Source of the DNA: an uncultured Lachnospiraceae bacterium
Lineage (GTDB): Bacteria > Bacillota > Clostridia > Lachnospirales > Lachnospiraceae
Assembly: GCA_947625775.1 (NCBI GenBank)
Contig: CANQPM010000011.1
Span: 1 to 64,000, forward strand
Length of the DNA: 64,000 nt
Reading direction: 5' to 3'
Part shown: one piece after another, positions 1 through 64,000 of the stretch
Layout of the letters: every line of letters begins with the position of its first letter
Numbering within the stretch: position 1 is the stretch's first letter
Notes under the pieces: generated by a model
What the model saw: only the letters and a program-made list of their open reading frames with translations
What the model was told of the DNA's origin: nothing
The model's database searches: none
Made by a program: the position numbers and the translations under genes

Positions 1-5
1 AAAAA

Positions 6-39
6 TGCTAAGCCATAGATTTTAATCTGCGGCTTAGCA
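6..39. terminator. Hairpin, possible terminator
   Basis: A 9-bp perfect stem (TGCTAAGCC with GGCTTAGCA) encloses a second AGATT/AATCT stem. There is no clear T-run on either side, so termination is only a guess. From here to 290 I see AT-rich DNA and no gene. Confidence 0.35.
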
Positions 40-290
40 CTATATTTTATAGTTCAACTCCCAAAGTCAGGTATTATGTCAAGACTTATAATAGAATATA
101 ATATATAATAATTTCCTAAAATACCCGTCTTTGGTAGTTAACGCCATATTTTTTAGAACCAAAACTTATATATCTCTCTTACAAATGCCCATTTATTCAG
201 GCTTTTTTATTTTCCAAAATGCTTGCAAAATTTATTTTTATGTGTTATAAGAATGGCGTTAGTGGCGTTATATAAGGAAGGGTGGTTCTT

Positions 291-772
291 ATGGCTTTTT
301 ACCTCAAAAAAACAAAACTCAAAGGGCGGACTTATCTCTCGATCGATGAAAGCTTTTACAGCAGCGAAAAGAAAGGCACGGCTCACAGATGCCATAAATC
401 TCTCGGCTCCGTGGAAACCTGGCTGGAAAAGGCCTCGCTGACCCCATCGCCCATTTCCAGATGGAAGTGGATGCCCTGAGTCAGGAAAAGGCAGAAACGG
501 GTGTCCGGAAAATCTCTGATATTTCACCGATTCTCTATCTGGGCTATTTCCCGCTCGAATCAATCATGGAAAAACTCCATATTAAAAAATATGTGGGTTA
601 TTTCAGGCTCACGCATGATTTCTGGTTCGACCTGTATGAACTTCTCTCTTCCCTCATTTTTGCCAGAACCGTAAACCCCTGCAGCAAGTACCGCACGTTC
701 CATGAAGTCCTTCGTAATTTTAATATAACCTTTACACCCATGTATTACAAAGCTTATATGGTATTAAAATAA
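291..772 (+). pseudogene. IS1634-type transposase, N-terminal fragment, frameshifted
   Basis: The first part starts at ATG 291 behind an AGGAAGG site and reads like the N-terminus of IS1634-family (IS4-like DDE) transposases (KTKLKGRTYLSIDESFYS, then HRCHKSLGS). The natural continuation (DPIAHFQMEVDAL, SPILYLGYFPLES, LSSLIFARTVNPCSKYRTFHEVL) lies in a second frame, open to 772. One base therefore seems lost near 430-445. The reading stops being transposase-like after about 720, so the catalytic domain is gone. The fragment meets the 3' end of the neighbouring lipoprotein remnant, which suggests insertion followed by deletion. The family is assigned from memory of the motif order. Confidence 0.7.
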
Positions 773-1135
773 AACTATTGGAAAGATGAAGCTATTTAAG
801 CGCTTGTCTGATGTTTTGCCCAGATAGTTTGTACCTGAGTGTACGATACGCCCCATTTCCACTGAAAATTTCAGCGTGTCTGCCTGCACGCCAGATTTTT
901 CCCACCAGTTGTATATCCCCAGCAATTCTTCTATTTCCTTCATATATTATGTTGATGCGCTCTCAAAGTCTTCCCTGCTCGGAAACACGCTTTTGCTCAA
1001 ATCATAGCTGTCCCAATAATCAGCGACATAATAAAACTCTAAATTCAATTCCTTATGCGGAATCTCTTTTTTCCCGCAGCCAGCAAACAATAAAATGCAT
1101 AGCATTGCAAAAGATAATATCCTATTAATTTTCAT
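764..1135 (-). pseudogene. Small lipoprotein gene interrupted by an in-frame stop
   Basis: From ATG 1135 the reading begins with a lipoprotein signal (KINRILSFAMLCILLFAGC, lipobox LFAGC) and runs 62 codons to a TAA at 947-949. The same frame stays open past that stop for a further 60 codons to 764 (YMKEIEELLGIYNWWEKSG and on). The simplest reading is one secreted lipoprotein of about 120 residues carrying a nonsense mutation. Two separate short genes are possible, since an ATG lies at 943, but no good ribosome site precedes it. The 3' end abuts the IS1634 fragment and may be cut by it. I do not recognise the family. Confidence 0.5.
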
Positions 1136-1249
1136 TTTCCCCAAAAACGCCTTCATATGCTTTCTATACTGCGCTTTCTTTCTCCAATAATCATCACGTC
1201 TGAACATATTCGTCAGCATGCGTATAGTATATACGTAGGCAATTTTATT

Positions 1250-2242
1250 CTAAACTGTCTGCCTGCCAAATTTATCCAGATACTCCTGCGCCTTTTGAAG
1301 TGATGTGCCAAGCTGCGTCTGAAGCTGCTTTATGATTTCGCTGTCTGGCAGCTCGAGGTCATAGCCCATTTTAATAATTCCTTGCATAATACCTTGTTCT
1401 ATACCTTTTTCTATTCCTCGCTCTATGCCCTTTTCTATCCCTTGCTCTATACCTTTTTCTATCCCTCTGTCATATATAGTCTGCCCCATTCCACTCATCT
1501 TATCGACCTCCTCTCGAATTTGCGGGTTTCTGTCCATGTCTATGTACTTTTGGATATTCTCTTTATCAGACGCAAATACCGCATTTAAATATTTGAATAT
1601 GTCACAATCAACAGTTTTGTTTCCACGCCTTATTATCACTACTTCCATTAAATCATAGTTTTCTTCTGGCTCGTCTGTATGCCCTATCAGGTCTTCCTTT
1701 ACAAAATGATACCTTGTCACTGTATTTTGAAGCTTTTCAGGTATGTTTTCATTACAAACCCATATGCTGTAGGCTTTTTCCAGCCGATTGTAGTCTGTCG
1801 TTTCCGTGAGTATGCCAAGCTGCGACGAAACCTCCCTTGCCACATAGTATGTACCGCGTTTCGTTATCGGATATTTTATATTATAGTCGTTATGCACTTC
1901 AAAATTTATGTGCAGCATTATGCAAATCATCTCATTTGAAAGCTTAGGATTTTTCGCTTTAAAACGGCAATCGTAATAAATAGTCTTATCCGTAGGCGAA
2001 GTCATCTCCGTACCCGCATCCTTTATACGTAGCGGCAAATCGCTTACCGTATCTGACAGGCTTATCGAATCCGCATCTATCAGCGCAATTATCTCGTCAT
2101 TCGTACAGTCCTTAAATTCTGCGACTACTTCCTTTAGGATCGGTGCAATAGCCTCGCGGTATCTGAAAAACGCCTTGCACATCGCATCATATTTCTGCCT
2201 TCCGTCCATTGTGTCTATAAGCTGTATTATTTCCTCGTTCAT
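1250..2242 (-). CDS. Rpn-like PD-(D/E)XK nuclease / putative transposase
   Basis: This 330-residue protein resembles the Rpn (recombination-promoting nuclease) / PD-(D/E)XK putative transposase group abundant in Clostridia. The Asp of YYDCRF (about residue 91) and the NFEVH segment (about 114) would be the nuclease core, but the second motif is not the usual E-x-Q, so activity is uncertain. The C-terminal quarter has eight tetrapeptide repeats of the GI-E-K/Q/R type (about residues 256-290), a family hallmark, encoded by 12-bp DNA repeats near 1384-1480. The ATG at 2242 follows a TTG; AAAGG lies somewhat far upstream. It stands alone among remnants, so it is probably a selfish or accessory gene. 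Confidence 0.65.
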   Translation of the reverse strand: MNEEIIQLIDTMDGRQKYDAMCKAFFRYREAIAPILKEVVAEFKDCTNDEIIALIDADSISLSDTVSDLPLRIKDAGTEMTSPTDKTIYYDCRFKAKNPKLSNEMICIMLHINFEVHNDYNIKYPITKRGTYYVAREVSSQLGILTETTDYNRLEKAYSIWVCNENIPEKLQNTVTRYHFVKEDLIGHTDEPEENYDLMEVVIIRRGNKTVDCDIFKYLNAVFASDKENIQKYIDMDRNPQIREEVDKMSGMGQTIYDRGIEKGIEQGIEKGIERGIEKGIEQGIMQGIIKMGYDLELPDSEIIKQLQTQLGTSLQKAQEYLDKFGRQTV

Positions 2243-2569
2243 CAATTAAATTATGCCTTTCTGTAATTTTAATATATCATCTATGGCTGGAGATTTCAAG
2301 ATTATGAGATTAAACGTCTGCCTTTTATTTTATGCCTCAGAAGCATAAGATGAAAAAGATTTATTATAAAAATTCTGCCCCCACTTAAATACCATATCAG
2401 CATAACATATGCAAAAGCATTTGTAAACTCAAATGTAAAAAATAAAACAAAAATAAACAAAAAAATAGGTGCAGCCCTAACATCCAAAAAAAGCTCTGCA
2501 CCCTTTAAACAAAAATCACCATTACCACTCAAAAGAAACAAATATCTGCAAAAGGCTTTCCAACACCCA
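2243..2569. other. Intergenic stretch with no supportable gene
   Basis: AT-rich spacer. A 79-codon reading on the minus strand (2302-2541) starts at TTG without a ribosome site and looks like chance translation of hydrophobic AT-rich DNA. Confidence 0.5.
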
Positions 2570-2794
2570 GAAAGCAGCTAATATACTGTCTAAGCGCCTA
2601 GCCCGCGGAAGCTAGATTTTCTTATGCGGGGCAAGAACACCCAGGGGCAAAATTGGCACGGATGCCAATTTTAGCCGAGCGGCGACACGGACGTCGCCTC
2701 TCGGCGGCCCCGCCGCCATAAAACACCTAAATGCCCCGCATTAGAAAATCCAGCTTTCGCAGGCTCGCGCGCAGACAGTATATTAGCTGCTTTC
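2570..2794. repeat. 225-bp palindromic, multi-hairpin element
   Basis: The ends are perfect 22-bp inverted repeats (2570-2591 and 2773-2794). They continue inwards as an imperfect stem to a perfect 10-bp pair (ATGCGGGGCA 2624-2633 with TGCCCCGCAT 2732-2741). Inside are three more hairpins: AAAATTGGCA/TGCCAATTTT (2649-2672, 4-nt loop), a GC-rich stem 2674-2705 with one mismatch, and GGCGGC/GCCGCC (2703-2717), which competes with it. The transcript would fold as a long stem topped by a multi-branched head. It sits 28 bp beyond the ppk1 stop, is far more GC-rich than its surroundings, and shows no target duplication. It could be a MITE-like element, an RNA, or an elaborate terminator. Confidence 0.75.
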
Positions 2795-2822
2795 GTCCTC
2801 CTTAAAACATTTTCCTCACACA

Positions 2823-5003
2823 CTACTCCTGCTTATACTCCGGCTTAAACACCCTAGCCTGCCTCTGCTCCTTCTCAAGCATCGTAGCTTCAGCCCTATA
2901 CTCCCGGCAAAACTCCTCCTGCGCGCAGCACGCATTTTCTTTCGTCACTAGTTCTTTATCAGTCTTTGCATAAGTCCCATCAGCCCGCAAAAACTGCGCC
3001 TTCAGATTATCTCTAAGCTGCACCTCCAAAACATGCCAAACCTTCTCCTTAAGCTCAGGATTAAGTATCGGAAACAGTATCTCCACACGCCTCTCCAAAT
3101 TCCTGGGCATCATATCCGCGCTCCCCATATAAAGCTCCGAACTCCCCCCATTCTCAAAATAAAAGATACGCGCATGCTCCAGAAAATTCCCGACAATCGA
3201 CCGCACCTCAATATTTCCATTAGTCCCCTCCACGCCCGTCTTCAAGCAGCAAATCCCGCGTATAATAAGCTCAATCCTCACGCCCGCGGCAGCCGCCTCA
3301 TAAAACGCCTTTATTATATCAGGATCGCACAAGGAGTTCATCTTAGCCACAATCCGCGCAGGCCGCTTATTTTCCGCATTCTCCTTCTCGCGGTTTATAA
3401 GATAAAGAAACTTCTCCTTTAACCACAGTGGCGCAAGCGCAAGATGGTTCCACCCCAAAGGCTCTGAATACCCAGAAAGCATATTAAACACAGCCGTAGC
3501 GTCTTCGCCTATCGCCTCATCGCAGGTCAAAAGCCCAAGGTCCGTATAAAGCTTTGCCGTAGCGTCATTGTAGTTGCCCGTGCCAAGATGAACGTAGCGG
3601 CGTATGCCCTCCTCCTCGCGCCTTACCACAAGCGTAATCTTGCAATGCGTCTTTAATCCGACAAGACCGTATATTACATGGCAGCCCGCCTTTTCAAGCA
3701 TCTTCGCCCAGACAATATTGTTCTCTTCGTCAAAACGCGCTTTCAGCTCCACAAGCACAGACACCTGCTTGCCGTTCTCCGCCGCCTGCGCAAGCGCCGC
3801 AATAATCGGCGAATTGCCACTCACGCGGTATAGCGTCTGCTTTATCGCAAGCACATTCGGATCCCGCGACGCCTGCTTTATAAAATCCACCACAGGCGTA
3901 AACGTCTGGTATGGGTGGTGCAGCAGAATATCATGCTTTTTAATCTGCTCAAATATGTCCACTCCCGAAGGCAGCTCAGGCACCTGCTGCGGCACGTACT
4001 GCTCCGTCTTTAGCGCGTCAAAGCCTGGCAGCGCATACATTTTCATAAGGAACGTAAGGTCAAGCGGGCCAGGGATATTGTAAATGTCCCTCTCGTCAAT
4101 CATAAGTTCCTTTTTGATAATGTCGAGCAGCCGTTTGTCAATGCCGTCCTCCACTTCCAGCCTGATTGCCTGCCCCCACTGCCTTTTTTTCAGCTGTTTT
4201 TCCATCTCCTTTAGCAGATCCTCAGTGTCCTCCTCGGCAAGCGAAAAGTCCGCGTTTCTCATAATTCTGAATGGAAATACGCACTCTATGTCATAGTTTA
4301 AAAACAGCTTATCCATGTTGCGCTCTATCACCTGTTCGAGAAGCATCACGCGCTTCGTGCCGTCTTCAGCGCTTGGCAGCTCCACGATGCGCGGTATGCC
4401 GCTCGGCACCTGGACAGTCGCAAATTCAAGCTCCCTGCCCTGCGCAGCCTTTTTGTGGAACAAAAGCTTTCTCGCCGAGCCCTTTGTCTTTCTTGATACA
4501 AGCGCGCCCAAATTCAGCGATTTGTTTCTGATTAGCGGGAACGGGCGCGACGAATCCACCGCCATAGGCGTAAGCACGGGATAGACGTAATCCTGAAAAT
4601 ACCTGTCAACAAACGCACAGTCCTTGTCCGTAAGCTCCTCGTGGTACTCCACCACCATAAGCCCGTTCTGCGAAAGAAGCGGCAACAGCGATTTGTTGTA
4701 TGCCGAATACTGCATACCCACAAACTCGTGCGTCGCCGCGTTCACCCTGTCAAGCTGCTGCAGCGGCGTAAGCCCCGAAATATCGGGCTTAGTAATGCCC
4801 GCGTTCACCAAATCCTTTAGCGACGCAACCCTTACCATAAAAAATTCGTCAAGGTTTGACGCCGTAATGCTCAAAAATTTAAGCCGTTCAAAAAGCGGTA
4901 TGCTCTTGTCGCGCGCCTCGCCAAGTATGCGGCTGTTGAACGCAAGCCAACTCAGCTCCCTGTTGAGATAATATTCAGGTCTGCTGTAATCTATCTCTCC
5001 CAT
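2823..5003 (-). CDS. ppk1: Polyphosphate kinase 1
   Basis: PPK1 reversibly moves the gamma-phosphate of ATP onto polyphosphate. The 726-residue protein has the normal family length and layout: an N-terminal domain (YLNRELSWLAFNSRIL at the start), a head domain, then two phospholipase-D-like catalytic domains. The autophosphorylated histidine is His453 in GLKTHCK (codon 3645-3647), and the ATP-site region with HARIFYFENG and MPRNLERRVE is intact. A start upstream at 5078 is open, but ATG 5003 has a GGGGG ribosome site. It lies 90 bp after ppx in what looks like a pheA-ppx-ppk1 operon, pairing polymer synthesis with breakdown. Confidence 0.95.
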   Translation of the reverse strand: MGEIDYSRPEYYLNRELSWLAFNSRILGEARDKSIPLFERLKFLSITASNLDEFFMVRVASLKDLVNAGITKPDISGLTPLQQLDRVNAATHEFVGMQYSAYNKSLLPLLSQNGLMVVEYHEELTDKDCAFVDRYFQDYVYPVLTPMAVDSSRPFPLIRNKSLNLGALVSRKTKGSARKLLFHKKAAQGRELEFATVQVPSGIPRIVELPSAEDGTKRVMLLEQVIERNMDKLFLNYDIECVFPFRIMRNADFSLAEEDTEDLLKEMEKQLKKRQWGQAIRLEVEDGIDKRLLDIIKKELMIDERDIYNIPGPLDLTFLMKMYALPGFDALKTEQYVPQQVPELPSGVDIFEQIKKHDILLHHPYQTFTPVVDFIKQASRDPNVLAIKQTLYRVSGNSPIIAALAQAAENGKQVSVLVELKARFDEENNIVWAKMLEKAGCHVIYGLVGLKTHCKITLVVRREEEGIRRYVHLGTGNYNDATAKLYTDLGLLTCDEAIGEDATAVFNMLSGYSEPLGWNHLALAPLWLKEKFLYLINREKENAENKRPARIVAKMNSLCDPDIIKAFYEAAAAGVRIELIIRGICCLKTGVEGTNGNIEVRSIVGNFLEHARIFYFENGGSSELYMGSADMMPRNLERRVEILFPILNPELKEKVWHVLEVQLRDNLKAQFLRADGTYAKTDKELVTKENACCAQEEFCREYRAEATMLEKEQRQARVFKPEYKQE

Positions 5004-5093
5004 TTTAATCCCCCATTCCTGATGCACCTGCAAATTATGCCTTAAGCATATATTGCGTGTGAAAAATTTATTTTTCACACTGCCTCCATATTA

Positions 5094-6656
5094 TTACAAA
5101 TCACTGTTTTTCTGTTTTAAGACAGGCTTTATATTGAATACCTCCTCAAAAAACGCCCCGCACCTTGAAAAAAATCCAAGCTCCAAGGTCATATCCGCGT
5201 TTGTCTCGACAGTAATCACCATATTCTCTCCCTTATTTGCAAGCTTTATCTTATCGCACTTTCCCTTGTGGCTGATGTCAATCCCCTCGGCAAGCCTAAG
5301 TATCGCCGTAAGCTTTGCTATTTTCAGGTAAGCCTCCCTGTCAAGCGTCGTAACACGCCCTAAAATCTCGTTGTACTCAAAACGCTCCGTTATATATTTT
5401 ACTATGTTTGCCACAATCTCCCTCTCAAGATGCGACAAACCGATAATCTCCGTCGCCATTATAATATTGTAGGCGCTCATTCCCACGTTCGACAGACTTA
5501 TGTACCTGCCGCACTCGCTTAAAATTGCCGCCAGCTGCAGCAGAAGCCTGTCGCGTTTTGAAAGACCGCACTGCTTTTTCATATGGTCGAAAATGGCAAG
5601 CGACAGCTCCTCGCGCTCATTTGTCCTGCGCTCTATGCCTGAATACCTGCGGTTTATATCCCTTGCGCACGCCAGTATATCCTGTTCAAAATCATGCACC
5701 ACAAATTTATCCGTATCGCTGAAAAGTTTATTTTTCTCGGCATACTCATACGCCATGCCGTCGCATATGCTTACCCCAGGCACCCACAAAAGCTGCGCGT
5801 CAAGCTCGTTAAGCATATATTTGAGCATAAGCGCCGACAAGTGCAGAAGCTGTATATTTTCCTCGGAAATTTTGAGCGCCTCCGCAATCTCACGCGATTT
5901 GCGCGCCTTTAAAGAGTCCACAAGCGCTATAAAGTCTTTCGCCTCTATATACCCTTTTTTGTCCGACTTAAACGCACTCTTTTGGAGCACACGCGAAACA
6001 TAATCGTCTATGAGAATAACATTCTGGATTTTCTTATCGCCCACGAACATTTTCATAAAGCTCTCAAAGCGGTCGCATAGCATCTCCTCAACCAAATCCT
6101 CAAGCTGGTATGAACGGTGTGATATGCTCGTAAGCTCCTCACGCATGCGGAGTACGCCTGGGCGCATATTCTGCGTGGTGACAAGGCTTTCCCTGTCAAA
6201 AAGTGAAAGCTGTATGCTGCCTCCGCCTATGTCGATAAATGCCGTGCTCTTGCCTATTATGTCCTGAAATGCCTGCCCTTTAGACGCCACAGACTTGTAA
6301 TCAAGAAAACGCTGCTCCGAGTTGCTGAGGACTTCAATTTTTATGCCCGTGCGCGTCCGAAGCTGGTCGAGAAGTATCACGGAATTTTTTGTCTCCCTTA
6401 TGGCGCTCGTGCCGTATGCCTTGTAATCGTCAACCTTGTACGACTCCATCACGTTTGTAAATTCGCTCAATCTCCTGCACAGCTCGTCAATGCGCTCGCT
6501 GCTTATCTTGCCCGTATAATACGAATCCGTGCCAAGCTCTATCCTGTGCATTATGTGGTCGATAACCTTTATCCCGTTTTTACTTGAAATCTCAAAAATT
6601 TTGATGGCAAGCTCATAAGAGCCTATGTCAATCGCGGCAAAAGTCCTGTACGCCAT
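5094..6656 (-). CDS. ppx: Ppx/GppA exopolyphosphatase family protein
   Basis: This 520-residue protein has the ASKHA-fold phosphatase core of the Ppx/GppA family: the first phosphate loop AAIDIGSYELAIKIFE near residue 8, SAIRETKN near 88, and the second loop AFIDIGGGSIQLS near 140. The C-terminal ~200 residues are helical and HD-like (SHLEREIVANIVKY, LRLAEGIDISHKGK), as in long-form exopolyphosphatases. It would cleave terminal phosphate from polyphosphate or hydrolyse pppGpp; sequence cannot separate the two, but ppk1 directly downstream favours polyphosphate. The ATG has an AAGGG site and follows pheA by 36 bp. Confidence 0.9.
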   Translation of the reverse strand: MAYRTFAAIDIGSYELAIKIFEISSKNGIKVIDHIMHRIELGTDSYYTGKISSERIDELCRRLSEFTNVMESYKVDDYKAYGTSAIRETKNSVILLDQLRTRTGIKIEVLSNSEQRFLDYKSVASKGQAFQDIIGKSTAFIDIGGGSIQLSLFDRESLVTTQNMRPGVLRMREELTSISHRSYQLEDLVEEMLCDRFESFMKMFVGDKKIQNVILIDDYVSRVLQKSAFKSDKKGYIEAKDFIALVDSLKARKSREIAEALKISEENIQLLHLSALMLKYMLNELDAQLLWVPGVSICDGMAYEYAEKNKLFSDTDKFVVHDFEQDILACARDINRRYSGIERRTNEREELSLAIFDHMKKQCGLSKRDRLLLQLAAILSECGRYISLSNVGMSAYNIIMATEIIGLSHLEREIVANIVKYITERFEYNEILGRVTTLDREAYLKIAKLTAILRLAEGIDISHKGKCDKIKLANKGENMVITVETNADMTLELGFFSRCGAFFEEVFNIKPVLKQKNSDL

Positions 6657-6692
6657 AATCTCACCCTTTTTATTTCATAACATAAATCAAAA

Positions 6693-7817
6693 TCAATAAT
6701 TGCCAAGTATCTTCATATTGCGCGTTTCCTCGCGAAGTCCCCTGAGCGCGTTCCTCACTGCGCTGTCCTCCATGTTTCCCTCAAAATCAAGGAAAAAGCG
6801 ATACTCCCAGTTTCTGCCCTCAAGCGGTCTTGACTCTATCTTTGTCATGTTTAAACCATTGTAAATCAGATGCGAAAGCGCGTGGTAGAGCGCGCCGCTC
6901 TCGTGGTTTACCTCAAAGCAGAGGCTTATCTTTGTCGCCTCCTTTGAAAATACCTTTTGGTTTGTGACTATGATAAAACGCGTCGAGTTTTCCTTTAAAT
7001 CGTTTATTCCTTTTTCAAGTATGTTCAAGCCGTAGATTTTTGCCGCTGTCTCGCTTGCGATTGCTGCCTGCGTTTTGTCCTTGTCATCTGCGACTTTTTT
7101 CGCAGCAAAGGCGTTGTTTTTCATGCTTATCTGCTGCCAGCCCTTGTCCTGCAGGTAGTGCGCGGTCTGCATAAGCGACTGCGGGTGGGAGTACACGGTC
7201 GTGATGTCGTCCTTTGTCGCGCCCTCCACGCCTAAAAGACAGTGCTCTATCTTTATAATCTGCTCGCCCACTATGTAATTTTCAAACTCGACAAGCAAAT
7301 CGTATATCTCGCTTACCACACCCGCGGAGGAATTTTCTATCGGAAGAACCGCAAAATCCGCGCTGCCCTCGTCAATGGCAAGCATAGCGTCCCTGAAGGT
7401 GTCCACCTTAAAACAGTTTACCTCATCGCCGAAATATTTAAGCATCGCCGCCTGGGAGTATGCGCCCTCCGCGCCCTGGAAAACCACGCGGCACTTTTTC
7501 ACGTCTATATCATTCATCTCTATAAAAGAAAGCCTGCCCGCCTTTTCGTGCTCGGCAAGTATCTGGTACTGCAGCTTTCTGCTGATTGATATTATCTGTT
7601 CAAATATCTCGCGTACTCCCTGGGCATTGAAATCACTGTGGGTAAGGGCGCTGAGCGTGTCAAGCTTTTGCTGCTCCCTCTCTTTGTCAAATACGCGCTT
7701 GCCTGTTTTTATCTTGTAATCGGCAACCTGCCTGCACAGCTCCACGCGCTCCTCATAGAGCTTTACTATCTGCTCGTCTATCTTGTCAAGCTCAAGCCTT
7801 ATTTCAGATAAGTCCAT
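6693..7817 (-). CDS. pheA: Bifunctional chorismate mutase / prephenate dehydratase
   Basis: This enzyme converts chorismate to prephenate and then phenylpyruvate on the way to phenylalanine. Its 374 residues hold three modules: an AroQ-type chorismate mutase (1-90, LDKIDEQIVKLYEERVELC), a prephenate dehydratase (about 110-290, FQGAEGAYSQAA, LPIENSSAG, ENSTRFIIV), and a C-terminal ACT domain (about 300-374, with GALYHAL and the ESRP motif) that binds phenylalanine for feedback control. The TRF motif needed for dehydratase activity is present. The ATG follows AAGGAGGA. It is the first gene of the pheA-ppx-ppk1 run. Confidence 0.95.
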   Translation of the reverse strand: MDLSEIRLELDKIDEQIVKLYEERVELCRQVADYKIKTGKRVFDKEREQQKLDTLSALTHSDFNAQGVREIFEQIISISRKLQYQILAEHEKAGRLSFIEMNDIDVKKCRVVFQGAEGAYSQAAMLKYFGDEVNCFKVDTFRDAMLAIDEGSADFAVLPIENSSAGVVSEIYDLLVEFENYIVGEQIIKIEHCLLGVEGATKDDITTVYSHPQSLMQTAHYLQDKGWQQISMKNNAFAAKKVADDKDKTQAAIASETAAKIYGLNILEKGINDLKENSTRFIIVTNQKVFSKEATKISLCFEVNHESGALYHALSHLIYNGLNMTKIESRPLEGRNWEYRFFLDFEGNMEDSAVRNALRGLREETRNMKILGNY

Positions 7818-7862
7818 TAAATTCTTCCTCCTTTTTGCAGCTTTGCGTCTGCTATAATATTA

Positions 7863-7891
7863 AGTATACCACACCTGCCATACTTTGTAAA
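7863..7891 (-). promoter_or_regulatory. Promoter of pheA-ppx-ppk1
   Basis: On the minus strand TTTACA (7886-7891) and TATACT (7863-7868) are 17 bp apart, about 45 bp before the pheA start. This is a good sigma-70-type match in a divergent spacer. Confidence 0.65.
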
Positions 7892-7966
7892 AATATCTTT
7901 TCTTTTATTTGAAATTAAATTATAATATATATTAGAAAATACAAATCGGAAGGGAATGATAAAAAC

Positions 7967-8998
7967 ATGAAAAATAAAATTGTAACCGTTTCCATCATTG
8001 CAGTCGTCATAGCATTGTGCGTCGGCGCCGTCATCTTTAACCACATAAGAAACCGCATACCCGAAAATCCGTCCGACACTGTCGGCAACACGGCGGGCAA
8101 CCTATACAACGGCGGACTGTTCTGCGAGCGCGACGGATATGTGTATTTTGCAAATCCTTATGACAGCGACACGCTCTATGGCATGAATGCTGACGAGTCC
8201 GATATTAAAAAGCTTGTAGCCGTGTCAGTGAGCAGCCTGAATGCTGACGACAATTTTATCTACTATTATCAGACAGGCTCAGGCGGAGGCGCGGGACTCG
8301 GTTTCCTTATCAGCACCACAGGCGTATATCGCGCGGAGCGCAAAAATCCCCGCGACGGAGAATGTCTTGACAGGATTATCGGCAAATATGTAACGCTTGC
8401 GGGCAATTCCGTTTACTATACCTGCACTGACGACAGCGTCACTATGAACAAAATAGGAATTGACGGCAGCGAAAAGACCGTATTCTTTGAGCCCGATATT
8501 CTTCCAGTAAGCGTTTATAACAATGCTTTTTATTACCCTAACAGCGGCGACGACCTGCACCTGATGACGCTCGATTTAAACACTGGCTCCGCAAGGCGCA
8601 TATCAAATGAAGACATATATATGCCAATCGTAGAGGGAAATATCGTGTACGGTATCGACATACACGACAACTATTCGCTCGTAAGGCTCAATCTGAATGA
8701 CGGCACAAAGACAGTGCTCGACCATGTTAAGACAGATTTAATCAATGTGACCGACACGTACATATATTACCAGACCTCCGAAAGCAGCCCTGAATTCAGG
8801 CGCATTATGAGAGACGGCTCAAATATGGAAGTGGTTGCGCAGGGCATATACACAAATATAAACGCTACTTCAAACTATGTATATTTTTCAGAATTTAACA
8901 AGCCTACCCCGCTGTACAAGACTCCCGTGTCGGGCGCGGTAAACGTTACCACATTTGATGCGGCATATCAGGCAGCCATAAACGAATTAAACAAATAA
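7967..8998 (+). CDS. Membrane-anchored DUF5050-type beta-propeller protein
   Basis: This 343-residue protein starts with a signal anchor (KIVTVSIIAVVIALCVGAVIF, residues 4-24) and then carries repeated blades typical of DUF5050 proteins of Clostridia: recurring G-x-V/I-Y-Y/F (GYVYFANPY, NFIYYYQ, NSVYYTC, NAFYYPN, TYIYYQT, NYVYFSE) alternating with a residue-level summary of another strand. It would sit outside the membrane; its function is unknown, possibly ligand or wall sensing. It is divergent from pheA. GGAAGGGA precedes a four-codon reading (MIKT) whose TGA overlaps the gene's ATG, so the effective ribosome spacing is rather long. Confidence 0.75.
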   Translation: MKNKIVTVSIIAVVIALCVGAVIFNHIRNRIPENPSDTVGNTAGNLYNGGLFCERDGYVYFANPYDSDTLYGMNADESDIKKLVAVSVSSLNADDNFIYYYQTGSGGGAGLGFLISTTGVYRAERKNPRDGECLDRIIGKYVTLAGNSVYYTCTDDSVTMNKIGIDGSEKTVFFEPDILPVSVYNNAFYYPNSGDDLHLMTLDLNTGSARRISNEDIYMPIVEGNIVYGIDIHDNYSLVRLNLNDGTKTVLDHVKTDLINVTDTYIYYQTSESSPEFRRIMRDGSNMEVVAQGIYTNINATSNYVYFSEFNKPTPLYKTPVSGAVNVTTFDAAYQAAINELNK

Positions 8999-9036
8999 TA
9001 CATCAAAGCGGCACAAAATTAACGGTGTAAATGAAT

Positions 9037-9095
9037 AAGGTAAAGGACAATCGGTTATGCTCATAATATGAGAAAAATGATTAATCCTTTACCTT
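9037..9095 (+). promoter_or_regulatory. Start-codon hairpin with four-codon upstream ORF
   Basis: AAGGTAAAGGA (9037-9047) is a perfect inverted repeat of TCCTTTACCTT (9085-9095). The left arm contains the only ribosome-site-like sequence, AAAGGA. That site lies 9 nt before ATG 9057, which opens a four-codon reading (MLII) ending in TGA 9069-9071; this overlaps the ATG of the next gene (9068). The layout suggests translational coupling that the hairpin could silence. Confidence 0.45.
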
Positions 9096-9532
9096 TTAAA
9101 TTTATTATCAAAGATTTTCTTAAATGCGGCGTCGCAGGCTGGTGCCTTGAAATCATCTTTACCGCAATAGGCGCGCTGCGGCGGCGTGAAATGCAGCTTA
9201 TGGGGCAGACATCGCTCTATATGTTCCCGATATACGGGTGCGCCGCGCTCTTTAAACCGCTGTTCTTTGCCATACGGAAATTTTCGCCCATCGTCAGAGG
9301 TTCCATATATGCCCTGCTTATCTTCTGTGGGGAATATGCAAGCGGCAGCCTGCTTGAAAACCACTCGCTCTGCCCGTGGAATTACAGTCGCAACCGCTGG
9401 CACATTAAAGGGCTAATACGCCTTGACTTTCTGCCGTTTTGGTTTGTCGCGGGGCTTTTATTTGAGCGTATTCTCGTCAGAGATAGCGCTCATAGAGAGC
9501 CACATGGTCGTAAATACAGCGCCAGCTGCTAG
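9068..9532 (+). CDS. CmpB-like putative ABC-transporter permease-type membrane protein
   Basis: This 154-residue protein matches the small integral membrane family usually named putative ABC transporter permease (CmpB-like). Conserved points are GVAGWCLEIIFTAIGALRRR, the LYMFPIYGCAALFKPLFFAI helix, GEYASGSLLE and the C-terminal PWNYSRNRWHIKGLIRLDFL segment. Three to four membrane helices are likely. No ATPase partner is nearby, so transport is unproven. Its last 56 bp overlap the 3' end of the convergent carboxypeptidase gene. Translation may start at 9068 or at ATG 9077. Confidence 0.7.
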   Translation: MRKMINPLPFKFIIKDFLKCGVAGWCLEIIFTAIGALRRREMQLMGQTSLYMFPIYGCAALFKPLFFAIRKFSPIVRGSIYALLIFCGEYASGSLLENHSLCPWNYSRNRWHIKGLIRLDFLPFWFVAGLLFERILVRDSAHREPHGRKYSASC

Positions 9533-10838
9533 TTGATTTTGCCGTGACGCAGATGTATTCTTTTCCGTCAGCGTCGGTGGCAAGGCTTGCCGCGCAATTG
9601 CCTGACTGCACGACATATCCAGTCTTGGCGCAGAGCACCTCGCCGTGAGTGTCCTTGTCTTCTATCCTGCGCAGGAACCAGTTTGACAGCTCTATGCCGT
9701 CAGGGTGCTGCGAAGTCGCCGTTGTCGTGTATATATGCTCCGACAGTACCTCCCTGCAAAAGCTGTTGTCGGCAGCAGCTTTCAATATGACAGCCATGTC
9801 ATAAACCGTGCTGTAATGGTCTTCATCATAAATCCCGACACAATTTGTAAAATGTGTAGTGTCCGACAGTCCAAGCTCGTCTATCTTTTCATTCATCATC
9901 TCCACAAACGCCTCGTGAGAGCCTGCCACATAAACGGCAAGCGCCAGAGCCGCGTCAGCACCCGACGGAAGCACTGTGCCGTAAAACAAATCGCGCACGG
10001 TCACATTTTCACCCACTGAAAAGCCCGCGTTGCTGCAGTCATGGACAAAACTGTAATCCGTAATGTCAAGCGTGATTGTGAATGTATCATCAAGGTTTGT
10101 GACATTCTCCGCCGCAACCAGCACTGTGAGTATCTTTGTCATTGAGGCGGGGACAATGCGCGCCCTTGAGTCGCGCTGGGCTATTATCGCGCCATTTTCT
10201 ACATCTATAAGTACGCCGTTTTCGCTTATTATGTCCGCGCCAAATGACTCCGTTGCGTCAGTGGCGGAGGCGGACAGGGGCGGCTCATGGCTTATAAATC
10301 CGCCAAGCGGACTTATGTACTGCTCGTTAAAGCCTGCTATGCGCTCATTTACAAGTTTTTCTACGTCAACGCCCATTTGCGGATTTATAAGGCTTGCGGA
10401 AATATTGACACTTGTGTCATTTTTTTTGCTGTTTTGCCGCGCAGCCTCTGGCTCAACGCTCTCTGGCTGGGCTCCCTGTGTCTGAGTGTCTTCTGTCTGG
10501 GACACCGTATTCTGCCCATCTTCTGTCTGCAATGCTTGCGTCTGCTCATATTCTGCCTGTGAGATTTCCGTCTGTGAGCTTTCCATCTCTGCAAGCTCGT
10601 TTGTTATATTCTGTGAATCGCCGCTGTTTGAGCCTCCCGCTATTTTCAGTATAAGCGCCCTTGCCCCGATAAACAGGGCAACTATGCAGACTACAGCCGC
10701 AACAGTTATATGTACCGCGTATTTCCTTATCAGCTCCTGACGCCTTTTTCTGCGGCGCATTTCAAGTATGCGCTGCCTGCGCCTTGCCTCGCGCTGTTCA
10801 TCACTCAAATAATATTCGTCAATCCTCGTCTGCGCCAT
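9477..10838 (-). CDS. D-alanyl-D-alanine carboxypeptidase (class A, PBP5-like)
   Basis: A membrane-bound serine peptidase that trims the terminal D-Ala of peptidoglycan pentapeptides. In the 453-residue form there is a short basic cytoplasmic tail (many Arg, residues 15-38), a membrane helix (about 42-66), a Gln/Thr/Glu-rich linker (about 75-140), then the peptidase domain. Its SxxK is SMTK (Ser232, Lys235), the second motif is SGAD (Ser292, where SxN is usual), and KTG is at 405-407. The ATG at 10838 sits 6 nt from GGGAG; the one at 10844 abuts it. The start overlaps the PH-domain gene by 20 bp, so the two are cotranscribed. Confidence 0.88.
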
Positions 10839-11202
10839 TGTCATCTCCCGCGCCTATGTCAAGCATATTCATTGTGCGGCGCTTTAATCTTGCCTCCTCC
10901 GATTTCTCCAGGATAAACTGCTTTACCTCGCGCGAATGTTTGATGTGCTGTATCACAAGCTGCGGATTGGTGGTATCGCCTGTATAGCAGACAACCGTGC
11001 CCAGCCCGAACATGCGCTCAACAAGCGATGTCTTTAATGTTACATCCTGTATTTTGTACATATAACAGTCATTTTCCTCAGTGTTCAGCAGACCTGAATT
11101 GAGAGTGACAACATCCTCCTTTATATTATACACCGTAAAAGTAAAGGGCAGCCCGAAAAACAGCCACCTTTTGCGCTCCTTGAACATCTTTTCGTCAGCC
11201 AT
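10819..11202 (-). CDS. PH-domain-like (bacterial PH) small protein
   Basis: This 127-residue protein begins with a basic [20 protein letters not shown] segment and then shows the alternating strands of bacterial pleckstrin-homology domains ([58 protein letters not shown]). The [16 protein letters not shown] pattern is typical of YdbS/YdbT-like bPH proteins. The tail is acidic. It probably acts at the membrane. ATG 11202 has GGAGG 6 nt upstream. It overlaps the downstream carboxypeptidase gene, hinting at a role near cell-wall work, but no function is known. Confidence 0.7.
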
Positions 11203-11323
11203 TTTAATCCTCCATTTCTGATGAATATGCCATATCAATCTTTTTATTCATATTTTATCCATGCCGTTTACGCAGATTATGCGTTTTAGACGGCAAAAGG
11301 CTCAGACCGTCAAGCCTGAACCC

Positions 11324-11352
11324 ATTATAACATACTTATTTCAGGAAATGAA
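11324..11352 (-). promoter_or_regulatory. Candidate promoter for the bPH-carboxypeptidase pair
   Basis: On the minus strand TTCATT (11347-11352) and a perfect TATAAT (11324-11329) are 17 bp apart. The leader then contains an imperfect hairpin (GCCGT with ACGGC, 11263-11294). A second weaker pair (TTGACG 11308-11313, TCTAAA 11285-11290) lies just downstream. Confidence 0.45.
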
Positions 11353-11361
11353 CCCTAAATA

Positions 11362-11508
11362 TTATAAATCTGACAGTTCATCTCCCGCCTTTAAAATCGC
11401 ATCATACAGGAGCGTTTCATTATCCGATATGTTTCTGTCCATGTGATAATGACCGAAGTACCATTTGCCATATTTTACAAGTTTTTTTATTTGGTTTAAT
11501 ATCAAATT
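11362..11508 (-). pseudogene. C-terminal remnant of a metallophosphatase
   Basis: A 48-codon open stretch without a start reads IKKLVKYGKWYFGHYHMD, then LLYDAILKAG, ending at TAA 11362-11364. The W-Y-F-G-H-Y-H-x-D block is the last metal-binding motif of calcineurin-like metallophosphoesterases, and such small proteins often end soon after it. All upstream motifs are missing, and a stop precedes it in frame. Confidence 0.6.
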
Positions 11509-11522
11509 TTACACTGGCCTGT

Positions 11523-11570
11523 CAAGCAATATTGCGTAATAACAAATGTACCATGAAAAAATATTGCTTG
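11523..11570 (+). promoter_or_regulatory. Inverted repeat overlapping the pyrBI -35 region, possible operator
   Basis: CAAGCAATATT (11523-11533) and AATATTGCTTG (11560-11570) form a perfect 11-bp inverted repeat with a 26-bp gap. The right arm covers the first three bases of the pyrBI -35 box (11568-11573). It could bind a dimeric regulator by looping, or be a remnant of a terminator; there is no T-run. Confidence 0.4.
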
Positions 11571-11596
11571 CAACATCTTTCCTAATGTGATATTAT
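11568..11596 (+). promoter_or_regulatory. Promoter of pyrL-pyrBI
   Basis: TTGCAA (11568-11573) and TATTAT (11591-11596) have ideal 17-bp spacing. A start near 11603 gives a leader of about 270 nt before pyrB. Confidence 0.65.
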
Positions 11597-11660
11597 ATCA
11601 AAAGCATATTAATATACATTTTGAATGAAAATCGTTTCTGCATGATGCTTGGAGGATTTT

Positions 11661-11849
11661 ATGGCGAAGCTTTTGTACTCGGATAATAAATATCTTGCTT
11701 GTAATATGTGTATTTTTCATTCTTATTTTTGTATTTTTGTTTTATATTTTAGTTTAAAGATAAGAGAGTTTTTCTCTTATTTTTTTATGCCGACAGTTCT
11801 GCGCGCGCGCTGCCTTCGCAGACTGCCAATACACTTATGTATTGCTTAA
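11661..11849 (+). CDS. Putative pyrBI leader peptide (pyrL-like), 62 residues
   Basis: ATG 11661 follows GGAGG by 5 nt, so this short reading should be translated. Codons 18-43 are dominated by Phe, Tyr, Ile and Leu, and the transcript there is extremely U-rich (11711-11755). The reading runs straight through a terminator hairpin (11760-11786) and stops at 11849, 24 nt before pyrB. This is the architecture of enterobacterial pyrL: when UTP is low, polymerase pauses in the U-rich tract, the trailing ribosome catches up and covers the hairpin, and pyrBI is transcribed. Seen: the ORF, the ribosome site, the U-tract and the hairpin. Inferred: UTP sensing. The peptide itself needs no function. Confidence 0.65.
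   Translation: MAKLLYSDNKYLACNMCIFHSYFCIFVLYFSLKIREFFSYFFMPTVLRARCLRRLPIHLCIA
11756..11786 (+). terminator. pyrBI attenuator (intrinsic terminator inside the leader ORF)
   Basis: ATAAGAGA (11760-11767) pairs with TCTCTTAT (11773-11780) around a 5-nt loop, and the stem can extend through A-T pairs to 11756. It is followed by a run of seven T (11780-11786). A second long stem (TTCTGCGC 11797-11804 with GCGCAGAA 11855-11862) spans the end of the leader ORF and lies just before the pyrB ribosome site. Confidence 0.7.
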
Positions 11850-11873
11850 TGGCAGCGCAGAAAGAGGTAAATT

Positions 11874-12788
11874 ATGAGACATTTAATGCGACCGCTTGAT
11901 TTCTCGGTTGAGGAGCTTGACAGGCTCTTTGAGCTTGCCGAGGATATCGAGAAAAATCCCGAAAAATACGCTCACGCCTGTGAGGGCAAAAAGCTTGCAA
12001 CCTGCTTTTATGAGCCGAGCACGCGCACAAGGCTCAGCTTTGAAGCCGCCATGCTCAATCTTGGCGGAAAAGTGCTCGGCTTTTCCGATGCCAATTCGTC
12101 ATCAGCCGCAAAGGGCGAGAGCGTATCAGATACAATCCGCGTCATTTCCTGCTTTGCGGATATATGCGCGATACGCCATCCAAAGGAAGGCGCTCCAATG
12201 GTAGCCGCATCTCATTCGTCAATCCCCGTAATCAACGCGGGCGACGGCGGACACCAGCACCCGACGCAGACGCTCACTGACCTGCTCACCATACGCGCGA
12301 TAAAAGGACGTCTTGACAGCTTTACAATCGGTCTTTGCGGCGACCTTAAATTTGGGCGCACTGTACACTCGCTGATTAACGCGCTGGTAAGGTATGACAA
12401 CATCAATTTCGTGTTCATATCGCCCGACGAGCTAAAAATCCCCGAGTACATAATAGAAATGCTGCGTGAGCGCAATATTCCCTTCCGCGAGACCAGAAAG
12501 CTTGAGGAGGTTATGCCCGAACTTGACATACTGTATATGACGCGCGTGCAGAAGGAGCGCTTTTTCAACGAGGAGGATTATGTGCGCTTAAAGGACTACT
12601 ATATTCTCAACAAGGAAAAAATGAAGCTTGCAAAAGATGACATGATTGTGCTGCACCCGCTCCCCCGCGTAAACGAAATTTCAGTGGAGGTGGACAGCGA
12701 TCCAAGGGCTGTGTATTTCCGTCAGGTACAGTACGGAGTGTATGTAAGAATGGCGTTGCTCTTGACTCTGCTTGAGATTAAGGTTTGA
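11874..12788 (+). CDS. pyrB: Aspartate carbamoyltransferase catalytic chain
   Basis: It condenses carbamoyl phosphate with aspartate, the committed step of pyrimidine synthesis. The 304-residue chain has the carbamoyl-phosphate loop [12 protein letters not shown] (Ser49-Thr50-Arg51-Thr52-Arg53), the 80s loop Ser-Ser-Ala-Ala-Lys-Gly ([13 protein letters not shown]), [14 protein letters not shown], and [12 protein letters not shown] near residue 260. It is of the short class that pairs with a regulatory chain, encoded here by pyrI 70 bp downstream. AGAGG precedes the ATG. Control is probably by the leader attenuator and allosterically by PyrI. Confidence 0.96.
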
Positions 12789-12858
12789 TGTCTGGTATTG
12801 AAAAAACTAATATTTGAAATATCTGAATTTGGTTTTTTATTGAAATGGAGGTTTACCT

Positions 12859-13296
12859 ATGTTAAATGTCGGAAAAATTGAGGAGGGCTTTGTGCTTGAC
12901 CATATCAAGGCGGGGAAAAGCCTTAGCATTTACAAGCATTTGGGGCTTGACAAGCTTGACTGCACCGTGGCGATTATCAAAAACGCGCGCAGCGAAAAAA
13001 TGGAAAAAAAGGATATCTTAAAGGTTGAGTGCGACATCAACACGCTTAACCTCGACATACTGAGCTTTATCGACCACAATATCACGGTCAATGTCATCAA
13101 AAACAGCGAGATTGTCCAGAAACTCCCGCTCTCTCTGCCAAAGGAAATAAAAAATGTGCTTAAATGCAAAAATCCGCGCTGCATCACATCAATCGAGCAG
13201 GAGCTGCCGCATATTTTTGTGCTTACTGATGAAAAGAAGGAGATTTACCGCTGCAAATACTGCGAAGAAAAGTACAGCGATACGGATTTGCTGTAG
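12859..13296 (+). CDS. pyrI: Aspartate carbamoyltransferase regulatory chain
   Basis: PyrI binds nucleotides (CTP/UTP/ATP) and transmits them to PyrB. The 145-residue protein has the N-terminal allosteric domain (MLNVGKIEEGFVLDHIKAGK, near-universal in PyrI) and the C-terminal zinc domain with four cysteines: CKNPRC (about 110-115) and CKYC (about 136-139). The ATG follows GGAGG. It is the last gene of the pyrBI unit; no other pyr genes adjoin. Confidence 0.95.
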   Translation: MLNVGKIEEGFVLDHIKAGKSLSIYKHLGLDKLDCTVAIIKNARSEKMEKKDILKVECDINTLNLDILSFIDHNITVNVIKNSEIVQKLPLSLPKEIKNVLKCKNPRCITSIEQELPHIFVLTDEKKEIYRCKYCEEKYSDTDLL

Positions 13297-13412
13297 CAGG
13301 CATATAAATTTGAAAATCTGACTATGCTGTTTATATTTTTATAACGGCATCGAAGACAATGTGAACAACATAAAATGCACTTTGCAATTCTTCTATTGTA
13401 ATGAATAAAATA

Positions 13413-13503
13413 AGGCTGCCACACTAAAATACACACAAAATATTTAATAACCAGCATATTCAGGTAAAATATTTTGTATGTAAATTTTTAAGTATGGCAG
13501 CCT
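13413..13503. repeat. 91-bp imperfect palindrome between convergent genes
   Basis: The ends are AGGCTGCCA (13413-13421) and TGGCAGCCT (13495-13503). The arms continue with a few mismatches into AAAATATTT-type inner pairs around a loop near 13448-13463. It may end transcription from both sides of the pyrI/13547 convergence, but no clear T-run follows; the clean terminal repeats also fit a small MITE-like element. Confidence 0.55.
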
Positions 13504-13546
13504 CATATTGTATCTGTCTGAACCTCTAAAACGGCTCAATGGATTT

Positions 13547-14479
13547 TTATGAAAAATTCAAAACCTCATTTTTAGGCTTCTTTGTATCGGTCACGCTTAC
13601 GGCATGAAGAATAGGTCCTTCGCCGTTGTAGTCTTTCCAGTATTCTCTGTGGACCGTTGCTGTCACATCTACCCACTGCTTGTTTTCAAGGTCTTTGCAT
13701 TTATCGTATTTGCAGGCATAGCCAAGGAATGCCATATCGTCAGCGCAGCAGGTCATAGCCATGCGCCCTGGTACGAAATACTTGTCATCACTGCCCTCTG
13801 GCTTTAATACCATTGCCTTGAATTTGACTGTCTTGTCGATATACCTGTCCAGATTATCCATAGCGTCAAGGTAAAAAATGCCATAACCGTAATCATCAAG
13901 CTCCAAGGTCGGGCTCTTTAAGTCATAAGGCAGGTCTTCCTCAAATATCTGATTGACCTCGCCGTTTTTGTCCTCAAACACTATTTCCGCCTGCGGACAT
14001 ACAGCCTTTACGTTGCGCTTAAAGCCGCTTAGCTGATCCATCAGGCCGTCGCAGCGGTTAAATATGATAAGCTCGGATTTTCTAATCATCTCAGCGAGAA
14101 GGGAACGCATATTTGTATAGTAGTTTTGGAAAGTAGCGGCGTTTATCGTGGTAATCTGCTGCTCCACGCGCCAGTGCCACGGAAGCTTTAAGTTCTTGAA
14201 ATTCCACATGCCGTTGTACTCTATTATAATGCGCTCGGGCTTATGCTTTTTTTCAAGCTCCACCATATTCGCGGAGGTCATCTGCGCCTCCTCGTCGATT
14301 ATCTCGACTACCGTGTGGCTTGACTTTAGAATGTCCTCGTCGTATTCTATTTCGCCCTCCTCGCACAAAATCAAAAGCGTAGTGCCCCTGATTTGGAAAT
14401 AGGGCTGCGAAAGCGTGTACGATATAAATTCCGTCTTCCCGCTCTCCAGAAATCCATTTATTATATATACAGGTTTCAA
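13547..14479 (-). CDS. CobW/P47K-type GTPase with TIGR03943-like C-terminal domain
   Basis: This 310-residue protein begins with a COG0523 GTPase domain: Walker A NGFLESGKTEF (8-18), an acidic switch, IIIEYNGMW near 100, and an NRCD guanine motif near 165. The C-terminal third (FKAMVLKPEG, YFVPGRMAMTCCADDMAFLGYACKY) resembles the predicted metal-binding domain of YcgQ/TIGR03943 proteins, with a Cys-Cys pair and further cysteines. Such GTPases deliver or sense zinc or related metals. Translation starts at TTG 14479, behind GGAGG with 8-nt spacing. It lies 100 bp downstream of the His-rich relative, so the two probably act together in metal handling. Confidence 0.75.
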   Translation of the reverse strand: MKPVYIINGFLESGKTEFISYTLSQPYFQIRGTTLLILCEEGEIEYDEDILKSSHTVVEIIDEEAQMTSANMVELEKKHKPERIIIEYNGMWNFKNLKLPWHWRVEQQITTINAATFQNYYTNMRSLLAEMIRKSELIIFNRCDGLMDQLSGFKRNVKAVCPQAEIVFEDKNGEVNQIFEEDLPYDLKSPTLELDDYGYGIFYLDAMDNLDRYIDKTVKFKAMVLKPEGSDDKYFVPGRMAMTCCADDMAFLGYACKYDKCKDLENKQWVDVTATVHREYWKDYNGEGPILHAVSVTDTKKPKNEVLNFS

Positions 14480-14581
14480 AATAATACCTCCGTTTTCTTT
14501 GACTGCGCTCTCTGCAGCTTATAAAGCCTGTTCAAAAACTCTTTGATTGTGTTTTTTGCAGACTTGGAGTTTCTTGATATT

Positions 14582-15769
14582 TTACTGCGCAAACAGAGTT
14601 TTCAAGTTATCTTCTTTGAGCTCGGCACCGATCACGCAGATTTTGCCAGTAACTTCCGCCGCGCCCTCTCTCACGCTACTCTCGCCGGGAACATAGTCAA
14701 AATGCAGCCACGCGCCGTTTCCAGATGAAACCATTCCCTTCGCGCGGAGTATAGAGCCGTATGTTTTCTCATCATCAAGCTTTTCAAGTATTTCCTCAAG
14801 CTGCTCCTTTGTATAGGAAGCGGGCGTTTCAAAGCCCCAGCTTGTGAATATTTCATCAGCGTGGTGGTGATGATGCTCGTGGTCATGGTCGTGGCAGCCG
14901 CACGTGCAGCTGTCGCCGTGATCGTGGTGGTGTTCATGCTCATCATGGTCGTGATGATGCTCATGTTCGTCGTCATGGTCGTGATGATGATGCTCGTGCT
15001 CGTCGTCATGGTCATGATGATGCTCATGCTCGTCGTCATGGTCATGATGATGCTCATGCTCATCGTCATGGTCGTGATGGTGATGCTCATGTTCATCATC
15101 ATGGTCATGGTGGTGATGCTCGTGCTCGTCATGCATAGCCGCAACCTCCGCCATAAGCTCCGCCTCTAAATCCTTTGCGTTTTCAATCGTCTCAAGTATC
15201 TGCCTGCCGTCAAGCTGCTCCCAAGGCGTTGTGATTACTGTCGCCTTGCTGTTGTGCTCACGTATGATTTCAAGCGCCGTATTGAGCTTGCTCTCGCTTA
15301 TATCGCCTGTCCTGCTGAGAATAATAGTGCCTGCATGCTCTATCTGGTTCAGGAAAAACTCGCCGAAATTCTTTGCGTACATTTTGCATTTATTCGCGTC
15401 AACCACTACTACCGCGCTGTTGAGCGTTACTTCTACATCAGTGTCCACCTTCTGAACCGCTTTCATGACGTCTGAAAGCTTGCCGACACCTGACGGCTCA
15501 ATCAGTATGCGCTCTGGCTGGTACTTTTTAAGCACCTCTGCAAGTGATGTGCCAAAATCGCCCACAAGCGAACAGCATATGCAGCCTGAATTCATCTCCT
15601 TTATCTCCACGCCCGATTCCTTCAAAAAGCCGCCGTCAATGCCAATCTCGCCAAACTCATTTTCAATCAAAACAACCTTCGACGCGTCGAGCGCCTCTTT
15701 TAAGAGCTTCTTGATAAGCGTAGTCTTGCCCGCTCCTAAAAAACCTGAGAAAATATCAATCTTTGTCAT
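14582..15769 (-). CDS. CobW/COG0523 metallochaperone GTPase with long His-rich tract
   Basis: The 395-residue protein has Walker A SGFLGAGKTTL (8-18), the metal-binding C-x-C-C (63-66) that defines COG0523 chaperones, ILIEPSGVGK near 90, and a CobW_C domain at the end (about 320-395). Between them lies a tract at about 211-303 made almost entirely of His, Asp and Glu, built from 10-11-residue units such as DDEHEHHHDH repeated about seven times, then a CTCGC cysteine cluster. This would hold or buffer many zinc or nickel ions. No Zur-type box is evident upstream. The repeats make copy-number variation likely. ATG 15769 has GGCGG upstream. Confidence 0.85.
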   Translation of the reverse strand: MTKIDIFSGFLGAGKTTLIKKLLKEALDASKVVLIENEFGEIGIDGGFLKESGVEIKEMNSGCICCSLVGDFGTSLAEVLKKYQPERILIEPSGVGKLSDVMKAVQKVDTDVEVTLNSAVVVVDANKCKMYAKNFGEFFLNQIEHAGTIILSRTGDISESKLNTALEIIREHNSKATVITTPWEQLDGRQILETIENAKDLEAELMAEVAAMHDEHEHHHHDHDDEHEHHHHDHDDEHEHHHDHDDEHEHHHDHDDEHEHHHHDHDDEHEHHHDHDEHEHHHDHGDSCTCGCHDHDHEHHHHHADEIFTSWGFETPASYTKEQLEEILEKLDDEKTYGSILRAKGMVSSGNGAWLHFDYVPGESSVREGAAEVTGKICVIGAELKEDNLKTLFAQ

Positions 15770-15915
15770 TTTAAACCGCCAACCTTTCTATTTATCGGAA
15801 GCTTTCAGGCTCCTGAATAATTTAAACTTTACCCTTAATTTTTAATAATACCACAAACACATTGAAAATTCCATAAATATACCTATTAAAAATAAATTAA
15901 GAATAATTTAAAATA

Positions 15916-16404
15916 TTATTCTTCCACATACCATTCAAGCTTATCCGCGCTTATCCGTTCATAGTTGTCCGCGCCCTCACCGATTCTCAGATACACATTT
16001 TTTATGCCAGCCTGAATAATCATGCGCGCACACAGCGGACACGGCTTTGCCTTGTGAACCGACAAATCCTCGGGGTTTATGCCCGCAAGGTACAAATCCG
16101 CTCCCAAAGTCTGCTCACGCGAACAGTTTAAAAGCGCATTCGCCTCCGCGTGCACGGCGCGGCATATCGCATAACCTTCGCCTTGATGCATGTTTTTCCG
16201 TATCCGCGGACAGTCGCCTATGTCGCAACAATTTTCAAAGCCGCGCGGCGAACCATTGTAGCCTGTTGATATCACGGCGTCGTCCTTGACAATCACGGCG
16301 CCGTACTTTCGCTTTATGCATGTACTCCTGTATGCGAAATTTTCCGCACAGTTTAAGTACGCGTCAGTCTTTGAAATTCGTCCCATTTTCTGCGGTTTTA
16401 CCAT
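15916..16404 (-). CDS. comEB: dCMP deaminase (ComEB-type)
   Basis: It deaminates dCMP to dUMP, feeding dTTP synthesis. The 162-residue zinc enzyme has the HAEANAL catalytic motif (about 85-91) and PCPLCARMI for the other zinc ligands, with GYNGSPRGFENC upstream and an extra Cys/His cluster (CDIGDCPR), all typical of deoxycytidylate deaminases. The start at 16404 has GGAAA; an ATG six codons in is also possible. Confidence 0.9.
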   Translation of the reverse strand: MVKPQKMGRISKTDAYLNCAENFAYRSTCIKRKYGAVIVKDDAVISTGYNGSPRGFENCCDIGDCPRIRKNMHQGEGYAICRAVHAEANALLNCSREQTLGADLYLAGINPEDLSVHKAKPCPLCARMIIQAGIKNVYLRIGEGADNYERISADKLEWYVEE

Positions 16405-16485
16405 TGTTTTCCTCTTTTCTATTTGTATTCATCAAGTATTTGCAAAAGCGTATTTGATAACGCAGAATTTAACTTTTTCGCCATT

Positions 16486-17331
16486 CTATTCGTTGGAAAA
16501 ATCACGTAAGATTGCCAAATATTCATTTTCTATCGTGCCCGCTGGCAGGCTGTAGGTCACTTCACTTTCCTTTGACAATGAATCCTCACTCACATCTCCG
16601 CCTGATATCATACCGATAAGCTGCCCGCTTTCATCAAACATTCCGCCCCCCGACATTCCCGCGCGCGCATAGCATTTTGTCTGTATCATAAAACAGTTGA
16701 ACACGGGTGAAAAATCCGCCGCCATAATATACCCTTTTGAAAACATTAGACCGCCCTCGCCCAAATTCACGCCAAGCTGTATAATGTCAGCGCCTGCGCG
16801 TTCGCTCAAAAAAACGCTCCTCACCTGTACGCTTCCTTCAATATCATCCAAAAACGGCACTACAGCATTAATCTTGCGCAGAGTGCTTTCGGAAAGCTCT
16901 TTTGTCTCAATATACAGAAAACCAACGTCATATTGTTGTGAATATCCTAAAATCCTCGCCTGCGTCTGTGTACCGTCGCAAAAAATGACACTTGCGTCAA
17001 CATCTTCCATTAAAAGGTGCCTGCTCGACGCAATTATTAACCGCCCGCTGTCCATACGCCAGATTAATCCGCTGCCAGCGTGTTCCCTCATCAATACCTT
17101 TACTACACTTTTCTTTGCAATTCCGCACACCAAGCGCAGCTTTAAACTCTCGCCCTCGGGCTCATCAACGCTTATGGCATATTCTTCAATGGCTTTAGCG
17201 GGCGTATGCACATCTGCCAGTCCAATGTTTGGAAAAACTGCCATATGAAATCCATTCACATTTACCGAAAATATTGATATTATTACCGCAACAGCCACTG
17301 CCGCAACCGCAGCGCAAATTCTCCTTTTCAT
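16486..17331 (-). CDS. Secreted or membrane-anchored trypsin-like serine protease
   Basis: The 281-residue protein starts with a basic signal sequence and hydrophobic helix (about 5-22). The rest has the layout of an S1C/HtrA-like protease domain without PDZ: Ala-Ser-Ser-Arg-His (His105), YDVGFLYIE (Asp135) and ARAGMSGGGMFD (Ser227), followed by GQLIGMISGG. The catalytic triad is complete. It may act in envelope quality control or processing. GAGAGG precedes the ATG. The upstream neighbour across the rnpB region is unrelated. Confidence 0.75.
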   Translation of the reverse strand: MKRRICAAVAAVAVAVIISIFSVNVNGFHMAVFPNIGLADVHTPAKAIEEYAISVDEPEGESLKLRLVCGIAKKSVVKVLMREHAGSGLIWRMDSGRLIIASSRHLLMEDVDASVIFCDGTQTQARILGYSQQYDVGFLYIETKELSESTLRKINAVVPFLDDIEGSVQVRSVFLSERAGADIIQLGVNLGEGGLMFSKGYIMAADFSPVFNCFMIQTKCYARAGMSGGGMFDESGQLIGMISGGDVSEDSLSKESEVTYSLPAGTIENEYLAILRDFSNE

Positions 17332-17561
17332 ATCCTCTCTCGCGCCTAAAGTCCATAATGCATTTTCATAATATTTTTATAACATCAAAAAGGAACTGTC
17401 AACCAGTCCCATTATTTTAATATTAATCCCTCATACCACTTTAACAGCTAAATATAAAATATATGAAGCCCAATACCTCTTATGCGACATATTTTGACGC
17501 CCTAAAAGTATTTTTCACACCAACTCTCATCTTCCAACTTCATAAGACACTTAAATCATTC
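17332..17561. other. Spacer without a recognised gene
   Basis: AT-rich DNA between the protease start and the hairpin cluster downstream of rnpB. No ORF, RNA or promoter with good spacing was seen. Confidence 0.4.
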
Positions 17562-17590
17562 AGGAAAAACGCCGTCCCTGCGTTTTTCCT
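17562..17590. terminator. Strong hairpin downstream of rnpB
   Basis: AGGAAAAACGC (17562-17572) pairs perfectly with GCGTTTTTCCT (17580-17590) across a 7-nt loop. The T5 of the stem would follow a short GC part on either strand, so it may end rnpB readthrough. Confidence 0.55.
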
Positions 17591-17678
17591 AAACATTTAG
17601 GAAGTCTTAGGCAGCGTCTTTTGCTGCCTTAGAGTTCCTTAATGTTTTTTCCTTAATGTTTTTTCCTTAATGTTTTTT
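17590..17678. repeat. CTTAG-type hairpin repeat plus three 14-bp tandem units
   Basis: A hairpin with AGGCAGC/GCTGCCT at its core is flanked by the arms TTAGGAAGTCTTAG and CTTAGAGTTCCTTAA (17596-17643). This is the same plan as repeats at 47866-47977 and 54531-54644. It is followed by CCTTAATGTTTTTT three times in tandem (17637-17650, 17651-17664, 17665-17678), ending exactly at the rnpB 3' end. On the minus strand it is the immediate trailer of RNase P RNA. Confidence 0.65.
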
Positions 17679-18049
17679 GCCGCAGCGATAAGCCGGGTTA
17701 TGTCGGCAAAGGCAAAAGCCTCCGCGAACGGTCATCTATCTAGGATTATCGTCACCGATAATCTCAAGCGACCTACCTGAAAGCAGGCCGGGCAAGCCTG
17801 TCGCTCTCTATTTGGTCTTGCTCCGAATGGGGTTTACATATGCCCTCCCCGTTACCGAGGATGCGGTAGTCTCTTACACTGCCTTTCCACCCTTACCAAA
17901 ACGCATGCAAAAGCATGCGTTTGGCGGTTTATTTCTGCTGCACTATCCTTAGAGTTGCCTCTACCGGACGTTATCCGGCATTCTGCCCTGTGGAGCCCGG
18001 ACTTTCCTCATCTCTGCAATGCACAAAGACGCGACCGTTTGCTGCGGCT
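17679..18049 (-). ncRNA. rnpB: RNase P RNA, bacterial class A
   Basis: The catalytic RNA that matures tRNA 5' ends. Read on the minus strand it has the conserved 5' block GAGGAAAGTCCGGGCTCC (near 18012-17995), the GGTAAGGGTGGAAAGGC stretch, the AGAGAGCGACAGGC region, and the 3' block ending in CATAACCCGGCTTATCG. P1 pairs GCCGCAGC (18048-18041) with GCTGCGGC (17686-17679). The length of about 371 nt is normal for type A. Exact ends are taken from P1. Confidence 0.95.
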
Positions 18050-18057
18050 GTACTATC

Positions 18058-18086
18058 ATTCTATAATGATTTTCCCAATTGCGCAA
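18058..18086 (-). promoter_or_regulatory. Promoter of rnpB
   Basis: On the minus strand TTGCGC (18081-18086) and TAGAAT (18058-18063) are 17 bp apart. The expected start is near 18050, matching the predicted RNA 5' end. Confidence 0.6.
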
Positions 18087-18094
18087 GATGAAAA

Positions 18095-19159
18095 TTACAA
18101 CACAGCCATAATCTTTAAAAAATTTTCAGATTTATTTTTCATTATGCCAAAACCCTTGTCCAAATGTTCTAGCCCAAAGCGGTGCGATATCAGCTTTTCA
18201 GGCGCAATCCGTCTCTGCCCCAGTAAACGCAGAACGTAATTCCAATCCGTATCCTCTTTACTGCCGCTGCCTTCCTTTACAAAGAAAGCAGAATTCCATG
18301 TTCCTGCCACGGTGAGCTGGTTGCGCAGGATTTTCCAGTAGGTCTGTTTATCAAGCTGCATATCAGTATAGGGATTGCCCACAAGACAGATTTTGCCACC
18401 CGCCGCCGTCAGATTGACCGCCTGCGATATTGTCTCGTTTTTGCCAACACACTCAAAAAATATATCCGTGCCCTGTCCGTCTGTGCGCTGCATAAGCCAT
18501 TTCGCCGTGTCCTCATCACTGCTGTCGCAATAGTTATCCGCCCCAATGCCAATCTCCAAAAGTGTCCTGCGCTGATAGTCTTTATTGCCAATGGCAAAAA
18601 TATTCTCTATCCCGCTCTCCCTCAAAAGCATGACAAGAAGCATTCCGATTGTGCCAAGACCGCATACCGTGACAGAAGCTGTCTTTTCTATTGGAAATCT
18701 GTGTATCGCATGGGCTGCAACCGACATAGGCTCCAGCATCGCCGCCTGCTCATACGTAACACAGTCGGGAAGCTCAATTAGATTATCCGCCGGCACTGCC
18801 GCATATTGGGCAAAGCCCCCGTCACGCCTCGAACCTAGATAGCTGTAGCGCCTGCACATTTCATATCCGCCTTTTTGACAAGGAGGACACGCTTTGCAGG
18901 GAATCAGCGGATATATGCCCACCCGTTTATGGAGCCAGCCTTTGTTTGCCTTGCTGCCGACTTTTGCCACCTCTCCTGAAAATTCGTGTCCTGGTATCAG
19001 CGGCATCTGATGCGCGCCGTCGCGGTAAATCCGCGGAATGTCCGAGCCGCATATGCCTGCGGCTTTCACGGCTATTAATACTTCGTTTTCGCCAATTTGG
19101 GGCTCATTGGCATATTCATAGCTTATGCTGCCGATATTGTGAAGTACCCATGCTTTCAT
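18095..19159 (-). CDS. Zinc-dependent alditol (TarJ-like) dehydrogenase
   Basis: A 354-residue medium-chain dehydrogenase. It has catalytic zinc ligands in GICGSD (Cys37) and PGHEFSGEV (His-Glu), four structural-zinc cysteines (CKACPPCQKGGYEMC, about 88-102), and an NAD(P)-binding VCGLGTIGMLL (about 165-175). Relatives include sorbitol, galactitol-1-phosphate and TarJ ribulose-5-phosphate reductases. The next genes upstream encode a TarI/IspD-like cytidylyltransferase and an Rpe-like epimerase, so I infer reduction of a ketopentose phosphate to the pentitol phosphate for CDP activation. It is the last gene of the glycan locus; rnpB begins 46 bp beyond its stop. Confidence 0.75.
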   Translation of the reverse strand: MKAWVLHNIGSISYEYANEPQIGENEVLIAVKAAGICGSDIPRIYRDGAHQMPLIPGHEFSGEVAKVGSKANKGWLHKRVGIYPLIPCKACPPCQKGGYEMCRRYSYLGSRRDGGFAQYAAVPADNLIELPDCVTYEQAAMLEPMSVAAHAIHRFPIEKTASVTVCGLGTIGMLLVMLLRESGIENIFAIGNKDYQRRTLLEIGIGADNYCDSSDEDTAKWLMQRTDGQGTDIFFECVGKNETISQAVNLTAAGGKICLVGNPYTDMQLDKQTYWKILRNQLTVAGTWNSAFFVKEGSGSKEDTDWNYVLRLLGQRRIAPEKLISHRFGLEHLDKGFGIMKNKSENFLKIMAVL

Positions 19160-19229
19160 TTTTCCTCATCTCTGCGCATCAATCTGCGCGGCAGAATTAT
19201 AAATAAATTATAAATATAAATAATTATGG

Positions 19230-20021
19230 TTATTGTTGTCTTTTTTTATTATACAACATATTATTAGATTGAGTAAATATAATATTTCTAAATCTGTCCA
19301 AATCCGCCTGTGTAGTGATTTTAAAGTTGTTTTCGTCGCCTGCTATCATTGCTATGTCCATTCCTGCAAGGATTGCGGGTTCGGTTGAGCCGTTTATTTT
19401 CATTATATCATCTGGCTTAAGTGCTATGTTTGCCTGATAGTATTTCTTGAAATTAAAAAGCTCGGGCGCCTGCCCGGCAAATATCTTTTCCCTGTTTAAA
19501 AGCTTTGATACAGTGCCACCGTCTTCGCTTAAATATACTGTGTCCTTCATTGGCAGCACTGGCATAACGCCGTCATGGTCTTTAAGAGCCTTGAAGCAGT
19601 CTGAAATTTGACTTTGGGTAAGCAATGGACGGGCGGCATCGTGGATAAATATTGTGTCGCAGTCATTAATTGCATACGTGCTCATTACGTCTGCACCCAG
19701 TGCGTCTGTGGCCAATGCATTATTTTCTCGCTGCAAGATTCCCTGCATTCCGCTCAATATAGAGGTCTGGCGGTTTGTGCCAGGGTTGGAAAATCCCTTC
19801 AGCTTGTCTGTTGGAATTTTTTGTTTTTGTGCGTCTGATATGATGGCATCACGCCATTCCTGCGCTGATACTATATGTATTTCATCAATAAATTCGGAGG
19901 CGGACAGCGTTTCGAGCGCGTATGTAATCAGCATTTTACCGTTTATGCATATATATTGCTTTGGCATTTCTGACTGCAGGCGGGAACCGATGCCACCTGA
20001 CAATAAAAGCGCTGTGTTCAT
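19230..20021 (-). CDS. IspD/TarI-family cytidylyltransferase
   Basis: The 263-residue enzyme has the CTP-binding start NTALLLSGGIGSRLQ with the Lys of MPKQY, IHDAARPLL near residue 120, and VPVLPMKDT-like strands, all typical of IspD-type cytidylyltransferases. Placement between a TarJ-like dehydrogenase and an Rpe-like epimerase in a glycan locus favours CDP-ribitol (or another CDP-pentitol) formation over isoprenoid synthesis. It is longer than plain IspD (about 230), again like TarI types. The ATG at 20021 has CAGGG upstream. Confidence 0.75.
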   Translation of the reverse strand: MNTALLLSGGIGSRLQSEMPKQYICINGKMLITYALETLSASEFIDEIHIVSAQEWRDAIISDAQKQKIPTDKLKGFSNPGTNRQTSILSGMQGILQRENNALATDALGADVMSTYAINDCDTIFIHDAARPLLTQSQISDCFKALKDHDGVMPVLPMKDTVYLSEDGGTVSKLLNREKIFAGQAPELFNFKKYYQANIALKPDDIMKINGSTEPAILAGMDIAMIAGDENNFKITTQADLDRFRNIIFTQSNNMLYNKKRQQ

Positions 20022-20084
20022 ATTTTTTACCCTGTTTTTAATAATCGGAGTTATCATTGCTGGTGTGGCTGCGGCAGGAAGGAA

Positions 20085-20747
20085 TTAAAATTTTAATTCG
20101 CGTATGTTCTGAAGTGTCTCGCCGTATGGCCTGTCCTTGCCAAAAAGGAGTGTCGTGCCGAGGACAAAGCCCTTTACTCCTTTGGGTGCGTATTCTAAAA
20201 TGCGCTGTGCGCTGCAGGCTCCGTCCCAGTAGAGCTCAAAGTCCATGTCCTCCTTTAGGGCAAGGAGTTTTGTGATTTTTTTGCCTACATATGGAAGATA
20301 CATCTGGCCTGCGTTGCCTGGATTTACCGACATGACGAGAACTTTTTTTACTATGCGGAGCATCTCCATGACGGTTTCCACGGAAGTGCCGGGATTTATC
20401 GCTATGCCTGGTATCATGCCTGCGTTGATGATTTTCTGCAGAGTGGTTGACGGGTGGTATTCCGCCTCCGGGTGAATGTACACTGTATCGCCTTTGCGGA
20501 GATTTTCGAGGAAAAGGGCGATTGTGTTGTTTGGGTGTTCGACCATTAAGTGGACATCAAGGGGCTTGCTTGTCGCGCAGGCTATGTAGCGCATGTCGTT
20601 TAGGGACATTGCGTAGTTGGGGACATAGCGTCCGTCCATTATGTCTATGTGGAAGGAATCTATGCCGCCTTCCTCGAGCGCTTTTACTTCATTTTCAAGG
20701 CTGCCGTAGTTGGCGCACATCATTGAGGCTGTTAGTTCAAAATTCAT
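20085..20747 (-). CDS. Ribulose-phosphate 3-epimerase-like protein
   Basis: A 220-residue TIM barrel of the Rpe family: SMMCANYGSLENEV at the start, FHIDIMDGRYVPN (catalytic Asp near 36), PLDVHLMVEHP (His near 66), MSVNPGNAGQMYLP near 140, and the late barrel strand VKGFVLGTTLLF near 197. Several usual residues differ (the second catalytic Asp region reads ELYWDGAC), so the substrate may not be ribulose-5-phosphate. As the first gene of the CDP-pentitol set it could supply the ketopentose phosphate. Confidence 0.75.
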   Translation of the reverse strand: MNFELTASMMCANYGSLENEVKALEEGGIDSFHIDIMDGRYVPNYAMSLNDMRYIACATSKPLDVHLMVEHPNNTIALFLENLRKGDTVYIHPEAEYHPSTTLQKIINAGMIPGIAINPGTSVETVMEMLRIVKKVLVMSVNPGNAGQMYLPYVGKKITKLLALKEDMDFELYWDGACSAQRILEYAPKGVKGFVLGTTLLFGKDRPYGETLQNIRELKF

Positions 20748-20868
20748 CCCATATTTTCTCCTCTTTGAGTTTCTTATAGTTATTTTGTTAAATAAAACTT
20801 GTATTTACAATTTTGATTTATTTACCCTAAGTAAAACCTATTGTTTTATTGTCAAGCATACCTATTAT

Positions 20869-21921
20869 TTATTCCAAAAAGTTTTTATCAGCATACACTA
20901 CTCTGTATTTATCCCTGTTATCTTCAAAGAAAAATGATATCAGGCGCTCTGAAAGGAAACCTGGATAACGATTTTGATATGCATCTTCTCTTTCTCCACT
21001 ACATTCTGTGCAAGCAAAAATAATCGGAAACATCCATGTGCATAAGTCATTCAGTATTTCCTTTTTTGCAATGAACATATTGCATGGTGAATACAGATTT
21101 GTATCAAAAAAAGCCTTGGCACTGTCATATTTTTCAGGATAAAGCAACTTAATCATATTCATCATGAAATTCCAGTCTCCTTCTATATGCCTGTCCTTAT
21201 AATTCTGTGCAAGGCTTGGTGCAACATAAAGCGGAGTCGGCAAAATTACATCAATTTTTTCAGAAATCATTTGGTTCCTCCAGTCTTCAGGAAGAATAAA
21301 GTGCCTCCTGTAATGCTCAAGTCCGACTATATCCTCTTTTGCATTTTTCCATATCCAATACAGTGCGGTCAGCTCGCAAAACTGCCTATTCTTTGAGGAA
21401 ATGTTAAAACCCGTGTCATCCGTTATTTTAGCTATTCGCCTATCAGTCAATGAAGCACCTACTTGTATTTCCGCATTGTAACAAGCCAATGAATAGCTGC
21501 ATTTTAACGGGGAATCAAATACAGACTTTGCAACATACACACAGGCAGAGGCATAACTGCCTATTTTATCAAACCCGCGCCCCGATTCGGCATAATGCTT
21601 TTTTAGATAATCATTGCGGAGCTGCATGTCCAGATCTGGCGTAACGGGGATAATCTTTTTTATGCCTAATGCCTCAAGCCGGGTTTTTATAGCGTCATGG
21701 TAAACTCCCCTAGTGCCTATGTATACAGGAAGTGACGTGTCCAATGCAGAAGCTTCGTCAATGTGCATGACAGGCACGCCGTTTATCTCAGACTTATTCA
21801 GCTCATCATTGTTTACCAGATATGCGACAATCTCTAAATTTGTATCCAGCTTTGTCAGGTATTCGCCTAATGTCTGCGCACGTGAATGTGCGCCGAAGAT
21901 ATAAATTCTGTTATGTTCCAT
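20869..21921 (-). CDS. DUF4422 glycosyltransferase with N-terminal Rossmann-like module (1)
   Basis: The 350-residue protein starts with a module of about 105 residues (RIYIFGAHSRAQTLGEYL, an acidic-end strand, a GVPV turn, PVYIGT) shared with six neighbours. The rest is a DUF4422 domain: ISSKNRQFCELTALYWIWKN, LEHYRRHFILP, DRHIEGDW, YSPCNMFIAKKEI, EDAYQNRYPGFLSERLISF. DUF4422 proteins are putative sugar transferases (often called exopolysaccharide synthesis proteins). AGAGGGA precedes the ATG. It is a paralogue of the next gene upstream and not a duplicate; identity is clearest in the DUF4422 half. Confidence 0.75.
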   Translation of the reverse strand: MEHNRIYIFGAHSRAQTLGEYLTKLDTNLEIVAYLVNNDELNKSEINGVPVMHIDEASALDTSLPVYIGTRGVYHDAIKTRLEALGIKKIIPVTPDLDMQLRNDYLKKHYAESGRGFDKIGSYASACVYVAKSVFDSPLKCSYSLACYNAEIQVGASLTDRRIAKITDDTGFNISSKNRQFCELTALYWIWKNAKEDIVGLEHYRRHFILPEDWRNQMISEKIDVILPTPLYVAPSLAQNYKDRHIEGDWNFMMNMIKLLYPEKYDSAKAFFDTNLYSPCNMFIAKKEILNDLCTWMFPIIFACTECSGEREDAYQNRYPGFLSERLISFFFEDNRDKYRVVYADKNFLE

Positions 21922-21960
21922 TTTGATCCCTCTTTGTCATAGCCAGGCTTGCCACGATTC

Positions 21961-23076
21961 TCATGAATAAAAATTCTTTCTGGCATGGACGATTTTCCAT
22001 TCGCTGCTGTGATGCATAAAATAAACAGACAGTAATCTTTCCGCAAGAAAACCGATGTATCTGTTCTGGTATGCATCCTCTTTCTTTCCGCATCTGTCCT
22101 CTATGTACTGCAGAATCGGGAACAGCCATCCGCAATAGCTGTCAAATATCTCCCTGCGGGCAATGAACATATTGTAGGCATAGTAATATACTCCCTTTTG
22201 GAGCTGCAAAGCTGTCTGGTAATATTCAGGCTGCAATGCCTTCAATGCCTCCAGCATAGTGTCCCAGTCACTCTCGATATGGTCATTGGCATACATTGAA
22301 CGCACATTCGGAAAATTCAGTATAGGAATAGTCACTACGACATCCACGTCTGAATGTTTCAATCTCTCAATCAGATCCAGATCCAGTGCAAAATGCCTTC
22401 TGTAATGGCATATGCCCGTATAATCGGATTTATCGTTTTTCCATATCCAATAGAGCGCCGTCAGCTCACAGTATTCTTTATTCTTGCGCGATATGTTCTC
22501 TCCTGAATTGTCTTTGATGTCACATACCGATATGCCAGTAAGGGCAGCGCCTGCCTGTATCAGCGTCTCCCACGGATATTGTGCAAGGTCTTGGCTTATT
22601 GGCTTGTCTGCATGGCATTTGACCTGATAGATATGTACTGTTTCCGCATGCCTGTCCGCCGCACACATATCATTTTCCAGAGTCATATATTTCTTCCCGT
22701 TTTTAGCAAAAAGGCTCTCGACAAAATTTCCCCTAAGCTCGCTCCAGATGTCGCTTTCAAATCCCAACGGCAGAACATTATGGAAGCCGTTCTGCTTCAG
22801 GGTGTCCAGTATTTCCTTCTGGTATCTTTCTAATGCAGCCACCAATATAAGAGCTTCCCTGTACTTATTCTTCCCATGCTCCACCGTGATGACTGGCAGC
22901 CCAAGCAGATTAGAGGGATTTCCTTCCATGCCTGATACCATAAAACACTTTATCTTCAGATTATATGGCTCCCGCATCAGGCATTCCGCCACTTCTTTTG
23001 CCACTATCCTTGCCCCGTAAATAATTATGTTTTGGCTGTTCATCAGTTTTTCGACAGTCTCGGATGCATACAGCAT
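21961..23076 (-). CDS. DUF4422 glycosyltransferase with N-terminal Rossmann-like module (2)
   Basis: A 371-residue paralogue of the gene at 20869. The N-terminal module (NIIIYGARIVAKEVAECL, then GLPVITVEH and ALILVAAL) covers about residues 14-115. The DUF4422 half has ISRKNKEYCELTALYWIWKN, ICHYRRHFALD, NDHIESDWDTM, YAYNMFIARREI and EDAYQNRYIGFLAERLLS. It probably adds one sugar of the glycan. AGGGA lies 9 nt before the ATG. Spacing to both neighbours is 39 bp, so the locus is one transcription unit here. Confidence 0.75.
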   Translation of the reverse strand: MLYASETVEKLMNSQNIIIYGARIVAKEVAECLMREPYNLKIKCFMVSGMEGNPSNLLGLPVITVEHGKNKYREALILVAALERYQKEILDTLKQNGFHNVLPLGFESDIWSELRGNFVESLFAKNGKKYMTLENDMCAADRHAETVHIYQVKCHADKPISQDLAQYPWETLIQAGAALTGISVCDIKDNSGENISRKNKEYCELTALYWIWKNDKSDYTGICHYRRHFALDLDLIERLKHSDVDVVVTIPILNFPNVRSMYANDHIESDWDTMLEALKALQPEYYQTALQLQKGVYYYAYNMFIARREIFDSYCGWLFPILQYIEDRCGKKEDAYQNRYIGFLAERLLSVYFMHHSSEWKIVHARKNFYS

Positions 23077-23113
23077 ACAAACTTCCCTTCCGCAGCGTTT
23101 CTTTCACGCGCAT

Positions 23114-24604
23114 TTATTTTAAATTTTCAAGACCGCAAATTTTACTGTACTCGCAAATAAGCTTTGACGCGCAGTTTTCTTTTCCGAATGTCCCGTATGC
23201 CCATTCCTGCGCATATGATGCGATTTTTCTGGTTTTTTCTTTTTCCCTGATGCTCATAATGATCTTACTGCATAAATCCTTGCTGTCATCCCTTGCATAA
23301 ATATAGCCCGTTTTGTTGTCTTCGATTATTTCAGTCGTAGCCCCTTTGTCTGCGCCAATCACGATGCACCCCGAAATCATCCCTTCAACAGTAACCCTTC
23401 CAAATGCCTCTGATTTTGAAGAAACAACTGCTATATCCGAACGCCAATAAAACTCCTCCACGCTGCTCTGCGCGCCTTCAAAGCATATTCTGTCTTCCAG
23501 CCCGTTATCCGCTATAAACCGCTCCAGCTGCTGCGTGTATTCTTTATCCCCTTTTCCGATTAAGCTGATATGGAACAATATGCCATTGTCCTGCAATAAT
23601 TTGGCAGCCTGTACCAGATCCATCTGCCCCTTCAAATCACAGATAGCCCCGACCATTATAATGTTTACTGTCTTATCTTTTAAGATTTCTCTTTTCCTGT
23701 AAAATCTCTCACGTTCTATCCCGTTATATATTACCTGCGTTTTTTCACTCAGCAGACGGGGATAGCAGCTTAATACATAATTGGAAACCCCGACTATTTT
23801 CTGTGACATATTAATCAAGCCGTATGCGTCATTTTCATCCTTAAACCGATAGCCCTGTTCCTTTATGTTCTCCCTGATATGCCATATTACAGGGATTTTC
23901 TTTCTATGAGCCGCAGCTGCGCCTAAGTATGAATAGGCAGTATTCATATGCACTATTTTCACTTTATGCCGTTCAATTATATCTTCTATCTCTTTTAATG
24001 CCTGTCCCTGATCCGCAGCCATGCAATCCTGCCATGTTCTCTCTAGGCTGTTTTTCCTTTCGCACCAGTGATTCATCTGCACATACTGGTATGGTATATT
24101 GCGGGACTCCAGTATTTCTTCGCCATTTCCGTATTCAGGCAATACCACAAAGCATTTTAGCCCGCGCCTGATGCCCTCTGAGATCAAATCTACCATGCTC
24201 AGAAAAGCCCCAGACGTATTATTGTTGTCAGACGGGAAAAAAAGTATGTCTATATCATTTATATCCTGCCGAATGCTTTTTTTATATTCTATATATTCTT
24301 TGCAGTACTCATTGTATGTAGCGGCATCTAAGCACAAATAATTATTTAACCCCAGGCTGTCCATATTCGCCATAAAAATATTTTGGAGGTTTGGAAATGC
24401 TGCCGCAATAATAACCGCGTCACTCGTTAATTCTTTAACTTCCGATAGCTTATATACAGGATATGACATAAATTCACTGTCACTGTTTTGGCTATCAGAT
24501 ACTGCAAAAGCCTTTAGCTTAAATAATTGCCCTGTTATTAGCAAATGATAATAAACAAGCTTTCCTGCCATGCCTGTCCCGTAAATAATGATCTCACCGC
24601 TCAT
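23114..24604 (-). CDS. GT4 glycosyltransferase with N-terminal Rossmann-like module
   Basis: The 496-residue protein begins with the shared module (EIIIYGTGMAGKLVYYHL; YPVYKLSEV; AVIIAAAF; residues 1-100). From about 120 it is a GT-B enzyme of family GT4: IVHMNTAYSYLGAAAAH, PVIWHIRE, KIVGVSNYV, VIYNGIERERFY, IIMVGAICDLKGQ, and the donor-site SKSEAFGRVTVEGMISG-C with the E-x7-E pattern. It is a retaining transferase using a nucleotide sugar on the cytoplasmic side of the membrane. AGGAATGG precedes the ATG. Confidence 0.85.
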   Translation of the reverse strand: MSGEIIIYGTGMAGKLVYYHLLITGQLFKLKAFAVSDSQNSDSEFMSYPVYKLSEVKELTSDAVIIAAAFPNLQNIFMANMDSLGLNNYLCLDAATYNEYCKEYIEYKKSIRQDINDIDILFFPSDNNNTSGAFLSMVDLISEGIRRGLKCFVVLPEYGNGEEILESRNIPYQYVQMNHWCERKNSLERTWQDCMAADQGQALKEIEDIIERHKVKIVHMNTAYSYLGAAAAHRKKIPVIWHIRENIKEQGYRFKDENDAYGLINMSQKIVGVSNYVLSCYPRLLSEKTQVIYNGIERERFYRKREILKDKTVNIIMVGAICDLKGQMDLVQAAKLLQDNGILFHISLIGKGDKEYTQQLERFIADNGLEDRICFEGAQSSVEEFYWRSDIAVVSSKSEAFGRVTVEGMISGCIVIGADKGATTEIIEDNKTGYIYARDDSKDLCSKIIMSIREKEKTRKIASYAQEWAYGTFGKENCASKLICEYSKICGLENLK

Positions 24605-24708
24605 ATCCCATTCCTAATGCTATTTACATAAAAATTAAAATATTTACACCTTATTTCTGACAATTCCTTATTTTTTTAGGAATTTTCTTCTTGTCATTTT
24701 TCTCATTT

Positions 24709-25545
24709 TCATTTGTTATGTTCCAGGATTTCTTTAATGAAAATCAATTTATATATTAGCGCGTATTTCGTAACTTTATATTTTGTATTAATTTTCTTCA
24801 AGTTAAGATAATCCCTTGGCAACCCTTCACATTGCAAGAAGCGCATTACTGTTGGTATATTGCGCTTTCTTCCTTCAAGCATAAAAGCACTTACTTTTCC
24901 CACATTGCCGCCTCTGTCATTCTCCATTTTTATGACCTTGCTCTCCATATAAATGTTCGAGCATTTTTTTGCATATTTAATTCCAAGGCTGCATAACTGG
25001 CTCTCTATTCCTGCACCATAATCATATGACGGATATTTCTTTATCAGTTCTCGAATATGACCGTCCTTAAAGATGTCCATAGAAAAATACCGTGCATCAA
25101 TGCCCCTGCTTATTTTGCCGCGTTCAAAAATTATTTTTTCTTTTTGCGTCCTATTCATAAAAATATTCGGATGCGATATTCCCGCGCCAAACTTTTGGCA
25201 GCGCTTGCTGATAACTTCCAGAAAGTCTGACTGCAAAATAACATCCGAAGAACAATCAAGCAGTATATCTGCGTCACTTTTTAATCCGTAATCAATCCCA
25301 TTTACAAAAGTATTTGACAGTGAAAATTTATAATTGCCCTCCATTTTGTCATATATAAATATGCATTTATCTTTCATTACCGAACGCACTGCCTTTTCTA
25401 CGTTTCGTTCATTAAAAATTGTGACCACAAGGATGAAGTCTTGCATTGTCTGTCTTTTTAAGGATTTTAAAAAATAAATTTGCATTTTATCATTGGCATT
25501 TCCACAAAAATCACGAAATGTCGTATTGACAACTATTTTAGCCAT
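24709..25545 (-). CDS. Probable GT-A-type glycosyltransferase
   Basis: This 278-residue protein starts at ATG 25545, 10 bp after the upstream stop; longer starts would overlap it. It opens like a GT-A enzyme (KIVVNTTFRDFCGN, KSLKRQTMQDFILVVTIFNE) and has an acidic strand end SDADILLDCSSD near 110 that could be the metal-binding site. YDYGAGIESQL near 192 and GGNVGKV near 225 are unplaced. The family is not certain. The neighbours make a sugar-transfer role reasonable. A TTCCT/AGGAA hairpin near 24664-24685 lies beyond the stop. Confidence 0.55.
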   Translation of the reverse strand: MAKIVVNTTFRDFCGNANDKMQIYFLKSLKRQTMQDFILVVTIFNERNVEKAVRSVMKDKCIFIYDKMEGNYKFSLSNTFVNGIDYGLKSDADILLDCSSDVILQSDFLEVISKRCQKFGAGISHPNIFMNRTQKEKIIFERGKISRGIDARYFSMDIFKDGHIRELIKKYPSYDYGAGIESQLCSLGIKYAKKCSNIYMESKVIKMENDRGGNVGKVSAFMLEGRKRNIPTVMRFLQCEGLPRDYLNLKKINTKYKVTKYALIYKLIFIKEILEHNK

Positions 25546-25555
25546 ATTATTCCAC

Positions 25556-26032
25556 TCAGACCTCATATAATATATTTTCCAAAGACACAACCGGACATTC
25601 CAGCCTCGCTGACAGCTTTTCCTCAATGTCGTCAAAAAACGTTACTGCAGTAACTATTACTGCATCAACCTTTTTTAAGTCGCTTTCCATAGAAACAACA
25701 TCTACGCTCGAATATATAGTATCAGCGTTTTTATCTATGCCGTATGCCACTTCAATTTCAGTCCCGCTTAATTCGTTTATAAGTGCCTGACCTACATAGC
25801 TCATTCCATATACCGCAATTTTTTTATATCCTTTTGATTTCAAATAAGAAGCTATATTCTTCCCTTCCTGTTTCAGTCTTATCCATTGAATCATTAGCAA
25901 AAAAAGGGTAAGATGCTTATCCGACATCTCCTGTTTTTCTTTTAATTGTTTACTCACTGCCCTGCTCATTACTGCCATGCCTAACGCGATACCGCTTAGA
26001 ACTGATGCCGTTATCAAAAATAGTTTTTTCAT
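25556..26032 (-). CDS. Membrane-anchored stand-alone Rossmann-like module
   Basis: The 158-residue protein starts at ATG 26032 (GAGGTG about 10 nt upstream). An N-terminal helix (LFLITASVLSGIALGMAVM) anchors it, followed by a charged linker and SDKHLTLFLLMIQWIRLKQEG. Then comes the same module seen in its neighbours (KKIAVYGMSYVGQALINEL, IEVAYGIDKN, DAVIVTAV). It is most like the C-terminus of the adjacent GT4 (26064-27731), including the linker helix. With no catalytic domain it may be a membrane partner or scaffold for the glycan enzymes. Function unknown. Confidence 0.65.
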   Translation of the reverse strand: MKKLFLITASVLSGIALGMAVMSRAVSKQLKEKQEMSDKHLTLFLLMIQWIRLKQEGKNIASYLKSKGYKKIAVYGMSYVGQALINELSGTEIEVAYGIDKNADTIYSSVDVVSMESDLKKVDAVIVTAVTFFDDIEEKLSARLECPVVSLENILYEV

Positions 26033-26063
26033 AAAACAATACACCTCACATATAATAAATAAA

Positions 26064-27731
26064 TTATTCCGCATTCAAGCTTAGAAAATTCTTTACATCA
26101 AGAGTACATTCTGCAATGCTAAGTTCATTTAAGATATCGCTTAACCCTACCACATTGCCATATCCATATGCTTTAATTTCTTCAACAATTTTTCTTTCTG
26201 ATGCTGCTACCGTAACTACAATCACATCTGCTGTAATTTTCCCGCGGCTTATGGAATCGAATTTCATTATCCTAGCCATATCGCCAGGTTTCTGATCCAG
26301 CAAATGCTTTACTTTAATGCCTGAGTTTTCCAGCTCATCATACAGTCTGCATCCAAGAGATGCCATGCCATAGATGGCAACGCTTTCAAAACCGTGTCCT
26401 TTAAAATATTCTGACAGGCTATGTCCGTTCTGCTTTATTTCCAGCCATTTGACAGAAAGGGAAAAAGCCGTTTCCGCCTTCATGCTTCGGCTGTTATCAT
26501 TTTGCTTCTTTTGCGCTTTCTTATTTGCAATTAATTCGTATTTTTCTTTTAATTCATCCAAAAAAATCTTATCCGCTTTGCCGCGAAAGGATGAAATCAC
26601 ATCATCATATACTTTCAATATTTCTCTGCAATATCCTGAGTTTTCAAACGTTTTTTCAGCATATTCTTGGGCTTCAAACATCATCTGCCGCTTCATTTCA
26701 TCCGGACACCGCATAGCCTTTACCATAGCGTCAGCCAGTGCAGCGCTATTATGCAGTTCGTACAGAAAACCTCTGCTCTCATCTCTGCCGATAATCTCTG
26801 TAGTACCGCCGCTGTCCGCCCCTATAACGATATTTCCACCCAGCATAGCTTCTATCGTCACCCTTCCAAGCGCCTCGTGCTGCGAACACGTCAGTGCATA
26901 TGATGTCTGCCTGTGCAGTTCAGATAAATCGCTTTGAAATGGCAGAATTTTTATGTTTTTTTCAAGCCCTTTGATTTTAATGTACTTATTTAACGCCCAT
27001 GAATATCCTCCGCCAGAGCCCACGATTACCAGCTTAATGTCTGAGTAACCTTTTTGAAGCAAAATCTCAGCAGCATGTACAGCATCCAGCTGTCCTTTGC
27101 CATATGATATTGCCGCAGCAGCAAGAAAAATATTTTTAAATTCTTTTCCTGTATTTAATTTCAGTTTATACTTTTGAATGTCTATGCCGTCGTATATCTT
27201 TTTTGCGTTGACAGAATATTTTTCATAGTATTTCTGCCTAACATATTCAGATATTGCGATTATCTCATCCGCACGAGCATATAACTCCTGTTTTATTCGG
27301 GTATTTATAAATTCACATCCAAATTGCTCTTCCATCAGCTCCCTGATGTGATAGATATATGGTATTTTTGCAATCAAGGCTGCAATAGCGCCAAAATAAC
27401 TCGTACTTGAATTTATATGTATTAATTGTATTTTTTCTTTTTCAATTATTGGCAAAAGCTGCAGGGCAGCTTCATAGCTCTGTTTATAATCAGTTTCCTG
27501 TTTTTCGGCAGTTACTTCCCCAATTTTTACATAATCAGCTGCAAAGTCCACTTCATAACAGTGTATGTTTAATGCTTCAAAGACAGGTTTTGCTTCTGTA
27601 GCTACAGGCATGATAACAGTCGGATTAACGTACTTTATTATTTCTTTAAGCATATCCAACAGGGAATATGCCGCACCTCCCATAGTACTGCTGTTTAAAA
27701 TATACATTACGTTTTTAACCATATTGTTCAT
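26064..27731 (-). CDS. GT4 glycosyltransferase with C-terminal Rossmann-like module
   Basis: At 555 residues it is longer than a plain GT4. Residues 1-390 form a GT-B enzyme: NSSTMGGAAYSLLDML, IHINSSTSYFGAIAA, PYIYHIREL, IIAISEYV, IYDGIDIQKYKL, FLAAAISYGKGQLDAV, and the donor-site CSQHEALGRVTIEAMLGG. After a charged linker, residues about 435-555 carry the shared module (VAIYGMASLGCRLYDEL, KHLLDQKPGD, ADVIVVTVA), here at the C-terminus instead of the N-terminus. GGAGG is 5 nt before the ATG. Confidence 0.85.
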   Translation of the reverse strand: MNNMVKNVMYILNSSTMGGAAYSLLDMLKEIIKYVNPTVIMPVATEAKPVFEALNIHCYEVDFAADYVKIGEVTAEKQETDYKQSYEAALQLLPIIEKEKIQLIHINSSTSYFGAIAALIAKIPYIYHIRELMEEQFGCEFINTRIKQELYARADEIIAISEYVRQKYYEKYSVNAKKIYDGIDIQKYKLKLNTGKEFKNIFLAAAAISYGKGQLDAVHAAEILLQKGYSDIKLVIVGSGGGYSWALNKYIKIKGLEKNIKILPFQSDLSELHRQTSYALTCSQHEALGRVTIEAMLGGNIVIGADSGGTTEIIGRDESRGFLYELHNSAALADAMVKAMRCPDEMKRQMMFEAQEYAEKTFENSGYCREILKVYDDVISSFRGKADKIFLDELKEKYELIANKKAQKKQNDNSRSMKAETAFSLSVKWLEIKQNGHSLSEYFKGHGFESVAIYGMASLGCRLYDELENSGIKVKHLLDQKPGDMARIMKFDSISRGKITADVIVVTVAASERKIVEEIKAYGYGNVVGLSDILNELSIAECTLDVKNFLSLNAE

Positions 27732-27785
27732 TATTCCTCCATGCCAATATTAAATGCGGATAAAAAATACCCGTATCATGCCTTT

Positions 27786-29000
27786 TCATTTATATCTGTC
27801 AATGGGATAGTCCTGTTGATACTTTTTTATGATTCTTTTTGCAGCTTCCCTATCATCTGCCTTACAGCATAATATATCAATATAGTAAAACGTTCTCGGA
27901 CTCCAGTAACTGTTTATCGTTGCCAGATATCTGTTAATATCCTTCACTGCTTCATTATCCATACATCCAATATAGTTGCCAAAATTATCAAACACAAAAT
28001 AATGCATATAATCACATTCTGCCAGATAATCACACAGGCATATATATTTATCATATTGCTCCTTTGTGTCAACCTGATTTTCATAGTACAGAATTGGTGA
28101 ACTGGCTTTTAATGACTCACCGCACGACATGATACAATCAGCATCAAAGCCATCAGTATCTACTTTAATCATTCCAACATCGTCCATATTTATGCCATGT
28201 TCGTCAATCAACCTCTTGATTGAAATTGTAGGTATTCCAGCATCATCTGTGCTTTGTACTGCTACTGCTGTTCCATTTGCTGCTAATGAAACAAATTTGC
28301 TGCTTTCACGATCTGATATATAAGCCTGTACTGGTCTAATTCTCTCTGAATATTTAATATCCACCTTCTTCAAATTCTCAAGCATCAAGGAATAATGGCT
28401 TTCCGTCGGCTCTACTGCCAGAATATCGGCAGATGTATATTTTATCATTCCCAAAGAGGTATCTCCCACATTAGCGCCAATGTCTATAATCCATCTTTTT
28501 TTGCCCTTTCCCAATGCTCCTTCCAACTGTGCAAGATAAGGCACGAAAGCATTATATAACAGACACTTTCTCTTATATTCCTGCAGACGGTGTGTGCTGC
28601 TTAATTTTAGTTGAAAGCCCTCAATATCATAAAATTTTTCCCCTTTAAAGTAATTTGATTTTAAAATATTTTTTAGTAATTCATTATCACATTTCTTGAT
28701 ATTATTAGTGTGATAACAATCAATTACTTTGCTGTTCGGAATATTCATAGTTTTCAGCTGTGCTTCAATTTCTTTATAATATGAAGATGCAACTGCAATC
28801 CATACGTTTCCCATCATATATTGGCTCAGCTCATATGGACTAATCACTGGGACATAACCTTGCTTAGTATATGCCATTCTTCCCCACATATTTTTATTAT
28901 TGTCAACATACGCAATCACGGTTGTCTTATCATAATCTATAAAATTTTCAAATTCACTTGCTATTCTTCCTGTACCCCATATAACAATTTGAGTTTTCAT
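27786..29000 (-). CDS. FkbM-family methyltransferase with N-terminal Rossmann-like module
   Basis: A 404-residue protein. The module (TQIVIWGTGRIASEFENFI, TVIAYVDNNKN, VWIAVASS) fills residues 1-100. The second half is an FkbM-type SAM methyltransferase: WIIDIGANVGDTSLGM (SAM loop, about 172-187), ILAVEPTESHYSLMLENL, and DVGMIKVDTDGFDADCI where the FkbM signature acidic residues lie. It probably O-methylates a sugar of the glycan. AGGGG precedes the ATG. Confidence 0.8.
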   Translation of the reverse strand: MKTQIVIWGTGRIASEFENFIDYDKTTVIAYVDNNKNMWGRMAYTKQGYVPVISPYELSQYMMGNVWIAVASSYYKEIEAQLKTMNIPNSKVIDCYHTNNIKKCDNELLKNILKSNYFKGEKFYDIEGFQLKLSSTHRLQEYKRKCLLYNAFVPYLAQLEGALGKGKKRWIIDIGANVGDTSLGMIKYTSADILAVEPTESHYSLMLENLKKVDIKYSERIRPVQAYISDRESSKFVSLAANGTAVAVQSTDDAGIPTISIKRLIDEHGINMDDVGMIKVDTDGFDADCIMSCGESLKASSPILYYENQVDTKEQYDKYICLCDYLAECDYMHYFVFDNFGNYIGCMDNEAVKDINRYLATINSYWSPRTFYYIDILCCKADDREAAKRIIKKYQQDYPIDRYK

Positions 29001-29019
29001 AATTTTAATCCCCTGTTTA

Positions 29020-30075
29020 TCAACTACGGTGTTTTTTACTGCATATCGTCATCAGAAAATCATGCAAATCACAATACCCCTCCTGCACTATTTGCTTGTT
29101 TTCTCTTGCCATATTTAATATATCTTTTTGCAACGAAGCAGCAATTTTTGCCCATTCTCCATTACCTGTTTTTTTATTTATCTCCAGCATATAATTTGCC
29201 AACCGCGGCGCATAATAGTATTTATCCTCATCCTCTGCATATCCATGATATTTGCTCCATCCTTTGATATCTCTATAAATAAAATCATCTGGATATTCAT
29301 CCGCTACGCTCTCTGTTAAACTTTCTCTGTCAATCACCCGAATATCACTCCCTAATAACGGAAGCAGCCATATATTCTTTTTGGTTACAGCAATGTCCCC
29401 CCATTTAGAATCTTTGCTGTCAGACTCTCTCATTTTTTCAATATGATAATCCGATAATCTGCATGAATATATAACCCCTTTCCTGCTCACCAGATATGCG
29501 TTGTCATCAAACGCAGTCACTTTTACTATATCTTCAAGATTTTGGTTAAGCGAATATTGATTATACGTTTTTTCATGCAAATCAAATATCCATATTTTAT
29601 TTCCATCTTCATGAAACAGACATACTGCATCCCCGTTTCTAAATGCACATGAATAAAATAAATCCTGAAAGTCAGTTTTATTTCTTACAACTTGCCCATT
29701 TAATAAATCGACTTCATAAAAACAAGAGGCCCGCTTGGGAAATATAAAAATAGTCTGGTCTATTTTCATAAATAATACAAAATTCCCCCATGCATTTCCT
29801 TCAAGATTGATATAATAAGACTTAATGCTTTCTTCTTGAATATTGTATTGAATCATTCGTCTTCCATTTAATTCCAACATATAAATTGAATGATTATCAT
29901 AAATAATAGAATCAATCTGTACCCGCGCTTCAATTATTCCTTTCCAATTAAGTAAAACTGTTTCTTTTGTCAAGGGATTAATCTTGAGCGGGTATCCGCC
30001 TGCATCTGCAAAAGCATAAATACTTCCATCTCCCATGACACAATTTGAAAACTGAATGTCCCTTATCTTTTTCAT
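29020..30075 (-). CDS. Cytoplasmic beta-propeller-like protein of unknown function
   Basis: The 351-residue protein has no signal or membrane segment. It consists of repeated short strands ending in aromatic pairs (GSIYAFADAGG, HSIYMLEL, IFIFPKRASCFYEVD, DAVCLFHEDGNKIWIFD, NAYLVSRKGVIYSC, NIWLLPLLGSDIRVID, KYYYAPRLANYMLEI), about six blades, consistent with a propeller. No catalytic motif is evident. Its place between the FkbM methyltransferase and the SGNH-like enzyme suggests a binding or scaffolding role in glycan assembly, but this is only context. Confidence 0.55.
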   Translation of the reverse strand: MKKIRDIQFSNCVMGDGSIYAFADAGGYPLKINPLTKETVLLNWKGIIEARVQIDSIIYDNHSIYMLELNGRRMIQYNIQEESIKSYYINLEGNAWGNFVLFMKIDQTIFIFPKRASCFYEVDLLNGQVVRNKTDFQDLFYSCAFRNGDAVCLFHEDGNKIWIFDLHEKTYNQYSLNQNLEDIVKVTAFDDNAYLVSRKGVIYSCRLSDYHIEKMRESDSKDSKWGDIAVTKKNIWLLPLLGSDIRVIDRESLTESVADEYPDDFIYRDIKGWSKYHGYAEDEDKYYYAPRLANYMLEINKKTGNGEWAKIAASLQKDILNMARENKQIVQEGYCDLHDFLMTICSKKHRS

Positions 30076-30100
30076 TCTTCAACATATCTTCCTTTTTTTA

Positions 30101-31270
30101 TTAATCAAACTTACTAATATCCCCACTCAGCATTGTTGTAAAGCATCGCCCTCCAAGAGCGTTCATATGGCATATGTCTCCATAAAAATGATTATTACCT
30201 GAAATTTCTATTCGGTTTTTATAATTAAAGAAATGCACATCTTCATACTTTTCTTGAAAATCATTTAATATTGTTTCAAAATCCTGCTTCCATTCTTTCA
30301 TTGTGACAGACATTACTTTTTCCATTGTTATGTATCTGGGAATTAATGTAAAAATAATTTTGCAGTTTGAATTAATTTTCTTGACCGCCCTAATAAATTT
30401 ATCTAGGATTTTAATATTTTCCAGAATTGTACTTTTGAATTTTTTTGTAACAACATCAGCAACAAATTTATCACTCTGCAAAGGTTCATCAGGCTTAATA
30501 TAGTTCCATCGATTTTGCATCTGATAATTCATATCTGCAAGAATAGGATTCTCATATGTTCCAAACATCATATCCATACTTTGCTTATCTTTTTCTGTTA
30601 GTTTTGCCAGCATATAATGAGCATTAAATAATTCTTTTTCAAATTCCATAGCATAATGCGTATTTAAATCAAAATTCCTTTTGTCAATAACTCCTCCCCA
30701 ACACATGTAACTCAATAGCCCTTTCGTCAAAGAAACATCGCTATTAAAAAAATTATAATCATACAGATCAAAAATAATATATTTTAGATTGTTGCCCCCC
30801 CCCGAACATTCTTTCGATACATATCTTTGAAATGCCATATAATTGTGATATATATCCTGGCTTGGACACGCCAAACTGATAAATTTCCCATTTAAATACT
30901 TCGGCAAAATACTATAGAACGCATGAGAATTTCCAAGTATAATTCCATCTATATCTTTCAGCTCAGTCATTGTATTCTCAACAATTTCACTTTTAGCATA
31001 AACAGCAAATGGTATGATTTTTTCTTTTTCAATGTCATAATTATTAACAAGCTCCTGCTGAATTTGCCATGCCGTTTTTCTTTCTCCTGTTGTAATGATT
31101 ATAAAATCATAACCCACATTCTTTATTTCCTCTGGCAGGAAAAATTTCTTCCCTTTATATAAATTTATTTTGGAATATGAATCACTATATCCTATAATCC
31201 GATGTTCTTTACGTATTATTTTTTCTATTTTTTCTGTCATTCTTCCTAAGCCATATAACAATACATCCAT
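30101..31270 (-). CDS. SGNH-like hydrolase with N-terminal Rossmann-like module, G9 tract
   Basis: The 389-residue protein starts with the shared module (MDVLLYGLGRMTEKIEKII, HRIIGYSDSYS, DFIIITTG; residues 1-95). The rest is SGNH-like: GIILGNSHAFYSI gives the nucleophile block (GNSH, Ser near 117), and GDICHMNALG near the end has the D-x-x-H pair. It would add or remove O-acyl groups on the glycan. A run of nine G (coding strand) lies at 30797-30805 inside the ORF, encoding Gly-Gly-Gly; gain or loss of one G would truncate the protein at about its middle. The start has GGGAG upstream. Confidence 0.65.
   Translation of the reverse strand: MDVLLYGLGRMTEKIEKIIRKEHRIIGYSDSYSKINLYKGKKFFLPEEIKNVGYDFIIITTGERKTAWQIQQELVNNYDIEKEKIIPFAVYAKSEIVENTMTELKDIDGIILGNSHAFYSILPKYLNGKFISLACPSQDIYHNYMAFQRYVSKECSGGGNNLKYIIFDLYDYNFFNSDVSLTKGLLSYMCWGGVIDKRNFDLNTHYAMEFEKELFNAHYMLAKLTEKDKQSMDMMFGTYENPILADMNYQMQNRWNYIKPDEPLQSDKFVADVVTKKFKSTILENIKILDKFIRAVKKINSNCKIIFTLIPRYITMEKVMSVTMKEWKQDFETILNDFQEKYEDVHFFNYKNRIEISGNNHFYGDICHMNALGGRCFTTMLSGDISKFD
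30797..30805 (-). repeat. Homopolymeric G9/C9 tract inside the SGNH-like gene
   Basis: Nine consecutive C on the plus strand in an otherwise very AT-rich gene. Nine places the ORF in frame. Tracts of this kind are classic sites of slipped-strand phase variation. Confidence 0.7.
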
Positions 31271-31321
31271 TTAAAGTTTTTCTCTCCCAATACATCAATA
31301 CCATAATTACTGCCAAACATA

Positions 31322-32254
31322 TTAATTATTTCTCGTCACATTTTTATTATTCAAATTAAACACAACTTTAAAAAACCATCTTAAAAATAGAATTGGCGGC
31401 ATCTCTTTCATAATGAGCAAAATGGCGTTTATTTTTTCAACGCCAAATGATGTAGCTTTCCAGAAATCATTAGTGTATCTTTGCTGCAGATAAGAATAAT
31501 CTAATTCAGGATAACAATACTTTTCCATATATTTTATAATGTTCATATGATCCATATAAATATCTCTTTTTTTATATAAAGAATTATAATTGCTTGCATC
31601 TTTTATCCGATCTGTTCTGTATACTCCAATAATATTGTCCAGCTGATAAATCTTACCATGCATTAATATATGTATTGCCATAGTCAAATCACCAACATGC
31701 TTTGACAGCTTATACATTCTATAATCAGACTTCCTATCATTCATAAAATTCAAATACAGACAAGTACACATATCAAACATTGCTTTCCCTTCAATAAAAT
31801 CATTTATTGTAATATTACAATTACAATCCTGCACTGCCTTATTCAGGCTTTTTCTGCCTGTTTTCTCAGATAGCCTTATTCTTCTAGCCACCACCCCCGC
31901 ATAACCCTCATGGGCTTCCATCCAGTCCACTACTGTCTGTAAATAATGTTCGTCTATCCAATAGTCATCACATTCACAAGCACATAAATATTTTCCTCTG
32001 GCATGCATACGAAGAGCATACCCATTCCTCGTAGCACCTACATTTTTCTTTCTAAGAAATAGCCTGACTCTTTTATTCCCTGCATATTTTGATAATACGA
32101 TTTTCTGTGTATCATCGGTTGATGCATCATCCCCAACCAATATCTCAAACTCAAAATCCGTTTTTTGAGATAAAACAGAATCTATCGCCTGACATATATA
32201 TTTCTCGTGATTAAAAGATGGCATAATTACACTTACTATTATTTCTTCCCCCAT
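31322..32254 (-). CDS. GT2 family glycosyltransferase
   Basis: The 310-residue protein has the full GT2 start: VSVIMPSFNHEKYICQAIDS, ILVGDDASTDDTQKI (first Asp motif near 41), NVGATRNGYALRMHARGKY, and the metal-binding CECDDYWID (Asp-Asp near 97). ARRIRLSEKTGRKS and a long helical tail without membrane segments follow. It is an inverting cytoplasmic transferase building the locus glycan. AGAGG precedes the ATG. Confidence 0.88.
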   Translation of the reverse strand: MGEEIIVSVIMPSFNHEKYICQAIDSVLSQKTDFEFEILVGDDASTDDTQKIVLSKYAGNKRVRLFLRKKNVGATRNGYALRMHARGKYLCACECDDYWIDEHYLQTVVDWMEAHEGYAGVVARRIRLSEKTGRKSLNKAVQDCNCNITINDFIEGKAMFDMCTCLYLNFMNDRKSDYRMYKLSKHVGDLTMAIHILMHGKIYQLDNIIGVYRTDRIKDASNYNSLYKKRDIYMDHMNIIKYMEKYCYPELDYSYLQQRYTNDFWKATSFGVEKINAILLIMKEMPPILFLRWFFKVVFNLNNKNVTRNN

Positions 32255-32310
32255 TTTTCATAACCTCTTTCTTTTTCACATTAATCAAAACGACAAATGT
32301 CCTCATTCAA

Positions 32311-33120
32311 TCACTTTATCTGCTGAGCAGGCGTAATACGTGGGGCATCATTACGCAGTCCGACGCAGTGCGCACATGATGTAGAACTTTTCTTACCATA
32401 CATTTCTAATAGAATCCTTCTCTTTTCCTCTATTGAAATGGAATCATCCATAAGCGGTACATATTCCCCCTCTATTTTGGGAATAATGCCATTCTTTATC
32501 CTCCAAAATGAACGGGAACAGCAATGTATTTCCCCGTCATTGATAACAAAATATTTTCCTGCTCTATGGACACATCCTTGCGCATTATTATCCCTTTCAA
32601 TTTCCGTTTGCCATTTCAGAGAATGATCTGTAAAGTCTATCCATCCGCCGTAATATAATTCTTTATCCTTTCCAGAAAACTCTGAAACACGGTAATTAAT
32701 GTTTCTCTGCTTTAACTTTGTCGAAACACTTTCGATTTTAGTTGATAAGTTATCTCCATAATTACTCAGTACAATTTTGGATTTATCTTTGTTTTCTTCA
32801 AACAAGTCGAGTATAGTATTTGGTATTTCCATCGTCCCATTGGTGACAAAATCAACACTTCCCGTAATCTGATCCAGATACTTGAATACTTCTCTCAATA
32901 TATTTTCTGCGTCTGCATTTAATAAAGGTTCTCCACCTGTTACAGTAAAATGCTCTACCGAATCAACCACCTGAAAATATACGCCTAATATCTTCCTTGC
33001 CTCTTCGTAAGACATATTTCTTGGGTTCTTATAATATGGTATAAATGCCAGGCAATGTTTACATTTTAAATTGCAATATGTAGATATATTTAACGCTGTC
33101 CTTTTTATATCTGTTCTCAT
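32311..33120 (-). CDS. Radical SAM enzyme with SPASM-like cysteines (1)
   Basis: About 269 residues from ATG 33120 (GGAAGTGGA upstream; an ATG at 33141 overlapping the previous stop is also possible). It has the radical SAM cluster motif STYCNLKCKHC (CxxxCxxC), VTGGEPLLN for SAM, and VTNGTM. The second half has more cysteines (GCVHRAGKYFVINDG, IHCCSRS, SCAHCVGL) as in SPASM/twitch enzymes holding extra Fe-S clusters. WIDFTDHSLKW is shared with the next gene upstream. Substrate unknown; in this setting it is probably a nucleotide sugar, a glycan or a lipid-linked intermediate. Confidence 0.75.
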   Translation of the reverse strand: MRTDIKRTALNISTYCNLKCKHCLAFIPYYKNPRNMSYEEARKILGVYFQVVDSVEHFTVTGGEPLLNADAENILREVFKYLDQITGSVDFVTNGTMEIPNTILDLFEENKDKSKIVLSNYGDNLSTKIESVSTKLKQRNINYRVSEFSGKDKELYYGGWIDFTDHSLKWQTEIERDNNAQGCVHRAGKYFVINDGEIHCCSRSFWRIKNGIIPKIEGEYVPLMDDSISIEEKRRILLEMYGKKSSTSCAHCVGLRNDAPRITPAQQIK

Positions 33121-33137
33121 AATTTTTCCACTTCCTA

Positions 33138-34379
33138 TCATAACTGTTCTGCAGCCTTATACTTTACGGAATTTTCAGTCAGTCCATCACAATAAGCGCA
33201 TGACACGGTACTCTTGCATCGAAGCAATTTCCTTACTTTTTCTCTCTGATCTGATATCGACGCATTGCAAGCAGTTAAATCAACAAAATCATCTTCTGTA
33301 TATGGAATTAAATTTTCCTGTATTCTATACGAAGCCCTTGTACACGTATACAGCCTTCCCCTGTTAATTATATATTTCTTTCCCCGAAAAAAAGCACATT
33401 TGCTTGCTTGGTATTCACGCTCTGTAATATTGCCATGTTTCAGGCTGTGATCTCTGCAGTCAATCCATCCATATCTGTTATCTTCTGTATATAGAATATT
33501 ATTTATCTCATAAGCATCTAACTTTTTTTTGTTTTCAGCAGAATATACTGATAACTCACCATAATAATTAACAATTACTTTTAATTTTGGAATCTCTTTC
33601 ATTATCTTCAGAGTTTCTTCAGAAAGCAGAATTGTTCCGTTCGTGATTAAAATTATTTCTTTTACAATTCTGTCTTCATATTTTTTTATTTCTTTCAAAA
33701 TTTCATTAAGGTCAGGATTTAATAACGGCTCTCCCCCAGTCATGGAAAATTTTTCAACCATGTCTACAATCTGAAAATAATTGCTTATAATCACCCTTGC
33801 ATCGTTAATCAATAAATGTGATTTTTCTTTATAATATGGTACATAAGCCAAACAAAGTTTACATCGCAATGTACAAAATTCCGTCAGCATAATGGATGTG
33901 CTGGGCAAGATAATCTGCTCATTGTTCTTTTGCCAAATATTATCAAACTGCATTATTATCCAATCCCCCTTCTTTTCTGCAATATCAAATCCCATCTTTT
34001 TATAAAAATTTAGCGCTCTGAAATTATTGCCAGAGACCTCTAGCCGAATTAAAGAAATACCTTTGCTATTTGCTGATGTTTTAACTGCATCCAGTAATTT
34101 TTTCCCTATGCCATTCCTATGATATTCCTCTTTCACTGCAACTGATGAGATGAATCCATAGTCTGCATTGTTTAAATAAACGGCACAGTTGCCGATATCC
34201 TGTCCATCCTTTACAGCATAGAAAACATCTGCCAGTTTAGCGAGTTTTTTTGCATACTCACTGATATCTAATCTGTCTGACAGCTTAGGAATAAGTACTT
34301 CATTCAGTTTTTCCAACATTTTTTTTAATCTTTCAGCATCACTTGGCGGTGAAAAATGCTCAATAACTATACTATTCAT
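33138..34379 (-). CDS. GNAT acetyltransferase - radical SAM fusion
   Basis: About 413 residues. Residues 1-145 are a GNAT domain (FISSVAVKEEYHRNGIGKKLLDAV is split between the acetyl-CoA loop and its helix; then LEVSGNNFRALNFYKKMGF). From about 160 it is a radical SAM enzyme (TEFCTLRCKLC, MTGGEPLLN, ITNGTIL) with SPASM-like cysteines (KCAFFRGKKY, YTCTRAS, SCAYCDGL), paralogous to the next gene. Fusion suggests that a radical step and an N-acetylation act on one substrate. ATG 34379 overlaps the previous stop by 8 bp; longer starts are open but lie inside that gene. Confidence 0.75.
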   Translation of the reverse strand: MNSIVIEHFSPPSDAERLKKMLEKLNEVLIPKLSDRLDISEYAKKLAKLADVFYAVKDGQDIGNCAVYLNNADYGFISSVAVKEEYHRNGIGKKLLDAVKTSANSKGISLIRLEVSGNNFRALNFYKKMGFDIAEKKGDWIIMQFDNIWQKNNEQIILPSTSIMLTEFCTLRCKLCLAYVPYYKEKSHLLINDARVIISNYFQIVDMVEKFSMTGGEPLLNPDLNEILKEIKKYEDRIVKEIILITNGTILLSEETLKIMKEIPKLKVIVNYYGELSVYSAENKKKLDAYEINNILYTEDNRYGWIDCRDHSLKHGNITEREYQASKCAFFRGKKYIINRGRLYTCTRASYRIQENLIPYTEDDFVDLTACNASISDQREKVRKLLRCKSTVSCAYCDGLTENSVKYKAAEQL

Positions 34380-35082
34380 ATAACTTATACCTATCCAGCA
34401 TTGCATTGATTTTCCCTGCATCATTAAACATCATCACATCAATGATAGATAACCCGCTTTCAAAAACATTTCCTTTTTGTTTATACTCTAAAAGCTCTGC
34501 TTCTTGAAATTTTATGCCTATCCCATTGGCTTTATATTTTGACACGTCAAAAAAGAATCTGCCCCCTGGCGGATTCCAATATTCATTTGCCTCCGGAATA
34601 GCCTTGCATATATTAAGCGCCCATTCATCGGCAGCTTGCACATCATCAATTTTTATGCCCATGCATCTGAATATTTCTATTGGCGTATCTATGCCCAAAT
34701 AACTTGATACCTCTTGCAGTGAAACCCTGTTCATCTCTGTAATTGATACAAAATCATGTTCTAATATTTTTTCCAGCAGACTAATGACCTGTTTGTAATA
34801 AGGCGCTTTTTTATAATGGACTAACTGTGCTTTTATCTTGTTTTTCCAATCAATATCGTTGTTGATTTCAATATCTTTGATTAAAGTTGCCTGTTTATGT
34901 TTCTTTAATGGAACTGATATATACTGCCAACCACCATTTTGCTTTAAGATGCGATTTCTTTCAATCCATCCATGCCGTATGAATTGTACATCATCTAATA
35001 AAATAAAACGGTCAACATGCTTTATCAGAGAAAAATACCCAATATAAGGGAAAAAATATGGCTGCATAATTCCTAACCGCAT
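34372..35082 (-). CDS. WbqC-like family protein
   Basis: The 236-residue protein matches the WbqC family found in O-antigen and aminosugar loci: LGIMQPYFFPYIGYF at the start, FILLDDVQFIRHGWIERNRI, ISVPLKKHK, and YWNPPGGRFFFDVSKY near 170. Biochemical function is not settled; related genes often sit with N-acyl-sugar pathways, where it is proposed to act with acyl transfer. The start overlaps the pyruvyltransferase stop by 10 bp, with AGGGATGG upstream. Confidence 0.8.
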   Translation of the reverse strand: MRLGIMQPYFFPYIGYFSLIKHVDRFILLDDVQFIRHGWIERNRILKQNGGWQYISVPLKKHKQATLIKDIEINNDIDWKNKIKAQLVHYKKAPYYKQVISLLEKILEHDFVSITEMNRVSLQEVSSYLGIDTPIEIFRCMGIKIDDVQAADEWALNICKAIPEANEYWNPPGGRFFFDVSKYKANGIGIKFQEAELLEYKQKGNVFESGLSIIDVMMFNDAGKINAMLDRYKLYE

Positions 35083-36401
35083 AATAATCCATCCCTCATC
35101 AACTCCACCATATCGTCAAAAGCTTTATGTGCCTTTTCCTTTACTTTGGGGATATTTTTCTCAAGCCGTTTCCTTATTTCTGTCAGATTCTCTATGCAAT
35201 AATCTATTGTACTTAATATTTTTTGTTTATTCCCTGGTTCACAGACCAGATCTCCTACTCCAGCCAAGTCCGCAAAGCCGTACATTTTCGTGCTTGGTAT
35301 AAAATTTTCCTCGTAGTTAAGAAATACTGTAGGAACATTTTGGCTAATTGCCGCTACCGAAGCATGAACTCTTCCTGTAACCATCATATCAAAATTTCCG
35401 ATGATTGATTTTGTCATATTAGGAAGATACGGTCCATCCAAAAGCTGTACATCCTCTGTATTTTGAATAATTCCTCGCTGAATAACAATATTCCGCAACT
35501 GTTTAAGAATTGGGTAATCACGACCGTTAATCAATTTAAAATCAGGTGGCAGCTCGAATCCGTTCGTGTGCGAAATCAGCACCACTTTAGCCTGATGCAT
35601 ACTGACGATATGCTCAATCGCCTCTGCAAAAACTTCATACTGCCAGTCTTCCCTCGGCCACATGTCATAGGGTCCCACAGGCATATTAAAGCCGCCAATA
35701 GTAAAACCGACTGTAAGCTTTTGGCTCTTTATGTCTGCCAAGATACTTTGCAATTCACGCTTTTCATCATATGCTAATTGAGGCACATAAAGAAATGCGG
35801 GGCATGCATAATCCCTGACTCTGCGTGACGAAAATCCCCACTTTTTCATGTTTTCTGTTGAGGTAGGTTCGCGGTTGGCCACCAAATCAAAGTTCTGATA
35901 TACTTCTTTAGCAAAACCTATCAGTTTTTCATTATTAAATGGTCCTGGCGTTACTGCAAACAATACCGTCTTTGTCCCTATCAGCTGGGCTGTACGCATT
36001 TTAAGCAAATCTACTTCAAATCTGTCTTTCCCAACATGTTCAGCATTATCTCCCCACATATCACCCGAAACATTAACAAGCAGCTGCGCCTCTCTTACTG
36101 TCTTCATATAGGCTGTATATTGTGAAACATCCGCTTTGTTAGCAGCAAGCTCATATTCTTTTTTTGCGATGGCCAAATCATCTTCCTGCCAATTATAGTA
36201 AATGCCCATGGGCAAGATATGAATATCTTCATTCTTAACAAACTCATCTGTCATCTGAAACGTTGTAACAATTTCTGCATTTGGGAAAACTCTGTGCAGT
36301 TCCCTAAATAACGGCTCAATGATGTAATAATTTCCTATATTCCCATACTGTAATCTTCCCCAGTGTAGAGTACACAAACCTGTTACAAATATCTTCATCA
36401 T
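35073..36401 (-). CDS. Polysaccharide pyruvyltransferase family protein
   Basis: The 442-residue protein fits the CsaB/WcaK-type pyruvyltransferase family (GT-B fold): GNIGNYYIIEPLFREL near the N-terminus, NVSGDMWGDNAEH, VLFAVTPGPFNNEK, NREPTSTENMKKWGF, and MVTGRVHASVAAISQNVPTVFLNYE in the C-terminal half. Members add ketal-linked pyruvate from PEP to sugars, giving acidic glycans that hold S-layer proteins or shape capsule charge. GAGG precedes the ATG. It is 19 bp after the DegT gene. Confidence 0.85.
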   Translation of the reverse strand: MMKIFVTGLCTLHWGRLQYGNIGNYYIIEPLFRELHRVFPNAEIVTTFQMTDEFVKNEDIHILPMGIYYNWQEDDLAIAKKEYELAANKADVSQYTAYMKTVREAQLLVNVSGDMWGDNAEHVGKDRFEVDLLKMRTAQLIGTKTVLFAVTPGPFNNEKLIGFAKEVYQNFDLVANREPTSTENMKKWGFSSRRVRDYACPAFLYVPQLAYDEKRELQSILADIKSQKLTVGFTIGGFNMPVGPYDMWPREDWQYEVFAEAIEHIVSMHQAKVVLISHTNGFELPPDFKLINGRDYPILKQLRNIVIQRGIIQNTEDVQLLDGPYLPNMTKSIIGNFDMMVTGRVHASVAAISQNVPTVFLNYEENFIPSTKMYGFADLAGVGDLVCEPGNKQKILSTIDYCIENLTEIRKRLEKNIPKVKEKAHKAFDDMVELMRDGLLCG

Positions 36402-36420
36402 TTTATCCTCTTTTTCAATA

Positions 36421-37530
36421 CTAATTTGTTTTTATAATATTTACTATTCTACTTGCCACTTCTATTTTCAACCCAGCATACATAGGCAATATCAAAATAT
36501 TTTGCGCTAATTTTCTGGCATTTATAATATTTGCGTTTCTATATTTGTTTTTAAAACATGCTTGATCTGCTGAAAGTGGATAAAAATATTTTCTTGCAAA
36601 AATATTATTTTCCCTTAGCCTCGCAAATACTTCATCTCTGCTGATTTCATGATCTTTTCCAATCACCAATGGAAAATATGAATAATTTCTTGTAGCATCT
36701 TCTTTCTCATCTAACAAGTAAAGTCCCTTTATCTCTGCAATTTTCTTTCGATAAAAATCATATATTTCTTTTCTTTCCAATATTGCCTTATCTATATGCT
36801 TCAAGTTACACAACCCCATAATCGCGCAGAACTCATTCATCTTCGCATTAGCCCCGACATCACTTACAAGCTCTTCGCCCCTTATCCCGAAATTCTTCAA
36901 ATTATACAGCTTTTCATATATCCTATGGTCTGAAAACGCCACTGCTCCGCCCTCTATCGTGTTGAATACCTTTGTCGCATGAAAGCTGAATATTGATGCA
37001 TCCCCATAGCTGCCAATTCCTTTTCCCTTATATTTCACGCCAAACGCATGCGCGGCATCATAAATCACCTTCAGATTATATTTATCAGCAATCCTCTGTA
37101 TTTCCTCTACATTGCACACATTCCCATATACATGCACAGGAACGATCGCAACCGTCTTTTCCGTTATCAAATCCTCTATTTTAGTTTCATCTATCGTGCC
37201 ATCAGACAGCTTCACGTCACAGAATACAGGCTGTAAACGGTTGCGGACAATGGCGTGCGTTGTCGAAATAAACGTAAACGGCGTAGTGATCACTTCCGCC
37301 CCTTCAGGGAAATCAAAAGCCTGTATAGCCATCTCAAGCGCCATATGCCCATTTACCATCAGCGAAAGCTCAGGCACATCAAGATATTCCTTCAGCCTCG
37401 CTTCAAGCTCCTTGTGATACATTCCCATGTTTGTCAGCCAGTGGCTTTCCCACAGCGGCTTTATCGCTTCTATGTACTCCTCATATGGCGGCATAGATGA
37501 CTGCGTGACTAATATTTTATCGTTTGGCAT
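36421..37530 (-). CDS. DegT/DnrJ/EryC1/StrS sugar aminotransferase
   Basis: A PLP-dependent aminotransferase of nucleotide-linked ketosugars, 369 residues. Signature parts: WLTNMGMYHKELEARLKEY, ITTPFTFISTTHAIVRN, DVKLSDGTID, VPVHVYGNV, IYDAAHAFGV (Asp contacts the PLP ring), FSFHATKVFNTIEGGAV (internal aldimine Lys near 185), and FGIRGEE. It would supply an amino sugar to this glycan; the GNAT domain downstream could acetylate it. AGGGAG precedes the ATG. Confidence 0.92.
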   Translation of the reverse strand: MPNDKILVTQSSMPPYEEYIEAIKPLWESHWLTNMGMYHKELEARLKEYLDVPELSLMVNGHMALEMAIQAFDFPEGAEVITTPFTFISTTHAIVRNRLQPVFCDVKLSDGTIDETKIEDLITEKTVAIVPVHVYGNVCNVEEIQRIADKYNLKVIYDAAHAFGVKYKGKGIGSYGDASIFSFHATKVFNTIEGGAVAFSDHRIYEKLYNLKNFGIRGEELVSDVGANAKMNEFCAIMGLCNLKHIDKAILERKEIYDFYRKKIAEIKGLYLLDEKEDATRNYSYFPLVIGKDHEISRDEVFARLRENNIFARKYFYPLSADQACFKNKYRNANIINARKLAQNILILPMYAGLKIEVASRIVNIIKTN

Positions 37531-37568
37531 CTTATATCTCCCTTATTACGCCAAATGGCTTTTATATA

Positions 37569-38915
37569 TTATCTGACATCCACATTCTGCACCATAATCG
37601 GCTTCCCAGTCTTCCTATACATCTGCACCACGCTGCTCTGATCCCCATAATACCCGTCACTTACCACCACAGCCCTGTCCACATCAGCCGTATCATCATA
37701 TATCCCCCAGCCTTCAGCCTTGTACTCCTCAACAATCTTCTCGTACTCTTCCCAAAGCTTAGGTCTCATAGCTTCCACCGTACTCCTTATCAGCGGATGC
37801 GGTCTCCACAGCAGCGCCACTTCATCTTTATTTTCCTTAAAGATGCGAAATACATCTTTCATCTTCTCAAGCATCTTCTCATTATGCTCTAATAATGCCG
37901 CAATACTTGTATTATAAAAAACTATCTTCTTCCAACTCCCATCAGGTTTTTCAATTATTCGTCTCCATTCCTGTGGTATCTCCAAATCCTCTTTCCTCGT
38001 ATTCGCCACCTTGTCAAACTTAGGCGAACCAAGCCCGAGTATCTTCTCCTCCCATACCCTCCTGCTCTCTTCACCATACTTTTCGGAAAGCACTTTCACA
38101 TACACCTTCTTCATATTCTCCGACTGCACTATAACCTCGTCGGCATTCACTACTCCGGGCGTTGTGCAGAAATGCGCCATCCCTTGTATCGCTGCATCAT
38201 CATCAGGTGAAATTTCTCCCAACACAAAATACGGTATGTAAACCAGCTTGTCCGCATACTTCCTTAAATTCTCCGTATAAAAAAACGGCTCCACACTCGT
38301 CACGAGGTTATAATTATCATATGGATTATGGAAGTATATAACATCAGGATGCCTCTCCTCAAAATCATACTCCCTGTAATCCACTACAGGCACATCCTCC
38401 GGGTATTCCTCTATCTCATAATGCCACTCCTTCAGACTCCCGTCAGGATTCTTATCATAATATGGTATAGGCACAACATACGCGTCACATTCTGCATCGG
38501 CATCCGCCGCTCTCCAGACGCTCTCCAAACTGTCCCACATCGAAGCCTTATACGGTATAAACACAACCTCTTTCTTTACCGCAATATCATTCGCCACGCT
38601 GTTTGACACTCTCACTATCTGCTGCCTTAAAGTCTTGTAAGCTTTATTAGCACCGACTTCCCCGCCGTTCGAGAGCTTATCATAAATCTGATACGCCATC
38701 TCGCAGTATTCCTCAAGCATAGACACAGCTTTAAGACCATCTCCCTCGGACTTTTCTATCATAGTCCCGAGTTCAATCGCCTTTTCCTGACAATCCGCCA
38801 GCAGCATAAGGGCGCTCTGAACATCCTGTTTTTCGATGTCATTCCTTATTCGGTCATGCTCCTGCTCCAGCAGCTTTATTAAATTCTTAGCCAGTTCCTT
38901 CTGCGCCTTTCTCAT
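37569..38915 (-). CDS. CDP-glycerol glycerophosphotransferase-like (TagB/F-type) protein
   Basis: From ATG 38915 (GGGGTAAGG upstream) the protein has 448 residues. The first ~110 are helical with coiled-coil character (AQKELAKNLIKLLEQEHDRI). The remainder is GT-B-like: VVFIPYKASMWDSLESV, PDVIYFHNPYD, KLVYIPYFVLGE, EVIVQSENMKKVY, LGLGSPKFDKV, FYNTSIAALLEH, ALLWRPHPLIRST, and VSDGYYGDQSSVVQMY, the pattern of the C-terminal lobe of TagB/TagF teichoic-acid transferases. It may add polyol-phosphate, consistent with the CDP-pentitol genes of the locus. It is the first gene after the IS unit. Confidence 0.65.
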   Translation of the reverse strand: MRKAQKELAKNLIKLLEQEHDRIRNDIEKQDVQSALMLLADCQEKAIELGTMIEKSEGDGLKAVSMLEEYCEMAYQIYDKLSNGGEVGANKAYKTLRQQIVRVSNSVANDIAVKKEVVFIPYKASMWDSLESVWRAADADAECDAYVVPIPYYDKNPDGSLKEWHYEIEEYPEDVPVVDYREYDFEERHPDVIYFHNPYDNYNLVTSVEPFFYTENLRKYADKLVYIPYFVLGEISPDDDAAIQGMAHFCTTPGVVNADEVIVQSENMKKVYVKVLSEKYGEESRRVWEEKILGLGSPKFDKVANTRKEDLEIPQEWRRIIEKPDGSWKKIVFYNTSIAALLEHNEKMLEKMKDVFRIFKENKDEVALLWRPHPLIRSTVEAMRPKLWEEYEKIVEEYKAEGWGIYDDTADVDRAVVVSDGYYGDQSSVVQMYRKTGKPIMVQNVDVR

Positions 38916-39181
38916 AACCTTACCCCGATTTTTTGAAAGTCTTTCCTTACTTATATCATAAGGATTATCGCGACGCACTCGGCGATGCCGCATACGTCTG
39001 TGAAAGCAATGCCTTCACTTCGCTCCGCGTTTTTTCAGGCCGCGGTCATGGCATACGCGAAAACTATCCTGTTCAGCTAATGCCGACTTGTTACCTGTGG
39101 GTTTCCCCATTTATTAAAGCATCTTGCCGTTGATCCTTTCGGTAAAGCAGCCGTTGGCAGCTTATTCTTCGGTTTGATGAC
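38916..39181 (-). other. Structured trailer of the TnpB-like gene; candidate guide RNA region
   Basis: This 266-nt non-coding stretch directly follows the tnpB-like stop and carries several hairpins on the minus strand (for example GTGAA/TTCAC around GGCATTGCT near 39002-39022, and a GC-rich stem near 38970-38995). In IS605/IS607-type elements the tnpB 3' end and its trailer form the reRNA (omegaRNA), whose last bases come from flanking DNA. If so here, the guide would lie near 38916-38945. This is positional inference; no consensus was matched. A GGGGTAAGG site for the next gene lies at its end. Confidence 0.35.
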
Positions 39182-40528
39182 TCAATCATTTTTTTGATTA
39201 AACTTCTTTTCGATATTTTTGGCGGAATTTAAAGCTATCGTAGTCTCATTGCCGCATACTTCACAGATAAATTTGTCTTTCCGTCTTTTTCCCTGTCCGC
39301 CGCATACACAGCACACACTTCCCGTTCCCTTTGAATTAATCTCTGTGAGTGTTATGGAATTGACCTGACATTTAAATGCCAGCCGCTGTCTGACATATGC
39401 GCTGAAACTTCTGCTCATTTTCAGGTTCGCAGTTCTTGAATAGGACTTCGTCCTGTTTTTTTGTACAAGCTTCGTCACAACAATGTGCGAGGGTTTTTCC
39501 GTCTGCAGCATCCTGTTGATTTCCGTATTGATAAAGTCCTGTGTCTTTGCCCTTCTCCGCGCTTTCATGCTGTCGTACTTTTTTCTGCCGAGATTATTGC
39601 GCTCAATATTTGCGGCTTTGTCATTTTTTCCATCCGCCGCCTGTTTCTCGTAATTTCTCACAAGAGCGGCGCGCTCCCTGTTTTTCAAGTCCAGACGCAC
39701 AGTTTCCGTATATACTATGCTTTCAAGGTCTGCTCCATAAATATTTCCGTTGGACAGAGTAATCATATCCCTGTTCCCGATATATATGTACACTGTATTG
39801 GTGTAATCATCATGCTGTTTTATCCTTGTTTCAACGGGCACTGTCAGAAACGCCTGCTGCCCTTTAAGCGTAATAAGTATCTGCCTGTCAGATATCCTGT
39901 TATCCTTAAGCGGCAGAAACACCCTCTGTCTCGGCGTCCTGCTGACAAGATATATACCGCCATCCTTATATTTATAGCCATTCGGCGATACTTTAAATGA
40001 GTCCATGTTCTCAGTTTTAGGAACGCTTATATATTTTCGCACAAGCCTGCGGATCAGGTTGTTGCATTTTTTCACGTTTATTTCAAGATCTTTGGAATTA
40101 TTTGGCATTTCATAATCTTCACCGTTTAAAACAGCCGAAAATACGCCATTCATCTTAAACACGGTACATATATAAACTCTGTCGTCATGCGTGAGGTTCT
40201 CATTTGCATTAATCAGGTCGATTATTTTATTTTTTACTATGCTCCAATTGCTCTTGATATCTGTTACCGCGTCAGCCACGGCAAGCTCATAATATACAAC
40301 CGGAAGATCAAGCTGCTGTCTTAAGCCGCATGCGCGCATCTCATTAAGGACAGTATATACAGGGGTAAGCCTGTTGACATTATGTATGCCCGAATATCGC
40401 CGATAAACATAATTTTTAACCTTTGAATAGTCCTGCGCGATTCCTTTTAAAAATGAAACCTTCTCTTTCGTCAGCACGCAACTGTGCTGTACCAGCGTCT
40501 TTGTTACGGTATTTTTATCCGGCATCAT
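39182..40528 (-). CDS. TnpB-family protein, apparently nuclease-dead
   Basis: The 448-residue protein has TnpB length and order: an N-terminal REC/wedge-like part, a RuvC core, and a zinc ribbon with C406/C409 and C422/C425 (CCVC, CEVC). Aligning by eye with active TnpB, all three RuvC acids are replaced: the IDLG site reads IYIG (Tyr249) before MITLSNG, the IVLEDL site reads IVVTKL (Thr352), and the ADVNAA site reads IALNSA (Ala432). The frame is undamaged. It is therefore unlikely to cut DNA but may still bind RNA and target DNA, like the TldR repressors known elsewhere. GGGAG precedes the ATG. Beside it lies a serine recombinase. Confidence 0.75.
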   Translation of the reverse strand: MMPDKNTVTKTLVQHSCVLTKEKVSFLKGIAQDYSKVKNYVYRRYSGIHNVNRLTPVYTVLNEMRACGLRQQLDLPVVYYELAVADAVTDIKSNWSIVKNKIIDLINANENLTHDDRVYICTVFKMNGVFSAVLNGEDYEMPNNSKDLEINVKKCNNLIRRLVRKYISVPKTENMDSFKVSPNGYKYKDGGIYLVSRTPRQRVFLPLKDNRISDRQILITLKGQQAFLTVPVETRIKQHDDYTNTVYIYIGNRDMITLSNGNIYGADLESIVYTETVRLDLKNRERAALVRNYEKQAADGKNDKAANIERNNLGRKKYDSMKARRRAKTQDFINTEINRMLQTEKPSHIVVTKLVQKNRTKSYSRTANLKMSRSFSAYVRQRLAFKCQVNSITLTEINSKGTGSVCCVCGGQGKRRKDKFICEVCGNETTIALNSAKNIEKKFNQKND

Positions 40529-40626
40529 TTCCTGCTCCCATCAACTATTCCATTCGGCAAAAAAGTATACATTTTGGTTTGTAAAATTTTGGATACATAA
40601 TATATTAAATGTGCACAAAAAAAATA

Positions 40627-40655
40627 TTGACTTACCCCTGATTTTTTTGTAAAAT
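40627..40655 (+). promoter_or_regulatory. Strong plus-strand promoter between tnpB-like and recombinase genes
   Basis: TTGACT (40627-40632) and TAAAAT (40650-40655) are 17 bp apart on the plus strand, opposite to both flanking genes. The expected start is near 40661. Confidence 0.5.
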
Positions 40656-40660
40656 AGCAT

Positions 40661-40724
40661 TAAACTTTTAGAATTTTTACCGATATATAATTTAGGCTAA
40701 AATATATACTTTTTAGCCTTTTTT
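40661..40724 (+). ncRNA. Candidate 64-nt RNA, antisense to the recombinase 3' end
   Basis: The promoter just upstream is followed after only about 35 nt by an intrinsic terminator: GGCTAAAA (40695-40702), 8-nt loop, TTTTAGCC (40711-40718), then six T (40719-40724). There is no ORF. The hairpin covers the recombinase stop codon (40713-40715). It works as a U-tailed terminator only on the plus strand. Confidence 0.4.
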
Positions 40725-41318
40725 ATATTCACCCGCCCGTTTCCTAAAGCTGGTCGTCGGCATGCCACATTCTTTCGCTGCCGCTTCATTTGTGAGCAGA
40801 CCAGCATTCCATCTTTTGCACACATCATAAAAATTCTCAGGCAGCGCCTTTGGCGGTCTTCCAAAGCGCACACCGCGCTCCTTTGCCGCCGCGATTCCTT
40901 CCGCCTGCCTTTGCTTTATTGTGCCGCGCTCATTTTCCGCCACATACGAGAGCAGCGCAAGTACAAGATCGCTTATAAATGTTCCCAACAGATTTTTTTC
41001 ATGCCGCGTGTCGAGCAGCGGCATCTCAATAACGGAGAGGTCAGCCCTCTTTTCCTTTGTAATAATCCTCCACTGCTCTATAATCTCCTCATAATTTCTT
41101 CCCAGCCTGTCTATCGACTTTATGTAAATTAAATCTCCCTCCTTGATTTTTTTTATCATTTTTTGGTACTGCGGCCGATTAAAATCCTTCCCTGACAGCT
41201 TATCCATATAAATATTTTTCCTCGGCACTTTCATGTCAAGCATTGCAAGCATCTGTCTGTCCTCATTCTGCTCCTTTGTGGAAACACGCACATACCCATA
41301 AACACTTCCCATTTTCAT
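40713..41318 (-). CDS. Small serine recombinase (resolvase/invertase type)
   Basis: The 201-residue protein has the catalytic start VYGYVRVSTKEQNEDRQ (Ser of RVST), SGKDFNRPQYQKMI, GDLIYIKSIDRLGRNYEEI (the Arg-rich IDRLGR core), and a long E helix with LALLSYVAENERGTIKQRQAEGI. It ends with a Hin-type helix-turn-helix (NEAAAKECGMPTTSFRKR). The order (catalytic domain first, HTH last) is that of Tn3 resolvases and invertases and is the reverse of IS607 TnpA. AAGGAG lies 3 nt before the first ATG and 9 nt before a second at 41312, which may be the true start. It probably mobilises or inverts the unit containing the tnpB-like gene. Confidence 0.9.
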   Translation of the reverse strand: MKMGSVYGYVRVSTKEQNEDRQMLAMLDMKVPRKNIYMDKLSGKDFNRPQYQKMIKKIKEGDLIYIKSIDRLGRNYEEIIEQWRIITKEKRADLSVIEMPLLDTRHEKNLLGTFISDLVLALLSYVAENERGTIKQRQAEGIAAAKERGVRFGRPPKALPENFYDVCKRWNAGLLTNEAAAKECGMPTTSFRKRAGEYKKG

Positions 41319-41403
41319 CTTCTCCTTTTATTCTACTTAGACAATTGCGAAGCTCTCTTTTGGGTGTAGGATTTAGAAAGACCTTCACAATCACCTGCAT
41401 TTC

Positions 41404-41457
41404 CCAGAAAAAGCAGGAATAAGTTATGCAATAAATAACTTACTTCTGCTTTTCTGG
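41404..41457. repeat. 54-bp near-perfect palindrome at the edge of the mobile unit
   Basis: CCAGAAAAAGCAG (41404-41416) pairs with CTGCTTTTCTGG, and AATAAGTTAT pairs with ATAACTTA on the inner side, around a short AT loop. It lies about 85 bp upstream of the recombinase. It could be a recombination site, an element end, or a hairpin terminator; there is no clear T-run. Confidence 0.5.
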
Positions 41458-41515
41458 TATTATTATAATCCAAGATGAAACAACATCGCTGTCATGCCTG
41501 CCGCAAAAAACGGCA

Positions 41516-41547
41516 CAAAAAAACAGCGCCGAAAAATACGGCACTGT
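41516..41547 (-). terminator. Intrinsic terminator after the nucleoside kinase gene
   Basis: On the minus strand ACAGTGCCG (41547-41539) pairs with CGGCGCTGT (41531-41523), with one G-T pair, followed by seven U (41522-41516). It lies 32 bp past the stop at 41579. The plus strand also has CTTTTT after it. Confidence 0.75.
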
Positions 41548-41578
41548 CTTTTTATCAATTATTTAATTCATATTTAAT

Positions 41579-43261
41579 TTAGACCTTAAAGCAGCTCCCG
41601 CCGACAAACTCTCTGACGATTGAGTTCATCGGCAGATCCTCTGTGCTGACGCCGAGGAAGTAGCTTAAGAATTTAAGCAGCCTCACCGCCTCAAAATATT
41701 CAGGCTCATCCGGGCGTATATTGTAGAGCAGCGGCTCAGCGTACTGTTTGAGCACCGCAAGCTCATATATCAGCGCAGAGTTAAACAGCGCATCCGCGCT
41801 CTCCTGAAACGGGAAAATATTTTCCGTCTCGCCCTTGCGCACTGACGGCCACATCTGTATGGTGCGCTTTGCCGTCGCCCCGCGTGTCCTTGCGTCACGC
41901 ACAAGGCGGCGCAAAAGCCTGCCGTCCGTGGTCGGTATGCGGTTGTGCTCGTCAATGTTCAGCGTGGTAAGCGCGCTGATGTAAATTTTGTACTTGCTCT
42001 CTGCAGGCAGCGCATACGACATCTTATCGTTAAGCCCGTGTATGCCCTCTATGACAAGCACGTCATCAGGGCCAAGCTGCTTGAAATTGCCTTTAAACTC
42101 GCGTCTTCCTGTCACAAAGTTAAATGTCGGCAGCTCCACTCTCTTGCCCGCAAGCAAATCGCACATATCCGTGTTGAATTTCTCCACGTCTATCGCCTCA
42201 AGACACTCAAAGTCGTAGTCGCCGTTTGGCTGGCGCGGTGTTTTCTCACGGTCTACAAAATAATCGTCTACAGGTATCGGGTGCGGCACAAGCCCGTGTG
42301 TCCTAAGCTGCACCGACAGCCTGTGTGAAAAGGTAGTCTTTCCCGACGAGGAAGGACCTGCAATCATGACAAATTTTATGCCGCCGCGCGAAACTATATC
42401 AGAGGCAATCTCGCTTATGCGCCTCTCCTGCAGCGCCTCCTGCACAAGCACAAGCTCATTAAACTTGCCCATCCTAATCTGGTCGTTCAAATCCGCAACC
42501 GTGTCAATGCCAAGCTTTAAGCCCCAGTCAGAAGCAATTTCCATTGATTTAAAAAGCTTTGGCAGAGGCTTAAACTCATCGACCGTCTCAGGCGTCTCCC
42601 TGTATGGAAGTACCAGCATAAAGCCATCTTCATATTTTTTCAAATCAAAATATTTCACGTAGCCCGTGCTCGGCAGCATATATCCGTAATAATAATCATA
42701 ATAGCCGTCAAGATTGTAGACGTTGACCGTGGAGCTGCCGCGGTATTTGAAAAGCTTTACCTTATCATACATCTTCTGGCTCTCAAAAAGCTCATCGGCC
42801 TCGTCTATCGGCATGCTTTTTTTGATGATAAGCAAGTCCTTGTCTACGTATTCCTGCATTTTCGCCTTTATCTTTTCTATAAGCTCATCCGTGACCTCAA
42901 AATCACCCGCCTTAGAGCAGTAGTAGCCGTTGCCTATCGAAAACTCCATTTTAATCTTCTCGACCTTATCAGCGCCCACTACCTCGCTTATCGCCTTCAT
43001 AAGTATAAGCGTAGCCGTGCGGTTGTAGGTTTTTGCCCCCGTGTCGTCGGACAGGGTAAGGAACTCCACCGTACAGTCCCTGTCCACCTTCTTGAAAAGC
43101 TCCATTATTTTGCCGTTCCTCACGGCGAGCGCTATCTGATGCTCGTATTCCTTCTGGTAAATGCCCGCTATCTCGCCAAAGGTAACTCCCGCGGGAAATT
43201 CACGCGTCTTTCCCTTGAACGTTACCTGATAGCTGCTCTTTTTATTATTGTTCAAATCCAT
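41579..43261 (-). CDS. Nucleoside (uridine-type) kinase with TGS/ThrRS-like N-terminus
   Basis: About 560 residues. The first ~60 are TGS-like (VTFKGKTREFPAGVTFGEIA). A region resembling the second domain of threonyl-tRNA synthetase follows (about 60-280, with TLILMKAISEVVG). The C-terminal half is a uridine-kinase-type P-loop domain: VMIAGPSSSGKTTFSHRL near 300, IPVDDYFVDRE, VLVIEGIHGLN, and RRLVRDARTRG. Phosphorylation of uridine or another nucleoside is the usual assignment for this fusion in Clostridia. ATG 43261 is preferred because the GTG at 43273 abuts its AAAGGGG site. Confidence 0.85.
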   Translation of the reverse strand: MDLNNNKKSSYQVTFKGKTREFPAGVTFGEIAGIYQKEYEHQIALAVRNGKIMELFKKVDRDCTVEFLTLSDDTGAKTYNRTATLILMKAISEVVGADKVEKIKMEFSIGNGYYCSKAGDFEVTDELIEKIKAKMQEYVDKDLLIIKKSMPIDEADELFESQKMYDKVKLFKYRGSSTVNVYNLDGYYDYYYGYMLPSTGYVKYFDLKKYEDGFMLVLPYRETPETVDEFKPLPKLFKSMEIASDWGLKLGIDTVADLNDQIRMGKFNELVLVQEALQERRISEIASDIVSRGGIKFVMIAGPSSSGKTTFSHRLSVQLRTHGLVPHPIPVDDYFVDREKTPRQPNGDYDFECLEAIDVEKFNTDMCDLLAGKRVELPTFNFVTGRREFKGNFKQLGPDDVLVIEGIHGLNDKMSYALPAESKYKIYISALTTLNIDEHNRIPTTDGRLLRRLVRDARTRGATAKRTIQMWPSVRKGETENIFPFQESADALFNSALIYELAVLKQYAEPLLYNIRPDEPEYFEAVRLLKFLSYFLGVSTEDLPMNSIVREFVGGSCFKV

Positions 43262-43283
43262 CTCTGCTGACACCCCTTTATCT

Positions 43284-44066
43284 TTATTTTATGACAAACG
43301 GCTCCTTAGGTTCAGCCGCAATAATATTTACGCCCGAAAGCTCTCTTTTCAGGAACTCCTCCATATACGGGATAAAAAGCTTTTCTATGCCGTAATGCCC
43401 TGCGTCTATTATATTCAGCCCCTGCGCCGCCGCGTCTATTCCCGTGTGGTGCGATATGTCGCCTGTAATCATGACATCAGCTCCCGCCGCGACTGCGTCC
43501 TTCACAAAATCGCCGCCCGATCCTGGCATAACCGCCGCGTACTCGACTATATCCCCGAGCTCGCCGAAAATTTTTACATTCGGCACCTTAAACCGCTTTT
43601 TCACAAATTCCGCGCAGTCCGCTACGCTCATTTTCTCCGAAAGCCTGCCCACGCGCCCGCAGCCTTCCTTTGAAATATCGTCTTCATATGTAACGTTCAG
43701 CACCCTTCTGTCCTTCAAAAATAGCTCATCAGCCGCCGCGTCCGCCATTCCCATCACGTCAAAATTCGTGTGCATGGCGTAATAGCTTATGTCGTTTTGA
43801 ATAAGCCTGTAAACGCGCCTTTGTATAAAATCGTCTGTGGTTATCCTTTTCAGGCTTTTAAAAATCAGAGGGTGATGCGTGAGCAGCATATCCGCTCCGC
43901 AGCGCACGGCATCATCTATTACCTCATCCGTCGCGTCAAGCGCTATGTAAATCGTGCCTACCTCCTTGTCGCGCCTCCCCGCAAGCAGCCCTATATTGTC
44001 CCAGCTTTCCGCATACATTGCAGGAGAAAGCGTTTCAAGCATTTCTATTATATCGCCGCACGTCAT
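43284..44066 (-). CDS. Nif3-like dinuclear metal centre protein
   Basis: The 260-residue protein is a full Nif3/YqfO-type member: ESWDNIGLLAGR (20-31), IALDATDEVIDDAVRCGADMLLTHHPLIF with the His-His metal ligands near 63-64, and a C-terminal block with TGDISHHTGIDAA and DAGHYGIEKLFIP (further ligands His and Glu). It lacks the middle insertion of long Bacillus forms. Precise chemistry is unclear; it is often paired with trmK, as here. GGAGGG precedes the ATG. Confidence 0.9.
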   Translation of the reverse strand: MTCGDIIEMLETLSPAMYAESWDNIGLLAGRRDKEVGTIYIALDATDEVIDDAVRCGADMLLTHHPLIFKSLKRITTDDFIQRRVYRLIQNDISYYAMHTNFDVMGMADAAADELFLKDRRVLNVTYEDDISKEGCGRVGRLSEKMSVADCAEFVKKRFKVPNVKIFGELGDIVEYAAVMPGSGGDFVKDAVAAGADVMITGDISHHTGIDAAAQGLNIIDAGHYGIEKLFIPYMEEFLKRELSGVNIIAAEPKEPFVIK

Positions 44067-44161
44067 TTTGAGCCCTCCTTTTTTAATTTTTAATTATAAA
44101 TATTTAAGTATCTGCCAAAGCCCATACGCGTAAATTCAAATATTTTAAAACGCTCCTTAGA

Positions 44162-44875
44162 TTACCTAAAATAATTATCCAGACAGAAATTTATGTCCGC
44201 AAGCTCGCTGTCAAGCTCAATGGCGCGCTGCTGCTGCCTCTGCGTCATATCCTTGCCGTTTTGCAGACCTTTTTTTATATGCCCTAGCTTGTCCCTCTGG
44301 TAAAGCAGATATTGCCTCATCACAGGATTGGCGCTCTCCAAAAGCCCTCTGCCGTATGTATCAAATATATGCAGGGGCTCATTTTCCTGTGAATCCGCCA
44401 TACCAGTTTTCACGCACATCATCGGGTAATATTTGCCGTCTTCGCAGACAATATCCTCGCGTACCGCCGCAAAGCCGTTTTGGCGCAGATACTTCCTCAC
44501 CTCGCTAAGCTCTGACTGCGGCTGCAATATAATCTGGCGCATCTGCTTTATGACAGCCATGTCATTTTCCAAAATAGATATAATGAGCCGCCCTCCCATT
44601 CCAGCGCAGATTATGCCGTCTGCCTCGCCCTCCAAAAGCGCGCCTGCGCCGTCTGACTGCCGTGTCTGTATGCACTCCTCCAGCCCAAATGACGCTATGT
44701 TTGCCCTCGCGCGCTCAAGCGGACCTTTATTTATATCCATAGCGATCACACGCCTGCAAAGCCCACGCCTTACAAGCTCTATTGCAACATACCCGTGGTC
44801 GCAGCCTATATCCGCAATACATTCGCAAGGCTCAGCCAGCCCTATGACCGCCTTCATTCTCTCCGATAATGTCAT
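44162..44875 (-). CDS. trmK: tRNA (adenine-22-N1)-methyltransferase
   Basis: The 237-residue SAM enzyme makes m1A22 in tRNA. It has [18 protein letters not shown] (motif I, about 17-34), [28 protein letters not shown] (the catalytic-region GMGG, about 85-97) and LILQPQSE near 112, the usual TrmK pattern, plus a helical C-terminus. Its ATG overlaps the rpoD stop by one base, giving coupled translation in the dnaG-rpoD operon. Confidence 0.92.
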
Positions 44876-45987
44876 TATTCCAGAAAGTCCTTCAGCTTGC
44901 GGCTCCTTGAAGGGTGGCGCAGCTTTCTGAGCGCTTTTGCCTCAATCTGCCTGATGCGCTCCCTTGTGACGTTGAACTCCCTGCCAACCTCCTCAAGCGT
45001 GCGCGCCCTGCCGTCGTCAAGCCCAAAGCGCAGCCGCAAAACCTTTTGCTCCCTGTCCGTCAGAGTGTCAAGCACCTCCACAAGCTGCTCCTTTAAAAGA
45101 GTAAACGCAGCCGCGTCCGCAGGCACAGGCACATTGTCGTCTTGTATGAAGTCGCCCAAATGGCTATCCTCCTCCTCGCCGATAGGCGTCTCAAGCGAAA
45201 CAGGCTCCTGTGAAATCTTCAAAATCTCGCGCACACGCTCCTCTGGCATATTCATTTCCTTTGCAATTTCCTCGGGCGTCGGTTCGCGCCCAAGCTCCTG
45301 CAAAAGCTGTCTGCTCACGCGGATAAGCTTGTTGATCGTCTCCACCATATGGACAGGAATACGGATAGTGCGCGCCTGGTCTGCGATAGCGCGCGTGATT
45401 GCCTGACGAATCCACCAAGTCGCATAGGTTGAAAATTTGTAACCTTTTCTGTAGTCAAACTTTTCAACTGCTTTTATAAGCCCAAGGTTTCCCTCCTGAA
45501 TGAGGTCAAGAAAAAGCATTCCCCTGCCGACATACCTCTTTGCGATGCTGACAACAAGGCGCAGGTTTGCCTCCGCAAGGCGTTTTTTAGCGTCCTCGTC
45601 GCCAAGCTCCATTTTCTTTGCAAGCTCAATCTCCTCGTCTGCGCTCAAAAGGGGCACTTTGCCTATCTCCTTTAAATACATTCTGACAGGATCCTCTATG
45701 CCTACGCCGTCGGGGATAGACAAATCAAGATTTTCCATATCGACTTCTTCCTCATCAGAAAGAAGTACGTCATCGTCAGGAAGATCGTCATCATCGGTAA
45801 TGCGCAAAACGTCTATGTTGTTCTGGTCAAGAAACTCCAGTATTTTTTCAAACTGCTCCTCCTCAAGGGGCATATCCTTGAAAAAATCGCTGATTTCCTG
45901 ATACTCCAACACATTCTTTTTCTTTTTGGCTACTGATAAAAGCTCTTTTAATTTTGCGTCAAACTTTGCTTGTGTGTTTTCGTCCAT
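44875..45987 (-). CDS. rpoD: Primary RNA polymerase sigma factor
   Basis: This is the vegetative sigma-70 factor (SigA), 370 residues from ATG 45987 (GGAGG 10 nt upstream; the in-frame TTG at 45996 abuts it). It has an acidic region 1.1 (1-90), region 1.2 ([16 protein letters not shown]), region 2 ([19 protein letters not shown]; then [15 protein letters not shown]), region 3, and region 4.2 ([20 protein letters not shown]). The intact 2.4 and 4.2 regions predict TTGACA/TATAAT promoters, matching those I see here. It is cotranscribed with dnaG upstream and trmK downstream. Confidence 0.97.
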
Positions 45988-46021
45988 TTTGGTCAATCCT
46001 CCATACCATATATTTTTATCC

Positions 46022-47809
46022 TTATTTTAAAGAAATATGCGTTTTGCTAAGTTCTTCCAGTTCTTTTCTTCCCGCTATGACCTTGTTCAGCGCCGCAATG
46101 TCCACATTTGACCTCGCCGAATAGTAGTCAAAGCTGTTTTGCTTTACCTTAAGCAGTATATCCTTAAACGCCTTTTCTTTTTCCTGCTCGCTTTCAAGCT
46201 CGGGAAGCTGCGTCGTGAACAGTGACGCCGCCTCACTCTGCTCGTTTTCGTCGTCAAACATATTTATGATTACGGCAGGATTAAAACACCCCTTTTCTAT
46301 GTCATCAAACATCCGCGCCGCCACCTTCGCATACAGCTCCTGCGTAAAATCCTCCGTGGTAATGTAGCTCTTTATTTTGGGATAAAGCTGCGGATATTCG
46401 CTAATCCATGTGAGCAGCAGGCGCTGGAGCTTTTTTGAGTTTTCCTCGGAAGTGTTTTTATTTCTGCTCTGTATTCCCGAACGCGGTCTTTCAATGGGAA
46501 CGGCATAGCCGCCTGATTTTGCCGCCATATTTACCACAAGCTTTCTGAGATTTTCAAAGCCTATATGATACTTGTCCGCCACAGCCTCTATGTAATTTTC
46601 GCGCTCGATGTCCTCCGAAAACTCGCACAGCTTACGGGCTATCTGATTGTGAAAGCTTGTCTTTTCCTCGGGATCGCTCATATCAAAATCACGTTCAAGC
46701 ATTCTGATTTCAAACATAAACGAGTTTTCAGCGTTGTCTATGCGCTCCTGAAACGCCTCCTGCCCAAGATTTTTGATAAATTCATCGGGATCCTTGTAGG
46801 GCGACATATTTATGATTTTTCCTGACATTCCTGCCGCCCTCAGTATGCCAATCGCCCTGAGAGCCGCCTTGACTCCCGCTCCGTCGCTGTCATAGGCAAG
46901 CAGCACGTCTTTTGTGTATTTCTTTATGACGCCCGCCTGCCCTGGCGTAAACGCTGTGCCAAGCGAGGCAGCCGCCTGCGTAAAGCCCGCCTGGTGCATG
47001 CTTATGACGTCCATGTAGCCCTCGCACAAAATTATATTGCCTGTCCGCGCAGAACGCGCGTAATTCATGCCGTAAAGGTTGCGGCTCTTGTCAAAAATTT
47101 CGGTTTCAGGCGAGTTTAGGTATTTAGGCCCGCTGTCGCCGTCGCCCATGATTCGCCCTCCAAAGCCTATGACACGACCGTTTATGTCCTGAATGGGAAA
47201 CATTACCCTGTTCCAGAACTGTGTCACAGTGCCTCTCTTCTCGTCAATCTTTGCAAGACCTGCCGCACTTATAAGCTCATCGTTAAAGCCTTTTTGATGA
47301 AGGTATGAAAGCAGCTCGCCGCCCTTTACAGGGGCAAAGCCCAGTCCGAATTTCCTGCGCGTTTCCTCGGAAAGCCTGCGCTTGTCCAAATATTCCTTAG
47401 CCCTTTCACCCTTCTGTGTGCGCAGCTGATAATAGTAGAATGTCGCCGCTTCCTTATTTATCTGAAGGAGCTTCTGGCGTCTGCTTTCCTTGCGCCTTGC
47501 CTCCTCTGAATACTCCGCCTGCGGAAGCTCCACGCCTGCTCTGTCCGCCAGGATTTTAAGCGCCTCGGGGAAGCTGCAGTTTTCATATTTCATCACAAAT
47601 GTGACTACATTGCCGCCCTCACCGCAGCCAAAGCATTTATAAATCTGCCTTGCCCTGTTTACCGAAAATGAAGGCGTCTTTTCTCCGTGAAACGGGCAGC
47701 AGCACATATAATTACTGCCCTTCTTCTGCAGTCTCACATAGCCTGAAATCACATCGACTATATCGTTCCTCTGACGTACCTCCTCAATAAGCTCCTCCGG
47801 ATAATACAT
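46022..47809 (-). CDS. dnaG: DNA primase
   Basis: It makes RNA primers for replication. The 595-residue protein has the N-terminal zinc-binding domain ([18 protein letters not shown] and [11 protein letters not shown], about 34-66), the polymerase core with [18 protein letters not shown], and the TOPRIM part ([16 protein letters not shown] near 258; AYDSDGAG near 308). A C-terminal helicase-binding domain follows (about 430-595). CAGGGGG precedes the ATG. It lies 34 bp upstream of rpoD, the classical order. Confidence 0.97.
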
Positions 47810-47838
47810 TTCCCCCTGATTCCACTCCTTTTTTATTC

Positions 47839-47977
47839 AAAATAACGCCGCCTTTACGTTATTTTAAAAACTTAGCAGGTCTTATGGCGCGTATTTTGCG
47901 CCTTTAGAGCTGCTTAGTTTTTTACTTAGCAAGTCTTATGGCGCGTACTTTGCGCCTTTAGAGCCGCTTAGTTTTTA
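47839..47977. repeat. Hairpin and two tandem CTTAG-type repeats between dgt and dnaG
   Basis: First comes a simple hairpin (AAAATAACG/CGTTATTTT, 47839-47865). Two units of about 55 bp follow (47866-47923, 47924-47977), each with the plan ACTTAGCAgGTCTTAt-GGCGC-loop-GCGCC-TTTAGAGcTGCTTAGT ending in T5-6. Arms pair except at a few mirror positions. The last unit runs into the dgt stop codon (47975-47977). On the minus strand they could act as leaky terminators before dnaG-rpoD. Confidence 0.7.
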
Positions 47978-48979
47978 TAGCTGCCAGAACTTTGGCACAT
48001 ACAGCTCATTATACAGCGCCACGGCAAACCTGTCCGTCATGGAGCTTATGTAATCACATACAACCTGCTCACGCGCCTCACCCCTGAATCCAAGCTCCAC
48101 GTAAAATTTTGGCAGCTCGTCAGTATGGCTCATATAGTATTCATAAAGCGTCTTGACAAGCGAAACCGCCTTGCCCTCCTCATGCTTTGCCACAGGGTTT
48201 CTGTACACGCGGTCATACATAAAGCTTCTGAGGTTTTTCATCGCAAGCTCGACCTCGGGGGACATTCTCACGTCGTCTGTTCCCTTGCTGTTTTTCACTA
48301 TATCATGTATGAAATTGTTGAGCCGCTCTCTCGGGGTATATCCGACAACCTCACCAATCTCGCGCGGCACGTCGTCCTCCTTTAAAATACCTGCCCTCAC
48401 GGCGTCGTCCATATCGTGATATGTATAGGCAATCTTGTCCGAAAACCGCACTACCTTGCCCTCAAGCGTGGCGGGCATGCTTGACGTCTGGTGGTTTAAT
48501 ATGCCGTCACGCACTTCCCATGTAAGATTAAGCCCTTCGCCGTCTTTTTCTATTATTTCCACAGTGCGCACGCTCTGCACATTGTGCGCAAAGCCTAATG
48601 GACAAACCTCCGCAAGCGCTCGCTCGCCAGCATGCCCAAATGGAGTGTGTCCTAAGTCATGCCCTAAAGCGATAGCCTCGACAAGCTCCTCATTGAGCTG
48701 GAGCGCTCTTGCTATCGTGCGGGCGTTCTGCGACACTTCAAGCGTATGTGTGAGCCTTGTCCTATAATGGTCGCCCTCTGGTGAAAGGAATACCTGCGTC
48801 TTGTCCTTTAACCGCCTAAACGATTTTGAATGGATAATGCGGTCCCTGTCCCGCTGAAAAACAGGGCGTATGTCACATTCAGGCTCCTCTCTGTCACGTC
48901 CCCTTGAATTTACGCTCAATGTAGCATACGGGCTTAAATACTCGCGCTCCCACTGCTCCAAGCTTTCCCGAACCAGCAT
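47975..48979 (-). CDS. dgt: Deoxyguanosinetriphosphate triphosphohydrolase-like protein
   Basis: An HD-superfamily dNTPase of about 334 residues from ATG 48979 (GGAGG 10 nt upstream). Key parts: RPVFQRDRDRIIHSKSFRRL, RTRLTHTLEVSQNARTIA (first His), ALGHDLGHTPFGHAGERAL (HD pair), TYHDMDDAVRAGI (late Asp). It hydrolyses dNTPs to nucleoside and triphosphate, tuning dNTP pools. Placement upstream of dnaG-rpoD is common in Clostridia. A promoter with phased CTGACA repeats lies upstream. Confidence 0.92.
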   Translation of the reverse strand: MLVRESLEQWEREYLSPYATLSVNSRGRDREEPECDIRPVFQRDRDRIIHSKSFRRLKDKTQVFLSPEGDHYRTRLTHTLEVSQNARTIARALQLNEELVEAIALGHDLGHTPFGHAGERALAEVCPLGFAHNVQSVRTVEIIEKDGEGLNLTWEVRDGILNHQTSSMPATLEGKVVRFSDKIAYTYHDMDDAVRAGILKEDDVPREIGEVVGYTPRERLNNFIHDIVKNSKGTDDVRMSPEVELAMKNLRSFMYDRVYRNPVAKHEEGKAVSLVKTLYEYYMSHTDELPKFYVELGFRGEAREQVVCDYISSMTDRFAVALYNELYVPKFWQL

Positions 48980-49005
48980 AAATACCAGACCTCCAAAACT
49001 TCTAA

Positions 49006-49055
49006 TATACAATTGCCGCTCTGCCAGCTGACAAAAAACTGACAAATAGCTGACA
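49006..49055 (-). promoter_or_regulatory. dgt promoter with three CTGACA repeats at 11-bp spacing
   Basis: CTGACA occurs at 49028-49033, 49039-49044 and 49050-49055 (TGTCAG on the coding strand), one helical turn apart. The first overlaps a -35 box TTGTCA (49029-49034), which is 17 bp from TGTATA (49006-49011). Such phased direct repeats are typical of OmpR/PhoB-family response regulator sites. Confidence 0.5.
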
Positions 49056-49206
49056 GAATCCCCGTTTTTTGCAATTGTAAATCATCAAATACTTAAAAAT
49101 ACTTAAAGTTTAAATGTCCATATATTTATAATATTACGCGCCGCCGCTTAAATTCCTTTTTATTTAAGAAAGTTTTTATATTTTCCAAACATTAAGCCGT
49201 ACATAC

Positions 49207-49251
49207 AAAAAAATCGTTTAAAACCCACTGACTGCCGTGTTCTAAACGATT
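49207..49251 (-). terminator. Terminator of tRNA-Leu(AAG)
   Basis: On the minus strand AATCGTTTA (49251-49243) pairs with TAAACGATT (49220-49212) around a 22-nt loop, followed by a run of T (49213-49207). It lies 8 bp past the tRNA 3' end. Confidence 0.7.
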
Positions 49252-49258
49252 CATACAA

Positions 49259-49342
49259 TGCGGAAAGTGGGACTTGAACCCACACGTCCTTGCGGACACA
49301 AGATCCTTAGTCTTGCCTGTCTGCCAATTCCAGCATTCCCGC
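49259..49342 (-). tRNA. tRNA-Leu (anticodon AAG)
   Basis: An 84-nt class II tRNA: acceptor GCGGGAA/TTTCCGC with discriminator A, D arm with GG, anticodon loop CTAAGGA (anticodon AAG, reads CUU), variable arm TGTCCGCAAGGACGT, and T loop GGGTTCAAGTCCC. No CCA is encoded. Confidence 0.93.
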
Positions 49343-49385
49343 ATATCAGCAATATGTAATTTACCTTATCGCCGTAACAAAATAT

Positions 49386-49414
49386 ATGTTACCACTTTAA
49401 ATAGGAGATGTCAA
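49386..49414 (-). promoter_or_regulatory. Promoter of tRNA-Leu(AAG)
   Basis: TTGACA (49409-49414, minus strand) and TAACAT (49386-49391) with a 17-bp spacer, about 45 bp upstream of the tRNA. Confidence 0.65.
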
Positions 49415-49541
49415 TATTTATTTTTTGTTTTTCTAAAATATTTTTTAGATATTTTTCTGCGCCTGCCACAACCTGAAAATGCCTTATCTGCTGTAAGCTA
49501 TCACGAAAATTTTGAAAATTTTCAAAAAATAATAAAAGCAG

Positions 49542-49570
49542 TTGACATTGGCTCTTAAAAAGTGTAGAAT
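49542..49570 (+). promoter_or_regulatory. Promoter of tRNA-Leu(CAG)
   Basis: TTGACA (49542-49547) and TAGAAT (49565-49570) with a 17-bp spacer, 12 bp before the tRNA. It is divergent from the other tRNA-Leu promoter. Confidence 0.7.
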
Positions 49571-49581
49571 ATTTTTTGTCC

Positions 49582-49665
49582 GCAGGAGTGGTGGAATTGG
49601 CAGACGCGCAGGCTTCAGGTGCCTGTGGTAGCAATACCGTGTGGGTTCAAGTCCCATCTCCTGCA
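49582..49665 (+). tRNA. tRNA-Leu (anticodon CAG)
   Basis: An 84-nt class II tRNA: acceptor GCAGGAG/CTCCTGC with discriminator A, anticodon loop TTCAGGT (anticodon CAG, reads CUG), a long variable arm, and T loop GGGTTCAAGTCCC. No CCA is encoded. Confidence 0.94.
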
Positions 49666-49670
49666 TATTT

Positions 49671-49711
49671 AAAACGAAGCCGCATCATTTTAGATGACGG
49701 CTTCGTTTTTT
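49671..49711 (+). terminator. Terminator of tRNA-Leu(CAG)
   Basis: AAAACGAAGCCG (49671-49682) pairs with CGGCTTCGTTTT (49698-49709), followed by T-rich sequence. It is a strong intrinsic terminator. Confidence 0.85.
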
Positions 49712-49765
49712 CATACTTTTTTCTGTCTGCCTAAATTTTGTTCCCCATCATGGCTTATTGAGCCT

Positions 49766-50626
49766 TTATTCATGTGGTTTCTGATAAAAGCGCCCTGAAA
49801 TCTGCTGGGTGTTTATGACGTTTACGAACGCTTTCGGATCAACCTTTTTGATGTCGTCAATTATCTTTTTGCACTCCGCCCGTGATACTACTGAATACAC
49901 GATTTTGCGCTCCTGATGTTCATATGAGCCCTCGCCGCTTATAATCGTCGCGCTGTGGTTGCTCTCCTTTGATATTACCTCATAAACTCCCGCCGCATTA
50001 TTCGTCACGACAAGCAGGGTGTGCTGCCTGTATTGCTTGTACAGCATATGGAGCACCTGCGTCGAGGTATATTGAAAAATAATCGAGTACAGCGCCTTGT
50101 CCCAGCCGAACATTATGCCCGCGATAAGCAGAAGCACGGCATTAAAGCCCAGAATTACATTGAACGAATCCACGCCTTTTCTGTCGGACAGGAAAATCGC
50201 AATAAAATCAGTGCCGCCCGTGGTCGCGTTCATCATCAGGCAAAGGCTTATGACCGCGCCGTTGACAAGACCGCCAAATATGCTTATCAAAAGTATGTCG
50301 TAAGTGATAGGAAAGCTTGGCAGCACGTCGGTAAGAATGTTGGTCAGCATTATGGTGAGCACGGAATACAGCGTGAATTTTTTGCCGATAAAGCGAAAGC
50401 CGATATAAATAGGTATCAGGTTCAGCAGCACATTTATAAGCGTGTACGGCAGGCTGATGTTGGCAAACATCTCAAAAGCGCGCTGAATGAGCAGCGTAAG
50501 TCCCGTGGCGCCGCCTGGATAAAGCCCGCCCGTGCGCACGAAGGATTTGATATTAATTGCCATCACTGCTGAGGCTATGCATAATACGACTATTCTCTTA
50601 AAATCTTCTTTAAAGCTGAATTTCAT
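49766..50626 (-). CDS. YitT family membrane protein
   Basis: The 286-residue protein has five to six membrane helices in the first ~200 residues (RTGGLYPGGATGLTLLIQ is the family's early signature; GFRFIGKKFTLYS; MNATTGGTDFIAIFLS). A soluble C-terminal DUF2179 domain follows (TLLVVTNNAAGVYEVISKE, ATIISGEGSYEHQE, VDPKAFVNVINTQQI). YitT proteins are thought to be transporters or membrane sensors of unknown substrate. AGGAG lies about 12 nt before the ATG. Confidence 0.9.
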   Translation of the reverse strand: MKFSFKEDFKRIVVLCIASAVMAINIKSFVRTGGLYPGGATGLTLLIQRAFEMFANISLPYTLINVLLNLIPIYIGFRFIGKKFTLYSVLTIMLTNILTDVLPSFPITYDILLISIFGGLVNGAVISLCLMMNATTGGTDFIAIFLSDRKGVDSFNVILGFNAVLLLIAGIMFGWDKALYSIIFQYTSTQVLHMLYKQYRQHTLLVVTNNAAGVYEVISKESNHSATIISGEGSYEHQERKIVYSVVSRAECKKIIDDIKKVDPKAFVNVINTQQISGRFYQKPHE

Positions 50627-50817
50627 TTGCGTTTTTCACTCCTGTTTGATTTGGTTTGCATTGGCTTTGTTTGTTAGAATGCTGATTACATTTTGGATAC
50701 TGTTTTAATTGTTGCACAATTTATTATATTATAACAGTTTTTCCTTTTTTATGCGAGCAGCAATACGCAACAATTTTTACATCGTCAATTATAACAAATG
50801 TCTAATTTAAGAAATGC

Positions 50818-50853
50818 AAAAAGAACATGCGGCATTGCACAGCATGTCCTTTT
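50818..50853 (-). terminator. Terminator after the transglutaminase gene
   Basis: On the minus strand AAAAGGACATGC (50853-50842) pairs with GCATGTTCTTTTT (50830-50818), ending in five T. It lies about 70 bp beyond the stop at 50922. The rest of 50627-50921 is AT-rich without a gene. Confidence 0.65.
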
Positions 50854-50921
50854 CTATATATTATCTGATTATTTTCCTATTATTTATACAGCAATAATAC
50901 TAATATCCATTGGATAAATAA

Positions 50922-51605
50922 CTAATTAAAAATCACTCTTATGCCTGCTGCCTGCAGTGCCTGTGGATCAGCTGAATATATTGTAGTCGGTTGAGGATCA
51001 TAGGGTATGTACTTGTCAGGCACTTGGGCATATGTCTTGCAAAAACGATAGTAAGCTACCGTACCGCCTTTTGCTATATTGTCCTCTATTTGCGGGTCAA
51101 AAACATATTCTATTCCATCAATGTTCGCAACTACCCAAGTATGCCCGGTATATCCTCCGCTTGCCTTGTGCGTTTTCCCTGACACCAAATAGCTGTTCAA
51201 TCCTATCGCTTTCAACATTTCTGAGTATATATATGAATAATCATCACACACCCCTGTTGCACTTACCAATGCTACATATCCTATATAATCCCCATAAGTC
51301 ACAAAGCTTAAAGGGTCAGCGTTCACAAGCTCAAATCTCGGCGTGCCATACTGCATATACGCTATAAGCCAATCATAACACGCTTTAGCTTTATCATATG
51401 TAGTCATTTCTGGTGTTGTTATCTGCGATAAAAGATAAGTTATCATTTCATCCAATGGCTGTGACCCTGACGGCGTATCTGTCGGCGTGACTGTCGCTGA
51501 ATTTAAAATGTCTGCCGTTGAATTGCCAGCTGCCCATACATTGATTGAGCAGAGCATCACTGTCGCCATCATTGCGGCTATCATTTTGCAAATTTTTTTC
51601 TTCAT
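50922..51605 (-). CDS. Secreted transglutaminase-like (cysteine protease-fold) protein
   Basis: The 227-residue protein starts at ATG 51605 (GGAGG 6 nt upstream) with a signal peptide (KMIAAMMATVMLCSINVWA, likely cleaved after AWA/WAA). The mature part is a transglutaminase-core domain with a full triad: GVCDDYSYIY (Cys120), GGYTGHTWV (His155) and YVFDPQIED (Asp170). Such secreted proteins may cross-link or cut peptide bonds at the cell surface. A GCCGC/GCGGC hairpin precedes the ribosome site. Confidence 0.85.
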   Translation of the reverse strand: MKKKICKMIAAMMATVMLCSINVWAAGNSTADILNSATVTPTDTPSGSQPLDEMITYLLSQITTPEMTTYDKAKACYDWLIAYMQYGTPRFELVNADPLSFVTYGDYIGYVALVSATGVCDDYSYIYSEMLKAIGLNSYLVSGKTHKASGGYTGHTWVVANIDGIEYVFDPQIEDNIAKGGTVAYYRFCKTYAQVPDKYIPYDPQPTTIYSADPQALQAAGIRVIFN

Positions 51606-51755
51606 CTCATTCCTCCATTCTGCCGCTTCTATGCGGCAATTCAAAATAATTAGCAGGGGACTTGTTTATGCTTTTTCATGTTGTTTTTCACTAATTTGTG
51701 TATTTTGCCAGATTGTATATTGTAAAAAAGAGTTTTTTAATTATTTATTAATTTG

Positions 51756-52871
51756 TTATTCCAAGCTTTCAATGCAGTCGATGTAGTTTTCGCCGTCTTT
51801 ATAATAGCGGAAGTCAATAAACCATTCTGTATCGTCAGAGCAAAAATACGTATGCCCGTTTCCAAATCCCCATTCACTAGTTATTGTGTATCCTTTTTCG
51901 TAATAAGTACATTTCCCAAAATTCCTTGTTTCCGTTTCTCCTGCCAACGTATCATCAAAGCCTGCTATAGCGGATTCAACACATTTTTCTACGGCATCTT
52001 TAGCATCTTGCACATCATCGCCAATATCGCTTGGTAAACTATTCTGAAATTCAATACATTCTTCCTCTTCACCATACAAACTTTCTTTAAAACATATTGC
52101 TTGTTTCCCTTTAAATCTTCCAGTAAATTTCATTCCCAATGCTGGGCAATAAATTCCATCATCCGCCATATATGCCATACAGTCCATATCGAACTCATCA
52201 CAAAGTCCTATTGCTTCATTCCATATTCGATTCATACAGTCCTCTATCGTTTCATTTGCTTCAAAACGTATTGATACCGAAACAGCAATTCCATTTCCCA
52301 CAAATACGGCAAATGCATGATCATCATTCAAAATATAAGCATACTCAACATCATCTACGCTTGCCTTTTGCATATCATAATCACCTAAATAATACGTATC
52401 AGTAAAAAGACACATATAAGGTCCATAACCTATCGGAAATTCAGAATTGAAATCTATATCTCCAGTATATTCCGAAATATATGCATCTATATCTCCATCA
52501 TAATAGTCACAATAAACACTTACGCCGCTTTGCAAATTTTTTTTCAACCCAAGCACATGCTCTCTGGCATTGCTGTCTTTCCTTATAATAATTCCCAGCT
52601 CATCGCTTTTAAGCCCCTCGGAATCCATATACCATACTACTTCGCCACTGTCCTGCTTATCACTGTCACTCTCCTCAGTTGCAGCTTCTGTAGACACCTC
52701 ATCTACAGTCGTTTCACTTTGCTGTTCAATTTCCTCTGATGTAACTTCTGTTTCATCAACATTTTGAACTGCTTCAATGCTTTCAGCAGCGTCATTGGAT
52801 TTTGAACCACATGAAGCCAATCCAAGCATAACAACCGCAAGTGATGATACAATCAATAACTTTTTCCTCAT
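51756..52871 (-). CDS. Lipoprotein of unknown function
   Basis: The 371-residue protein has a lipoprotein signal (KKLLIVSSLAVVMLGLASC, lipobox LASC, Cys21). A Ser/Thr/Glu-rich linker follows (about 25-77, VSTEAATEESDSD). The globular part is acidic and Tyr/Asp-rich and has several cysteines that may form disulfides. I do not recognise the fold. AAGGAG precedes the ATG. It could be cotranscribed with the transglutaminase 150 bp downstream, but a separate promoter there cannot be excluded. Confidence 0.7.
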   Translation of the reverse strand: MRKKLLIVSSLAVVMLGLASCGSKSNDAAESIEAVQNVDETEVTSEEIEQQSETTVDEVSTEAATEESDSDKQDSGEVVWYMDSEGLKSDELGIIIRKDSNAREHVLGLKKNLQSGVSVYCDYYDGDIDAYISEYTGDIDFNSEFPIGYGPYMCLFTDTYYLGDYDMQKASVDDVEYAYILNDDHAFAVFVGNGIAVSVSIRFEANETIEDCMNRIWNEAIGLCDEFDMDCMAYMADDGIYCPALGMKFTGRFKGKQAICFKESLYGEEEECIEFQNSLPSDIGDDVQDAKDAVEKCVESAIAGFDDTLAGETETRNFGKCTYYEKGYTITSEWGFGNGHTYFCSDDTEWFIDFRYYKDGENYIDCIESLE

Positions 52872-53085
52872 TTTGTTCTCCTTCTTTTCATTTAATTTTT
52901 TAGGTTATTGCAAAACTCTTTTTCATAAATGCCGATTTTTAATGGCATTGCCATAAATACCCGCATTTATCTGAACATTTATATTTTAACATATATCTTT
53001 TTGTTTTTCAACTATTAGATGAATATTTATCAACCGTATGTGTAAAGATGTAACTTATACTAACAGTTGAAAGGACTTTGGACTA

Positions 53086-53382
53086 ATGGAAAATAATATT
53101 GCAAAACGCTTGATTCAATTACGGGAAAAATACAATTATTCCCAGACCTTCGTCGCCAAGCGAATCGGAGTTACGCCGTCGCTTATCAGCGCATATGAAA
53201 AAATGGAAAGAAAGCCGAGTTTGGAAAAGCTTGTGGCGCTTGCGGATATATACCATGTATCCACCGACTATCTGCTTGGCAGGACTTATAAGGATGACAG
53301 TTCAAAGATAATTAATGTTGAACATTTGACCGATAATCAGATAAGAATATTGCGTGATTTGATTGAAACTATGAATAAATAA
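53086..53382 (+). CDS. XRE-family helix-turn-helix regulator
   Basis: The 98-residue protein is a Cro/CI-type DNA-binding domain: RLIQLREKYNYSQTFVAKRI, GVTPSLISAYEKMERKPSLE and ALADIYHVSTDYLLGRT, followed by a 25-residue tail. It is divergent from the lipoprotein gene and may control it or itself. AAAGGA lies about 11 nt before the ATG; TATACT at about 53056 may be its -10 box. Confidence 0.88.
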   Translation: MENNIAKRLIQLREKYNYSQTFVAKRIGVTPSLISAYEKMERKPSLEKLVALADIYHVSTDYLLGRTYKDDSSKIINVEHLTDNQIRILRDLIETMNK

Positions 53383-53384
53383 AC

Positions 53385-53437
53385 AGCTGCCCAACATAGG
53401 TTTTACATTTTTTGCAAAAATCCTATGCTAAGCAGCT
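53385..53437. terminator. Hairpin after the XRE gene
   Basis: AGCTGC (53385-53390) and CATAGGTTTT pair with AAAATCCTATG and GCAGCT (53432-53437), with small internal mismatches. It lies right after the stop and probably ends the transcript, though no T-run follows the stem. Confidence 0.45.
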
Positions 53438-53515
53438 ATGTGTTTGCTATAATTGATGTGTCTGACCGCATAAAAACTTTTAGTTCTTTGAATACCCGAT
53501 TACAATCTCGCCAAA

Positions 53516-53935
53516 TTACAGATATTTCTTAAGCTCATTTATAAGCTCATCATACTCCGCGTCTGTCAAGGTCTTCTGCTTGGGATCCATTGCGAATGTG
53601 CCGCCCCATTCAAACTCGTCCTTGTATTTGGGCACGAGGTGGAAATGAAGATGATGACCTGTGTCGCCGTATGCGCCGTAATTGACCTTGTCAGGCGAAA
53701 ATGCCTTGTGGATTGCCTCGGCTACGTGGTTTACGTCTGCAAAGAAAGCGTTCCTCTGTTCATCTGTAAGCTCTGTGATCTCGCTTACGTGATATTTGCT
53801 CGCCACAATCACCCTGCCCTTATGGCTCTGCTCCTTGAAAAGATACACTTTAGTCGCGTCAAGCTCGCAAATCTTGATTCCAAACTTCGCCACCAATTCA
53901 CCCTCAACGCAATATGAACAATTATTGTCTATCAT
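53516..53935 (-). CDS. HIT-family nucleotide hydrolase/transferase
   Basis: The 139-residue protein has the histidine triad HLHFHLVPKY near residues 93-102, with YGAYGDTGHHLHFH upstream. An N-terminal Cys pair (CSYC) is typical of many HIT proteins, together with KVYLFKEQSHKGRVIVASKYH. Members hydrolyse adenosine 5'-phosphoramidate or dinucleoside polyphosphates. GGAGG precedes the ATG. Confidence 0.9.
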   Translation of the reverse strand: MIDNNCSYCVEGELVAKFGIKICELDATKVYLFKEQSHKGRVIVASKYHVSEITELTDEQRNAFFADVNHVAEAIHKAFSPDKVNYGAYGDTGHHLHFHLVPKYKDEFEWGGTFAMDPKQKTLTDAEYDELINELKKYL

Positions 53936-54049
53936 AATGAAATACCTCCGTTTCTACTGCAATATATTTATGGTTATTATCCTTATACATATATAATCAT
54001 AAAAACCTATTCAATAATATAAAATCTAATCACATATAAACTTTTACCG

Positions 54050-54355
54050 CTACGCATTTTTCAGCTTTTCAAAATGCCTCTCCAAAAGCGCCACTACCTC
54101 ATCTTTGTCCGACAGCTTATCAAGTATCACCACAGAACCAAAACAGTCGTCATACTGAAAAATAAGCTTATACGGATCGCCCTTTATCATAAACTGCGCA
54201 TCGCCCTCATACGGCTGGAACATTTCCTTTCCGTATTCGTCCGCTATGCTCTGCGCAAGCATCTTGACAGGATCAGAGCCATACTTATAATTTCCCGCCG
54301 TATCAAGCACTATCCAGCCGTCCTCTTCAGTAATCATATTTATCTTATATAACAC
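54050..54355 (-). CDS. Small protein of unknown function
   Basis: A 101-residue acidic protein starting at GTG 54355 behind GAGGG. It has alternating strands (YKINMITEEDGWIVLD, FMIKGDPYKLIFQYDD, SVVILDK) and an amphipathic C-terminal helix (DEVVALLERHFEKLKN). No motif is recognised. Codon use and the ribosome site support a real gene. Confidence 0.55.
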   Translation of the reverse strand: MLYKINMITEEDGWIVLDTAGNYKYGSDPVKMLAQSIADEYGKEMFQPYEGDAQFMIKGDPYKLIFQYDDCFGSVVILDKLSDKDEVVALLERHFEKLKNA

Positions 54356-54422
54356 TTAAAATCCCTCATTTCTGTCAAACTTATGTCAGTCCATCTCACT
54401 TTACTCGAATATCCAAAGCATA

Positions 54423-54453
54423 AAGGCATCACCCAACCACAAGTGATGCCCTT
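54423..54453 (-). terminator. Hairpin between the uronate operon and the small gene
   Basis: AAGGCATCAC (54423-54432) pairs with GTGATGCCCTT (54443-54453). The T tail on the minus strand is weak (TTTATGCTTT). Confidence 0.4.
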
Positions 54454-54502
54454 ATCTGTCGCCCCTTACGCCTTCTTTATCACTTAAAGCGTCAAGAGGC
54501 GG

Positions 54503-54644
54503 AAAGAACGCCCGCCCTTGGCGTTCTTTTAAAAACTTAGCAAGTCTTAGAGTGCGTCTTTTAAAAACTTAGCAAATCTTAGGGTGCGCCTTTCGCGCCC
54601 TTAGAGTTGCTTGGTTTTTTGATCTTAGAGTTGCTTAGTTTTTT
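54503..54644. repeat. Hairpin plus nested CTTAG-type repeats after kdgA
   Basis: AAAGAACGCC/GGCGTTCTTT (54503-54530) is a clean hairpin. Next come a left half unit (54531-54562, ACTTAGCAAGTCTTAG), a complete unit (54563-54620, core GCGCC/GGCGC-like with ACTTAGCAAATCTTAG and CTTAGAGTTGCTTGG arms), and a right half unit (54621-54644, TCTTAGAGTTGCTTAG, T6). The order left half, whole unit, right half looks like one copy inserted into the loop of another. On the minus strand it follows kdgA directly. Confidence 0.65.
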
Positions 54645-55605
54645 ATTTCTGAACAAGATGTATCGCAAATCCGCCGATTTCCTCATCTAAGTAAATCGCC
54701 GTAAGCTTGCCGTTCTTAACTACAGCCGAGTCCTCAATAAACTTAACGCCCTTTACAGACTCAAGGTAATTCTTAGCGCGCGCTACGCTGTTTGTGCCGA
54801 TAGCGATATGTCCGTTCTTGCCGCGGCCTATCTTCTTCATAGCCTCTACCTCGATGCCTGCGAATATTGAGCTGTTGCCAGGCTTCTTTGTAAATCCAAA
54901 GAGCTCGTCATATCTTGCGGCTACGCTGTCAGCTGCAGCCTCGTCCTCGCAGTTTACGCCAATATGCCTAAGCTCAAAGCCAAGCATTGTCCTTACAGCT
55001 TCCTCTGTGAGAGCCTGAATTTCATCATATTTTCCAGCAGCTACGAGATCCTTCTTAACCATCCAAGAACCGCCACAGGCGATAATCTTGTCAAATGCAA
55101 GATACTCGCAGATATTCTTTGCTGAAATGCCGCCTGTAGGCATAAACTTCATCTGTGTATAAGGCGCTGCCATAGACTTAATCATATTTAAGCCGCCAGC
55201 CGCCTCTGCGGGGAAGAACTTGACAACCTCAAGCCCAAGCTCGATAGCCTGCTCAACATCTGAAGGATTTGCCGTACCAGGAGTAACAGGAACGCCCTTA
55301 TCAATACAATACTTAACAATCTTGGGATTTAAGCCTGGGCTTACGATAAACTTCGCACCCGCGTTTACGGCACGGTCAACCTGCTCTGTAGTGAGCACTG
55401 TGCCTGCGCCTACAAGCATCTCAGGGAACTTGCTTGACATAATTTTAATAGATTCCTCTGCCGCCGCTGTCCTGAACGTAACCTCAGCGCAGGGAAGTCC
55501 GCCCTTTACAAGCGCCTGCGCCAAAGGTTCAGCGTCTTTAGCGTCATCTAATACAACAACAGGAACAATGCCTATTTTACTGATTTTCTCCAATACTTCA
55601 TTCAT
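54643..55605 (-). CDS. kdgA: KDPG/KHG aldolase with C-terminal VOC-like domain
   Basis: It splits 2-keto-3-deoxy-6-phosphogluconate into pyruvate and glyceraldehyde-3-phosphate. From ATG 55605 the protein has 320 residues. Residues 1-205 are a class I KDPG aldolase with Glu41 (AEVTFRTAAAEE), LVGAGTVLT, and the Schiff-base Lys129 in VVKFFPAEAAGG. An extra domain of about 110 residues (RHIGVNCEDEAAA, HIAIGTNSVARAKNYLES, GFAIHLVQK) looks like a glyoxalase/VOC half-barrel. Standard KDPG aldolases stop near 215, so this is a fusion. It is the last gene of the uronate operon. Confidence 0.9.
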   Translation of the reverse strand: MNEVLEKISKIGIVPVVVLDDAKDAEPLAQALVKGGLPCAEVTFRTAAAEESIKIMSSKFPEMLVGAGTVLTTEQVDRAVNAGAKFIVSPGLNPKIVKYCIDKGVPVTPGTANPSDVEQAIELGLEVVKFFPAEAAGGLNMIKSMAAPYTQMKFMPTGGISAKNICEYLAFDKIIACGGSWMVKKDLVAAGKYDEIQALTEEAVRTMLGFELRHIGVNCEDEAAADSVAARYDELFGFTKKPGNSSIFAGIEVEAMKKIGRGKNGHIAIGTNSVARAKNYLESVKGVKFIEDSAVVKNGKLTAIYLDEEIGGFAIHLVQK

Positions 55606-55681
55606 TTTAATCTTACCCCTTTCTAACATCAATTTATTTTTAAATGATTATGAAACGTACCCTCAATTGCACAAATTTCCA

Positions 55682-55702
55682 AGCCTGCAGCTTTTGCAGG
55701 CT
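55682..55702. terminator. Intercistronic hairpin kduD-kdgA
   Basis: AGCCTGCA (55682-55689) pairs with TGCAGGCT (55695-55702) over a 5-nt loop, without a T-run. It may tune downstream expression or stabilise the transcript. Confidence 0.5.
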
Positions 55703-55719
55703 CAGAAATTCTTTTGATC

Positions 55720-56520
55720 TTATTTAGGCTGTTTGCCGATGTAAGCAAGTATGCCTCCGTCTACATAGAGGATATGTCCGTTTACGCCGTTTGAAGCGTC
55801 TGACGCGAGGAATACTGCAGGTCCGCCAAGCTCGTCAGGCTGAAGCCATCTGCCTGCGGGTGTCCTGTTTACAATAAACTGATCAAACGGATGTCTGCTG
55901 CCGTCAGGCTGTTTCTCGCGAAGCGGCGCTGTCTGCGGTGTCTCGATGTAGCCTGGTCCAATGCCGTTGCACTGAATATTCTGGTCGCCGTACTCAGACG
56001 CTATATTCCTTGTGAGCATTTTAAGACCGCCCTTTGCAGCCGCATAAGCTGAAACTGTCTCGCGGCCAAGCTCTGACATCATAGAGCAGATGTTTATAAT
56101 CTTGCCGTGTCCTTTTTTAATCATTGAAGGGATAACTGCCTTTGAAACGATAAACGGAGCGTTGAGGTCAACGTCGATAACCTGTCTGAACTCTGCCGCT
56201 GTCATATCGCACATAGGTATTCTCTTGATAATGCCCGCATTGTTTACGAGGATATCAATAACACCTACCTCTTTTTCAATCTTTGCAACGAGCTCATTTA
56301 CAGCCTCCTCGTTTGTAACGTCGCATACATAGCCGTGAGCCGTGATGCCAGCTTCCTTATATGAAGCAAGTCCCTTGTCAACAAGCTCCTGCTTAATATC
56401 ATTAAATACGATTGTTGCCCCTGCCGCTGACATAGCCTTGGCAATGGCAAAACCTATGCCGTAAGATGCGCCTGTTACTAAAGCTACTTTGCCTTCAAGT
56501 GAAAATGGATTACTTGCCAT
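55720..56520 (-). CDS. kduD: SDR-family 2-deoxygluconate / gluconate dehydrogenase (KduD-like)
   Basis: The 266-residue short-chain dehydrogenase has ALVTGASYGIGFAIAKAM (NAD(P) loop), LVNNAGIIKRIPM, the catalytic Ser of NICSMMSELGRETVSAYAAAK (Tyr and Lys following), and GPGYIETPQT. In this operon the fitting job is reduction of 2,5-diketo-3-deoxygluconate (from pectin fragments) to KDG; gluconate 5-dehydrogenase is the alternative. AGGAGG precedes the ATG. Confidence 0.85.
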   Translation of the reverse strand: MASNPFSLEGKVALVTGASYGIGFAIAKAMSAAGATIVFNDIKQELVDKGLASYKEAGITAHGYVCDVTNEEAVNELVAKIEKEVGVIDILVNNAGIIKRIPMCDMTAAEFRQVIDVDLNAPFIVSKAVIPSMIKKGHGKIINICSMMSELGRETVSAYAAAKGGLKMLTRNIASEYGDQNIQCNGIGPGYIETPQTAPLREKQPDGSRHPFDQFIVNRTPAGRWLQPDELGGPAVFLASDASNGVNGHILYVDGGILAYIGKQPK

Positions 56521-56628
56521 AATTTTATTCCTCCTAAATTTTTTATTTTTACTTCTATAAAATTTTCACAATCTTAAATATATCGCAAAATTGCCGTTTT
56601 CTGCATTTTTGCTGCTGAAACTCAAGAC

Positions 56629-56658
56629 TTCTCAGCCTGTACACTTACAGGCTGAGAA
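56629..56658. terminator. Intercistronic hairpin kdgK-kduD
   Basis: TTCTCAGCCTGT (56629-56640) pairs perfectly with ACAGGCTGAGAA (56647-56658), 6-nt loop. The stem sequence is related to the hairpin at 55682-55702 (AGCCTG core). No T-run on the coding strand. Confidence 0.55.
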
Positions 56659-56673
56659 TATCTTTTCGGCTTT

Positions 56674-57708
56674 TTATCTCTGTACACGTCCTGATGCATC
56701 TCCGCCTGCCAGAGTCTCAACCTCTTTCCTTGATACGAGGTTAAAGTCTCCAGGGATAGTATGCTTCAATGCAGATGCAGCTACGCCAAACTCAAGCGCA
56801 TTCTTGAAATCCTTGCCGTCAAGGAGACCGCAGATTACGCCGCCTGCAAATGAGTCGCCGCCGCCGACACGGTCAACGATAGGATGAATGCTGTACTGCT
56901 TTGAGTGATAAAATTCCTTTGTATCTCTTGAATAAATGCATGCAGACCAGCCGTTATCTGATGCTGAATGGCTTACTCTCAATGAAGAAATGCAATATTC
57001 AAAGTTGTAGTCAGCTACCATCTGTTCAAAGATTGACTTGTAACCCGCAAGCTCCAGATCGCCGCTTGTAACGTCTGTGTTGCCTGGCTTGTAGCCAAGT
57101 ACGAGCTCTGCATCTTCCTCGTTTCCGATGCATACGTCAACATACTGCATAAGGTTCTTCATAACCTTCTGCGCCTTCTCTGAAGACCAGAGCTTCTTTC
57201 TGAAGTTCAAGTCTACTGAAACCTTAACGCCGTGCTTTTTAGCAGCCTTTAAAGCTTCCTCTGTGAGAACTGCAGCAGCGTCTGATACAGCGGGAGTAAT
57301 GCCCGTGAAATGGAACCAGTCAGCTCCCTCAAAAATCTTGTCAAAATCAAAGTCAGCAGCCGTAGCCGTAGAGATAGAAGAATGAGCCCTGTCGTAAACT
57401 ACCTTTGAAGGACGCATAGCAGAGCCAGACTCCAAATAATAAATGCCAAGTCTCTCGCCGCACTTAGCGATGTTTGTGGTGTCTACATTGTACTTTCTGA
57501 GAGCAGCAATAGCGCACTCGCCAAGCTCGTTATCAGGCACTGCCGTAACGAAGCTTGCGTTATGTCCGTAATTTGCAAGCGATACAGCCACGTTTGCCTC
57601 GCCGCCGCCATAGTTGATGTCAAACTCATCTGCCTGAATGAATTTCTCGTTGTTGGGTGTTGAGAGTCTCAGCATAATCTCGCCCATTGTAACTACTTTC
57701 TTTGCCAT
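56674..57708 (-). CDS. kdgK: 2-keto-3-deoxygluconate kinase
   Basis: It phosphorylates KDG to KDPG. The 344-residue PfkB-family kinase has TMGEIMLRLS at the start, FDINYGGGEANVAVSLANYG (substrate lid, Gly-Gly), the middle strand VKVSVDLNFRKKLW, CIGNEEDAELVLG, and the PfkB C-terminal signature DRVGGGDSFAGGVICGLL with the catalytic Asp near residue 287. GGAGG precedes the ATG. It sits between uxaA and kduD, in pathway order. Confidence 0.92.
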   Translation of the reverse strand: MAKKVVTMGEIMLRLSTPNNEKFIQADEFDINYGGGEANVAVSLANYGHNASFVTAVPDNELGECAIAALRKYNVDTTNIAKCGERLGIYYLESGSAMRPSKVVYDRAHSSISTATAADFDFDKIFEGADWFHFTGITPAVSDAAAVLTEEALKAAKKHGVKVSVDLNFRKKLWSSEKAQKVMKNLMQYVDVCIGNEEDAELVLGYKPGNTDVTSGDLELAGYKSIFEQMVADYNFEYCISSLRVSHSASDNGWSACIYSRDTKEFYHSKQYSIHPIVDRVGGGDSFAGGVICGLLDGKDFKNALEFGVAASALKHTIPGDFNLVSRKEVETLAGGDASGRVQR

Positions 57709-57798
57709 AATTAAAATTCCTCCATTTTATAATTTATTTTTATTATTTTTATCATTGATTGTTTTAAAATGACGCCGCTTTATATTTTTGCTTTCTTT

Positions 57799-59280
57799 TT
57801 ATAATGTAACGCCCTGCTTAAATATCGCCATGTCATGGAAGCCCGCAAGCTCGCTCTTGACCTCTTTGCCCGAAGCAATAGCAACCACCTCGTCAAAGAG
57901 CCTCTTGCCTGCCGCATCCAAATCCTCGCCCTCCGCGACTACGCCGGCATTGAAGTCAATCCAATTGTCCTTCTTGCCCGCAAGCCTTGAATTGCTCGAA
58001 ATCTTCATGGTAGGCACAGGACATGCAAACGGCGTGCCTCTGCCCGTGGTAAACAGCACGATATGCGCTCCGCTTGCCGCAAGCGCTGTTGCTGCTACAA
58101 GGTCATTGCCTGGCGCACTGAGAAGATTAAGCCCTGGCGTGCTTACAACCTCGCCGTAGGCAAGCACTCCCTTTACAATAGCGCTGCCTGACTTCTGCGT
58201 GCAGCCAAGTGACTTGTCCTCGAGAGTCGAGATGCCGCCCTTTTTATTGCCCGGTGAGGGATTTTCATATATTGTCTGGTTGTGACTCTTGAAATAATTC
58301 TTAAAATCGTTAATCAGGTCAACCGTCTTGTCAAACAGCTCCTTGTTTGCGCAGCGGTTCATAAGGATTGTCTCCGCACCGAACATCTCGGGAACTTCGG
58401 TCAGTATGGTTGTACCCTTTTTGCTAATAAGAATATCTGAAAAGCGCCCTACTGTAGGATTTGCCGTGATGCCTGAAAATCCGTCGCTGCCGCCGCACTT
58501 CATGCCGACGACAAGCTTTGATACACTTATCGGCTCTCTCTTGAACTGAGCGGCATATTCGGCAAGACCTTTTACAATCTCGACGCCCTCTGCTATCTCG
58601 TCGTCGCTTTCCTGTGCCACGAGGAATTTAATCCTATCAGAATTGATTTCCCCCATATAGCCCTTTAAAACATCAATGTTGCTGTTCTCGCAGCCAAGTC
58701 CCAGCACAAGCACTCCGCCTGCGTTCGGGTGGTTTATGAGATTGGCAAGTATCTGCCTTGTGTGCTCCTGATCGTCGCCCATCTGCGAGCAGCCGTAAGG
58801 GTGCGGGAATGCGCATACCGCCTCGATATTTTCCCTCACAAGCCCTTGTGAAAGCTCGGCGATTTTGCTTGCCACATTGTTTACGCAGCCAACTGTCGGT
58901 ACAATCCAAATCTCATTTCTTACGCCTACCTTGCCGTTGTCACGGTTGTAGCCCATAAAGGTCACGTCGTCGGTAAATTTCTCCTCCGCAAAGCTTGGCT
59001 CATATGTGTATTCAAGCAAATCCCCGAGACCTGTCTTGATATTGTGGGTATGAATCCATTCGCCCTTTTTTACGGCTGCTGTCGTGTTGCCGATTCTAAA
59101 GCCGTATTTTATGACGGGCGTACCCTCGGGCATATCACAAAGTGCGAATTTATGCCCCGCGGGGATTTCCATTGTGGTCGTAACGCTCTCGCCGTTTACA
59201 TTTACCGTAGTATTGGCGGGAATAACCTCCAGCGCTACAGCCACATTATCGTTTTCATTTATTTTAATTAAATTTGCCAT
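57799..59280 (-). CDS. uxaA: Altronate dehydratase
   Basis: It dehydrates altronate to KDG. The 493-residue protein has an N-terminal SAF domain (about 1-90, KINENDNVAVALEVIPANTT, GHKFALCDMPEGTPVIKYG) and the large D-galactarate dehydratase/altronate hydrolase domain (GYNRDNGKVGVRNEIWIVPT, FPHPYGCSQMGDDQ, GMKCGGSDGFSGITANP, FTTGRGTPFACPVPT). The Cys/His residues for the iron site are in place. GGGGG lies 5 nt before the ATG; uxaB ends 20 bp upstream. Confidence 0.94.
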   Translation of the reverse strand: MANLIKINENDNVAVALEVIPANTTVNVNGESVTTTMEIPAGHKFALCDMPEGTPVIKYGFRIGNTTAAVKKGEWIHTHNIKTGLGDLLEYTYEPSFAEEKFTDDVTFMGYNRDNGKVGVRNEIWIVPTVGCVNNVASKIAELSQGLVRENIEAVCAFPHPYGCSQMGDDQEHTRQILANLINHPNAGGVLVLGLGCENSNIDVLKGYMGEINSDRIKFLVAQESDDEIAEGVEIVKGLAEYAAQFKREPISVSKLVVGMKCGGSDGFSGITANPTVGRFSDILISKKGTTILTEVPEMFGAETILMNRCANKELFDKTVDLINDFKNYFKSHNQTIYENPSPGNKKGGISTLEDKSLGCTQKSGSAIVKGVLAYGEVVSTPGLNLLSAPGNDLVAATALAASGAHIVLFTTGRGTPFACPVPTMKISSNSRLAGKKDNWIDFNAGVVAEGEDLDAAGKRLFDEVVAIASGKEVKSELAGFHDMAIFKQGVTL

Positions 59281-59299
59281 TTAAACCCCCATATGACTT

Positions 59300-60763
59300 T
59301 TATTTAAAATTCTTCTCCAAAGCCTTTCTCATGCCGAGTGTCCTGATGTCTTCAAGATAAGAGGCTACCGCGTCGGCAAGTCCTGCAACCTTTGTCAGAT
59401 CCTGGCCGTGGAAATCCGCGTTGCTAAGGTACAGATCCGTAAACTCCTTTGAGGGCTTAGAGCTGTTTGCCGCAAAGAACTCAAGCACTGCCGCGTCGTC
59501 AAGGATATTGTACTCCTGTCCGTCCCTGTGTCCGATAAGCGCCTTCTCACGGATCTCGCTGCCTGTATAGAATGCCATGAGCGCCGCGATTGAGAAGGTA
59601 AGGTGCTTGGGAAGCTCGCCCTTTCTGTTAATGTACTCAAGCAATGAAGGAAGGCATCTTGCTCTCCACTTTGATACGGAGTTGAGTGAAATTGAAAGGA
59701 GCGCATGCTTTATATACGGATTCTTAAATCTGCCGTCTACTGCCTCTGCGAAGTTAATCAGGTCTTCCTTGGGAAGGTCGAGTGTCGGGATAACTTCATT
59801 ATAAATCGTGTCATGCATAAATTTGCCGATTATCTCGTCTTCCATAGACTCTCTTACATAATCGTTGCCAGCAAGATATGACGCAAGCACGAATGAGGTA
59901 TGGGCGCCGTTTAAAATGCGCACTTTCCTCTGCTTGTACGGTTTCTGATTGTCTGTGTATATTACGGGAAGTCCTGCGTCGGGAAGCGGAAGCTCCTTGC
60001 TTATATCCTTTGAGCTTTCGATTACCCACAGGCCAAACGGCTCGGCTGTAACCACGATATTGTCCTGATAGCCTAAGTCTTTCCAGATTTCCTCTGCCTC
60101 GTCTCTGGGATAGCCTGTAACAATGCGGTCTACCAATGTAGATGTGAATACGCATGCATCGTCAAGCCACTTGGTAAAGCCGTCCTCGAGGTTCCAGAGC
60201 TTTGCAAATTTTACGACGCACTCTTTCAGATGAATACCGTTGTCGTCAATGAGCTCTACGGGAAGAATGATAAGTCCCTTGTCTGTAGCTCCGTTGAAAT
60301 GCTTATATCTTGTGTAGAGCAGCTTGCAGAGCTTGCCGGGATATGTCTTGGGAGGGTTGCTCTCGAATTTATCGCTGTCGTCGTAAACGATTCCTGCCTC
60401 TGTCGTGTTTGAAACAATAAATCTCAGGGAGTCAAGCTTTGCGTAGCCGTCGTACTTCTCATACTCTTTATAAGCGTCAACCGCGTCTGCAACGCTTGTG
60501 ACTACTCTCTTGATTACTTTCGGCTCGCCGTCTACGATACCGCGCAGGCATACTGTGTACTGGCAGTCCTGATTGTGGAACATATCGAGATTTCCAAAAT
60601 CAATGGGTTTTACCAGAACTATGTCGCCGTCGAATTTACCTGTTTCATTTGCTATGTCGATGAAGTAATCGACAAAAGCACGTAGGAAGTTGCCTTCGCC
60701 AAACTGAAGCACCTTAATAGGTCTTGTCTTTTTTCCGGTCTTAGCCGCGTTCAATAATTCCAT
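59300..60763 (-). CDS. uxaB: Tagaturonate reductase (altronate oxidoreductase)
   Basis: It reduces tagaturonate to altronate with NADH. About 487 residues from ATG 60763 (AGGAG 8 nt upstream). The N-terminal Rossmann part begins VLQFGEGNFLRAFVDYFID, and the mannitol-dehydrogenase-type C-terminal half has KVRILNGAHTSFVLASYLAG (catalytic Lys/Asn/His block) and FKNPYIKHALLSISLNSVSKW. That block favours UxaB over fructuronate reductase UxuB. It heads uxaB-uxaA-kdgK-kduD-kdgA; uxaC is not in the window. Confidence 0.93.
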   Translation of the reverse strand: MELLNAAKTGKKTRPIKVLQFGEGNFLRAFVDYFIDIANETGKFDGDIVLVKPIDFGNLDMFHNQDCQYTVCLRGIVDGEPKVIKRVVTSVADAVDAYKEYEKYDGYAKLDSLRFIVSNTTEAGIVYDDSDKFESNPPKTYPGKLCKLLYTRYKHFNGATDKGLIILPVELIDDNGIHLKECVVKFAKLWNLEDGFTKWLDDACVFTSTLVDRIVTGYPRDEAEEIWKDLGYQDNIVVTAEPFGLWVIESSKDISKELPLPDAGLPVIYTDNQKPYKQRKVRILNGAHTSFVLASYLAGNDYVRESMEDEIIGKFMHDTIYNEVIPTLDLPKEDLINFAEAVDGRFKNPYIKHALLSISLNSVSKWRARCLPSLLEYINRKGELPKHLTFSIAALMAFYTGSEIREKALIGHRDGQEYNILDDAAVLEFFAANSSKPSKEFTDLYLSNADFHGQDLTKVAGLADAVASYLEDIRTLGMRKALEKNFK

Positions 60764-60827
60764 TTTCTTATCTCCTATCAATTTATTGTTTGTAGGCGCT
60801 GTGGTGACATCAATATATGGTATTTTC

Positions 60828-60876
60828 TGTAAGCACTTACATATTAAATTTTATATCGTTTTAGTTAGAAAGTCAA
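60828..60876 (-). promoter_or_regulatory. uxaB promoter with LacI-type operator
   Basis: On the minus strand TTGACT (60871-60876) and TAAAAT (60848-60853) are 17 bp apart. TGTAAG-TG-CTTACA (60828-60841) sits right at the start of transcription, the place for a repressor, and is a 14-bp palindrome of the LacI/GntR type. Confidence 0.65.
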
Positions 60877-60916
60877 CTACCTTTAATTTGCTTTAGTAAT
60901 TTCTTTAGAAATTTTT

Positions 60917-60930
60917 TGTAAACGGTTTCA
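60917..60930. promoter_or_regulatory. cre-like (CcpA) site upstream of the uxaB promoter
   Basis: TGTAAACGGTTTCA differs at one base from the cre consensus TGWAARCGYTWNCW. It lies about 40 bp upstream of the -35 box, so it could give activation or repression by a LacI/CcpA-type protein. Confidence 0.5.
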
Positions 60931-61005
60931 TTTATTTGTATTTGATTGCTACTCGGTCGCCCTGACAAAAATATACATCCCATTCAGACTCGCCTGCGTT
61001 TTCTG

Positions 61006-62163
61006 TTATGCCTCTATGTGTTGTCTGATTTTTTCTAGGGTTTTGGATTTTTTTATGCGGTCCTGCTGGTCTTGGGCGGCTACTTCCATGATGAATACGC
61101 TTATTTCCCAGAAGATGTGTTTTGTTTTTTCGTCCATTTTTCTGTATTCGATGCCTATGTTGTGAAGCTTTTTGGGGGCGTCGGGCATTACGGTTTTCAG
61201 GTCTGTGAGGGTGCTGGCTTCTGTGATTTCTATGAGTTTGAAAAGGTTTTCCGTGAAATTGTCAACCTGCTCTCTGCTCATGTCGTAAATCCACTGGTTG
61301 ATTTTGTCGTAAAGCGCTTTGCGTGCAGGATCTGCGTCATTTGAGCGTACAAAGCTGTCACCTTCTACGCACCATGAGAGCGTCACGTGCTGGGATAGTC
61401 CGATTTGGGTGCTTTTTATGAGCGTATAGTCTGTTCTTGTTTCCATGAGAAGTCCGACGAATGAGCCGTCGGGGACTATTTTGAAAATTTTGTCCCTGAT
61501 GCTGTCGTAGTCGAGATGTTTCATAAATTCGGGGTGAAAGCCGGGACCGTCCATATCGTAGATGCGCGCTATTTTATGTTTTACATGGTCGTCGCAGCAC
61601 ATGGCGGCGTACACGGCGAGGTTGCCGCCTTTGGAATGTCCGCCCAGATACAGTCTTAGATTTTTGCGCTTGGTGAAATGCTCCGCGATGTGGTTTAGAT
61701 ATTCCGCGCTTCTGATTTGCGCTCCTACAGGCGCCCTGCATGCCATGTAAAAATCTTCTTTCCAGCCTACAAGCTCGTCGTCGGTTCCTCTAAATGAAAC
61801 AAATACGTCTCCGTTTCCCAATACAAAGGTGACTGCGCCAAACTGCACTGCGCTGTCGTTGTCTATTTCGTGTACGTAAAAGCAGGCGCGGGCGCTCCTG
61901 TAGCGGCGTGAGCTTGTCACTTTTTCAAAAAGCTCACGGTTTTTTTCAAGCTCCCATTTTACTGAAATAAAATTTTCCTTGTCGATTTCGCGCCCCAAAT
62001 CCTCAAGCTTTATGGATGCGGGCGCTTCCTCAAGCGTCGGCACTATGCCGTCATAGACATAGTATGACAAGTGCGATAAAATCAGCCCGTCAAGCTCGCA
62101 CATTGGCTTTTCCACGAAGGTATAGCCTCCAAATTCATCTATATATGAGATAACGTTTCCCAT
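61006..62163 (-). CDS. DUF2974 (Mbeg1-like) lipase-fold protein
   Basis: About 385 residues from ATG 62163 (GGGAGG about 10 nt upstream; the ATG at 62184 precedes that site). It has an alpha/beta hydrolase pattern: VFVSFRGTDDELVGWKEDF, then the nucleophile elbow YLGGHSKGGNLAVYAA (Ser near 182) and DMDGPGFHPEF. This is the DUF2974 layout, a lipase-like family of unknown substrate in Clostridia. No signal peptide. The C-terminal quarter is helical and charged. Confidence 0.8.
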   Translation of the reverse strand: MGNVISYIDEFGGYTFVEKPMCELDGLILSHLSYYVYDGIVPTLEEAPASIKLEDLGREIDKENFISVKWELEKNRELFEKVTSSRRYRSARACFYVHEIDNDSAVQFGAVTFVLGNGDVFVSFRGTDDELVGWKEDFYMACRAPVGAQIRSAEYLNHIAEHFTKRKNLRLYLGGHSKGGNLAVYAAMCCDDHVKHKIARIYDMDGPGFHPEFMKHLDYDSIRDKIFKIVPDGSFVGLLMETRTDYTLIKSTQIGLSQHVTLSWCVEGDSFVRSNDADPARKALYDKINQWIYDMSREQVDNFTENLFKLIEITEASTLTDLKTVMPDAPKKLHNIGIEYRKMDEKTKHIFWEISVFIMEVAAQDQQDRIKKSKTLEKIRQHIEA

Positions 62164-62253
62164 TGCAAAGTATCCTCCCTTCATTGCTTATGTTCTGCAA
62201 GTTATTAAATAAAATCTCGCAAATGCCTATTAAGATTCGGCTACAGGCATTGC

Positions 62254-63402
62254 TCAATATAGCTCGCCGTCATAATACTGCAGCAGCAGGCTGACAACTC
62301 CGTCATACTGCTTTCTGCCCTCCTCGACGCCGTTTAATTTCAGCACTGTGTCTGTAAACATATTTGAAACCTCCCTCACTGTCTCCGTTTTTATGACTGC
62401 CTTCTGCTCCACCTTGGCATTCTCTGCGGGGGTGAGGAAAATGTTGTCGTGGCTTACCAGACTGTTTATTTGGGCGTGGTCTTTATAAACCGCCGCGTCT
62501 TTGCCTATTGAGTAGTAAAATTCGTTGTTGACATAGTTCAGCACGCTTAGATAACCGCTGTACTGCATAAATTTATCGTCTGATTTTATGCAGGCAAGAT
62601 AGCCTATCATATTCGCGTCGTCCTCGTTTAGAAAGCCCTTTGTATGCGCAAGCTCGTGGCAGACCGTCACAGGCACGTTTGCAATGTACATCATTGAATT
62701 GATGTTTGCCTCCATTGAAAACGGAAAATAGTAGCCCATTATGTTTTGCTGCGTGAAAAAGGCGGACATTTTCAGATACTTGGGCGTCACATAATATCCG
62801 TTTAAAAGCTCATATTCCGCGCCCAGATTCCGCATTGCCTCCTGTGACAGCGAAAATAAGTCCTTGTCATAAATTATATAGCCATATTCGTCACGCGTAA
62901 AGGCTGGCGCAAGTTCATTGCAGCGCATGACTATGTAATCGCGCAGGGCAGCAAGTTCTTCATTTGAGTACATTTTTTTACCGCTCTCATTATTTCCGCC
63001 GACGTCGCTGTCCCCGTTTTTTGCACTGTCATATGTAAGATAGCGCTGTTCAAAATCGGGCGCATGGTAAAATATGGAACAGTTTAATGTCATAATCCAG
63101 CACACCGCCCAGAATATCCATGCATACGCTCCCCAATATAGCCTGACTGCTTTTTTATGCTTATCTTTTCTGATTAAGCTCCAAAAAGAAAGGACTACTC
63201 CGAACACGGTCAAAAGCACTGCCAAAACCAGCATTATCTCGCCTGCGCTAAACGGCAGAAGGCTTGTGAGCCGCCCGTATGTATTCACTATGACCGGCAG
63301 GACGTATCTTATATGCCAGTCGCAGAAATCTGGGCTGTTCCATGCCAGAATATTTATGAGTATTACCAAAACCAAGCCGCCAATGTATATTTTTCTGCGC
63401 AT
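62254..63402 (-). CDS. DUF3810 membrane protein, putative metalloprotease
   Basis: The 382-residue protein has three N-terminal membrane helices (about 5-25, 45-70, 88-110) and an extracytoplasmic part with VTVCHELAHTKGFLNEDDAN near 235, an HExxH zinc motif with a downstream Glu. This is the DUF3810 family, annotated as a putative membrane peptidase. Substrate unknown. GGGAG precedes the ATG. Confidence 0.8.
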   Translation of the reverse strand: MRRKIYIGGLVLVILINILAWNSPDFCDWHIRYVLPVIVNTYGRLTSLLPFSAGEIMLVLAVLLTVFGVVLSFWSLIRKDKHKKAVRLYWGAYAWIFWAVCWIMTLNCSIFYHAPDFEQRYLTYDSAKNGDSDVGGNNESGKKMYSNEELAALRDYIVMRCNELAPAFTRDEYGYIIYDKDLFSLSQEAMRNLGAEYELLNGYYVTPKYLKMSAFFTQQNIMGYYFPFSMEANINSMMYIANVPVTVCHELAHTKGFLNEDDANMIGYLACIKSDDKFMQYSGYLSVLNYVNNEFYYSIGKDAAVYKDHAQINSLVSHDNIFLTPAENAKVEQKAVIKTETVREVSNMFTDTVLKLNGVEEGRKQYDGVVSLLLQYYDGELY

Positions 63403-63468
63403 TTACATCACCGCTCCCATTACTTTTGCGCGCAGCAAAGCATTTAAGTATCTGCGAAAAAGTCCTGT

Positions 63469-64000
63469 CTAGTTAGGCAGAACATACTCCGCATATCTTC
63501 CTGCGTCCCTGACCGTCAGCCGCGCCCTCATATATATGCCGTCTTCCCTGTAATCCGTCTCGTACACGGCGGCATTTTCAGTCAAATATGACATTATATC
63601 GCCCCTTTTATACGGTATCAACAGCTCACATTCCCTGTACCCGCCTGAAAGCTTCTGCTCTATAAGCGACAAAAGCGCGTCGATGCTGTTTTCGGATTTT
63701 GCACACATATACAGCTTGTCCTCGCCATAAATTGTAGCAAGCTGCCCCATTCCGCACAAATCCGCCTTGTTGAAAATATAGAGCATCGGAATATTGCCCG
63801 CACCCAGTTCTTTGAGCGTTTCGTTTGTAACCCTCATGTGCTCTGTATGGTTTTCGTCTGAATAGTCAATCACCTGCAAAAGCAGATCCGCCTCACGTAC
63901 CTCGTCAAGCGTCGAACGGAACGCCTTTATCAGACTGTGCGGCAGATTTGAGATAAATCCGACAGTGTCTGAAAGCAGGAAGGCATTTCGGTTTGGCGGC
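63469..64000 (-). CDS. hflX: HflX-family GTPase, C-terminal part (runs past the window edge)
   Basis: The reading stays open from 63469 to the end of the window (177 codons); the true start lies beyond 64000. It has the G3 motif LLSDTVGFISNLPHSLIKAF and STLDEVREADLLLQVIDYSD, then YIFNKADLC (G4) and a short C-terminal domain (IPYKRGDIMSYL, EDGIYMRARL). HflX binds the large ribosomal subunit and rescues or splits stalled ribosomes. The G1 loop is outside the window. Confidence 0.93.
   Translation of the reverse strand, partial: PPNRNAFLLSDTVGFISNLPHSLIKAFRSTLDEVREADLLLQVIDYSDENHTEHMRVTNETLKELGAGNIPMLYIFNKADLCGMGQLATIYGEDKLYMCAKSENSIDALLSLIEQKLSGGYRECELLIPYKRGDIMSYLTENAAVYETDYREDGIYMRARLTVRDAGRYAEYVLPN

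Follow-up and report, generated by a model that had tools for sequence, protein, structure and literature searches.

Nuclease-dead homologues of TnpB, called TldRs, have targets such as oppF besides flagellin genes, and a fliC-associated TldR of Enterobacter prophages was reportedly described by Wiegand in 2024. The csrA-associated TldRs of Oscillibacter and Flavonifractor (Walker et al. 2026; PMC13418256) have their target inside fliC open reading frames (ORFs) and hin mostly immediately upstream, and promoter inversions were seen in related Flavonifractor loci, as far as the accessible part of that paper goes. The same part reports a guide seed at positions 1–6 for another TldR, and presents the Enterobacter fliC-TldR as phage-borne and promoter-targeting, with the resident flagellin paralogue silenced while the linked paralogue takes over. 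In the Salmonella hin-fljBA system, a promoter is inverted by Hin and a repressor made together with one isoform shuts off the other, in that FljA binds the fliC promoter directly (PMC9368917, accessible part).

Here we analysed a window of 64,000 nucleotides, the first 64 kb of contig C11 in the 3.75 Mb genome (G000) of an uncultured Lachnospiraceae bacterium. Its tldR locus has in common with the csrA-TldRs of PMC13418256 (accessible part) a dead TnpB, a downstream guide RNA (gRNA), an upstream hin, a putative short inverton with a FliA-type promoter and a predicted target within an ORF. Unlike in those loci, the partner and the predicted target resemble CDP-glycerol glycerophosphotransferase (GPT), not flagellin, csrA is absent, and the matched site belongs to a paralogue of the linked gene that is itself unlinked. 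Flagellin genes are the TldR targets given in the accessible part of PMC13418256, whereas the window points to a surface phosphopolyol-transferase-like enzyme. As in the Enterobacter prophages, a resident paralogue would be silenced in favour of the linked one, but with a surface-sugar enzyme, a site within the ORF and an inverton. By analogy with Salmonella, TldR would correspond to FljA, the linked GPT to FljB and the unlinked GPT to FliC; in contrast to that system, the window has an RNA-guided protein and a sugar enzyme, and its inversion is a predicted one. It also differs from the ISFba1 and ISDra2 TnpB nucleases, since its TldR is without the catalytic acids and no transposase gene was noticed beside it.

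We propose, with a probability of about 0.75 by our own estimate, that the hin–inverton–tldR–gRNA–GPT cassette is an RNA-guided switch between two GPT isoforms. TldRs and the hin-csrA-tldR arrangement are already published; GPT as a partner or target of TldR was not found in the literature searched, in which PMC13418256 was the sole relevant paper.

Organization of the locus

The order on the minus strand is hin-like recombinase, tldR, guide-RNA region and GPT. The hin-like gene (40713..41318, minus strand) encodes a serine recombinase of 201 aa, and tldR (39182..40528, minus strand) a TnpB-like protein of 448 aa. The gRNA scaffold lies at 38967..39175 (minus strand; 5' end approximate), directly followed by the guide core AATCCTTATGATA at 38954..38966 (minus strand). 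The linked GPT (37569..38915, minus strand) matches PF04464 (E 2e-5; 24.2 bits, cut-off 22.1) and has no PDB relative by sequence at E 0.1. Its start is probably at 38915; the longest ORF (to 38993) would run into the guide. Farther along the minus strand are glycan genes for a polysaccharide pyruvyl transferase, an IspD-like cytidylyltransferase, a zinc alcohol dehydrogenase, an FkbM-type methyltransferase and a DUF4422 protein. Elsewhere in the window, a TwoAYGGAY RNA (2600–2765, plus strand) and a class A RNase P RNA (17673–18050, minus strand) were found.

The closest relative in the named collection is the uncultured Lachnospiraceae MAG Lapin-023 (L225), with a tldR protein 97% identical. 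In the comparison with the 97% relative (L055; window 37569–43273), dS is 0.093 for tldR, 0.28 for hin and 0.25 for GPT, against 1.13 for the uridine-kinase-like gene beyond hin. The difference between the cassette genes (0.09–0.28) and the adjoining gene suggests a recent exchange in which the cassette passed as a whole from one genome to another.

A dead TnpB under selection

In the window protein, the RuvC Asp, Glu and Asp are replaced by Y249, T352 and A432, which confirms what the earlier note had read by eye, and these catalytic columns are free of acids in all 38 aligned members. The 448-codon frame and the four zinc-ribbon cysteines are intact, also as noted before, and the cysteines are invariant among the aligned members. 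Homology to TnpB is seen in both sequence and fold: the AlphaFold2 model (pLDDT 87.7, pTM 0.62) has its best structural alignments with TnpB and Fanzor2, while the NCBIfam guided_TnpB match is below the cut-off. PADLOC gave weak Cas12f/Cas12u matches only.

A relocated catalytic Glu, 7 residues before the zinc ribbon, is described for TnpB in the accessible part of PMC10711439, and the earlier note had considered acidic residues supplied from other positions. The corresponding position 399 is never acidic among the 38 aligned members. The conserved E396 (34 of 38) was rejected as a candidate, since its distance to the zinc ribbon is 10 residues and not 7. The Asp-Glu-Asp triad of an active TnpB nuclease is thus present neither with the canonical nor with the relocated Glu.

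The ratio dN/dS of tldR against the 97% relative is about 0.13 (0.0125/0.093), and the frames and zinc ribbon are retained among homologues at about 50% divergence. These comparisons support a dead TnpB (TldR) maintained under selection and not decaying, as had been suggested. The locus has these features of a TldR: RuvC acids lost with the frame kept, a downstream guide RNA as judged by sequence and covariation, and a stable non-transposon partner gene.

Homologous loci

A search for tldR homologues in 144 related genomes gave matches in 29 genomes at 50 places, 49 of which were examined (the 50th, G036:C449, is a fragment and was left out). The identity to the window TldR is at least 49% in 35 loci and 31–36% in the other 14. 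In 42 of the 49 loci (48 with enough sequence), tldR is followed by GPT on the same strand; one of the 7 others is too near a contig end, and two (L050 and L079) carry GPT upstream. The earlier note had looked to homologues sharing both the three substitutions and the recombinase neighbour: the loss of all three acids holds in 38 of 38 homologues, but of the 37 loci for which 900 nt or more upstream are available, only 8 have hin there, and none was seen in the other 29.

A second set consists of 80 of 238 relatives taken from named genomes and has many records in common with the first set. Where there is enough room, 52 of 72 loci have GPT and 4 of 64 have hin, and guides could be read by pattern in 33 of the 80. 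No csrA was found in the ORFs of the first-set loci, and neither csrA nor fliC lies within 3 kb of the window tldR. Among the 80 second-set relatives, csrA occurs in L277 only (L277:3216-7099, MAG iMGMC-341), with the order hin-csrA-tldR-gRNA-GPT, which by its gene order connects the csrA-TldRs already published with those linked to GPT.

As a side observation, the GPT at L146 (G017:C6:6226-7596), which shares 86% identity with the linked GPT of the window, contains two stop codons. The sequence examined there has no tldR, and the locus may be a remnant of the cassette.

Guide RNA

The interval between tldR and GPT contains a conserved region ending in a pseudoknot (UCGC with GCGA, in the window just 5' of the guide), directly followed by AAY-NNN-TAY-GAY. 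Seven pseudoknot registers were tried, and the three-pair one and its four-pair extension stood out. In the 35 loci with at least 49% identity, 105 of 105 pairs are formed in the former (3 per locus, counting G-U; the highest of 2000 permutations is 88) and 129 of 140 in the latter (permutation maximum 113), with several compensatory pair types. The conserved scaffold and this covariation support the guide-RNA region that had been suspected downstream of tldR, and the guide start is fixed by the pseudoknot position.

A guide start after TATGAT was rejected, because the aligned scaffolds, the GPT match and the pseudoknot place the start 12 nt earlier; with the start at that point, no second match was found in the genome even when up to 3 mismatches were allowed, and 332 kb of the genome's own sequence gave no convincing one. 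Rfam gave no match at gathering score in the tldR-gRNA region of the window, and over 13 loci only five low-scoring unrelated matches (E up to 5).

Guide match to an unlinked GPT

The guide core is found exactly twice in the 3.75 Mb genome, in the gRNA and in an unlinked GPT gene at G000:C29:26952-26964 (plus strand), where 0.25 occurrences are expected by chance and the reversed-pattern control gives 0. The unlinked GPT is an 846-aa ORF on C29, with the site about 588 nt into it; it has no Pfam match at 0.001 and is called GPT because it is 49% identical to the linked one. Downstream are a cytidylyltransferase/oxidoreductase fusion and, farther on, a LicD gene, and such neighbours would fit phosphopolyol or phosphocholine decoration. 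Within the GPT ORFs, the guide matches the codons for H-N-(P/A)-Y-D-N. Since it has the sequence of the coding strand, the guide RNA would pair with the template strand. At the site of the linked GPT, guide position 6 is mismatched and the preceding bases are TCCAT, not TACAT. We infer from these matches that the GPT site is the target of the TldR guide.

In order to compare, we paired 35 guides with one chosen tldR-free GPT per genome (23 genomes, some of which have several GPTs). No tldR or hin lies within the examined stretches of these 23 unlinked-GPT loci. The homologous site is the best 15-nt match in the chosen locus for 34 of 35 guides (4 tied elsewhere). Numbers of identical guides (of 35) at positions 1–15 are 35, 35, 29, 28, 34, 10, 35, 35, 34, 35, 35, 33, 31, 28 and 24, and at positions 16–20 they are 13, 8, 12, 23 and 21; position 6 thus matches the unlinked target in just 10 of 35. 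These counts overstate independence because guides and targets are kin by descent, with 14 distinct guide 13-mers and 4 distinct target 13-mers. The matches of L063, L069 and L073 (11 of 15) are no better than, or at most half a base from, those of shuffled guides. The exception is L082, whose guide matches best (14 of 15) at a place upstream of the L149 GPT that may be what remains of a gRNA end. For 29 of the 35 guides the linked site could also be compared (six loci have no readable cis site), and over 13 nt the unlinked GPT matches better in 24, equally in 3 and worse in 2.

Guide position 4 (mostly C or G; Pro or Ala codon) tracks the host target in 28 of 35 guides, with a permutation mean of 16.5 and 0 of 3000 permutations reaching 28. 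Positions 1–13 together match the host target in 409 of 455 cases (permutation mean 395.7; 8 of 5000), and no host-tracking excess was detected among the 35 guides at position 6 or at other positions besides 4. TACAT precedes 22 of 26 unlinked sites vs 6 of 29 linked sites in the first set (p 2e-6), a count that includes the unlinked GPTs of L208, L199 and L172, which stand outside the per-genome pairing.

A held-out set of 11 further genomes gave 10 guides readable by pattern (L226, L269 and L276 are not counted). There, TACAT showed no significant enrichment, being found at 7 of 12 unlinked vs 6 of 16 linked sites (p 0.45). Of the 9 held-out guides with an unlinked GPT, 7 have their best 14-nt match in the unlinked gene, including three at 14/14 with TACAT, and 2 match a tldR-linked GPT better. 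No target was found in the 31–36% clade, where 10 of its 14 loci were tried.

The window's own genome also contains a second tldR (G000:C12:23922-25256; L002/L050), 55% identical to the first. In this case GPT precedes tldR, and an Rpn-type gene (assigned by eye) comes after tldR. No convincing target was found for the guide AATACTTATGATGAT, which differs from the unlinked GPT at two positions.

Recombinase and inverted repeats

The PDB relatives of the hin protein are Sin/Tn552 bin3, gamma-delta resolvase and DNA invertase. As in the Hin type, a Resolvase catalytic domain (E 3e-26) is N-terminal in a protein of about 200 aa. There is no Pfam match to a helix-turn-helix in it, and a C-terminal one is expected from family and length only. 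IS607 TnpA was rejected, given the catalytic domain first and an NCBIfam IS607 score of 22.8 bits vs a cut-off of 110, and the earlier assignment to the resolvase/invertase type is supported, the recombinase being of the Hin/Sin type.

Between hin and tldR, a repeat search found inverted repeats of 20 nt, 90% complementary, with 123 nt between the arms. The hin-side arm (40699..40718), a hix-like site, overlaps the hin stop codon, and the tldR-side arm is at 40556..40575. Inside the repeats is a FliA/SigD-like promoter, TAAA-N15-CCGATAT (40661..40686, plus strand), which faces away from tldR as assembled (OFF). The strict promoter pattern has 2 matches on both strands of 332 kb of the genome and a looser one 17, and the promoter-like sequence resembles those near csrA-fliC units of the same genome.

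All 8 first-set loci with hin have repeats at the same place. The SigD-like sequence is found in the window and L055 only, both with the promoter pointing away from tldR; in L096 and L100 a sigma-A-like TTGCAA/TATAAT pair takes its place. Between L096 and L100, which belong to the second clade, the segment is inverted with the hin side collinear, which is comparative evidence for inversion in those loci and not in the window locus. A Hin-driven inversion may likewise take place in the window. The position of the repeats and promoter between the two genes makes it more likely that the recombinase switches tldR, and control probably runs from the recombinase to TldR, not the reverse.

Proposed switch and alternative explanations

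The dead RuvC, the conserved gRNA region, the guide–target match, the mismatch in cis and the repeats with the promoter-like sequence are read directly from the DNA, and a switch built on them would work as follows. With the promoter segment facing tldR (ON), the SigD (flagellar-class) promoter would drive tldR, the guide RNA and the linked GPT. After processing of the RNA, the TldR-gRNA complex would bind the TACAT-flanked site about 590 nt inside the unlinked GPT ORF (C29), and pairing of the guide with the template strand would block transcription of this gene. The linked GPT would be spared by the mismatch in its site and the lack of TACAT. In the OFF state, as assembled, tldR would be silent and the unlinked GPT expressed. 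The outcome would be a reversible exchange of two phosphopolyol-transferase-like isoforms, which may decorate the cell surface.

If this is true, the inverton beside tldR would place an RNA-guided transcription factor under phase variation. As a short guide matches the paralogue and the linked copy is mismatched, RNA-guided repression is directly testable here, and the 35 guides with host targets are natural data on the guide length, flanking motif and mismatch tolerance of TldRs, including position 6. With less confidence than in the switch itself, though still on the favourable side, we regard these loci as a family of mobile switch cassettes, mostly of Lachnospiraceae, each bringing its own GPT isoform and a TldR guided to the resident isoform. 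Arrival or inversion of the cassette would then swap the surface decoration, seed and flank mismatches would provide the escape in cis, and guides would track the resident allele. Such cassettes would amount to allelic exclusion of a surface-sugar gene that is programmable through an RNA guide and controlled by a recombinase.

It is very unlikely that TldR represses a flagellin gene like the fliC- and csrA-associated TldRs, with the GPT similarity being a relic. The own genome has 11 Flagellin_N and 7 CsrA matches, the promoter is SigD-like, csrA-TldRs hit fliC ORFs, and L277 combines hin-csrA-tldR with GPT, all of which would suit such a role. However, the downstream region in the window has no exact match of at least 12 nt to the flagellin/csrA loci L032–L049, the 13-nt guide core is limited to the gRNA and GPT, and the first-set ORFs lack csrA. 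Counts of TATGATAA also led us to reject flagellin as the target: both strands of 270 kb of flagellin loci contain it 10 times, 83 kb of GPT loci 26 times. A complex that binds its own linked GPT and so tunes the cassette would explain why a degenerate site is present there and why L062 and L071 match this gene better than the unlinked one. We consider such autoregulation very unlikely, as the linked GPT matches less well in 24 of 29 comparisons, the sites of L062 and L071 follow CAC, not CAT, and the window has its mismatch at position 6, within the reported 1–6 seed, although this position is loose at unlinked sites too.

The guide could also be a fossil of an ancestral TnpB inserted at the GPT codon, the protein now having another role or decaying. 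An insertion there would yield such a guide, and position 6 is barely conserved and the target 13-mers number only four; but the survival of the frames and the zinc ribbon at about 50% divergence, a dN/dS of about 0.13, the conservation of 13–15 nt with a fall at the next positions, and the co-variation at position 4 make this quite improbable. The earlier note itself had suggested RNA-guided targeting or control of the serine recombinase. In its favour, 8 of the 37 loci whose upstream sequence is long enough have hin next to tldR. We found no support for it and hold it to be highly improbable: the other exact copy of the guide core is in the GPT paralogue, neither inside hin nor close to it, hin is not seen at most tldR loci, and the repeats sit between hin and tldR. 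The switch between two GPT isoforms is the reading that we prefer.

Inverted repeats at flagellin units of the same genome

Four csrA-fliC upstream regions of the own genome (on C9, C14 and C8; L106:7459-8440, L107:9478-10435, L110:7390-8374 and L111:10831-11831) have inverted repeats of 30–32 nt about 900–940 nt apart around a SigD-like promoter. In L106 and L110, the repeats also enclose an ORF resembling a tyrosine recombinase (by eye). The promoter faces csrA in C14 and away from it in C9 and C8, and the strand of the recombinase changes along with it. By their sequence arrangement, these regions are apparently self-inverting phase switches for several flagellin copies.
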